Assembly: GCA_035714365.1 (NCBI GenBank)
Contig: DASTMB010000032.1
Coordinates: forward strand, 1 to 42,767
Length of the DNA: 42,767 bases
Direction: 5' to 3'
Origin: Mycobacteriales bacterium
Lineage (GTDB): Bacteria > Actinomycetota > Actinomycetes > BP-191
A program made the translations under genes and the position numbers. Position 1 is the first letter of the stretch, and each line of letters starts with the position of its first letter. Shown one piece after another: positions 1 through 42,767 of the stretch. The notes beneath the pieces were generated by a model. That model did no database searches and was not told the DNA's origin. It saw nothing but the letters and a program-made list of their open reading frames with translations.

Positions 1-200
1 GGCCGGCTCTCCGGCCGGGGCGCCACCGCGACCGCCGCGACCGCGACGCCCGCCACGCCCACGGCGGCCGCCGCCACCGCCCACTGCCCGCGCCGCCGCC
101 GCGCCGCGCGTTCCCGCGCCGCCGCGACGAGCCGGTCCGCGCGCGGCGCGCGTTCGGCGTGCTCGGCCAGCGTCTCCCGCAACAGGTCCTCACCGGGCAC
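1..200 (-). CDS. Probable anti-sigma/membrane protein, N-terminal fragment (cut by window edge)
   Basis: The gene starts at a GTG at 200 that overlaps the stop of the sigma factor gene (190-192), and it runs off the left end of the window. About 66 residues are visible: a charged, Arg-rich N-terminal part (roughly residues 1-38), then an Ala/Val-rich hydrophobic stretch (roughly 40-60) that would make one membrane helix. A short cytoplasmic segment plus one helix, coupled directly to a SigE-family sigma gene, is the usual layout of a membrane anti-sigma partner. No diagnostic anti-sigma motif is visible in the fragment, so the role is inferred from context. Confidence 0.6.
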   Translation of the reverse strand, partial: MPGEDLLRETLAEHAERAPRADRLVAAARERAARRRRGQWAVAAAAVGVAGVAVAAVAVAPRPESR

Positions 201-672
201 GGCCGGCCTCCTCCACGTCGATGCGCAACGCCGCCAGCCCGCGCGAGGCGTAGGACCGCACGGTGCTCTCCGAGCAGCCGAGCGCGGCCGCGACCGCGGC
301 GTCGTCGAGGTCCTCGTAGTACCTGAGCACGAGCACTGCGCGCTGCCGCCGGGGCAGCGTCGCGAGCAGCCGCCACACCGCGTCCCGGTCGGCGACCGCG
401 TCGTCGCGGGCGGCCACCGCCGAGTCGCCGACGGCGGCGGTGACGACCTCGCCGCTGGACCGGCGCCGCCGCCACGACAGGTGCTCGTTGACGATCATCT
501 TCTTCAGGTACGCCTCCGGCCGGTCGGCCGCGGCGACCCGCCGCCACTTCGCGTACGCCCGCGCGAGCACCGTCTGCACCAGGTCCTCGGCGAGGTACGC
601 GTCGCCGCAGAGCAGGTACGCGAACCGCAGCAGGGCGTCGCCCCGCGCCGCGACCAGCTCGTCGAGCTCCAC
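190..672 (-). CDS. SigE-family RNA polymerase sigma factor (ECF-like sigma-70)
   Basis: This 160-residue sigma-70 family factor would direct RNA polymerase to a specific promoter set. Region 2 is recognisable from the segment LRFAYLLCGDAYLAEDLVQ. Region 4 is a helix-turn-helix around LPRRQRAVLVLRYYEDL and GCSESTVRSYASRGL. The first residues (ELDELVAARG) match the usual start of the actinobacterial SigE family, which supports the GTG at 672. The gene begins 5 nt after the truA stop and overlaps a downstream probable membrane anti-sigma gene, so read-through from the ribosomal cluster could feed it. The coding frame stays open far upstream inside truA, but that extension is antisense-type noise without family similarity. 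Confidence 0.88.
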   Translation of the reverse strand: MELDELVAARGDALLRFAYLLCGDAYLAEDLVQTVLARAYAKWRRVAAADRPEAYLKKMIVNEHLSWRRRRSSGEVVTAAVGDSAVAARDDAVADRDAVWRLLATLPRRQRAVLVLRYYEDLDDAAVAAALGCSESTVRSYASRGLAALRIDVEEAGRAR

Positions 673-677
673 GACCG

Positions 678-1523
678 TTAGACGCCCGAGGGGGGCGGAT
701 CCGCTGCGTCGCGGACCCGCCGGGTCGCCGCCGCCCGCGCCGCCAGCCGGCTCGACGCCGGGTAGCGCACCTCGGCCAGTGTCAGGCCGTTCGCCGGAGC
801 GACCGGTGCCCGGCCGTCGCGCACGCCGTCGGCGAGCAGCGTCGCCGGCCAGTCGACGGGGCGCCGCCCGTCGCCCGCCAGCAGCAGCGCGCCGACCAGC
901 GACCGCACCATCTGGTGGCAGAACGCGTCCGCCTCGACGTTCGCGACCAGTACCCCGTCGGGGTCGCGCACCCAGGTCAACCGCCGCAGCGTCCGCACCG
1001 TCGTCGCGCCCTCGCGCCGGCGGCAGAACGCCGCGAAGTCCCGCAGCCCCAGCAACGGCTTGCTCGCCGCCTGCACCCGCCGCAACGACACCGGGCGCGG
1101 GTGGGTGGCCGTGTCGTGGCGGCGGGTCGGCAGGGCGCCGTAGTCGGCGTCGGCGACCCGGTAGACGTAGCGGCGCGCCAGCGCGGAGAACCGCGCGTCG
1201 AACCCGTCCGGCGCCAGCACCGCCGAGAGCACCCGCACCGACGGGTCGAGGACGCCGTTGACCCGCCGCGGCTCCACGAGCGGCCCGTCGTAGTGGCAGA
1301 CCTGCCCGGTCGCGTGGACCCCGGCGTCGGTGCGCCCGGCCACGGTCAGCGTCACCGCCCGGCGCAGCACCGTCGCGAGCGCGTCCTCCAGCGCCCCCTG
1401 GACCGTGGGCCGGCCCGGCTGCCGCGCCCACCCGGCGTACGGCGTGCCGTCGTAGGCGACGTCGAGGCGGACACGAACGAGCCCGCCGGCCCCGGAGGGC
1501 GCGACGGGCTCGTCGGCGTTCAT
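678..1523 (-). CDS. truA: tRNA pseudouridine(38-40) synthase TruA
   Basis: TruA isomerises uridines 38, 39 and 40 in the tRNA anticodon arm to pseudouridine. The protein has 281 residues, normal for the family. The N-terminal segment VRLDVAYDGTPYAGWARQ and the catalytic motif GRTDAGVH (63-70, nucleophile Asp66) are intact. Later blocks (FCRRREGATTVRTL, FCHQMVRSLVGALL) also match the family. The gene follows rplQ by 11 nt, the usual place for truA at the end of the alpha operon in actinobacteria. The ATG at 1523 is the only good start. Confidence 0.96.
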   Translation of the reverse strand: MNADEPVAPSGAGGLVRVRLDVAYDGTPYAGWARQPGRPTVQGALEDALATVLRRAVTLTVAGRTDAGVHATGQVCHYDGPLVEPRRVNGVLDPSVRVLSAVLAPDGFDARFSALARRYVYRVADADYGALPTRRHDTATHPRPVSLRRVQAASKPLLGLRDFAAFCRRREGATTVRTLRRLTWVRDPDGVLVANVEADAFCHQMVRSLVGALLLAGDGRRPVDWPATLLADGVRDGRAPVAPANGLTLAEVRYPASSRLAARAAATRRVRDAADPPPSGV

Positions 1524-1534
1524 CGTCGGGCCGG

Positions 1535-2233
1535 TCAGGCGTCACCCTCGGCGTCGCCCTCGGCCTGCGACTCCTCGCTGGCCTGCTCCGCCTGGTTGCC
1601 GGCGCCGGACCCGTCGTACTCGTCGTCCCCGGCCTCACCGGCCGCGTCCGCGGCCGGTGAGGCCACCGCGCCACCATCGGCACCGCTCTCGGCCGCACCG
1701 GACGCCGCGCCGGCGTCGCCGCCCGCGCTGCCACCGGCCGTGCCCTCGTCGCCGGCCAGCGCCTCGGCGACGGCGTCGCCGCCGGCCGGGGCCGCCGCCT
1801 CGCCGCCGCGGCGGCGCCGCGCGAACCGCGTGCCCCGCGCGCGCTCCGCCTCGCCGACCGCCTCCTGCGCGATCGTCCGGCCCTCGACCAGCTCGATGAT
1901 CGCCATGGGCGCGTTGTCGCCCTTGCGCGGGCCGATCTTGGTGATCCGCGTGTAGCCGCCCGGACGCTCGGCGAACCGCGGCCCGATCTCGGCGAACAGC
2001 GTGTGCACGACGGTCTTGTCGCGCACCACCGTCAGCACCTGGCGGCGGGCGTGCAGGTCACCGCGCTTGGCGAACGTGATGAGCCGCTCGGCCACCGGCC
2101 GCAGCGCCTTCGCCTTGGCCTGGGTCGTCGTGATCCGGCCGTGCTCGAACAGCGCCGTGACGAGGTTGCTCAGCAGCAGCCGCTGGTGCTGCGGGCTGCC
2201 TCCGAGGCGGGGCCCCTTGGTGGGCGTGGGCAT
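1535..2233 (-). CDS. rplQ: 50S ribosomal protein L17 with long acidic C-terminal tail
   Basis: L17 is part of the large subunit near the tunnel exit. Residues 1-120 carry the conserved L17 fold (for example [17 protein letters not shown] and RGGGYTRI-like [16 protein letters not shown]). After a basic patch at about 131-142 the protein continues for some 90 residues of Ala, Gly, Glu, Asp and Ser, giving 232 residues in total against about 120 for the bare family. Such tails occur in actinobacterial L17, but this one is long. The gene lies 24 nt after rpoA and starts with an ATG. Confidence 0.97.
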
Positions 2234-2257
2234 CGCTGTCTCCTAGTAAGCAGACCG

Positions 2258-3277
2258 TCAGGCCTGGTCGCTGGTCTCGTCGAACGCGTCGAACTCGTCG
2301 GTGCCGTAGGTGTCCACGACGTTGCTCGGGTCGAACCCGGGCGGGCTGTCCTTCAGCGCGAGGCCCATGCCGTGCAGCTTGGCCTTCACCTCGTCGATGG
2401 ACTTGGCGCCGAAGTTGCGGATGTCGAGCAGGTCCGCCTCGCTGCGGGTGATGAGCTCGCCCACGGTGTGGATGCCCTCGCGCTTGAGGCAGTTGTAGGA
2501 ACGGACCGTGAGGTCCATCTCCTCGATCGGCAGCGCCAGGTCGGCGGCGAGCGCGCCCTCCGCCGGGGACGGGCCGATGTCGATGCCCTCGGCCTCGGCG
2601 TTGAGCTCCTGCGCCAGGCCGAACAGGCCGACCAGCGTCTTGCCGGCCGACGCCATCGCGTCGCGCGGCGACATCGAGGACTTGGTCTCGACGTCGACGA
2701 TGAGCTTGTCCCAGTTGGTCATCTGCTCGACGCGGGTGGCCTCGACCTTGTAGGTCACCTTGAGGACCGGCGAGTAGATCGAGTCGACCGGGATGCGGCC
2801 GATCTCCTGGCCCTGCTGCTTGTTCTGGACCGCCGAGACGTAGCCACGACCGCGCTCGACGGTCATCTCGATCTCGAGCTTGCCCTTCTTGTTGATCGTG
2901 GCGAGGTGCAGGTCGGGGTTGTGCACCTCGACACCCGCGGGCGGCGCGATGTCGGCGCCGGTGACCTCGCCGGGGCCCTGCTTGCGCAGGTACATGACGA
3001 CAGGCTCGTCGCTCTCCGAGGAGACCACGAGCTCCTTGAGGTTGAGGATCAGGTCGGTCACGTCCTCCTTCACGCCCGGCACGGTGGAGAACTCGTGCAG
3101 GACGCCGTCGATGCGGATCGACGTGATCGCCGCACCGGGGATGGAGGACAGGAGGGTACGGCGCAGCGAGTTGCCGAGCGTGTAGCCGAAGCCCGGCTCG
3201 AGCGGCTCGATGACGAACCGCGAGCGGTACTCGCTGACCGGCTCCTCGGTGAGGGTCGGGCGCTGTGCGATGAGCAA
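2258..3277 (-). CDS. rpoA: DNA-directed RNA polymerase subunit alpha (TTG start)
   Basis: The alpha subunit dimerises to nucleate RNA polymerase assembly, and its C-terminal domain contacts UP elements and activators. The N-terminal domain begins [11 protein letters not shown] and includes [18 protein letters not shown]. The C-terminal helix-hairpin-helix domain is seen as [17 protein letters not shown] and [13 protein letters not shown]. An ATG at 3304 would add nine residues, but the family N-terminus begins at the TTG at 3277. That TTG has AAGGAG 5 nt upstream, so TTG is chosen, giving 339 residues. The gene sits between rpsD and rplQ as in the standard alpha operon. Confidence 0.97.
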
Positions 3278-3338
3278 CGTTGCTCCTTCTCGGGTCCAGG
3301 GCAACCGCTATATGAAGCCCTGTGGACGGTCCTCGCGT

Positions 3339-3356
3339 GCTCGAAGGAATTCGAGC
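3339..3356 (-). other. Small hairpin in the rpsD-rpoA gap
   Basis: A 7-bp perfect inverted repeat (GCTCGAA / TTCGAGC) encloses the loop GGAA on the plus strand, UUCC in the transcript. It lies 10 nt after the rpsD stop and about 60 nt before the rpoA TTG. It is too short and has no U-run, so it is unlikely to be a full terminator. It could be a processing or partial attenuation site, or chance. Confidence 0.35.
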
Positions 3357-3366
3357 GCAGCGAGAA

Positions 3367-3993
3367 TTACTTCGAGTACAACTCGACGATCAGCTGTTCC
3401 TGGACCGGGGTGTCGATCACCTGGCGCGCGGGCAGCGCGTGCACGAGCACGCGGTACTGCGACCAGATCACCTCGAGCCACGCCGGCACGGGACGCTGCC
3501 CGGCCAGCTCCTTGGCGATGACGAACGGCGTCAGCCCGCGCGACTTCTCGCGGATCTCGACGATGTCGTTCTCGCTCACGCGGTAGCTCGGGATGTCGAC
3601 CTTGCGGCCGTTGACGATCACGTGGCCGTGGCGGACGACCTGGCGCGCCATGTCGCGCGACTGGGCGAACCCGGCGCGGTACACGACGTTGTCCAGGCGC
3701 GACTCGAGGATGCGGAGAAGGTTCTCGCCGGTCTTGCCGGCCTTCTTGTTCGCCTCCTCGTAGTAGCCGCGGAACTGCTTCTCGAGGACGCCGTAGATGC
3801 GCGCGCACTTCTGCTTCTCGCGCTTCTGCAGCAGGTACTCGGACTCCTTGGTCCGGCCGCGGCCGTGCTCACCCGGCGGGTACGGGCGGATCTCGATCGG
3901 GCACTTCGGCGAGTCGCACTTGCTGCCCTTGAGGAACAGCTTCATCTTCTCGCGGCGGCAGCGCCGGCAGTCGGCACCGGTGTAACGAGCCAT
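3367..3993 (-). CDS. rpsD: 30S ribosomal protein S4, zinc-binding (cysteine-containing) form
   Basis: S4 is a primary 16S rRNA binder that starts assembly of the small subunit body. In many bacteria it is also an autogenous repressor. The protein has 208 residues with the S4 RNA-binding block [18 protein letters not shown] and the C-terminus [10 protein letters not shown]. Its N-terminus carries four cysteines, Cys9, Cys12, Cys26 and Cys31 (CRRC ... CDSPKC), which is the zinc-binding form. The ATG at 3993 fits the family start (MARYTGADC). The open frame continues upstream to 4275 through rpsK, but that part is a shadow. Confidence 0.97.
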
Positions 3994-4013
3994 GTTCTCG
4001 GGGTCTCCTGGTC

Positions 4014-4424
4014 TCAGACTCGGCGGCGCTTGGGCGGACGGCAGCCGGTGTGCGGCACGGGCGTGACGTCCTGGATCAGCCCGACCTCCAGGCCGGTGGC
4101 CTGGAGCGAACGGATCGCGGTCTCGCGGCCGGAGCCGGGACCCTTGACGAAGACGTCGACCTTGCGGACGCCGTGCTCCTGCGCCTTGCGCGCGGCGTTC
4201 TCGGCGGCGAGCTGCGCCGCGAACGGCGTGGACTTGCGCGAGCCCTTGAACCCGACGTGGCCGGCGCTGGCCCACGAGATCACGTTCCCCTGCGGGTCCG
4301 TGATGGACACGATCGTGTTGTTGAACGTGCTCTTGATGTGGGCGTGGCCGTGCGCGATGTTCTTCTTCTCCTTGCGGCGCACCTTCTTCGCGCCACCGGA
4401 GGCGGTACGGGTCTTCGGAGGCAT
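4014..4424 (-). CDS. rpsK: 30S ribosomal protein S11
   Basis: S11 sits on the platform of the small subunit, near the 3' end of 16S rRNA and the mRNA exit. The 136-residue product contains [16 protein letters not shown], the central [20 protein letters not shown] and the C-terminus [16 protein letters not shown], all typical. Its ATG (4422-4424) shares one base with the rpsM stop (TAATG), so the two are translationally coupled. Confidence 0.97.
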
Positions 4425-4807
4425 TACTTCTTACCCGCCTTCTTCTTGCCGGCCACAGTCTTCTTCGGCCCCTTGCGGGTGCGGGCGTTGGTGTGCGTCC
4501 GCTGCCCGTGCACCGGCAGGCCCCGGCGGTGCCGGATGCCCTGGTAGCAACCGATCTCGATCTTGCGCTTGATGTCCTGCGCCACCTCGCGGCGCAGGTC
4601 GCCCTCGACCTTGAGGCCGCTGCCGTCGATCCAGTCGCGCAGCGCGACGACCTGCTCGTCGGTGAGGTCCTTGACCCGGGTGTCGGGGTCGACGCCGGTG
4701 GCGGCGAGCGCCTCCTGCGACCGCGTCCGGCCGATGCCGTAGATGTAGGTCAGGCCGATCTCCACGCGCTTCTCGCGCGGGAGGTCGACTCCTGCGAGTC
4801 GAGCCAT
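4424..4807 (-). CDS. rpsM: 30S ribosomal protein S13
   Basis: S13 lies in the head of the small subunit and contacts the P-site tRNA and the 50S subunit through its tail. The 127-residue protein has the start [20 protein letters not shown], the helix-turn-helix block [14 protein letters not shown] and the motif [15 protein letters not shown]. It ends in a Lys-rich tail. AAGGAAC lies just upstream of the ATG. A 102-nt gap with possible alternative hairpins separates it from rpmJ. Confidence 0.97.
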
Positions 4808-4824
4808 GTCGTTCCTTCGTGGTT

Positions 4825-4869
4825 CTCGGAGGTCTGTGGCGGTCCCGTGCCTCGGCCTCCGAGCCGAGG
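4825..4869 (-). other. Mutually exclusive hairpins between rpmJ and rpsM
   Basis: CTCGGAGG (4825-4832) is perfectly complementary to CCTCCGAG (4856-4863). That second segment is also the 8-nt loop of another hairpin, CCTCGG (4850-4855) with CCGAGG (4864-4869). The two structures cannot form together. They lie 18 to 60 nt upstream of the rpsM start, so they could be an attenuation or translational switch. They could also be chance in G+C-rich DNA. Confidence 0.35.
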
Positions 4870-4909
4870 GTCGTCCGCTCGCGCGAACGTGGGGCGCCCT
4901 GTGTCGCGA

Positions 4910-5023
4910 CTAGCCCTGACGTTGCTTGTGGCGCAGGTTGTCGCAGATGACCATGACCCGGCCGTGACGGCGGATCACCTTGCACTTGTCGCAGATCTTC
5001 TTGACGCTCGGCTTGACCTTCAC
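4910..5023 (-). CDS. rpmJ: 50S ribosomal protein L36, zinc-ribbon form
   Basis: L36 is the smallest large-subunit protein. It has 37 residues here with the zinc ligands Cys11, Cys14, Cys27 and His32 (CDKC ... CDNLRH). The family start is KVKPSVKKI, which places the start at the GTG at 5023, preceded by AGGAAG. The open frame extends far upstream without homology. Retention of the zinc ligands marks the C+ paralog. A zinc-free duplicate, if the genome has one, lies outside this window. Confidence 0.95.
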
Positions 5024-5079
5024 GGCGGCTTCCTGGTCATGGCGCGGCCGGGCGGTGCCGGGCCGTGCGGATGGGCTGC

Positions 5080-5301
5080 TTACTTGTAGCGGTAGACGAT
5101 GCGCCCGCGGGTGAGGTCGTACGGGCTCAGCTCGACCACCACACGGTCCTCCGGCAGGATGCGGATGTAGTGCTGACGCATCTTGCCGGAGATGTGGGCG
5201 AGCACCTTGTGGCCGTTCTGCAGCTCCACGCGGAACATCGCGTTGGGGAGCGGCTCGACGACTCGGCCCTCGATCTCGATGGCCCCGTCCTTCTTGGGCA
5301 T
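5080..5301 (-). CDS. infA: Translation initiation factor IF-1
   Basis: IF-1 occupies the A site of the 30S subunit during initiation. The 73-residue protein is a single S1-like OB fold: [16 protein letters not shown], then [20 protein letters not shown], then the C-terminus [13 protein letters not shown]. All are near-invariant in bacteria. The ATG at 5301 is the family start. A longer frame to 5409 is not conserved. A 202-nt gap with its own candidate promoter precedes it, so infA-rpmJ-rpsM-rpsK-rpsD-rpoA-rplQ-truA can probably be transcribed apart from map. Confidence 0.96.
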
Positions 5302-5386
5302 GTCCTCCGCGATTCGTGTCGACGTCTGTACTACGGTCGCAAGTGATCGGGCACGCAGGAGCAGCCAGCCCGCGAGCCGAATAGTG

Positions 5387-5416
5387 AGTGTACGTCCCCT
5401 CCGCCCCATCCGACAA
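5387..5416 (-). promoter_or_regulatory. Candidate sigma-70 promoter for infA
   Basis: On the minus strand TTGTCG (5416-5411) lies 18 nt before TACACT (5392-5387). Each hexamer matches the housekeeping consensus at 4 of 6 positions. The predicted transcription start near 5380 gives a leader of about 80 nt before infA. A separate promoter here agrees with the unusually wide map-infA gap. The assignment rests on sequence match only. Confidence 0.5.
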
Positions 5417-5433
5417 CCCGGGGCGGGTGGACA

Positions 5434-5448
5434 CGCTTCCGGGAAGCG
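5434..5448 (-). terminator. Possible hairpin terminator after map
   Basis: A perfect 7-bp inverted repeat (CGCTTCC / GGAAGCG, one central base) lies about 55 nt downstream of the map stop. A related GGAA-CGC-TTCC element follows the map stop more closely (near 5470-5480). There is no U-run, and the tight centre would shorten the actual stem, so it is only a weak terminator candidate. Confidence 0.3.
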
Positions 5449-5503
5449 CCTCCCGCACGGAGAAGGCGCGGAACGCTTCCGATCGCCTCCTGCACCCGTC
5501 CGC

Positions 5504-6256
5504 TCAGGGGCGCGTCAGCACCACCGGGCCGTCGTCGGTGAGCGCGATCGTGTCCTCGAAGTGCGCCGCCGGCAGGCCGTCCTGCGTGACGACCGTCCAG
5601 TCGTCCTCCAGCACCCGCACCAGCGAGGTCCCCAACGTCACCATCGGCTCGATCGCGAGCACCACGCCGGGCTGGAGCCGCGGCCCGCGGCCCGGCCCCT
5701 TCGGGGCGACGTTCGGCACGGCGGGGGCCTCGTGCAGCGCCCGCCCGATGCCGTGGCCGGTGTACTCGTCCACGACGCCGTAGCCGAACGGCCGCGCGTA
5801 CGACTCGACCGCCGCCCCGATGTCGGAGAGCCGGCCGCCGTCGCGCACCGCGCCGAGACCGCGTTCCAGCGCCTCGCGGCAGACCTCGACCATGGCGCGG
5901 ACCTCCGCCGGCACGTCCCCCACGCAGACGGTGACGGCCGCGTCGCCGTGGTAGCCGCCGACGACCGCGCCGCAGTCGATGGACAGCACGTCGCCGTCGG
6001 CGACGACCCGGTCGCCGGGGATGCCGTGCACGACCTCGTCGTTGACCGACAGGCAGAGCGTCGCGGGGAACCCGTGGTAGCCGAGGAACGACGGCGTCGC
6101 CCCCGCGTCCCGGATCGTCTTCTCGGCGACCGCGTCGAGCTCGCGGGTGGTGATGCCGGGCTCGACCACCGCGCGCACGGCGGCGATCGCCGCCGCCACG
6201 ACCAGCCCCGCCTCGCGCATCGTCGCGATCTCGCGCGGCGACTTCCGGGGGATCAC
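5504..6256 (-). CDS. map: Type I methionine aminopeptidase
   Basis: Removes the initiator methionine from nascent proteins. The 250-residue product has the pita-bread fold signature. The two metal-binding Asp lie in [19 protein letters not shown], the metal His in [12 protein letters not shown], and the metal Glu residues in LAIEPM and HFEDTIAL. The GTG start at 6256 overlaps the adk stop as GTGA (4 nt). The frame is open further upstream into adk but without homology. The secY-adk-map order is the standard end of the spc operon. Confidence 0.95.
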
Positions 6257-6909
6257 CCCAGGAACCGGCGCAACGCCTCGACGATGCGCTCGGTCACGTC
6301 GTCCACCGGGCCGATCGCGTCGACGCCGACGAGCAGGCCGCGGGAGCCGTAGAACGACACCAACGGCTCGGTCTGCTCGGTGTAGACCTCGAGCCGGTGG
6401 CGGATCGTGTCCTCGCGGTCGTCGTCGCGCTGGTAGAGCTCGCCGCCGCAGATGTCGCAGACGTCGGGGTTCTCCGGCGGGTCGAAGTCCAGGTGCCACA
6501 CGTGGCTCGGCGTCTTGCGGCAGGTACGCCGCCCGGACAGCCGCCGGATCACCTCGTCCGGGTCGACCACCAGCTCGACCACCACGTCGAGCCGGGTGCC
6601 CAGGTCGCCGAGGATGCCGTTGAGCTCCTCCGCCTGCGGCACCGTGCGCGGGAACCCGTCGAGCAGGAACCCCGGCACGCAGTCCTCCTGCGCCAGCCGG
6701 TCCCGCACCATCGCGATGGTGACCTCGTCGGGCACCAGGTCGCCGGCGTCCATGTACTTCTTCGCGATCTCCCCGAGCGGCGTCCGCTCGGAGACGTTCG
6801 CGCGGAAGATGTCGCCGGTCGAGATCTTGGGGATCCCGTAGTGCCCGGCGATGAACTGCGCCTGGGTCCCCTTCCCCGCACCCGGAGGACCCACCAGGAC
6901 GAGCCGCAT
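6253..6909 (-). CDS. adk: Adenylate kinase with long zinc-type LID
   Basis: Interconverts ATP + AMP and 2 ADP. The P-loop is [10 protein letters not shown] (residues 7-16), AMP binding is seen at [11 protein letters not shown], and [10 protein letters not shown] is the conserved core. At 218 residues it is the long form. The LID contains GRRTCRKT ... HVWHL ... [11 protein letters not shown]. Three Cys and a nearby His are available for metal, while the position held by the second Cys in Bacillus-type enzymes is Thr. The ATG at 6909 is the family start ([10 protein letters not shown]). A frame to 6969 is open but not conserved. Confidence 0.95.
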
Positions 6910-6984
6910 CAGCCGCGCACTCTCACGATCGGCGACCCGAGAACGCCGCGTCCAGGCGTCGCGTGGCAAGGCCGCAGGGCGCGA

Positions 6985-7001
6985 CGCGTGCTAAGCACGC
7001 G
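6985..7001. repeat. 17-bp palindrome in the secY-adk gap
   Basis: CGCGTGCT-A-AGCACGCG is a perfect inverted repeat with a single central base. It lies in the 140-nt gap between the secY stop (7050) and adk. An 11-bp direct repeat, CCCGAGAACGC, flanks it at 6936-6946 and 7006-7016. It could be a protein-binding dyad or the stem of a processing hairpin. No function is assigned. Confidence 0.4.
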
Positions 7002-7049
7002 AGCGCCCGAGAACGCAGCCAGGCGGCGGCTGGGCGTGGCGCACCACAT

Positions 7050-8333
7050 CTACCGGAGGAAACCTTCGTAGTTGCGCATCATCAGTTGCGACTCGATCTG
7101 CTTCACGGTCTCGAGCCCGACGCCGACCATGATCAGGACGGCGGTGCCGCCGAACGGGAACTGCACGCCCTTGGTGAGGCCGAGCAGCATGTACGGCAGC
7201 ACGGAGATGGTGGCGAGGAACAGCGCGCCCGGCAGGGTGATCCGGTTGAGGATGTAGTCGAGGTACTCGGCGGTGGGCCGGCCGGGCCGGATGCCGGGGA
7301 TGAAGCCGCCGTACTTCTTCATGTTGTCGGCGACCTCGGTCGGGTTGAACGTGATCGCCGTGTAGAAGTAGGCGAAGAAGATGATCAAGCCGAAGAAGAA
7401 GATCAGGTACAGGGGGTGGTTGCCCTTGGCGATGTACCTGTTCACGAAGTTCTGGAACGTCACGTTGTTGGACCAGACCTGGCCGAGGAGGGTCGGCAGG
7501 TAGAGCAGCGACGACGCGAAGATGACGGGGACGACGCCGGCCTGGTTGACCTTCAACGGGATGTAGGTGGCGGTGCCGCCGTACATGCGGCGCCCGATCA
7601 TCCGCTTGGCGTACTGGACGGGGATGCGGCGCTGCGCCTGCTCGATGAAGATGACCGAGACGACGATGGCGAGGCCGAGCAGGCAGACGAGGGTGAAGAT
7701 GAACGCGTGCGCGACGCGGAGGATCGCGCCGCCCTCGGCGGGGAGCCGGGACGCGATCGAGGTGAAGATCAGGATCGACATGCCGTTGCCGATGCCCTTG
7801 TCGGTGACGAGCTCGCCGAGCCACATGATCATCGCGGTGCCGGCGATGAACGTGATGACGATCGTGCCGACGCGCACCAGGCTGGTGTCGGGGATGAGGA
7901 TCTGGCCGGGCAGCAGGTTGCCGGAGCGGGCGAGCGCCACGATGCCGGTGGACTGCAGGACGGCGAGGCCGATGGTCAGGTAGCGCGTGTACTGGGTGAT
8001 CTTCTGGTTGCCGGACTCGCCCTCGTCCTTGAGGCGTTCCAGGCGGGGGATCACGACGATCAGCAGCTGCATGATGATCGAGCTGGTGATGTACGGCATG
8101 ATCCCGAGCGCGAAGATCGACAGGTGCAGCAGCGCCCCGCCGCTGAACAGGTTGACCAGGCCGTAGACGCCCTGGTTGGAGGTCGCCTTGAGCGCCTCGT
8201 TGAGCGCCTTGTAGTCGACGCCGGGCGCGGGGATGACCGAGCCCAGGCGGAAGATCGCGATGATGAACAGCGTGAAGAGGATCTTCTTGCGCAGGTCCGG
8301 CGTGCGGAACGCCCTGGTGAAGGCCCCGAGCAC
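7050..8333 (-). CDS. secY: Preprotein translocase channel subunit SecY
   Basis: SecY forms the protein-conducting channel in the plasma membrane with SecE and SecG. The 427-residue protein has the ten-helix pattern. Recognisable parts are the N-terminus RKKILFTLFIIAIFRLGSVI, the plug/helix 2 region GGALLHLSIFALGIMPYITSS, and the cytoplasmic loop QYAKRMIGRRMYGG involved in SecA and ribosome contact. It starts at a GTG at 8333 behind AGGAGGAGGAG, in the standard position after rplO. The 157-nt leader contains three hairpins. Confidence 0.97.
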   Translation of the reverse strand: MLGAFTRAFRTPDLRKKILFTLFIIAIFRLGSVIPAPGVDYKALNEALKATSNQGVYGLVNLFSGGALLHLSIFALGIMPYITSSIIMQLLIVVIPRLERLKDEGESGNQKITQYTRYLTIGLAVLQSTGIVALARSGNLLPGQILIPDTSLVRVGTIVITFIAGTAMIMWLGELVTDKGIGNGMSILIFTSIASRLPAEGGAILRVAHAFIFTLVCLLGLAIVVSVIFIEQAQRRIPVQYAKRMIGRRMYGGTATYIPLKVNQAGVVPVIFASSLLYLPTLLGQVWSNNVTFQNFVNRYIAKGNHPLYLIFFFGLIIFFAYFYTAITFNPTEVADNMKKYGGFIPGIRPGRPTAEYLDYILNRITLPGALFLATISVLPYMLLGLTKGVQFPFGGTAVLIMVGVGLETVKQIESQLMMRNYEGFLR

Positions 8334-8346
8334 GTCTCCTCCTCCT

Positions 8347-8457
8347 GGCCCCTGGCGGGGCCGGTCGTACGCCCAGCGCGGTCCGGTAGGGAGGACCGCG
8401 TATGACAGTGTGCCCTACGGCCGGACCGGCCGGTGAGCCGGTACGGCGCGTAGGGCA
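8347..8457 (-). other. Triple-hairpin leader of secY
   Basis: Three perfect inverted repeats occur in the 157-nt rplO-secY gap. In transcript order they are TGCCCTACG / CGTAGGGCA (8411-8419 with 8449-8457), CGCGGTCC / GGACCGCG (8377-8384 with 8393-8400) and GGCCCC / GGGGCC (8347-8352 with 8357-8362). The last ends just before the secY Shine-Dalgarno sequence. No U-run follows any of them. They may adjust secY-adk-map expression relative to the ribosomal genes upstream (inference). Confidence 0.45.
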
Positions 8458-8490
8458 GCTGCGCGTGCCCGCGCGGGGCGGGCGGTCGGC

Positions 8491-8925
8491 CTAGAGCTCG
8501 GTGACCGAGCCCCCGGCCGCGGTGATCTTCTCGCGGGCGGACGAGGAGAACCGGTGCGCGCTGACCCGCAGCGCGACCGACAGCTCGCCGTCGCCGAGGA
8601 CCTTGACGAGCTCGCCCTTGCGGACGAGGCCCGCCTTGACCAACTCCTCGACCCCGACCTCGGTTCCCGCGGGGAACGTCGCGCCGAGGCGGTCCAGGTT
8701 GACGACCTGGTACTCGGTCCGGAACCGGTTCTTGAAGCCCTTGAGCTTGGGCAGCCGCATGTGCAGCGGCATCTGCCCGCCCTCGAACGACTCCGGCACC
8801 TGGTAGCGGGCCTTGGTGCCCTTGGTGCCGCGACCGGCGGTCTTGCCCTTCGAGCCCTCGCCGCGGCCGACACGCGTCTTCGGCGTGTGGGCTCCGGGGG
8901 CGGGGCGCAGGTGGTGGACCTTCAC
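8491..8925 (-). CDS. rplO: 50S ribosomal protein L15
   Basis: L15 is a late-assembling large-subunit protein with an extended Gly/Arg-rich N-terminus. The 144-residue product shows [19 protein letters not shown], then [13 protein letters not shown], and the C-terminal globular domain with [17 protein letters not shown]. It starts at a GTG at 8925 that overlaps the rpmD stop as GTGA. Confidence 0.97.
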
Positions 8926-9110
8926 TCGGTGACCTCCTCCACCGTGACGAGGTGCGTCACCGTGTTGATCATGCCGCGGATCTCCTCGCGGTCCTCCTTG
9001 ACCACCACGTCGTGGAGGCGCTTGAGGCCGAGGGAGCGCAGCGTCTCGCGCTGGTTCTGCTTCTGGCCGATCCCGCTACGGATCTGGGTGACCTTCAGGC
9101 GGGTGCCCAT
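8922..9110 (-). CDS. rpmD: 50S ribosomal protein L30
   Basis: A 62-residue large-subunit protein. The conserved blocks are [20 protein letters not shown] and [15 protein letters not shown]. The ATG at 9110 shares one base with the rpsE stop. The open frame continues upstream but the family starts here. Confidence 0.96.
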
Positions 9111-9712
9111 CAGCCGGTCACCCCCGCGCGCGCCCGCAGCATGGCGGCCGGCGCGACGTCCTCGATGGGGAGGCCGCGGCGCGCCGCGATCTCCTCGGGG
9201 CGGACGAGGCCCTTCAACGCCGCCACGGTCGCGTGCACGATGTTGATCGCGTTGCTCGACCCGAGCGACTTGGACAGCACGTCGTGGATGCCCGCGCACT
9301 CGAGCACGGCGCGCACCGGGCCGCCGGCGATGACGCCGGTACCGGGGGACGCCGGCTTGAGCAGCACGACGCCGGCCGCGGCCTCGCCCTGCACCGGGTG
9401 CGGGATGGTCGCGCCGATGCGCGGCACCTTGAAGAAGTGCTTCTTGGCCTCCTCGACGCCCTTGGCGATCGCGGCCGGCACCTCCTTCGCCTTGCCGTAG
9501 CCGACGCCGACCGTGCCGTCGCCGTCGCCGACGACGACGAGCGCCGTGAAGCTGAAGCGCCGGCCGCCCTTGACGACCTTCGCGACGCGGTTGATCGCGA
9601 CGACGCGCTCGACGTACGCCGACTTCTCGGGCGCCGCGCCGCGCTCGCCGCGGCGCTCACGCCGCTCGCCGCCGCCGGACCCACCGGGGCCGCGACGCTG
9701 GGGACCTGGCAT
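9110..9712 (-). CDS. rpsE: 30S ribosomal protein S5
   Basis: S5 contributes to decoding fidelity and lines the mRNA entry channel with S3 and S4. The 200-residue protein has a Gly/Arg-rich N-terminal extension (about 1-28) before the double-stranded RNA-binding-like domain ([19 protein letters not shown]). The second domain follows ([31 protein letters not shown]). The ATG at 9712 overlaps the rplR stop by one base. Confidence 0.97.
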
Positions 9713-10074
9713 CAGAACTCCAACCCTGCTTCTCGTGCCGCGTCCGCGAGTGCGGCCACACGACCGTGGTAACGGTTGCCGCCGCGGTCGAAGACGACCG
9801 CCGCGATGCCCTGCTCCTTGGCGCGCTGGGCGACCAGCGCGCCGACCGCCTTGGCGCGGGCGGTCTTGTCGCCCTCGCCGCCGCGGATCGTGGTGTCCAG
9901 CGTCGACGCCGACGCGAGCGTGCGGCCCGCGAGGTCGTCGACCACCTGGGCGAAGATGTGCCGCGTCGAGCGCGTCACGACCAGGCGCGGGCGCACCTGG
10001 GTGCCGGAGACCTTCTTGCGGACCCGGAAGTGCCGGCGGCCGCGGCCGATGCGGCGGGACTCGGAGATGTTCAT
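9712..10074 (-). CDS. rplR: 50S ribosomal protein L18
   Basis: L18 binds 5S rRNA in the central protuberance. The 120-residue product has a basic N-terminus, the block [20 protein letters not shown] and the C-terminus [28 protein letters not shown] in family positions. It starts 3 nt after rplF and overlaps rpsE by one base. Confidence 0.97.
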
Positions 10075-10077
10075 GGA

Positions 10078-10617
10078 TTACTTACCCGTCTTCCCGACCT
10101 TGCGGCGGACGTTCTCGCCGGCGTAGCGGACGCCCTTGCCCTTGTACGGCTCCGGCTTGCGGATCTTGCGGATGTTCGCGGCGACCTCGCCGACCTTCTG
10201 CTTGTCGATCCCGCGGACGACGAAGCGGGTCGGCGTCTGCACCTCGAACGTGATGCCCTCGGGCGGGTCGACCGTGACCGGGTGCGAGAAGCCGAGCGCG
10301 AACTCCAGGCTGCTGCCCTTCGCCGTGACGCGGTAGCCGACGCCGACGATCTCGAGCGTCTTCTCGTACCCCTCGGTGACGCCGGTGACCATGTTGGCGA
10401 CGAGGGTGCGGGTGAGGCCGTGGCGGGCGCGGCTCTCGCGCTCGTCGTCGGGGCGGGTCACGACGAGCGTGCCGTCCTCGGCGCGCTCGATGGTGATCGG
10501 CGAGACGACGGTGTGCGTGAGCGTGCCCTTCGGGCCCTTCACGGCGACGGCGGGGCCGTCGATCGTGACGTCGACGCCGTTGGGGACGGGGATCGGCATG
10601 CGGCCGATGCGCGACAT
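10078..10617 (-). CDS. rplF: 50S ribosomal protein L6
   Basis: L6 lies near the sarcin-ricin loop and the factor-binding site. At 179 residues it has normal length. The N-terminal repeat ([17 protein letters not shown]) and the second repeat with [23 protein letters not shown] are present. The C-terminal motif is [16 protein letters not shown]. The ATG at 10617 is the family start. The much longer open frame through rpsH is not used. Confidence 0.97.
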
Positions 10618-10628
10618 GTCAGCCCGCC

Positions 10629-11027
10629 TTACCAGACGTAGGCGAGGACTTCCCCACCTACGCCTCTCTTGTTCGCCTGCTTGTCGGTGAGCAGCCCGGT
10701 GGACGTCGAGATGATCGCGACGCCGAGGCCGCCGAGCACGCGGGGCAGCGACCCGCGCTTGGCGTACACGCGCAGGCCCGGCTTGGAGATGCGCCGGACG
10801 CCCGCGATCGTGCGCTCGCGGTTGGGGCCGTACTTCAGCTCGACGACGAGGTTCTTGCCCTTCTCGCCGTCCTCGACGGACCAGCTCGCGATGTACCCCT
10901 CCTGCTGGAGGATCTCCGCGATGTGCGTCTTGATCTTGCTGTACGGCATCGTCACGCGGTCGTGGTACGCGTGGTTCGCGTTCCGCAGCCGCGTGAGCAT
11001 GTCCGCGATCGGGTCGGTCATCGACAT
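10629..11027 (-). CDS. rpsH: 30S ribosomal protein S8
   Basis: S8 binds the central domain of 16S rRNA and in enterobacteria represses the spc operon. The 132-residue product begins [18 protein letters not shown], and a second ATG two codons later gives the more common MTDPIADML start. The C-terminal motif [26 protein letters not shown] is intact. Confidence 0.97.
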
Positions 11028-11083
11028 CGGTGGTCTTGCCTCTCTCGCCGCAGTATCCGTCCGGACTTACGGCGTGCTGTGTC

Positions 11084-11269
11084 CTACCAGGACGACTTGG
11101 TGATGCCGGGCAGCTCGCCGGCGTGGGCCATCTCGCGGAAGCAGATCCGGCAGAGCCCGAACGCGCGGAACACCGCGCGCGGGCGCCCGCAGCGGTTGCA
11201 CCGCGTGTAGCCACGGACCTTGAACTTCGGCTTGGCGGCCGCCTTGTTGACGAGCGCGGTCTTGGCCAT
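11084..11269 (-). CDS. rpsN: 30S ribosomal protein S14, type Z (zinc form)
   Basis: S14 binds the head of the small subunit. At 61 residues this is the short zinc-binding type, with the ligands in CNRCGRPR and LCRICFRE (Cys24, Cys27, Cys40, Cys43). The family start [11 protein letters not shown] fixes the ATG at 11269. It follows rplE after 2 nt. Any long zinc-free paralog would be elsewhere in the genome. Confidence 0.96.
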
Positions 11270-11271
11270 GT

Positions 11272-11838
11272 CTAGGACTCCTTGAACGGGAAGCCGAGCT
11301 GGCGGAGCAGCGCGCGACCCTCGTCGTCGTTCGTCGCCGTGGTCACGACGGTGATGTCCATGCCACGGGGGCGGTCGATCTTGTCGTAGTCGATCTCGTG
11401 GAAGATCGACTGCTCGGTGACGCCGAACGTGTAGTTGCCGTTGCCGTCGAACTGCCGGTCGGACAGGCCGCGGAAGTCGCGGATGCGGGGCAGCGCGACC
11501 GACACGAGCCGGTCGAGGAACTCCCACATCCGGTCACCGCGCAGCGTGACCTTGGCGCCGATCGCCATGCCCTCGCGGAGCTTGAACTGGGCGATCGACT
11601 TCTTGGCCCGCGCCACGGCCGGCTTCTGGCCGGTGATCGCGGTGAGGTCGCGAACGGCGCCGTCGATGAGCTTGGAGTCCTTCGCGGCCTCGCCGACGCC
11701 CATGTTCACGACGACCTTGACGACCCGCGGGATCTGCATCGGGTTGGCGTAGCCGAACTGCTCGGAGAGCGCCGGGGCGATCTCGGCGTGGTAGCGCGTG
11801 CGGAGACGGGGGCGGGTGCGCTCGTCGGTGACAGTCAT
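11272..11838 (-). CDS. rplE: 50S ribosomal protein L5
   Basis: L5 binds 5S rRNA and contacts P-site tRNA and S13. The 188-residue protein carries [39 protein letters not shown] and [17 protein letters not shown], all strongly conserved. It begins with ATG, 11 nt after rplX. Confidence 0.97.
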
Positions 11839-11849
11839 GTCCTCGTTCC

Positions 11850-12167
11850 TCAGATGTCCCCGCCGCAGCGGCGGCAGACGCGCTGCGACCGCCCGGCGTC
11901 GTCCCGGCGGTGGCCGATGCGCGACGGCTTGTTGCAGTTGGGGCAGACCACCTGCACGTTGCTCACGTGCACCGGCGCCTCCTGCGTGACGATGCCGCCG
12001 CTCTGCGCGCCGCGCTGGTTCGACGTGATCTTGGTGTGCTTCTTGATCCGGTTGGCGCCCTCGACGAGGACCTTCTCCTTCGTCGGCAGCGCCTGGATGA
12101 CGCGGCCCTCGAGGCCGCGGTCCTTGCCGGAGATCACGCGCACCCGGTCGCCCTTGCGGACGTTCAT
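11850..12167 (-). CDS. rplX: 50S ribosomal protein L24 with C-terminal zinc ribbon
   Basis: L24 initiates large-subunit assembly. The KOW motif is at the N-terminus ([20 protein letters not shown]). A four-Cys pattern, CPNC ... CRRC, near the C-terminus resembles the zinc ribbon of many actinobacterial L24 proteins. A GTG at 12170 and an ATG at 12167 are both possible. The ATG is chosen because GGAGG lies 7 nt upstream of it, which gives 105 residues. The start overlaps the rplN stop. Confidence 0.95.
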
Positions 12168-12535
12168 CACAGCACCTCCGGGGCGAGCGAGATGATCTTC
12201 ATGAACTTCTTCTCCCGGAGCTCGCGCCCGACCGGCCCGAAGATGCGGGTGCCGCGCGGGTCGCCGCCGTCCTTGATGAGCACCGCGGCGTTCTCGTCGA
12301 ACTTGATGTACGACCCGTCCGGGCGGCGCTTCTCCTTCTTGGTGCGGACGACGACCGCCTTGACGACGTCACCGCGCTTCACGCCGGCGCCGGGGAGGGC
12401 GTCCTTGACGGTGCCGACGATGATGTCGCCGATCCGCGCGTACCGGCGGCCCGAGCCACCGAGCACGCGGATGCAGAGGATCTCCTTGGCACCGGTGTTG
12501 TCGGCGACACGCAGCCGCGACTCCTGCTGGATCAC
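12167..12535 (-). CDS. rplN: 50S ribosomal protein L14
   Basis: L14 forms bridges to the small subunit and is the target of the silencing factor RsfS. From the GTG at 12535 the protein has exactly the family length of 122 residues. It contains [35 protein letters not shown] and [17 protein letters not shown] overlaps the rpsQ stop. Confidence 0.97.
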
Positions 12536-12810
12536 TTCGCCTTCTCCAGGATCTCCACCACGCGCCAGCGCTTCTGGGCGGACAGCGGCCGGGTCTCCAT
12601 CAGGCGCACGCGGTCGCCGACGCCGCAGGCGTTGGTCTCGTCGTGGGCCTTCAGCTTGTTGGTGCGGCGCATCGTCTTGCCGTACAGCGGGTGCTGCACG
12701 CGGTCCTCGACGGCGACGACGACGGTCTTGTCCATCTTGTCGCTGACGACGAGGCCCTCGCGCACCTTGCGGAACCCGCGGGTGGTGGTCTCGCTCACGT
12801 TCTCTCCCAT
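12532..12810 (-). CDS. rpsQ: 30S ribosomal protein S17
   Basis: S17 is a primary 16S rRNA-binding protein with an OB fold. The blocks [20 protein letters not shown] and [19 protein letters not shown] are intact. The ATG at 12810 overlaps the rpmC stop as TAATG and gives 92 residues. A GTG at 12798 (SETTTRG start) has GGGAG 5 nt upstream and is a realistic alternative, shorter by four residues. Confidence 0.95.
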
Positions 12811-13025
12811 TACGCCGCACCCCCGGCCATGGCGGCGAGCTCGCGCTCGCGCATCACGGTGTAGATGCGGGCGATGTCCTTGCGGACCGTGTTGAGGCGG
12901 CGGTTGTTGTCGAGCTGGCCGGTCGCGACCTGGAAGCGGAGGTTGAACAGCTCCTCCTTCGCCTCCCGCAGCCGCGTGAGCAGCTCGTCGTCGGTCAGGT
13001 TGCGGAGCTCCGTTGCGTCGGCCAT
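12810..13025 (-). CDS. rpmC: 50S ribosomal protein L29
   Basis: L29 is a helical hairpin beside the peptide tunnel exit, part of the docking site for SRP and trigger factor. The product has 71 residues and shows [20 protein letters not shown] and the motif [20 protein letters not shown]. The ATG at 13025 overlaps the rplP stop by one base. A GTG three bases upstream (13028) is possible. Confidence 0.95.
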
Positions 13026-13441
13026 CACTCACCCACCTCGCGCTTCACGAACCGGCACTTCATGGGCAGCTTGTGCATGGCACGGCGCATCGCCTCGGCC
13101 GCGACGGCCTCGGGGACGCCGGACAGCTCGAACATCACGCGCCCGGGCTTGATGTTCGCGATCCACCACTCCGGCGAGCCCTTGCCGGAGCCCATGCGGG
13201 TCTCGGCGGGCTTCTTGGTGAGCGGCCGGTCCGGGTAGACGTTGATCCAGACCTTGCCACCGCGCTTGATGTGGCGGGTCATCGCGATACGCGCCGACTC
13301 GATCTGCCGGTTGGTGACGTAGGCCGACTCCAGCGACTGGATGCCGAACTCGCCGAACGTCACCCGCGTGCCGCCCTTGGCCGCGCCACTGCGGTCCGGG
13401 TGGTGCTGCTTGCGGTGCTTGACCCTGCGAGGGATGAGCAT
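13025..13441 (-). CDS. rplP: 50S ribosomal protein L16
   Basis: L16 organises the A-site tRNA elbow region of the large subunit. The 138-residue product begins [19 protein letters not shown]. It continues with [32 protein letters not shown] and [17 protein letters not shown]. The ATG at 13441 is the family start. The Gly/Lys loop [12 protein letters not shown] that reaches the peptidyl transferase centre is intact. Confidence 0.97.
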
Positions 13442-13445
13442 GGCG

Positions 13446-14339
13446 TCAGCCCTCCGTGCTCTCGGTCGTGCCCTGGTCGGTCGTGGTGGCCACGTCCGCG
13501 CCGCCCGTGATCTCGGCGGGCGTCTCGGCCGGCTGCGCCTGCGTCTCGCCGGACTGCACGACCGGCGCCTCGGCGGCGTTGGTCGTCGCCTCCACCGGCA
13601 AAGCGTCGGCGGCACCGGCCTGGCCGGACGCGGACGAACGCGGGCCCTTCCGCGGCCGCCGCTGCGCCTGGGCCGCGCGCAGCACGGCCTCCTGCGCCTC
13701 GCGCTCGGCGCGGCTCTGCACGACGTCGCCCTTGTAGATCCAGACCTTGACGCCGATCCGGCCGAACGTCGTCCGGGCCTCGTAGAAGCCGTAGTCGATG
13801 TTCGCGCGGAGCGTGTGCAGCGGCACCCGGCCCTCGCGGTAGAACTCCGAGCGGCTCATCTCGGCGCCGCCGAGGCGGCCCGAGCACTGCACCCGGATGC
13901 CCTTGGCACCGGCCTTCATCGCGGTCTGCATGCCCTTGCGCATCGCGCGCCGGAACGACACGCGCGACGAGAGCTGCTCGGCCACGCCCTGGGCGACGAG
14001 CTGCGCGTCGATCTCCGGGTTCTTGACCTCGAGGATGTTGAGCTGGACCTGCTTGCCGGTCAGCTTCTCGAGGTCGCCGCGGATGCGGTCGGCCTCCGCG
14101 CCGCGGCGGCCGATGACGATGCCAGGCCGGGCGGTGTGGATGTCGACGCGGACACGCTCGCGCGTGCGCTCGATGTCGACGCGGCTGATGCCGGCGCGCT
14201 CCATGCCCTTCGACATCATGCGCCGGATCGCCACGTCTTCCTTGACGTAGTCCTTGTAGTCCTTGTCCGCGTACCAGCGGGACTTCCACTCGGTCGTGAT
14301 GCCGAGACGGAACCCGTGCGGGTTGACCTTCTGACCCAC
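13446..14339 (-). CDS. rpsC: 30S ribosomal protein S3 with acidic C-terminal extension
   Basis: S3 forms the mRNA entry site with S4 and S5. The KH domain has GIVIGRRG at residues 73-80, and the C-terminal domain includes [17 protein letters not shown] and [10 protein letters not shown]. The conserved protein ends near residue 208. About 90 further residues follow: a basic linker (RRPRKGPR) and then an Ala/Glu/Thr-rich acidic tail, giving 297 in total. The GTG at 14339 shares one base with the rplV stop. Confidence 0.97.
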
Positions 14340-14725
14340 TAGCGGGTCCCTCCCTTGCTGCCGGCCGGCTCGCGGCTCTCGACCACGACGGTGATGTGGC
14401 TGGTCCGCTTCCGGATGCGGTACGCGCGGCCCTGGGCGCGCGGACGGAACCGCTTCATGGTCGGGCCTTCGTCCACGTACGCCTGCGCGACGATCAGGCG
14501 GTCCTTGTCGCGCAGGTGCGCGTTGTGCTCGGCGTTGGCCATCGCGGACGCGACGACCTTGTAGACGTCCTCGCTCGCCGCCTGCGGCGCGAACTTGAGG
14601 ACGTTGAGCGCCTCGGTGGCGGGCAGGCCGCGGATCATGTCCACGACACGGCGCGCCTTCATCGGCGAGACGCGGACGTACCGCGCCCGCGCCATGGCGC
14701 CCGGGGCAGCCGGCTGCTCAGCCAC
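14339..14725 (-). CDS. rplV: 50S ribosomal protein L22
   Basis: L22 lines the exit tunnel, and its beta-hairpin loop is where macrolide-resistance changes arise. Present here are [20 protein letters not shown] and [26 protein letters not shown]. The GTG at 14725 is supported by GGAGG 7 nt upstream and overlaps rpsS by 8 nt. An internal ATG at 14695 would drop the non-conserved first ten residues. Confidence 0.96.
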
Positions 14726-14999
14726 GACGCGACCTCCGCTCGTCCTTCACGTGCCCGCGGAACGTGCGCGTGGGCGCGAACTCGCCGAGCTTGTGACCGA
14801 CCATGCCCTCGGTGACGAACACCGGGACGTGCTTGCGGCCGTCGTGCACGGCGATCGTGTGCCCGAGCATGTCCGGGATGATCGTCGAGCGACGCGACCA
14901 CGTCTTGATGACGTTCTTGGTCCCCTTGTCGTTCTGCGCGTCGACCTTGTCCAGCAGGTGCTGGTCGACGAAGGGGCCCTTCTTGAGGCTCCGCGGCAT
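14718..14999 (-). CDS. rpsS: 30S ribosomal protein S19
   Basis: S19 lies in the head and forms inter-subunit bridges with S13. At 93 residues it has the standard length, with [35 protein letters not shown] and [16 protein letters not shown]. The ATG at 14999 is the family start and follows rplB by 14 nt. Confidence 0.97.
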
Positions 15000-15013
15000 G
15001 GTTGCGTGCTCCC

Positions 15014-15847
15014 CTAGCGCTTCTTGTTCGTACGACGGCGGCGGATGATGAGCGCGTCGCTCGCCTTGACGCGGCGGGTACGGCCCTCCGGCTTGCCCCA
15101 CGGGCTGCTCGGGTGGCGACCGCCCGAGGTCTTGCCCTCGCCACCGCCGTGCGGGTGGTCGATCGGGTTCATCGCGACGCCGCGGACGGTCGGGCGCTTG
15201 CCCTTCCACCGCATGCGGCCGGCCTTGCCCCAGTTGATGTTCGACTGCTCGGCGTTGCCGACCTCGCCGACGGTCGCGCGGCAGCGGAGGTCGACGTTGC
15301 GCATCTCGCCGGACGGCATGCGGAGCTGGGCGTACGGGCCGTCCTTGCCGACGAGCTGCACGCTGCTGCCCGCGCTGCGCGCGATCTTCGCGCCGCCGCC
15401 CGGGCGGAGCTCGATCGCGTGGACCACGGTGCCGACCGGGATGTTGCGCAGCGGGAGCGCGTTGCCCGGCTTGATGTCGGCGCCGGCGCCCGCGACGACC
15501 GTGTCGCCCTGGCTCAGGCGGTTCGGCGCGATGATGTAACGCTTCTCGCCGTCGGCGTAGTGCAGCAGCGCGATGCGCGCGGTGCGGTTCGGGTCGTACT
15601 CGATGTGCGCGACCTTCGCCGGCACGCCGTCCTTGTCGTGACGGCGGAAGTCGATGACGCGGTACGCGCGCTTGTGACCGCCGCCCTGATGGCGGGTGGT
15701 CACGCGGCCGTACGCGTTGCGCCCGCCCTTGCTGTGCAGCGGGCGGACCAGCGACTTCTCCGGCTGGTCACGGGTGACCTCGACGAAGTCGGCGACGCTC
15801 GAGCCGCGGCGGCCCGGCGTGGTCGGCTTGTACTTGCGGATGCCCAT
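15014..15847 (-). CDS. rplB: 50S ribosomal protein L2
   Basis: L2 is required for subunit association and peptidyl transferase activity. The 277-residue protein starts [15 protein letters not shown]. It contains [20 protein letters not shown] and the C-terminal block [17 protein letters not shown]. That block includes the conserved His near the peptidyl transferase centre. Confidence 0.98.
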
Positions 15848-15848
15848 C

Positions 15849-16148
15849 TCAGACGACTCCCGGTCCGCCGAAGATCTCGATGCGGTCGCCCTCGGCGAGG
15901 CTGACCACGGCGCGCTTCGTGTCGTTGCGGTGGCCGAAGCCGCCCTTCGTCCGCTTGCGCTTGCCCTTGCGGTTGACGGTGTTCACCGCGGTGACGGTGA
16001 CACCGAAGATCTGCTGGACCGCGATCTTGATCTCGGTCTTGTTCGCGTCCGGCGCGACGAGGAACGTGTACTTCCCCTCGTCGAGCAGGCCGTACGACTT
16101 CTCCGAGATGACCGGCCGCAGGATGACGTCGCGCGGGTCGGGGATCAT
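15849..16148 (-). CDS. rplW: 50S ribosomal protein L23
   Basis: L23 sits at the tunnel exit and docks trigger factor and SRP. The 99-residue protein begins [20 protein letters not shown] and has the Arg/Lys loop [24 protein letters not shown]. Its ATG overlaps the rplD stop as ATGA, and the gap to rplB is one base. Confidence 0.97.
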
Positions 16149-16981
16149 TCGGTCTCCTCCTCAGCGGCCTTCGAGAGCTCCTCGTTGGCCGGCTCGACGA
16201 GCAGGTCCTTGCTCGTCTGCTCGGCGACCTCCTCGACCAGCTCGTCGGCCGGCACGTCCGCCGCCGCCGGCTCCGTCGTGCCCGCCTCGGTGGCCGGCTC
16301 CGTGGACACCTCGGCCACCTCCGATGAACGCGCGGACGCCTTCGCGCTCTTGCCCTTCGGCGCCCCGGCGAGGAACGCCGTGAGGGCGCTCTCGACGAAC
16401 ACCACGTCGTCGCTGACCAGCACGTCGTACGTGTTGAGCTGGTCGGGCGCGATCAGGTGGACCTGGGCGACGTTGCGCAGGCTCTTCCAGGTGAGCTCGT
16501 CGGCGCGGTCGCAGACGACGAGGACGTTGCGGCCGAGCGACAGCCCGCCGATCGCGGCGACGGCGCTCTTGGTCGACGGCACCTCACCGCTGACGACCGC
16601 GGAGACGACGTGCACGTGGCCGCCGCGCGCCCGGTCGGAGAGCGCGCCGCGCAGCGCGGCCTGCTTCATCTTCTTGGGCGTGCGCTGGCTGTAGTCGCGC
16701 GGCACCGGGCCGTGGACGACGCCACCGCCGGCGAACTGCGGGGCGCGGGTCGAGCCCTGGCGGGCGCGGCCGGTGCCCTTCTGGCGGTACGGCTTCTTGC
16801 CGCCGCCGGAGACCTCGCCGCGGGTCTTCGTCTTGTGCGTGCCCTGGCGCGCCGCCGCGAGCTGCGCGACGACGACCTGGTGCATCAGCGGGACGTTCGC
16901 CGTGACGTCGAAGATCTCGGCGGGCAGCTCGACCGAGCCGGTCGTGGCGCCGCTCGCGTCGCGGACGTCGATCGTGGTCAT
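16145..16981 (-). CDS. rplD: 50S ribosomal protein L4 with acidic C-terminal extension
   Basis: L4 reaches into the exit tunnel. In E. coli it is also the regulator of the S10 operon. Core features are the extended loop [20 protein letters not shown], then [18 protein letters not shown], and the C-terminal domain to about residue 205 ([17 protein letters not shown]). Some 70 extra residues follow, starting Lys/Ser/Ala-rich and becoming Glu/Ala-rich, for a total of 278. ATGA overlaps the rplC stop. Confidence 0.97.
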
Positions 16982-17643
16982 GCCTTCACCGTCCGCTTCG
17001 CCTTGGTCTTGACGGCGGTGCGCACGACGACGAGCCCGCCGACGGGGCCGGGCACCGCGCCCTTGATGAGCAGCAGGCCCTGCTCGGCGTCGACGCGGTG
17101 CACCGTGAGGCTCAGCGTCGTCACCTGCTCGTGGCCCATGCGGCCCGCCATCCGGGTGCCCTTGAACACGCGCGCCGGCGTGGCGCAGGCGCCGATGGAG
17201 CCCGGCGAGCGGTGCTTGCGCTGGACGCCGTGGCCAGCGCCGAGGCCCTTGAAGTTGTGGCGCTTCATGACGCCCGCGTAGCCCTTGCCCTTCGAGGTGC
17301 CGACGACGTCGACCTTGGTGCCGGCCTCGAAGACGTCGGCCGTGAGCTCCTGGCCGATCGTGTACTCGGAGGCGTCGGTCGTCCGCAGCTCGCGCAGGTA
17401 GCGCCGCGCGGGAACACCGGCCTTCCGGAAGTGCCCCTGCGTCGGCTTGTTCGCCTTGCGCGGGTCGAGGGCGCCGTACGCGAGCTGCACGGCGCTGTAC
17501 CCGTCGGTGTCAGGGGTGCGGACCTGGGTCACGACACAGGGCCCGGCCTTCACGACGGTCACCGGGACGATCCGGTTGTTCTCGTCGAAGACCTGGGTCA
17601 TGCCGAGCTTCTCGCCCAGGATCCCCTTGATCTGCTTCGCCAT
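16978..17643 (-). CDS. rplC: 50S ribosomal protein L3
   Basis: L3 initiates large-subunit assembly and reaches toward the peptidyl transferase centre. The 221-residue product has [40 protein letters not shown] and [12 protein letters not shown]. The Gly/Gln-rich loop region is the site of enzymatic Gln methylation in some bacteria. The gene follows rpsJ by 12 nt. Confidence 0.97.
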
Positions 17644-17655
17644 CGTCAGGGGTCC

Positions 17656-17964
17656 CTACAGCTTGATCTCGATGTCGACGCCCGCCGGCAGGTCGAGCCG
17701 CATGAGCGAGTCCACCGTCTTCGGGGTCGGGTCGATGATGTCGATGAGCCGCTTGTGCGTGCGCATCTCGAAGTGCTCGCGGCTGTCCTTGTACTTGTGC
17801 GGCGAGCGGATGACGCAGTAGACGTTCTTCTCCGTCGGCAACGGCACCGGCCCCGCGACCTGCGCACCGGTACGCGTCACCGTCTCCACGATCTTGCGCG
17901 CGGAGCTGTCGATGACCTCGTGGTCGTAGGCCTTGAGGCGAATGCGGATCTTCTGTCCCGCCAT
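17656..17964 (-). CDS. rpsJ: 30S ribosomal protein S10 (NusE)
   Basis: S10 is a small-subunit head protein that also acts as NusE in transcription-translation coupling with NusB and NusG. The 102-residue product begins [21 protein letters not shown] and contains [16 protein letters not shown] and the motif [21 protein letters not shown]. It heads the S10 operon, 149 nt after tuf, behind the purine-rich GAGAGAGATAG. Confidence 0.97.
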
Positions 17965-17996
17965 CTATCTCTCTCTTCTTGGTGCGGCTGCCTGGA

Positions 17997-18018
17997 GGCG
18001 CGGGCCGGAGCCCGCGCC
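17997..18018 (-). other. UCCG-tetraloop hairpin in the S10 leader
   Basis: GGCGCGGGC (17997-18005) and GCCCGCGCC (18010-18018) form a perfect 9-bp stem. In the minus-strand transcript the loop is UCCG closed by a C-G pair, a member of the very stable UNCG tetraloop class. It lies 32 nt before the rpsJ start. It could be a second terminator stem after tuf, or a leader element of the S10 operon. No U-run follows. Confidence 0.5.
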
Positions 18019-18028
18019 GGGGGTGGGC

Positions 18029-18106
18029 GGCCGTCGGGGGGATCCGGTGGCGCGACTAAAGCGCTGCGCAGCAGCGCCCTAGCGCCACCGGATCCCCCCG
18101 GCGGCC
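18029..18106 (-). terminator. Long nested hairpin after tuf, probable str-operon terminator/attenuator
   Basis: The arms 18036-18052 and 18083-18099 are a perfect 17-bp inverted repeat (GGGGGGATCCGGTGGCG and its complement). Seven further positions outward pair with one mismatch, giving 24 positions in all. The 30-nt interior holds a second perfect hairpin, GCGCTGC-GCA-GCAGCGC (18061-18077). The structure starts 7 nt after the tuf stop. It has no U-run, which is common for G+C-rich actinobacterial terminators. It separates tuf from rpsJ. Confidence 0.65.
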
Positions 18107-18113
18107 AGTACGA

Positions 18114-19307
18114 CTACTTCAGGATCTTCGTGACGCGCCCGGCGCCGACGGTGCGGCCGCCCTCACGGATCGCGAAGCGAAGCCCCTCCTCCATGGCGAT
18201 CGGCTGGATCAGCTCGACGCGCATCTCGGTGTTGTCGCCCGGCATGACCATCTCGACGCCCTCGGGGAGGTTGACGACACCGGTCACGTCCGTGGTGCGG
18301 AAGTAGAACTGCGGGCGGTAGTTGTTGAAGAACGGGGTGTGCCGGCCGCCCTCGTCCTTGCCGAGGATGTAGACCTGCGCCTCGAACTCCGTGTGCGGCG
18401 TGATCGAGCCCGGCTTGACGACGACCTGGCCGCGCTCGACCTCCTCGCGCTTGATGCCGCGGAGGAGCAGGCCGACGTTGTCGCCCGCCATGCCCTGGTC
18501 GAGCAGCTTGCGGAACATCTCGACGCCGGTGACCGTCGTCGACATCGTCTTCTCCTTGATGCCGACGATGTCCACGGTCTCGTTGACGTTGACGATGCCG
18601 CGCTCGATGCGGCCGGTCACGACGGTGCCGCGGCCGGTGATCGTGAAGACGTCCTCGATCGGCATGAGGAACGGCTTGTCGACGTCGCGGGTCGGCTCCG
18701 GGATGGAGGCGTCCACGGCGTTCATCAGCTCGAGGATCGACTCGCCCCACTTGGCGTCGCCCTCGAGCGCCTTGAGCGCCGAGACGCGGACGACCGGGAC
18801 GTCGTCGCCGGGGAAGTCGTACGAGGAGAGCAGCTCGCGGACCTCGAGCTCGACGAGCTCGAGGATCTCCTCGTCGTCCACGACGTCGGCCTTGTTCAGC
18901 GCGACGACGATGTACGGCACGCCGACCTGGCGGGCGAGGAGCACGTGCTCCTTCGTCTGCGGCATCGGGCCGTCGGCGGCGGAGACCACGAGGATCGCGC
19001 CGTCCATCTGCGCGGCACCCGTGATCATGTTCTTGATGTAGTCCGCGTGGCCGGGGCAGTCGACGTGGGCGTAGTGCCGGTTGTCGGTCTGGTACTCGAC
19101 GTGCGCGATCGAGATCGTGATGCCGCGGGCCTTCTCCTCCGGCGCCTTGTCGATCTGGTCGAACGGCGTGAAGGGGTTGAGGTCCGGGTGCGCGTCGTGC
19201 AGGACCTTGGTGATGGCCGCCGTCAGCGTCGTCTTGCCGTGGTCGATGTGACCGATGGTGCCGATGTTGACGTGCGGCTTGGTCCGCTCGAACTTCGCCT
19301 TCGCCAC
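18114..19307 (-). CDS. tuf: Translation elongation factor Tu
   Basis: EF-Tu delivers aminoacyl-tRNA to the ribosome as a GTP complex. The 397-residue protein has the G1 motif GHIDHGKT (19-26), the switch/G3 block [21 protein letters not shown] and the G4 motif NKAD. Domains 2 and 3 include [17 protein letters not shown] and a C-terminal [13 protein letters not shown]. It starts at a GTG at 19307 and is last in the str operon. Domain 2 and 3 residues near known kirromycin and GE2270A sites look ordinary. Confidence 0.98.
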
Positions 19308-19359
19308 TTGGTGTCCCTCCTAGGACCGTTCTTCCGGACTGGTACGCGGTCGCGGACTG

Positions 19360-21450
<2,091 letters not shown>

Positions 21451-21476
21451 GAGTGTTCTCTACGTCGCTTCCGTCG

Positions 21477-21947
21477 TTACCAGCGGTAGTGCGCGAAGGC
21501 CCGGTTGGACTCCGCCATCTTGTGCGTGTCCTCGCGGCGCTTGACGCTCGCACCGAGACCGTTGCTCGCGTCGAGCAGCTCGTTGGCGAGGCGCTCAGTC
21601 ATCGTCTTCTCGCGGCGCGCCCGGCTGTAGCTGACCAGCCAGCGCAGCGCCAGGGTCGTGGAGCGGCCCGCGCGCACCTCGATCGGCACCTGGTAGGTCG
21701 CGCCACCGACGCGGCGGCTCTTGACCTCGATCGTCGGCTTCACGTTGTCGAGCGCGCGCTTGAGCGTGACGACCGGGTCGTTGCCGGTCTTCTCGCGGCA
21801 CTGCTCGAGGGCGCCGTAGACGATCGACTCCGCGGTGGAGCGCTTGCCGTCGAGGAGCACCTTGTTGACGAGGCTGGTGACGATCGGCGAGCCGTAGACC
21901 GGGTCGTTGATGACCGGGTGCTTCGGGGCCGGGCCCTTGCGCGGCAT
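21477..21947 (-). CDS. rpsG: 30S ribosomal protein S7
   Basis: S7 nucleates assembly of the small-subunit head and lines the E site. The 156-residue product starts [20 protein letters not shown]. It contains [35 protein letters not shown] and the C-terminal [20 protein letters not shown]. The ATG shares one base with the rpsL stop (TAATG). The longer open frame upstream lies in rpsL. Confidence 0.97.
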
Positions 21948-22321
21948 TACGCCTTCTCCTTCTTGGCGCCGTAGCGGCTGCGCGCCTGCTTGCGGTTGCG
22001 GACGCCCTGCGTGTCGAGGGAGCCGCGGATGATCTTGTAGCGGACGCCGGGGAGGTCCTTCACGCGGCCGCCGCGCACGAGCACGATCGAGTGCTCCTGG
22101 AGGTTGTGGCCGACGCCCGGGATGTACGCCGTGACCTCGATCCCGCTGGTCAGACGGACGCGCGCGACCTTGCGAAGGGCCGAGTTCGGCTTCTTCGGGG
22201 TGGTCGTGTAGACGCGCGTGCAGACACCGCGGCGCTGGGGGCACGCCTTCAGCGCGGGCGTCTTCGTCTTGTCCGTCTTCACCTGCCGGCCCTTGCGGAC
22301 CAGCTGCTGGATCGTGGGCAA
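21947..22321 (-). CDS. rpsL: 30S ribosomal protein S12 (TTG start)
   Basis: S12 controls decoding accuracy and is the site of streptomycin resistance. The 124-residue product has [13 protein letters not shown] at the start, then [19 protein letters not shown] and [20 protein letters not shown]. Lys43 and Lys88 are both wild type, predicting a streptomycin-sensitive ribosome at these positions. The start is a TTG at 22321 with GGAG 5 nt upstream. The open frame extends to 22477 without conservation. Confidence 0.97.
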
Positions 22322-22485
22322 CGCTTCTCCTTGTCGTCCTGCCGCCCCGCCGACCCCCGAGGTCGGGCGTGTCGGGCGCTCGTCCCTCCCCGAGTGCTTC
22401 GGGAGGTGGAGGCGCGGCACGCGGACCTGCGAGTGTCCGTCAGGGCGCTCGGAAATGCCCGGACACAGTCCAGGCACAAGGGGGA

Positions 22486-22514
22486 ACCTTACCCAGAGTT
22501 GGCGGCGCGGTCAA
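22486..22514 (-). promoter_or_regulatory. Promoter of the rpsL (str) operon
   Basis: On the minus strand TTGACC (22514-22509) is separated by exactly 17 nt from TAAGGT (22491-22486), a good housekeeping promoter. Transcription would start near 22479, leaving a leader of about 158 nt before the rpsL TTG. I see no protein-coding gene and no recognisable riboswitch in the 311-nt gap 22322-22632. The plus-strand gene's own promoter is not obvious. Confidence 0.7.
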
Positions 22515-22632
22515 AGGGATCGGGCTGGGCGGAGCCCGTCGCGGCACGCTCGACGCCGTCAGTATCGGCGCCGCGACGGCCGTGCTGGAGGCGCGACACG
22601 CCGGACCGGCGCCGGTACGGCAGGATCCGGCC

Positions 22633-23169
22633 GTGGTGTGCGCTTCGTTCGTGCTGCTCACCGGCGGCCCCGGCGGCGGGAAGACGACGCTCGTCGAGCA
22701 CCTGGCCGGGCGCGGGTACGCGACCTCGGCCGAGGCCGGGCGGGCGATCATCCGCGACCAGGCGCTGGTCGGCGGGCCGCTGCGGGCGGACCCGGTGGCG
22801 TTCGCGGAGACGATCCTGACCTGGGAGCTGCGGGCGTACCGCGAGGCGAGCGGGCTGACGTTCTTCGACCGGGGCGTGCCGGACGTCGTGGCGTCGTACC
22901 TGCTGCTGGACCGCCCGGTGCCGGACCACGTGCTGCGGGCGGCGGAGGTCTGCCGGTACGCGCCGGTGGCGTTCGCGGCGCCGCCGTGGCGGGAGGTCTA
23001 CGTCAACGACGCCGACCGGACGCAGACCTGGGACGAGGCGGTGCGGACGTACGAGGCGTGCGTGGCGGCGTACGAGCGGTGCGGCTACGAGCTGGTGGCG
23101 CTGCCGTTCGCGCCGGTCGGGGAGCGGGCGGCGTTCGTGCTGGGGCGCGTCAGTCCGCCGTCGCCGTGA
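22633..23169 (+). CDS. P-loop ATPase, predicted (COG3911-like AAA_28)
   Basis: A predicted P-loop ATPase of unknown function. The Walker A motif is TGGPGGGKTT (about residues 10-19) and a conserved FFDRGVPD follows. The C-terminal half has APPWREVYVNDADRTQTWDEA, typical of this small family. The product is about 178 residues from the GTG at 22633, which has AGGA 7 nt upstream. A second GTG follows immediately, and the frame upstream to 22369 is open but lacks homology. It is transcribed away from rpsL. Its 3' end overlaps the convergent channel gene by 20 bp. Family members look nucleotide-kinase-like, but the substrate is unknown. Confidence 0.82.
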   Translation: MVCASFVLLTGGPGGGKTTLVEHLAGRGYATSAEAGRAIIRDQALVGGPLRADPVAFAETILTWELRAYREASGLTFFDRGVPDVVASYLLLDRPVPDHVLRAAEVCRYAPVAFAAPPWREVYVNDADRTQTWDEAVRTYEACVAAYERCGYELVALPFAPVGERAAFVLGRVSPPSP

Positions 23170-25039
23170 CGACGACCAGCTCGTCGCCGGGCGCGAGGTC
23201 CAGCTCGGTCGCCTTCGGCGGGTTGACGACGACCGGCGCCCGGCCGCCGGAGCCGCCGCGCCGGTAGCCGATGGCGATGTCGCCGTGCGCGGCGGCGCCC
23301 GCGACGAGGGCCCGCCACGTCGTCCGCCCCGCCGGCGCGACCATCGTCGCGTCGTAGATGGACAGCTCCGCGCCGCCCGCGCCGAGCAGCTCGTCGAACA
23401 CCTCGCGCAGCTCGGCGTTCTCCGAGAGCTGGACGAGGACGTAGCTGGTGAGCCGGTCGCTCACGACGAAGTCGTCGGCGGCGGTCGTCGGCGCGATCCG
23501 GACGTCGTCGGCGTCGAGGAGCTCCGCGACGACGGTCGGCACCGGCTCCCCCTCGCCGCGGCCGCGGAGCACGTGCTGGACCTCCAGCAACGTCAGCAAC
23601 GTCCGGGCGTCCGACTCGGCGGGCGGCAGCCCGCGGTAGCAGAGCACCACGAGGTGCTCCCACGAACGGTCCGCCAGCAGCTTCGCGAGCATGCCCTCGT
23701 CGGTGGTCCGTCCGGGCAGCCACGCCACGTCGAGGGCGGCGACGTCGAACGACGCCGGGGCGGCGGGCACGACCTCCGGGTCGGCGACGACGAGCGCCGC
23801 CGCGCCGGGGCAGGCGTACGCGTCCAGCTCGCGCAGGAGGCCGGGCCCCATGTCGTTCCAGCCGAGCACGAGGATCCGGTCCGGCGTGTGCCGCCGCGGG
23901 CGCTCCCCCGCGGCCGGCGTGACGGCCGGGCCGCCCGCGCCGCCGAGGACGACGGTGTCGTCGTCCGCGGAGATCGCCACGACGTGGTCGCCGGGCCGCA
24001 GCACGAGGTCCATCGGCGGCACCAGCTCGACCCGGCCGTTCGCGTGCCGGACGCCGATGACCGACGAGTCCTCGTACGCCAGCAACGCCTCCGCGAACGT
24101 CAGCCCCGCCAGCCGGTCGTCGGTGCCGAAGTAGATCTCGTCGCCCTCGAAGTCGAGCAGCTCCTGGTACACCCACGACAGCCCCGGCTGCCGGCACACC
24201 TGCGCGGTGACCCGCGCGAGCACCTCGCTGGACACGACCGGCAGCACCCGGTCCGACGTCGCCTGCCGCAACGACTCCGCGCGCAGCGCGTCGCGGACCT
24301 CGACCACCAGCGGCGCCGTCTCCGGCAGGTCGGTGCGCAGCAGCGCGAGCACCGTCTTGACGGCGTACGCGTCGTACGGGTCGTCCTCGGCGGCGAGCAC
24401 GACGACCGACTTCGCCCGGCCGGGCGTGACGAGCGCGAGGTCGACCGGGTCGAACGGCTTCCCGGTCCGGCAGACCATCCGCGTCCGGCCCGGGTGCGGC
24501 ACCCAGCGGCGCACCGCCTCGTCCATCTCCTGCTTGTCGACGTCGGCGAGGATGACGACGCTGGCGCGCGTCTGGTTCTCGTTCGCGACGACGAACTCGC
24601 CGAGGATCGTCGCGAGCTTCGGCGACCAGCCGAGGACGAGCGTGTGGCCGCTCTCCACGACGAGCGAGCGGCCCCGCCGCAGGTCCGCCAGCTTGCGGTC
24701 GATGGCGTTGGCGGTGAGGCCGATCAACGTCGTGACGACGAAGATGCCCACCAGCGTCACGAGCAGCGAGACGGTGCGGAACGGCCAGCCGACGTCGTTG
24801 CCGCCGGTGCCCGGGTCGAGGGTGCGGACGAGGCTCGCCCACACGCCCTCGACCAGCCCGCCGTCGGTCTGGCCGTTGACGGGGATGTGGAACAGGCTGA
24901 TCGCCAGGCCGGCGAGGACGACGACGGCGAGGCTGACGAGCCCGAGCCAGGCGACGAGGACGACCAGGCCGCGCGCGAGCGCGTTGTCGACGGCGTAACG
25001 GATGCGCGCGCCCAGCGGCGCGTCCCCACGGCGGGCCAC
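23150..25039 (-). CDS. CASTOR/POLLUX-like ion channel with RCK-type domains
   Basis: A 629-residue membrane protein similar to the bacterial relatives of plant CASTOR/POLLUX channels. Two membrane helices (about 23-50 and 88-111) flank a short pore-loop-like segment around GVWASLVRTLDPGTGGND. Two cytoplasmic Rossmann-type RCK domains follow, beginning near GHTLVLGWSPKLA and DRILVLGWNDMG. RCK C-like segments lie between and after them (LVPPMDLVLRPGDHVVAIS and the C-terminal LAPGDELVVVTATAD). These features suggest a nucleotide- or ion-gated cation channel. The canonical TVGYG filter is absent, so selectivity is unknown. The GTG at 25039 is the start, and mug is divergent after 56 nt. Confidence 0.85.
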   Translation of the reverse strand: MARRGDAPLGARIRYAVDNALARGLVVLVAWLGLVSLAVVVLAGLAISLFHIPVNGQTDGGLVEGVWASLVRTLDPGTGGNDVGWPFRTVSLLVTLVGIFVVTTLIGLTANAIDRKLADLRRGRSLVVESGHTLVLGWSPKLATILGEFVVANENQTRASVVILADVDKQEMDEAVRRWVPHPGRTRMVCRTGKPFDPVDLALVTPGRAKSVVVLAAEDDPYDAYAVKTVLALLRTDLPETAPLVVEVRDALRAESLRQATSDRVLPVVSSEVLARVTAQVCRQPGLSWVYQELLDFEGDEIYFGTDDRLAGLTFAEALLAYEDSSVIGVRHANGRVELVPPMDLVLRPGDHVVAISADDDTVVLGGAGGPAVTPAAGERPRRHTPDRILVLGWNDMGPGLLRELDAYACPGAAALVVADPEVVPAAPASFDVAALDVAWLPGRTTDEGMLAKLLADRSWEHLVVLCYRGLPPAESDARTLLTLLEVQHVLRGRGEGEPVPTVVAELLDADDVRIAPTTAADDFVVSDRLTSYVLVQLSENAELREVFDELLGAGGAELSIYDATMVAPAGRTTWRALVAGAAAHGDIAIGYRRGGSGGRAPVVVNPPKATELDLAPGDELVVVTATAD

Positions 25040-25095
25040 GCCCGCACGCTAACGGAGCCGGGCGGCGGGCGGCGGCGTTCGGCGAGACTGGTGGG

Positions 25096-25650
25096 GTGAC
25101 GACGTACCGGCGGCCGACGCGGGAGGAGCAGCTCGCGGCGTACGGCCGCACCCTCCCCGACCTGGTGGCGCCGGGGCTGCGGGTGCTGCTCTGCGGCATC
25201 AACCCGGGCCTGATGAGCACCGCGATCGGCCACCACTTCGGCAACCCGGCGAACCGGCTCTGGCCGGTGCTGCACCTGGCCGGGTTCACGCCGCGGCGGC
25301 TGCACCCGATGGAGTCGGAGGAGCTGCTCACCTACGGCGTCGGCATCACCAACCTGGTCGCCCGCGCGACGGCGACGGCCGCCGAGCTGACCGCCGCGGA
25401 GATCCGCGCCGGCGTGGCGCCGCTGACGGCGCTGGTCGAACACATCGCCCCGGCGTACGTGGCGTTCCTCGGACTGACGTCGTACCGGACGGCGTTCGGG
25501 CGCAAGGACGCGGTGGTCGGCGAGCAGCCGGAGACGCTGGGGCCGGCGCGGATCTGGCTGCTGCCGAACACGAGCGGGCTCAACGCCCACTACCAGCTCC
25601 CGCAGCTCGCGGCGGCGTTCCGCGAGCTGCGGGAGGCGGCGTTCCCCTGA
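25096..25650 (+). CDS. mug: G/U mismatch-specific uracil-DNA glycosylase (Mug family)
   Basis: A Mug/TDG-family DNA glycosylase that would remove uracil or thymine opposite guanine in duplex DNA. The 184-residue protein has the active-site motif GINPG (34-38, catalytic Asn36), followed by HHFGNPANRLW, and the second motif NTSGLNAHY (158-166), which inserts into the lesion. The start is a GTG at 25096. The gene is divergent from the channel gene. It ends one base from the convergent GGDEF-EAL gene, leaving no room for separate terminators. The sequence fits Mug better than classical Ung, which lacks GINPG. Confidence 0.93.
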   Translation: MTTYRRPTREEQLAAYGRTLPDLVAPGLRVLLCGINPGLMSTAIGHHFGNPANRLWPVLHLAGFTPRRLHPMESEELLTYGVGITNLVARATATAAELTAAEIRAGVAPLTALVEHIAPAYVAFLGLTSYRTAFGRKDAVVGEQPETLGPARIWLLPNTSGLNAHYQLPQLAAAFRELREAAFP

Positions 25651-25651
25651 G

Positions 25652-28600
25652 CTACGCCACGACCGAACGCAGCCGTGCCCGGCGCTGCGCCGGAACGGCG
25701 CGGGCGACGGCGGCGGCGCCGAGCCGCTCGGCGAGCTCGTCGGCGGGCAGCGGCCGCGAGTACAGGTACCCCTGGCCGGTGTCGCAGCCGAGCTCGCGGA
25801 GCACGTCCGCCTGGACGGTCTCCTCGATGCCCTCGGCGACGGTGCGCAGCCCGCGGGAGCGGGCCAGCGCGACGATGGCCCGGACGATGTCCGCCTGCTC
25901 CGACTCGGCCGCCTCCAGGTCCATGACGAACGACCGGTCGATCTTGAGCACGTCCACCGGGAACTGGTTGAGGTAGCCGAACGACGAGTAGCCGGTGCCG
26001 AAGTCGTCGATCGCGACCTTGACGCCCAGCTCGCGCAGCGCGGTGAGCTGGCCGCGGACGACGTCGACATCGGCGGCGAGGACGCTCTCGGTGATCTCCA
26101 GCGTCAGGTCGCCCGCGTCGATGCCGGAGTCGGCGACGGCCGCGCGGACCTGGGCCAGGAGGCCGGGGTGCTCGAGCTGGCGGATGGACAGGTTGACGCT
26201 CATCCGCGGGCGGATGCCGTACTCGCGCTGCCAGGCGGCGAGCTGCTCGCAGGCGGTGACGAGCACCCACTGGCCGAGCGGCACGATGTCGCCGGTCTCC
26301 TCCGCGATGGGCACGAAGACGTTCGGCGGCACCAGCCCGCGCTCCGGGTGCTGCCAGCGCACCAGCGCCTCGAAGCCCTCCAGGTCGCCGTTCGCCATCG
26401 ACACGATCGGCTGGTACACCAGGCGGAACTGCCGCTGCGCGACGGCCGCGGCCAGGTCGCCCTTGAGCTCCAGCCGCTCGCGGAACAGCTCGTCCATGCC
26501 GGGCTCGTAGACCTGCACGCGGTTCTTGCCGCGCGTCTTCGCCAGGTACATGGCGACGTCGGCGCGGCGCAGCAGCACCTCGGTCGACACCTTCTCGTCG
26601 CGGCGGACGACGAGGCCGACGGTGGCGGTGACGTGGAGCTGGCGCCCGTCGACCACGAACGGCTCGGCGAACGTCGCGCCGAGCCGGCGCGCGACCTCGA
26701 CCGCGTCCTGCGGGTCGATGCCGTCGAGCAGCACGCCGAACTCGTCGCCGCCGAGCCGCGCGGCGGTGTCCTGCGCCCGCAGGCACGCCTCCAGCCGGCC
26801 GGCGACGGCGCGCAGCAGGGTGTCGCCCGCGACGTGGCCGAGGCCGTCGTTGACGGTCTTGAAGTCGTCCAGGTCGACGTAGAGGACGGCCGTCGTCGAC
26901 GGCGTGCGCGCGTCGCGGGCCAGCGCCTGCGTGACGCGGTCGAGGAACAGCGTGCGGTTGGCGAGGCCGGTGAGGCCGTCGTGCAGCGCCAGCCGGCGCA
27001 GCTCCGCCTCCAGCGTCTTGCGGTCGGTGACGTCGCGGCCGTTGAGGACGATGCCGGCGACGCCGGGCTCGCGCCGCAGGTCGCTCGCGGTGAACTCCAC
27101 GATCGCCCAGTCGCCGTTGCGACGGCGGACGCGGACCTCGCGGGTGAACGGCGGGAACGAGTCGCTGCGGTCGAGCGGCAACGCCGCCAGGTCGTCGTCG
27201 TGCACGAGCACCGCGCCGTTGGTGCCGGCGATCTCGTCCGGCAGGTAGCCGAGGACGCGGGTGACGGACGGGCTGACGTAGCTGATGTGCGCCTGCTGGT
27301 CGAGCACGACGACGACGTCGCTCGCGTGCTGCACCAGCGACCGGAACCGCGCCGCGCTCTCCTGGAGCTCGAGCTGCGCGCGCTTGCGGTCGGTGATGTC
27401 GCGGAAGTGGACGACGACGCCGGACACCTCGGGCTCGTCCAGCAGGTTCTCGGCGACGACCTCGAACCAGCGCCACGAGCCGTCCGCGTGCCGGAACCGC
27501 GACTCGATCGGCTCCCGCGCGCCGGCCGACGCCCAGACGACGTCGAGCAGGCTGCCGGCGAGGAACCGGTCGTCCGGGTGGATGCGGTCGAACGGGTGCT
27601 TGCCGAGCAGCTCCTCGTCGGTCACGCCGAGCAGGTGCTCGCAGGCGGGGCTGGCGAACGTCACGCTGCCCGCGCCGTCGACCAGCGTGACGAGGTCGGA
27701 GCCGTTCTCGACCAGGGCGCGGAAGCGGCGTTCGTGCTTGCGGCGCGCGATCTCCTCGGCGAGGGCGTTCGCCTCGAGCGCGACGGAGAGCTGGTCGGCG
27801 AGCGAGCAGACGCCGCCGACGACCTCGAACGCCACGGGCTTGTCGGTCGTGACGACGAACGCGCCGCGGACCGCGCCGCGCGCGACGAGCGGCACGACCA
27901 GCACCTGGCGGGGGCGGTCGCCGCCGGCGACGTCGACCGCGACGGTGCGCGCGGTGCGCCAGACGCTCTCGGCGACCGCCGGCGCGAGCTCGGCGCACGC
28001 GGCGAGGTCGACGACGTTGCCGACTGCGCGGTCGGCGGCGTGGCCGACGCTGGCGACGACGCGCAGCTCGCCGCCGTCGAGCGTGGCGACGCTGGCGCGG
28101 CCGGTGGAGCCGGTGCCGACCATGCGCGCGACGGTCTCGACCGCGACGGCCCGCATCGCGTCGGCGTCGAGCGTGCCGGCGAACGACGCCGCGGCCGCCC
28201 GCAGCACCGCCTCGCGCGCCGCCTTCCGCTCCTTCGAGCGGACCAGGCCGGCGAGGCGGCTGAGCACGAGCATCGCCATGACGACGGAGCCGACGGCGTA
28301 GACGGCGGTGCCGCCGCCGCGGGTGACCTGCCAGGCGAGCATGCCGGGCACCAGGATCATCGCCACGAACAGCGTCGCCAGCCGGGCGCGGGTGAGCCGG
28401 ACCTCGTGCGGCGGCGGCCGCTCGGCGAGCAGCGCCATCGACGGGTGCATCGCGGCGGTCGCGAGGAGCACGTAGGAGGCGGCGGACGTGACGAACGTCC
28501 ACGGCCCCAGCGTGATGCCCATCGTCTCGACGGTGACGAGCGCGTCGGCGAGCAGCGCCATCGCCCACGCGCCGCCGAGCAGGTAGTAGCTCTGGTTGCG

Positions 28601-29146
28601 GCGGCCGCCGCCGACGGCGAGCCGGACGGTGACGCCGACGAGAACGAGGTCGCAGAGCGTGTAGGCGACGCTGAGCGTCTTCTGCAACGCGTCCATGTAG
28701 ATCGACTCCACGTACGGCATGAGCACGTACTGGGTGACGAAGACGCCGAGGCAGGTGACGAGGATGAGCGCGTCGAGCAGGTTGTCGCCCTCGACCTGCG
28801 CCTTGCGCCGGCGCACCAGGGCGAGGACGCCGCCGATCAGCAGCGCGTACCCCACGTAGTAGACGGGGTCCGCCGGGGACGGGAACGGCTTCGGCTGCCC
28901 GATGACGGCGGCGTGCCCGGCGCGGACGAGCTGCGCCGCGATGAACATCAGCGCGCCGTACCGGAGCAGCGTCCACGGGCGCGTGTGGGTGCCGGCCCAC
29001 GCGCGGGTGCCGCGGCGCATGGCGACGACGGCGACGCCGCTGATCGCGAGCGCGAGGATCGGCTGGATGCCTGCGGGGACGACGCCGACGGCCGCGACGG
29101 CAACCACGCCCACGGCCAGGAAACGGCGCCAGCTCGATGAAGTCAT
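25652..29146 (-). CDS. Membrane PAS-GGDEF-EAL protein, putative cyclic di-GMP cyclase/phosphodiesterase
   Basis: A 1164-residue cyclic di-GMP signalling protein. Roughly ten membrane helices fill residues 10-310, followed by a GAF-like region (about 320-460), PAS at about 473-590 and PAS at about 600-715. The GGDEF domain has the active motif at 799-803 and a product-inhibition I-site RAQD exactly five residues before it. The EAL domain (from about 890) has EAL at 926-928 plus the catalytic groups SVNLS, LEITES, DDFGTGYSS, KIDRSF and EGIEE. Both halves therefore look catalytically intact, so it could make and break cyclic di-GMP under an unknown signal. It starts at ATG 29146, and a longer overlapping frame is only a shadow. 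Confidence 0.93.
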   Translation of the reverse strand: MTSSSWRRFLAVGVVAVAAVGVVPAGIQPILALAISGVAVVAMRRGTRAWAGTHTRPWTLLRYGALMFIAAQLVRAGHAAVIGQPKPFPSPADPVYYVGYALLIGGVLALVRRRKAQVEGDNLLDALILVTCLGVFVTQYVLMPYVESIYMDALQKTLSVAYTLCDLVLVGVTVRLAVGGGRRNQSYYLLGGAWAMALLADALVTVETMGITLGPWTFVTSAASYVLLATAAMHPSMALLAERPPPHEVRLTRARLATLFVAMILVPGMLAWQVTRGGGTAVYAVGSVVMAMLVLSRLAGLVRSKERKAAREAVLRAAAASFAGTLDADAMRAVAVETVARMVGTGSTGRASVATLDGGELRVVASVGHAADRAVGNVVDLAACAELAPAVAESVWRTARTVAVDVAGGDRPRQVLVVPLVARGAVRGAFVVTTDKPVAFEVVGGVCSLADQLSVALEANALAEEIARRKHERRFRALVENGSDLVTLVDGAGSVTFASPACEHLLGVTDEELLGKHPFDRIHPDDRFLAGSLLDVVWASAGAREPIESRFRHADGSWRWFEVVAENLLDEPEVSGVVVHFRDITDRKRAQLELQESAARFRSLVQHASDVVVVLDQQAHISYVSPSVTRVLGYLPDEIAGTNGAVLVHDDDLAALPLDRSDSFPPFTREVRVRRRNGDWAIVEFTASDLRREPGVAGIVLNGRDVTDRKTLEAELRRLALHDGLTGLANRTLFLDRVTQALARDARTPSTTAVLYVDLDDFKTVNDGLGHVAGDTLLRAVAGRLEACLRAQDTAARLGGDEFGVLLDGIDPQDAVEVARRLGATFAEPFVVDGRQLHVTATVGLVVRRDEKVSTEVLLRRADVAMYLAKTRGKNRVQVYEPGMDELFRERLELKGDLAAAVAQRQFRLVYQPIVSMANGDLEGFEALVRWQHPERGLVPPNVFVPIAEETGDIVPLGQWVLVTACEQLAAWQREYGIRPRMSVNLSIRQLEHPGLLAQVRAAVADSGIDAGDLTLEITESVLAADVDVVRGQLTALRELGVKVAIDDFGTGYSSFGYLNQFPVDVLKIDRSFVMDLEAAESEQADIVRAIVALARSRGLRTVAEGIEETVQADVLRELGCDTGQGYLYSRPLPADELAERLGAAAVARAVPAQRRARLRSVVA

Positions 29147-29268
29147 GTGGCGCAGTTCGGCCAGTAAGGCAACGGCCGTGAGCGTGTCGGCACCGATCTG
29201 ATCCCGTGGTGCGCGAAGTCAGGGCTTCGGTCCCGCGGGCGAGGTGGGCCGACCGGGCCATGCGCCTG

Positions 29269-29327
29269 GTCCCACTAGGCCAATTTCCGGAATGGGACTA
29301 CTCCGCGCTCAAGACTCCGTACAGAGT
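29269..29327. promoter_or_regulatory. Dyad elements upstream of the GNAT/arginine decarboxylase operon
   Basis: GTCCCACT (29269-29276) and AATGGGAC (29291-29298) form an inverted repeat with one mismatch. Between and touching them is the palindrome TTCCGGAA (29285-29292). A separate 14-bp dyad, ACTCCGTACAGAGT, with one mismatched pair lies at 29314-29327. All are 75 to 135 nt before the ATG at 29402, in the 255-nt divergent gap shared with the GGDEF-EAL gene. They may be operators. No clear promoter hexamers were found. Confidence 0.4.
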
Positions 29328-29401
29328 GTGACCCGCTGGCAGGTACTTTCCGTGACGCGGCGACCACCCAGCGCCACGTCCATCCGCAACGGAGGAACCC
29401 C

Positions 29402-29998
29402 ATGACCACGGCTGTACTGGCCCCCGCCCCGGCCCCGGTGCGCGTTCCGGCCCGGGTCGCGCGGCTGACGGAGGTGCCGGACGACCTCGCCGAGCAGTTC
29501 CTCGCCGTGTACCGCGCGGCGTTCGCGCCGCTCGAGACGCGCTCCGCGGCGCGGCAGTCGCTCACCGACGACGAGTTCCGCGCGGAGATGCGCGACGCGC
29601 GCGTCACCAAGCTGGTCGCGTTCGACGAGAACGGCGACGCCGGGGCGATGGCCATCGTCGCCACCGACCTCGCGGTCGTGCCGTGGATCTCCGTGCCGTA
29701 CTACGCCCACCGCTTCCCCGAGCACTTCGCCCGCGGCGCCGTCTACTACGTCAACGCGGCCGTCGTCCGGCCGGACCGCCAGGGCGGCCCGTGGACGAAG
29801 GCCGTGCTCGAGGAGCTCTACCGATTCGTGGCGGAGCGGCGCGCGGTCATGGCGTTCGACTGCTGCGGCTACAACGTCGACACGGTGAAGCTGGTCGAGG
29901 CGACCGCCCGCGCCGCGCACCGGATCGCGCACGTCGAGACCCACGAGCTGGACCAGCAGCGCTACTACGCGTTCGACATGGCGGGAGGCCTGCGATGA
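29402..29998 (+). CDS. GNAT-like N-acetyltransferase-type protein coupled to arginine decarboxylase
   Basis: A 198-residue protein with a GNAT-like layout. Following a disordered Pro/Ala-rich start, a helix (AEQFLAVYRAAFAPLETR) precedes a core with a candidate acyl-CoA-binding motif A at residues 121-139 (VVRPDRQGGPWTKAVLEEL). Later blocks are VMAFDCCGYNVDTVKLVEA and the C-terminus HELDQQRYYAFDM. The acceptor is unknown. The ATG has GGAGGA 5 nt upstream. The stop overlaps the arginine decarboxylase start as ATGA, so the two proteins are probably made together. Acylation of agmatine or of the decarboxylase is a speculation from context. Confidence 0.72.
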   Translation: MTTAVLAPAPAPVRVPARVARLTEVPDDLAEQFLAVYRAAFAPLETRSAARQSLTDDEFRAEMRDARVTKLVAFDENGDAGAMAIVATDLAVVPWISVPYYAHRFPEHFARGAVYYVNAAVVRPDRQGGPWTKAVLEELYRFVAERRAVMAFDCCGYNVDTVKLVEATARAAHRIAHVETHELDQQRYYAFDMAGGLR

Positions 29999-30546
29999 CC
30001 AGCGAGCTGATCCTGCCCGACGTCGCGCCCGCCCGGCTGCGGACGCGCACCATCGAGATCGCCTGCGGCACCGGCACCGGGCCGAACACGCTCGCGGCGT
30101 TCGACGGCGCCCTGCGCGCCACCGGCATCGCGAACTTCAACCTGCTGCGGCTGTCGTCGGTGATCCCGCCGGAGACCGAGGTGCGGGCGATGGAGGGGCC
30201 GGTGTCGCCGATCATCGGCGAGTGGGGTGACCGCCTCTACGTCGTCATGGCCGAGCAGCGCGTCACCGAGCCCGGCGCGGAGGCGTGGGCCGGCATCGGC
30301 TGGGTGCAGAACGCCGAGACCGGCAAGGGGCTGTTCGTCGAGCACGAGGGGCATGACGAGGGCAGCGTCCGCGGCGACATCCTCGACAGCCTCGGCGCGC
30401 TGGTCGAGGGGCGTCCGGACGAGACGTTCGGGGAGCCGAACTTCGTGCTCCACGGCGCCGTCTGCGACGGCACCCCCACCTGCGCGCTCGCGGTCGCCGT
30501 CTACGAGACGGCGCCGTGGTCGATCGACCTCACCGGCTGCGCGTAG
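29995..30546 (+). CDS. Pyruvoyl-dependent arginine decarboxylase
   Basis: Predicted to convert arginine to agmatine using a pyruvoyl group made by self-cleavage, not pyridoxal phosphate. The 183-residue proenzyme carries GTGPNTLAAFDGALRATGIANFN and the cleavage site RLSSVIPPETE. Cleavage between Ser54 and Ser55 would give a beta chain and a pyruvoyl alpha chain, as in the Methanocaldococcus jannaschii enzyme. Glu116 in FVEHEG aligns with that enzyme's catalytic Glu109. The start overlaps the preceding gene by 4 nt. The 3' end overlaps the convergent SRPBCC gene by 17 bp. Confidence 0.88.
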   Translation: MTSELILPDVAPARLRTRTIEIACGTGTGPNTLAAFDGALRATGIANFNLLRLSSVIPPETEVRAMEGPVSPIIGEWGDRLYVVMAEQRVTEPGAEAWAGIGWVQNAETGKGLFVEHEGHDEGSVRGDILDSLGALVEGRPDETFGEPNFVLHGAVCDGTPTCALAVAVYETAPWSIDLTGCA

Positions 30547-30967
30547 ACGTGGTCTCCGCCAGGGCGGCCAGGCGTTCGAGAGAGCGCCTGGCGCTCGGCT
30601 TCTTCACGACCGGAAGCACCGCGTAGAACAGCAGGCGTTGCGCCGGCGACAGGTTCGTCGCCGTGATCGTCCGGGTGACCGTCGTCCCGGTGCCGTCGGG
30701 CACGAGCGCGAACTCGTGCTCGTACGTCCCCGTCGCGTCGGTCGCGCGGAACGCGAACCGGCTCGGCTCGGCGGAGGCCAGGACGTCGAGCCGGGCCCGG
30801 AACTCCCGGCCCTTCGCGGTCGCCACCGACTCGTAGCCGCCGCCCGTCGCGGGCGAGACGGTGACGTCGTCGGCGGACCACTCGCCGTGCCTCGTGAGGT
30901 CGGCGACGAGCGGCCAGACCTGGGCCGGCGCGGCATCGGTACGGACGGTGGAGATGTACTTCGGCAC
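30530..30967 (-). CDS. SRPBCC-family (START/Bet v1-like) protein
   Basis: A 145-residue SRPBCC-family protein with a hydrophobic ligand pocket fold. The N-terminus PKYISTVRTDAAPAQVWPLVAD is the typical first strand and helix. The strands FRARLDVLASAEPSRFAFRA and TYEHEFALVPDGTGTTVTRT follow, and it ends in a helix. The ligand is unknown. It starts at GTG 30967 with GGAGGG 8 nt upstream, 3 nt after the HTTM gene, as third gene of a small operon. It overlaps the arginine decarboxylase tail-to-tail. Confidence 0.82.
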   Translation of the reverse strand: MPKYISTVRTDAAPAQVWPLVADLTRHGEWSADDVTVSPATGGGYESVATAKGREFRARLDVLASAEPSRFAFRATDATGTYEHEFALVPDGTGTTVTRTITATNLSPAQRLLFYAVLPVVKKPSARRSLERLAALAETTSTRSR

Positions 30968-30970
30968 GGG

Positions 30971-31834
30971 TCACGCCCTCCGTGGGAGCCGGAGCCGTTC
31001 CAGCGGCAGGAACGCCAGCAGGCAGACGACCGTCGGCAGGAAGTGGATGCGGATCGTCAGGTACGTCGCGACGTGGAACGACAGGAGCACCGCGAGCGCG
31101 GCCGCCCTGGCCCGCCCGCGCACGAGGAACAGTACCGGCGTCGCCGCCTCCAGCAGGAGCAGCCCCCACTGCGCGGCGACGAGCAGGTGCGGGTGCGCCA
31201 GCAGCCGCACGCCGAGGTCGGTGCCGCGCCGGCTCAGCGCCCAGTAGAACGTCGCGCTGTTCGGCCACCCCCAGCCGCCGTGGCGGATCTTCGCGTACGC
31301 CGAGAGGAAGTACGTCGCCACCGCGGCGAGCTGGATGCAGCGCAGCGTCCACGCGGCCGCCTCGCTCCGGATATCGCGGTCGATGCCGCGCGTCGCCCCG
31401 GCGAGCGGCAGCACGAACAGCGCCACCACCAGGCCGAGCTGGTCGTGGTCGACCTTGCCGTACGAGTACGCCAGGAACATCCAGTCCAGGTACGCCAGCG
31501 CCACCACCCAGCCGGCCGCGCGCCGCGCGTGACCGGTGGCCGCGACCAGGCTGCCGGCGATGAGCACGACCCGCAGCGTCTGCGCGTACGCCGGCGTCGG
31601 CGCCGGCAGGAGCAGCAGCCGCGGGATCAGCACCGGGCGGTACAGCACCGCGGGCGCGTACGCGTGGGGCACCACGTCGTTGACGAGCATGAGGACGCTG
31701 AACGGCACGAACAGGTACAGCACGACCCGCAGCACCGCGACCCGGCGCACCGGCTCCGGCCGGAACCAGAACGCCGCCACCCGCGCCGCCAGGCCGCCGC
31801 CGCCTTCCGCCGCCGGCACCGCGACGGCGGTCAC
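30971..31834 (-). CDS. HTTM-domain membrane protein (vitamin K-dependent carboxylase-related)
   Basis: A 287-residue polytopic protein with about seven to eight membrane helices. The pattern RVVLYLFVPFSVLMLVND, then AYLDWMFLAYSYGKVDHDQLGLVVALFVLPLA and YFLSAYAKIRHGGWGWPNSATF, fits the HTTM family, which is distantly related to vitamin K-dependent gamma-carboxylase. The conserved SAYAK followed by a Trp-rich loop is a family hallmark. Catalytic competence cannot be judged. The GTG at 31834 overlaps the upstream gene as GTGA, and an SRPBCC gene follows after 3 nt. Confidence 0.78.
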   Translation of the reverse strand: MTAVAVPAAEGGGGLAARVAAFWFRPEPVRRVAVLRVVLYLFVPFSVLMLVNDVVPHAYAPAVLYRPVLIPRLLLLPAPTPAYAQTLRVVLIAGSLVAATGHARRAAGWVVALAYLDWMFLAYSYGKVDHDQLGLVVALFVLPLAGATRGIDRDIRSEAAAWTLRCIQLAAVATYFLSAYAKIRHGGWGWPNSATFYWALSRRGTDLGVRLLAHPHLLVAAQWGLLLLEAATPVLFLVRGRARAAALAVLLSFHVATYLTIRIHFLPTVVCLLAFLPLERLRLPRRA

Positions 31835-32280
31835 CGCACGGTCCAGGTGGCGAGCGTCTCGGTGCGTTCGCCGACCTTCACCGCGTGGCGCAGCAGGATC
31901 TGCCGCACCTTGATCGTCAACGTCGTGAACTGCGGCTGCTCCGGGTGCAGGCGGCGTTGCGCCTCGGCCACCGCCTGGAGCCGCGACGGGTCGGCGCGGA
32001 TCAGGTCGAGCTGCCCCTCGATCTCGGCGCGGCCGATACCGACGCCCTCCGGCGTGAGCAGCACCTTCACCGTCGTGCCGGCCGTCGTCGTCGCCTCGAT
32101 GTAGAGGTCGGGGACGGTGCCGTTCGGGTCGGCCGCGAACGCGTACTGCACCATCGGCCCGAACGGGAAGTGGTCGTCGCGGCCCCACACCGTGCCGTAC
32201 GCGAGCCCGGCGAGCACCAGCCCGGCCGCGCCGAGCCGCAGCGCGCGCCCGCGCGCCGACAACGCGATCTCGACCCCCAC
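31831..32280 (-). CDS. Single-pass membrane/secreted protein of unknown function, HTTM partner
   Basis: A 149-residue protein with one N-terminal hydrophobic helix (about 13-30), then a probably extracytoplasmic domain starting RDDHFPFGPMVQYAF. The rest is a compact beta-rich part with VPDLYIEATTTAGTTVKVLL and LTIKVRQILLRH. I do not recognise a named family. The GTG at 32280 has GGGAGGG 5 nt upstream. Overlap with the HTTM gene indicates that the two work together. Confidence 0.75.
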   Translation of the reverse strand: MGVEIALSARGRALRLGAAGLVLAGLAYGTVWGRDDHFPFGPMVQYAFAADPNGTVPDLYIEATTTAGTTVKVLLTPEGVGIGRAEIEGQLDLIRADPSRLQAVAEAQRRLHPEQPQFTTLTIKVRQILLRHAVKVGERTETLATWTVR

Positions 32281-32339
32281 GGCGGCCCTCCCTTCCCGGG
32301 AGGATAGGACCGCACCGCGTCAACGGCCGCGAACCCGCG

Positions 32340-33536
32340 TCAGTACGTGTCCTCGGCCTCGGCGCGGCGCTGGAGGTACTCGTGGAAGCGGGGGGCCGTG
32401 TACTCGTACTGGCCCTTCCGGATGCGGTACAGGACGCCCGCCTCCACCAGCCGGCCGAGCAGCACGTTCACGTTGCCCGGCTGCTTCTTCGTGACGCCGT
32501 TGAGGTCCGCTACCCGCAACGGCGGATAGCCGCACCGGGCGGCGCTCACCAGCAGGTCCTGCTCCGCGGGCGTCAGCGTATGGACGCGCGGCTCGTAGAA
32601 GTCGCGGTCGAGGCGCCGGTAGATGTGCGGCTCGACAGCGTGGAGCAGCTCGAGGTCGAACCGCGACCGCCGCGCGTCCTCGGCGGCGTCCCAGAGCTCC
32701 GCACCCCAGAGCTGGATGAAGTACGGGTACCCCTCGACGGTCCGCAGCACGGTGTCCACGAGCGCCGGTTCGGCCTCGACGGCGGTGTCGGTCAACGGCC
32801 GGACGAACGCGTCGGTGGCCGCGCCGGCGGCGAGGGAACCGATGTGCTCGCCACGAAACATGCGTTCGGTGTACGTGCGTGCGTGCAGCAGGTTGCCGGT
32901 CAGCGTCGGCAGGCCGCAGAGCACCAGCCCGATCGGCACCTCCGCCTTCTGGAGGGCACTCACCGCCGCGATCAGCATCGAGAGGGGGTGCTCCCCGTCG
33001 CGGTGGGTGTCGTCGCGCAGCACCTGGGCCTCGTCCAGCAGCAGCACGAAGCCGTCGCGCCCCTTCTCCAGCGCGAGCTCGGTCGTCTCGAACAGCGTCC
33101 GCGACAGGTCGATCCCGTGCGGGCCGCCCTGGTCGAACGTGAGCGTGATGTCCTCGAACTTCACCCCGATGCTGCGCACCGCGCCGACCGCCGCGCCGAG
33201 CCGTGCCCGCACCCACGCCGACTTCGACAGTGACTCCTGGGTCCGCTTGGCCACCCCGGCCACCGCCTTGAGCAGCATCCCCTCGGTGTTGTGGCGCGGC
33301 TCCAGCTCCAACGTTGCCGTCGCCCACTCGGCCTGGTCGGCGACGTTCGCGAACTCGCGGAGGAGCACGGTCTTGCCGACACCACGCAGCCCCGTGAGCC
33401 GCATGTTCGCCGGGATCTCCGGGGCCGCCCGCAGGACCGCGCGGAAGTCGCGGATCTCCGCCTCTCGGCCGGCGAGGTGCAACGGCAGGGTGCCGACGCC
33501 GGGCCGGTACGGGTTCTTCCCCAGGAACAAAGACAT
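32340..33536 (-). CDS. AAA+ ATPase with winged-helix tail (ORC/Cdc6-like AAA_16)
   Basis: A 398-residue ATPase beginning MSLFLGKNPYRPGVGTLPLHL, then AGREAEI. Walker A is GLRGVGKT (49-56), Walker B is FVLLLDEAQ (163-171), and a sensor-like strand follows in IGLVLCGLPTL. The C-terminal part (about 320-390) looks like a winged helix (TPAEQDLLVSAARCG, VTKKQPGNVNVLLGRLVEAGVL). This matches orphan bacterial ATPases related to archaeal-type ATPases and ORC1/Cdc6. The role is unknown. It is a stand-alone gene whose Shine-Dalgarno sequence, AAGGAG, lies inside a 47-bp palindrome. Confidence 0.88.
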   Translation of the reverse strand: MSLFLGKNPYRPGVGTLPLHLAGREAEIRDFRAVLRAAPEIPANMRLTGLRGVGKTVLLREFANVADQAEWATATLELEPRHNTEGMLLKAVAGVAKRTQESLSKSAWVRARLGAAVGAVRSIGVKFEDITLTFDQGGPHGIDLSRTLFETTELALEKGRDGFVLLLDEAQVLRDDTHRDGEHPLSMLIAAVSALQKAEVPIGLVLCGLPTLTGNLLHARTYTERMFRGEHIGSLAAGAATDAFVRPLTDTAVEAEPALVDTVLRTVEGYPYFIQLWGAELWDAAEDARRSRFDLELLHAVEPHIYRRLDRDFYEPRVHTLTPAEQDLLVSAARCGYPPLRVADLNGVTKKQPGNVNVLLGRLVEAGVLYRIRKGQYEYTAPRFHEYLQRRAEAEDTY

Positions 33537-33582
33537 TACAGAGACTCCTTTAGGTTCCTCAAACCTAAAGGACTCTCTGTAA
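33536..33582 (-). promoter_or_regulatory. 47-bp palindrome over the ATPase start, with DtxR/IdeR-like iron box
   Basis: The arms 33536-33556 and 33562-33582 are complementary at 20 of 21 positions around a 5-nt centre. On the minus strand the inner 19 bp (33568-33550) read TTAGGTTTGAGGAACCTAA. That matches the DtxR/IdeR consensus TTAGGTTAGSCTAACCTAA at 15 of 19 positions, including both outer heptamers. The element covers the ATPase Shine-Dalgarno sequence and reaches the first base of its ATG. It is strikingly A+T-rich for this window. It may be a repressor operator, an RNA hairpin hiding the ribosome site, or both. Confidence 0.72.
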
Positions 33583-33608
33583 GGACTGCAACTACGGGCA
33601 CCAACACG

Positions 33609-33649
33609 CCGCGAGGCCCGGCTCCCTCGGAAGGGGCCGGGCCTCGCGG
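33609..33649 (-). terminator. Intrinsic-type terminator of rpoBC
   Basis: CCGCGAGGCCCGGC (33609-33622) and its complement (33636-33649) form a perfect 14-bp stem with a 13-nt loop. The structure begins 12 nt after the rpoC stop. The transcript continues CGUGUUGGUG, only mildly U-rich. Position and stem strength support termination. Confidence 0.75.
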
Positions 33650-33661
33650 GTCGTGCGGGGT

Positions 33662-37543
<3,882 letters not shown>

Positions 37544-37567
37544 GAAGTTCCTTCTCTCTTATGAGTC

Positions 37568-37594
37568 AGGTCTGAGGGACGGACTGCCTGTGCC

Positions 37595-37602
<8 letters not shown>
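37568..37602 (-). other. Hairpin spanning the rpoB stop codon
   Basis: AGGTCTGAGG (37568-37577) and CCTCAGACCT (37593-37602) form a perfect 10-bp stem with a 15-nt loop. The upstream arm contains the rpoB stop (37595-37597). The rpoC GTG is 25 nt beyond the structure. No U-run follows, so a processing or partial-termination role is more likely than full termination. Confidence 0.5.
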
Positions 37603-41005
<3,403 letters not shown>

Positions 41006-41106
41006 CGAACGTCCTTCCGAGCCTGGTTGAGCCTGGGCACACGAGTTGCCCTCCAGGTCGGCTACCGCCATATGAAGCGACCAGAGGGTGGACAGCGCAA
41101 AAGGGC

Positions 41107-41135
41107 AGTCTAGCCGGGCGCTAGACCGCTGTCGA
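41107..41135 (-). promoter_or_regulatory. Promoter of rpoBC
   Basis: TCGACA (41135-41130) lies exactly 17 nt before TAGACT (41112-41107) on the minus strand. The hexamers match the housekeeping consensus at 5 and 4 of 6 positions. Transcription would start near 41100, giving a leader of about 95 nt before the rpoB TTG. The rest of the 286-nt gap to the plus-strand gene shows no gene. Confidence 0.6.
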
Positions 41136-41291
41136 GCCGAACCTGATGCTGGTGTCCACAGTCGCCGCCCAGGATGCGGGCTGCGCGCCCCGCCGTCAAC
41201 CCCTTGCGCGACGCGGCGCGGTCTGCTGGGGTGTGCGCCGCCCGGTCCCCCGTTTCCGGGCCATCCCCTACGTTCCCGGAGGAACCCCCAG

Positions 41292-42059
41292 ATGTCCCCC
41301 ACGCTCCGCCGCGCTCTCACGCGCCTGGTGCTCGCCGGCGTCACCGCCACCGCGGCACTCACCGCCACCGCCCCCGCCGCGAACGCCGCCGCGTCGGGCG
41401 ACCGCGTCGTGCTCGTCGCCGACAGCGTCGTCACGACCTCCGGGTCGTGGGTCGGCCTGCACGCCATCGCCGAGGGCTCCGGCGGCGGGTACCAGATCTC
41501 GATCTTCGAGAACGGCACCCTGATCCAGACCTGCTACTCGACCGCCTGCGACACCACGGTCGCGCACGACCGCGGCACGTACACCTACACCGCGTACCTC
41601 GCGCAGTACTGGCAGAGCCCGCCCACGTCGTACAACGCGAAGTCGAACGCCGTCTCCGTCTCGTGGACCTCGCTCAGCCCGACCGACTGCACGCCGACCC
41701 AGGGCGTCGTCGCCTGCCTCACGCCGGGCGCCGAGCTCCAGCGCGTCCACGTCCTCGTGCCGGCGGTCGTGCCCGGCATCACCGTCCACGTCGCCGGCTA
41801 CCTCGACCTCTACGCGTTCACGGTCGCCGACGTCACGGTCACGCTGCCGTGCGTCGTGCTCGACAACGCGCGGACCAACCCGTGCGAGCTCGCCGGCGGG
41901 TCATACGTGCGCCGGTACGCGACGCTCGCGAACGTCACCCAGGACGTGCCGTCGGTGGGGACGTACGAGCTGACCTCGGTCGGGGTCTGCGCCGCGACGC
42001 TCACCGCGACCGTCGACGACATCGGCGTCAACCGCGCCCCGGCGGTCACCGTCTGCTGA
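41292..42059 (+). CDS. Secreted protein of unknown function with Ig-like beta-rich body
   Basis: A 255-residue exported protein. The signal peptide [19 protein letters not shown] continues through an Ala-rich core to a probable signal peptidase site around APAANAA (near residue 33). The mature part is Thr/Val/Ser-rich and beta-like. Eight or so cysteines fall in pairs, such as [16 protein letters not shown] and [13 protein letters not shown], suggesting disulfides outside the cell. I do not recognise a family. GGAGGA lies 8 nt before the ATG. The open frame upstream to 41088 is non-coding by composition. It is divergent from rpoB and convergent with the next gene. Confidence 0.8.
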
Positions 42060-42068
42060 CGCGGCGGC

Positions 42069-42767
42069 TCAGACGACGGCGACGTCGGAGATGAGCCACT
42101 TCCCGTGCGAGCGCACCAGCGTCAGGGCGACGCGGTTGCGGTCGACCCGGGGCGTGGGCCGCAGCTTGTTCCGCGACTCCTGGTCGTAGAACACGAGCAC
42201 GACGACCCGCTTGCCGTCACGGCAGGCGGTGTCGTCGCTGCCGCACGGCTCCAGGCCTATGCGCTGCACGGTGCTCGTCAGCGTCGCCTCGTTCTCCTTC
42301 ACGAGCGCCTTGTACGCGTCGTTCTTGAGGATCTTGGCGTCGAACTCCTCGCGCGCCTCGCCGGTCGTGCTCTCGGCGATGCGGGTGAGGTCGCGGTCGA
42401 GGTTCTTGTGGTCGAGCGAGCCGATGTTCAGCGCGAGCGTGCGCGCGGCGCGCAACGCCTCGGCGCGGCGCGCGGCGAGCCGATCGGCGCGGCGCCAGTC
42501 GAGGACCGGCCGCGACGCGACCCAGCCGAGCGCACCGAGGAGCACGACCGCGACCATGGTGACGGCGACGACGAGGACCGGACGGCGCCCGCCGCGCGGA
42601 GGCTCGTCGTACCGGCGCGGCGGGTCCCACGGCGACTCGTCCTCGGCGGGGACGGCGGGGTGGGGGGCGAGCTCGGTGGTGGTCGCGGCGGCCGCGGCGA
42701 GGCCGGCGTCGACGGTGGCGGTCGGCTCCGGTGCCGCGACGGCGGGCGGGGGCGCGGGGGCGGGGAC
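42069..42767 (-). CDS. Mce-associated-type membrane protein (5' end beyond window)
   Basis: The frame is open to the right edge, so the start is outside the window. About 232 residues are visible. They comprise a Pro/Ala-rich cytoplasmic region with PWDPPRRYDEPPRGG, one membrane helix (VLVVAVTMVAVVLLGALGWV) and an external domain. The domain pattern ALRAARTLALNIGSLD, then LDRDLTRIAESTTGEAREEF, and the terminal RSHGKWLISDVAVV fits the Mce-associated/SnoaL-like membrane proteins of actinobacteria. An internal ATG at 42557 sits just before the helix and is less likely the true start. No mce genes are in view, so a link to Mce transport is not shown. Confidence 0.75.
   Translation of the reverse strand, partial: VPAPAPPPAVAAPEPTATVDAGLAAAAATTTELAPHPAVPAEDESPWDPPRRYDEPPRGGRRPVLVVAVTMVAVVLLGALGWVASRPVLDWRRADRLAARRAEALRAARTLALNIGSLDHKNLDRDLTRIAESTTGEAREEFDAKILKNDAYKALVKENEATLTSTVQRIGLEPCGSDDTACRDGKRVVVLVFYDQESRNKLRPTPRVDRNRVALTLVRSHGKWLISDVAVV

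Follow-up and report, generated by a model that had tools for sequence, protein, structure and literature searches.

A divergent pyruvoyl-dependent arginine decarboxylase, a GNAT-fold protein, and a linked membrane sensor: a candidate small-molecule signalling module of Actinomycetota

The window, that is, the whole 42,767-nucleotide stretch of DNA analyzed here, encodes a GNAT-fold protein and a divergent pyruvoyl-dependent arginine decarboxylase (PvlArgDC) next to a divergently transcribed membrane sensor. The near-constant linkage of such a sensor to these enzymes across genomes suggests a signalling system rather than ordinary amine metabolism, and we read the gene pair as the putative synthase half of a small-molecule signalling module. 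The observed support for this reading consists of gene linkage, gene fusions, a single type of input domain that combines with various outputs, and the replacement of either enzyme, decarboxylase or acyltransferase, by another type. In the proposed mechanism, PvlArgDC would self-cleave at the Ser-Ser site and decarboxylate arginine to agmatine, as predicted from its conserved residues; the GNAT-fold protein would acylate an amine, most probably agmatine, with acyl-CoA or acyl-ACP as the donor; the linked sensor would perceive the product through its conserved transmembrane (TM) input domain; and the product would then shift the sensor output, presumably c-di-GMP turnover in this genome and histidine-kinase phosphotransfer in others. 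For the full chain of agmatine synthesis, acylation, and sensing by the linked sensor, which is proposed from sequence, we consider the chances to be about even. The earlier note on this DNA had suggested a new branch of polyamine metabolism, a proposal that overlooks the constant membrane sensor and its pointer to signalling. The features of the locus are as follows:

25652 to 29146, minus strand: membrane sensor, 1164 aa, divergent to the pair, with TM input, PAS, PAS, GGDEF, and EAL domains (Pfam) and a TM domain common to the sensors of other loci; proposed receptor
25751 to 26458, minus strand: EAL domain of the sensor (Pfam)
26519 to 26989, minus strand: GGDEF domain of the sensor (Pfam)
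27023 to 27316, minus strand: PAS domain 2 of the sensor (Pfam)
27395 to 27727, minus strand: PAS domain 1 of the sensor (Pfam)
28202 to 29146, minus strand: TM input domain of the sensor, residues 1-315, without a Pfam name; all helical (AlphaFold2, pLDDT 90.6)
29147 to 29401, no strand: divergent intergenic region of 255 bp between sensor and pair; presumed control region, judging from the gene layout
29402 to 29998, plus strand: GNAT-fold protein, predicted N-acyltransferase, 198 aa (ORF; AlphaFold2 model; homologues beside PvlArgDC)
29995 to 29998, plus strand: ATGA stop/start overlap of the GNAT and PvlArgDC genes (read from the sequence)
29995 to 30546, plus strand: PvlArgDC of a divergent subfamily, 183 aa (PF01862; invariant key residues)
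30154 to 30159, plus strand: Ser-Ser self-cleavage site of PvlArgDC, residues 54-55 (sequence and family alignment)
30340 to 30342, plus strand: codon of the predicted catalytic Glu116 of PvlArgDC (sequence and family alignment)

The GNAT ORF is preceded by GGAGGAACCCC and ends in CGATGA, with the PvlArgDC ORF starting in the same ATGA; the overlap described in the earlier note is thus confirmed, with both ORFs at the coordinates listed above. Several neighbors were recorded in passing. The 3' end of the PvlArgDC gene overlaps, tail to tail and by 17 bases, a gene for an SRPBCC (Polyketide_cyc2) protein (30530-30967). Positions 23150-25039 encode a protein with the mid domain of Castor/Pollux ion channels (PF06241), which are best known from plant symbiosis. 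Within window positions 25652-42767, the module is flanked by an rps/rpl-tuf-fusA block and by rpoC-rpoB, where accessory signalling genes are not usually expected.

The decarboxylase, the sole PvlArgDC of its genome, is identified by a Pfam PF01862 match of 82.1 bits (cut-off 22.7). In a family alignment with nine homologues, Ser54, Ser55, Glu116, and Asp37 are invariant, in agreement with the earlier observation that the Ser-Ser cleavage site and the catalytic Glu are kept, and from these residues the protein is predicted to convert arginine to agmatine. Because it scores below the NCBIfam equivalog cut-offs (50.5 versus 106.95 for TIGR00286, and 43.5 versus 207), we assign it to a divergent subfamily. 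Canonical PvlArgDC genes of the same phylum (14 loci, L216-L229) are located beside speD, speE, and speB, with no such GNAT nearby, so the GNAT link belongs to the divergent subfamily; in contrast to these canonical loci, none of the three spe genes is found among the window genes at the locus. In-frame stops in some decarboxylase matches were considered as recoding and dismissed, being C-terminal ends (one lies upstream of the start).

PvlArgDC is present in 10 of 297 genomes of the class, and the GNAT gene is directly adjacent in all 10, in either order: decarboxylase-GNAT in most relatives, and the reverse in the genus of the window. The contig of another genome of this genus (G034) stops short of the module site. 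A scan of named genomes yielded 80 GNAT loci, from Nocardioides, Nocardia, Isoptericola, Cellulosimicrobium, Promicromonospora, Microlunatus, Actinoplanes, and others; a six-frame search located PvlArgDC close by on the same strand in 79 of these, a count biased toward pairs, given that the query alignment was drawn from paired loci, whereas the count of 10 out of 10 is free of this bias. In several Nocardioides (L033, L082, L089, L125, and L149), PvlArgDC and GNAT form a single ORF. The dedicated two-gene pairing proposed in the earlier note is therefore well supported by adjacency and by natural fusions, and the rarity of the pair in other genomes, which that note held would speak against it, is not what we found. 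Plasmid searches gave no match. Distance correlations among GNAT, PvlArgDC, and sensor (0.48-0.68) are confounded by species kinship and were not used. Among variants of the arrangement, a Friedmanniella metagenome-assembled genome (L153:2170-6024) keeps the order kinase-GNAT-OmpR regulator with the decarboxylase between kinase and GNAT missing. Additions were seen at L151:5040-6275 and L155:5707-6684: the GNAT of Actinoplanes carries a second, fused GNAT domain, and in Millisia a RimK-like ATP-grasp gene comes after the GNAT gene. Both suggest further tailoring of a small molecule.

The third partner is the membrane sensor. Across the phylum, 30 of 31 GNAT loci adjoin a multi-TM signalling protein of 500-1190 aa. 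In the 24 window-type loci found by decarboxylase-only searches, that is, with neither GNAT nor sensor used, a sensor with the same TM domain lies no more than two genes from PvlArgDC in every case (10 of 10 in the class and 14 of 14 in another order). Considering that the genomes tested carry one to eight copies of this TM domain, we estimate chance adjacency at about 1% or less per locus. In 94 sensors, the N-terminal TM regions are all homologous to one another yet joined to different outputs, namely, histidine kinase (50), GGDEF (30), and GGDEF-EAL (14), and of 80 further multi-TM proteins at these loci, only three matched, all of them sensors of the same kind with an uncalled GNAT gene; hence, it is the TM input domain that travels with the enzymes, and the output is exchangeable. 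Typical operons are kinase-PvlArgDC-GNAT-REC in Nocardioides, kinase-PvlArgDC-GNAT in Isoptericola and Cellulosimicrobium, and PvlArgDC-GNAT-GGDEF in Nocardia. The TM domain of the window protein has no Pfam match and no PDB match at E below 0.001. Two candidate relationships were rejected: GPCR-like VIA matches (Z near 10) fall within the stated noise for helical bundles, and kinship with HisKA_7TM (PF16927) found neither a Pfam match nor more than a 0.2 percent hhalign probability. Comparison of L191 (G031), from a Nocardia-type genome, with L036 (G106), both of which have a galactokinase-like gene on one side and the same conserved gene on the other, showed that the TM-GGDEF sensor is kept in L191 and the PvlArgDC-GNAT pair is missing; the pair behaves as a unit, and L191 may encode a receptor without its own synthase genes, a solo receptor.

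A point against the signalling reading is that the sensor might regulate the pair rather than sense its product. The pair would then make agmatine or acyl-agmatine for physiology (stress, envelope, or storage), with the sensor as an upstream regulator responding to another cue, an alternative that we consider unlikely but worth weighing. It could account for the REC-only genes added in Nocardioides loci and for the OmpR-type regulator in L034 and L153, which could control the operon, as well as for the extra enzymes of some species (the ATP-grasp protein of Millisia and the second GNAT domain of Actinoplanes). What it does not readily explain is that the input domain is constant while the outputs vary, including GGDEF-EAL outputs that come without a linked transcription factor, and that the Nocardia-type sensor is retained at its locus where the pair is missing.

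It appears improbable that the locus serves ordinary conversion of agmatine to putrescine, in which case the GNAT would be a polyamine acetyltransferase like SpeG, PaiA, or BltD. The genome of the window encodes no agmatine deiminase and one ureohydrolase away from the locus, which might be an agmatinase and would then suit this alternative; the earlier statement that no agmatinase or deiminase lies nearby accordingly holds for the locus and, for the deiminase, for the whole genome, but not for the ureohydrolase. PaiA is also among the structural neighbors of the GNAT. Four of the ten PvlArgDC genomes, however, carry neither a ureohydrolase nor an agmatine deiminase and thus lack these two known routes of agmatine breakdown, which fits a dedicated use of agmatine. 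Furthermore, the absence of speD, speE, and speB from the locus sets it apart from canonical PvlArgDC loci, and the constant sensor would be left unexplained.

The GNAT of the window has no Pfam match at E values up to 1, including the LuxI/AHL synthase and FeeM families, and no NCBIfam match, although the Acetyltransf_1 profile picks up 11 of 24 members of the family (best E value, 8.8e-8). PDB searches with the single sequence and with a profile returned no meaningful match, nor did a contig scan with the single sequence return any. The AlphaFold2 model (mean pLDDT 94) has the GNAT fold and matches many GNATs at VIA Z-scores of 13-14.7, among them RimI (Z = 14.7, rmsd 2.4, 137 aligned residues), FeeM (Z = 14.1, rmsd 3.0, 159 aligned), and LasI (Z = 13.0, rmsd 3.2, 159 aligned). 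The closeness of FeeM and LasI is tied with that of ordinary acetyltransferases, so the fold gives no pointer to long-chain transfer. Protein N-terminal acetyltransferases also belong to the structural neighbors, and PanZ is not among the matches listed. The earlier description of a GNAT-like motif A needs to be qualified: the motif is degenerate in the window protein (RQGGPW against the consensus Q/R-x-x-G-x-G/A), in contrast to QGMG in distant relatives; binding of an acyl donor is therefore not assured. The Cys-Cys block (FDCCGYNVD) highlighted in the earlier note does not hold up as a family feature: the Asp (D153) is its sole invariant residue, and near-invariance of the second Cys is confined to PvlArgDC-linked GNATs, so the block was dropped as a functional signature. 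PvlArgDC-linked members form one group in the GNAT tree (SH-aLRT 97) and two groups in a wider tree, where the window protein is placed inside that of the other order (SH-aLRT 99); from this placement, the module may have spread between orders.

Both enzymes of the pair appear to be exchangeable. Distant GNATs adjoin an ornithine-decarboxylase-type PLP enzyme (alanine-racemase fold, GPTCD motif), to which they are fused in L071 and L073, and the sensor at these loci is either a kinase of the HisKA_7TM type or a 7-8 TM protein from that same set, with a TM domain that shows no detectable relation to the actinobacterial one. In 12 of the 31 GNAT loci, the GNAT is accompanied by a TM-GGDEF-EAL sensor with no adjacent decarboxylase. 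Conversely, of the 14 window-type PvlArgDC loci in the other order, 11 contain the GNAT and three have no detectable copy. Exchange of the ACYLTRANSFERASE was observed in G565 (L234:3747-10374), where, in this single locus, a FeeM-family (PF21926) protein whose score of 27.2 bits just exceeds the cut-off of 27.0 takes the place of the GNAT, with the window-type PvlArgDC and an opposite TM-PAS-PAS-GGDEF-EAL sensor kept. FeeM is an N-acyl amino acid synthase, and enzymes of this type acylate the amine of amino acids; for this reason, the exchange is the best pointer to N-acylation. Beside the FeeM-family gene lies a convergent fatty-acid-desaturase-like gene, the product of which could be a hydroxylase and shows weak similarity (40.6 bits, far below the cut-off) to the arginine hydroxylase GntB. 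In two loci where GNAT is missing, PvlArgDC is flanked by unnamed proteins that are weakly similar to each other (L252:6421-7128 and L262:7897-8841), possibly a third type of acyltransferase.

These exchanges bear on the remaining alternatives. Activation and regulation of the pyruvoyl enzyme PanD involve a GNAT protein, PanZ, whose action depends on CoA (PMC4410942), and the window GNAT could likewise be a factor that triggers or inhibits CoA-dependent maturation of the decarboxylase; besides this direct precedent, the weakened motif A is what would be expected of a non-catalytic binder, and the GNAT-PvlArgDC fusions fit a physical complex. Nevertheless, the GNAT family pairs and fuses with PLP decarboxylases, which need no such maturation, or stands without a decarboxylase, as in the 12 loci above, and three window-type PvlArgDC loci have no detectable GNAT, which canonical PvlArgDCs also lack. 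We therefore rejected PanZ-like maturation as the main reading and regard it as very unlikely. Of the two outcomes that the earlier note had envisaged, modification of the enzyme is disfavored for the same reason, and an acylated agmatine is the best-supported chemistry, as we infer from the FeeM replacement and the exchange for ornithine-decarboxylase-type enzymes. Least likely of all is a role of the GNAT in protein acetylation, with a substrate such as the neighboring sensor or response regulator and with the decarboxylase as an accessory: protein N-terminal acetyltransferases are among the closest folds and the GNAT without a decarboxylase still adjoins the TM-GGDEF-EAL protein in 12 loci, but this would not explain why the GNAT repeatedly pairs and fuses with two amino-acid decarboxylases that are unrelated to each other, nor why a FeeM-family protein replaces it.

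The signalling reading itself has to accommodate the degenerate motif A, the 12 of 31 loci without an adjacent decarboxylase, the single FeeM locus close to the cut-off, and the lack of any dedicated exporter among the genes seen. With these points taken into account, we tentatively propose, with a confidence somewhat short of even, a widespread, modular family of cell-to-cell signalling systems in Actinomycetota, in which a pyruvoyl or PLP decarboxylase and a GNAT or FeeM acyltransferase would make N-acylated amines, to be perceived by dedicated TM receptor domains that are combined with histidine kinase, diguanylate cyclase, or GGDEF-EAL outputs. If correct, this would establish acylated amines derived from decarboxylated amino acids as a chemically new class of bacterial signal and would also add a new receptor domain; it would explain the divergent, GNAT-linked PvlArgDCs found outside spermidine operons; and a three-gene module would tie a secreted metabolite to c-di-GMP or phosphorelay control. 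To our knowledge, few small-molecule signals have been described for genera including Nocardioides, Nocardia, Isoptericola, and Cellulosimicrobium. Full-text literature searches, the coverage of which excludes most subscription journals, found no publication on the GNAT-PvlArgDC-sensor module.

Among known systems, PanZ/PanD (PMC4410942) resembles the pair in that a GNAT-fold protein works with a pyruvoyl decarboxylase, and differs in that the GNAT family described here also occurs with PLP decarboxylases or with none and nearly always with a sensor. The Methanocaldococcus PvlArgDC (PF01862) shares with the window protein the sequence family, the Ser-Ser cleavage site, the catalytic Glu, and Asp37; compared to canonical PvlArgDCs, the window type is divergent and has a GNAT and a sensor as genetic partners in place of speD-speE-speB. 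FeeM and the LuxI-type synthases share the GNAT fold, and a FeeM-family protein occupies the place of the GNAT in G565, although the window GNAT matches neither the FeeM nor the LuxI profile. Norspermidine is sensed by NspS/MbaA, in which a periplasmic binding protein acts with a GGDEF-EAL membrane protein. The likeness lies in a polyamine-related input to a GGDEF-EAL membrane protein, but the window module has no periplasmic binding protein, its input would be the TM domain, and the synthesis enzymes are encoded alongside. In the LuxM/LuxN and CqsA/CqsS quorum-sensing systems, the signal-synthase gene adjoins the gene for a multi-TM histidine-kinase receptor. Similarly, the candidate synthase genes described here are linked to a candidate membrane receptor (24 of 24 loci), whereas the enzymes are a decarboxylase and a GNAT, the receptor domain is a different one, the outputs also include diguanylate cyclases and phosphodiesterases, and the putative ligand probably belongs to another chemical class.
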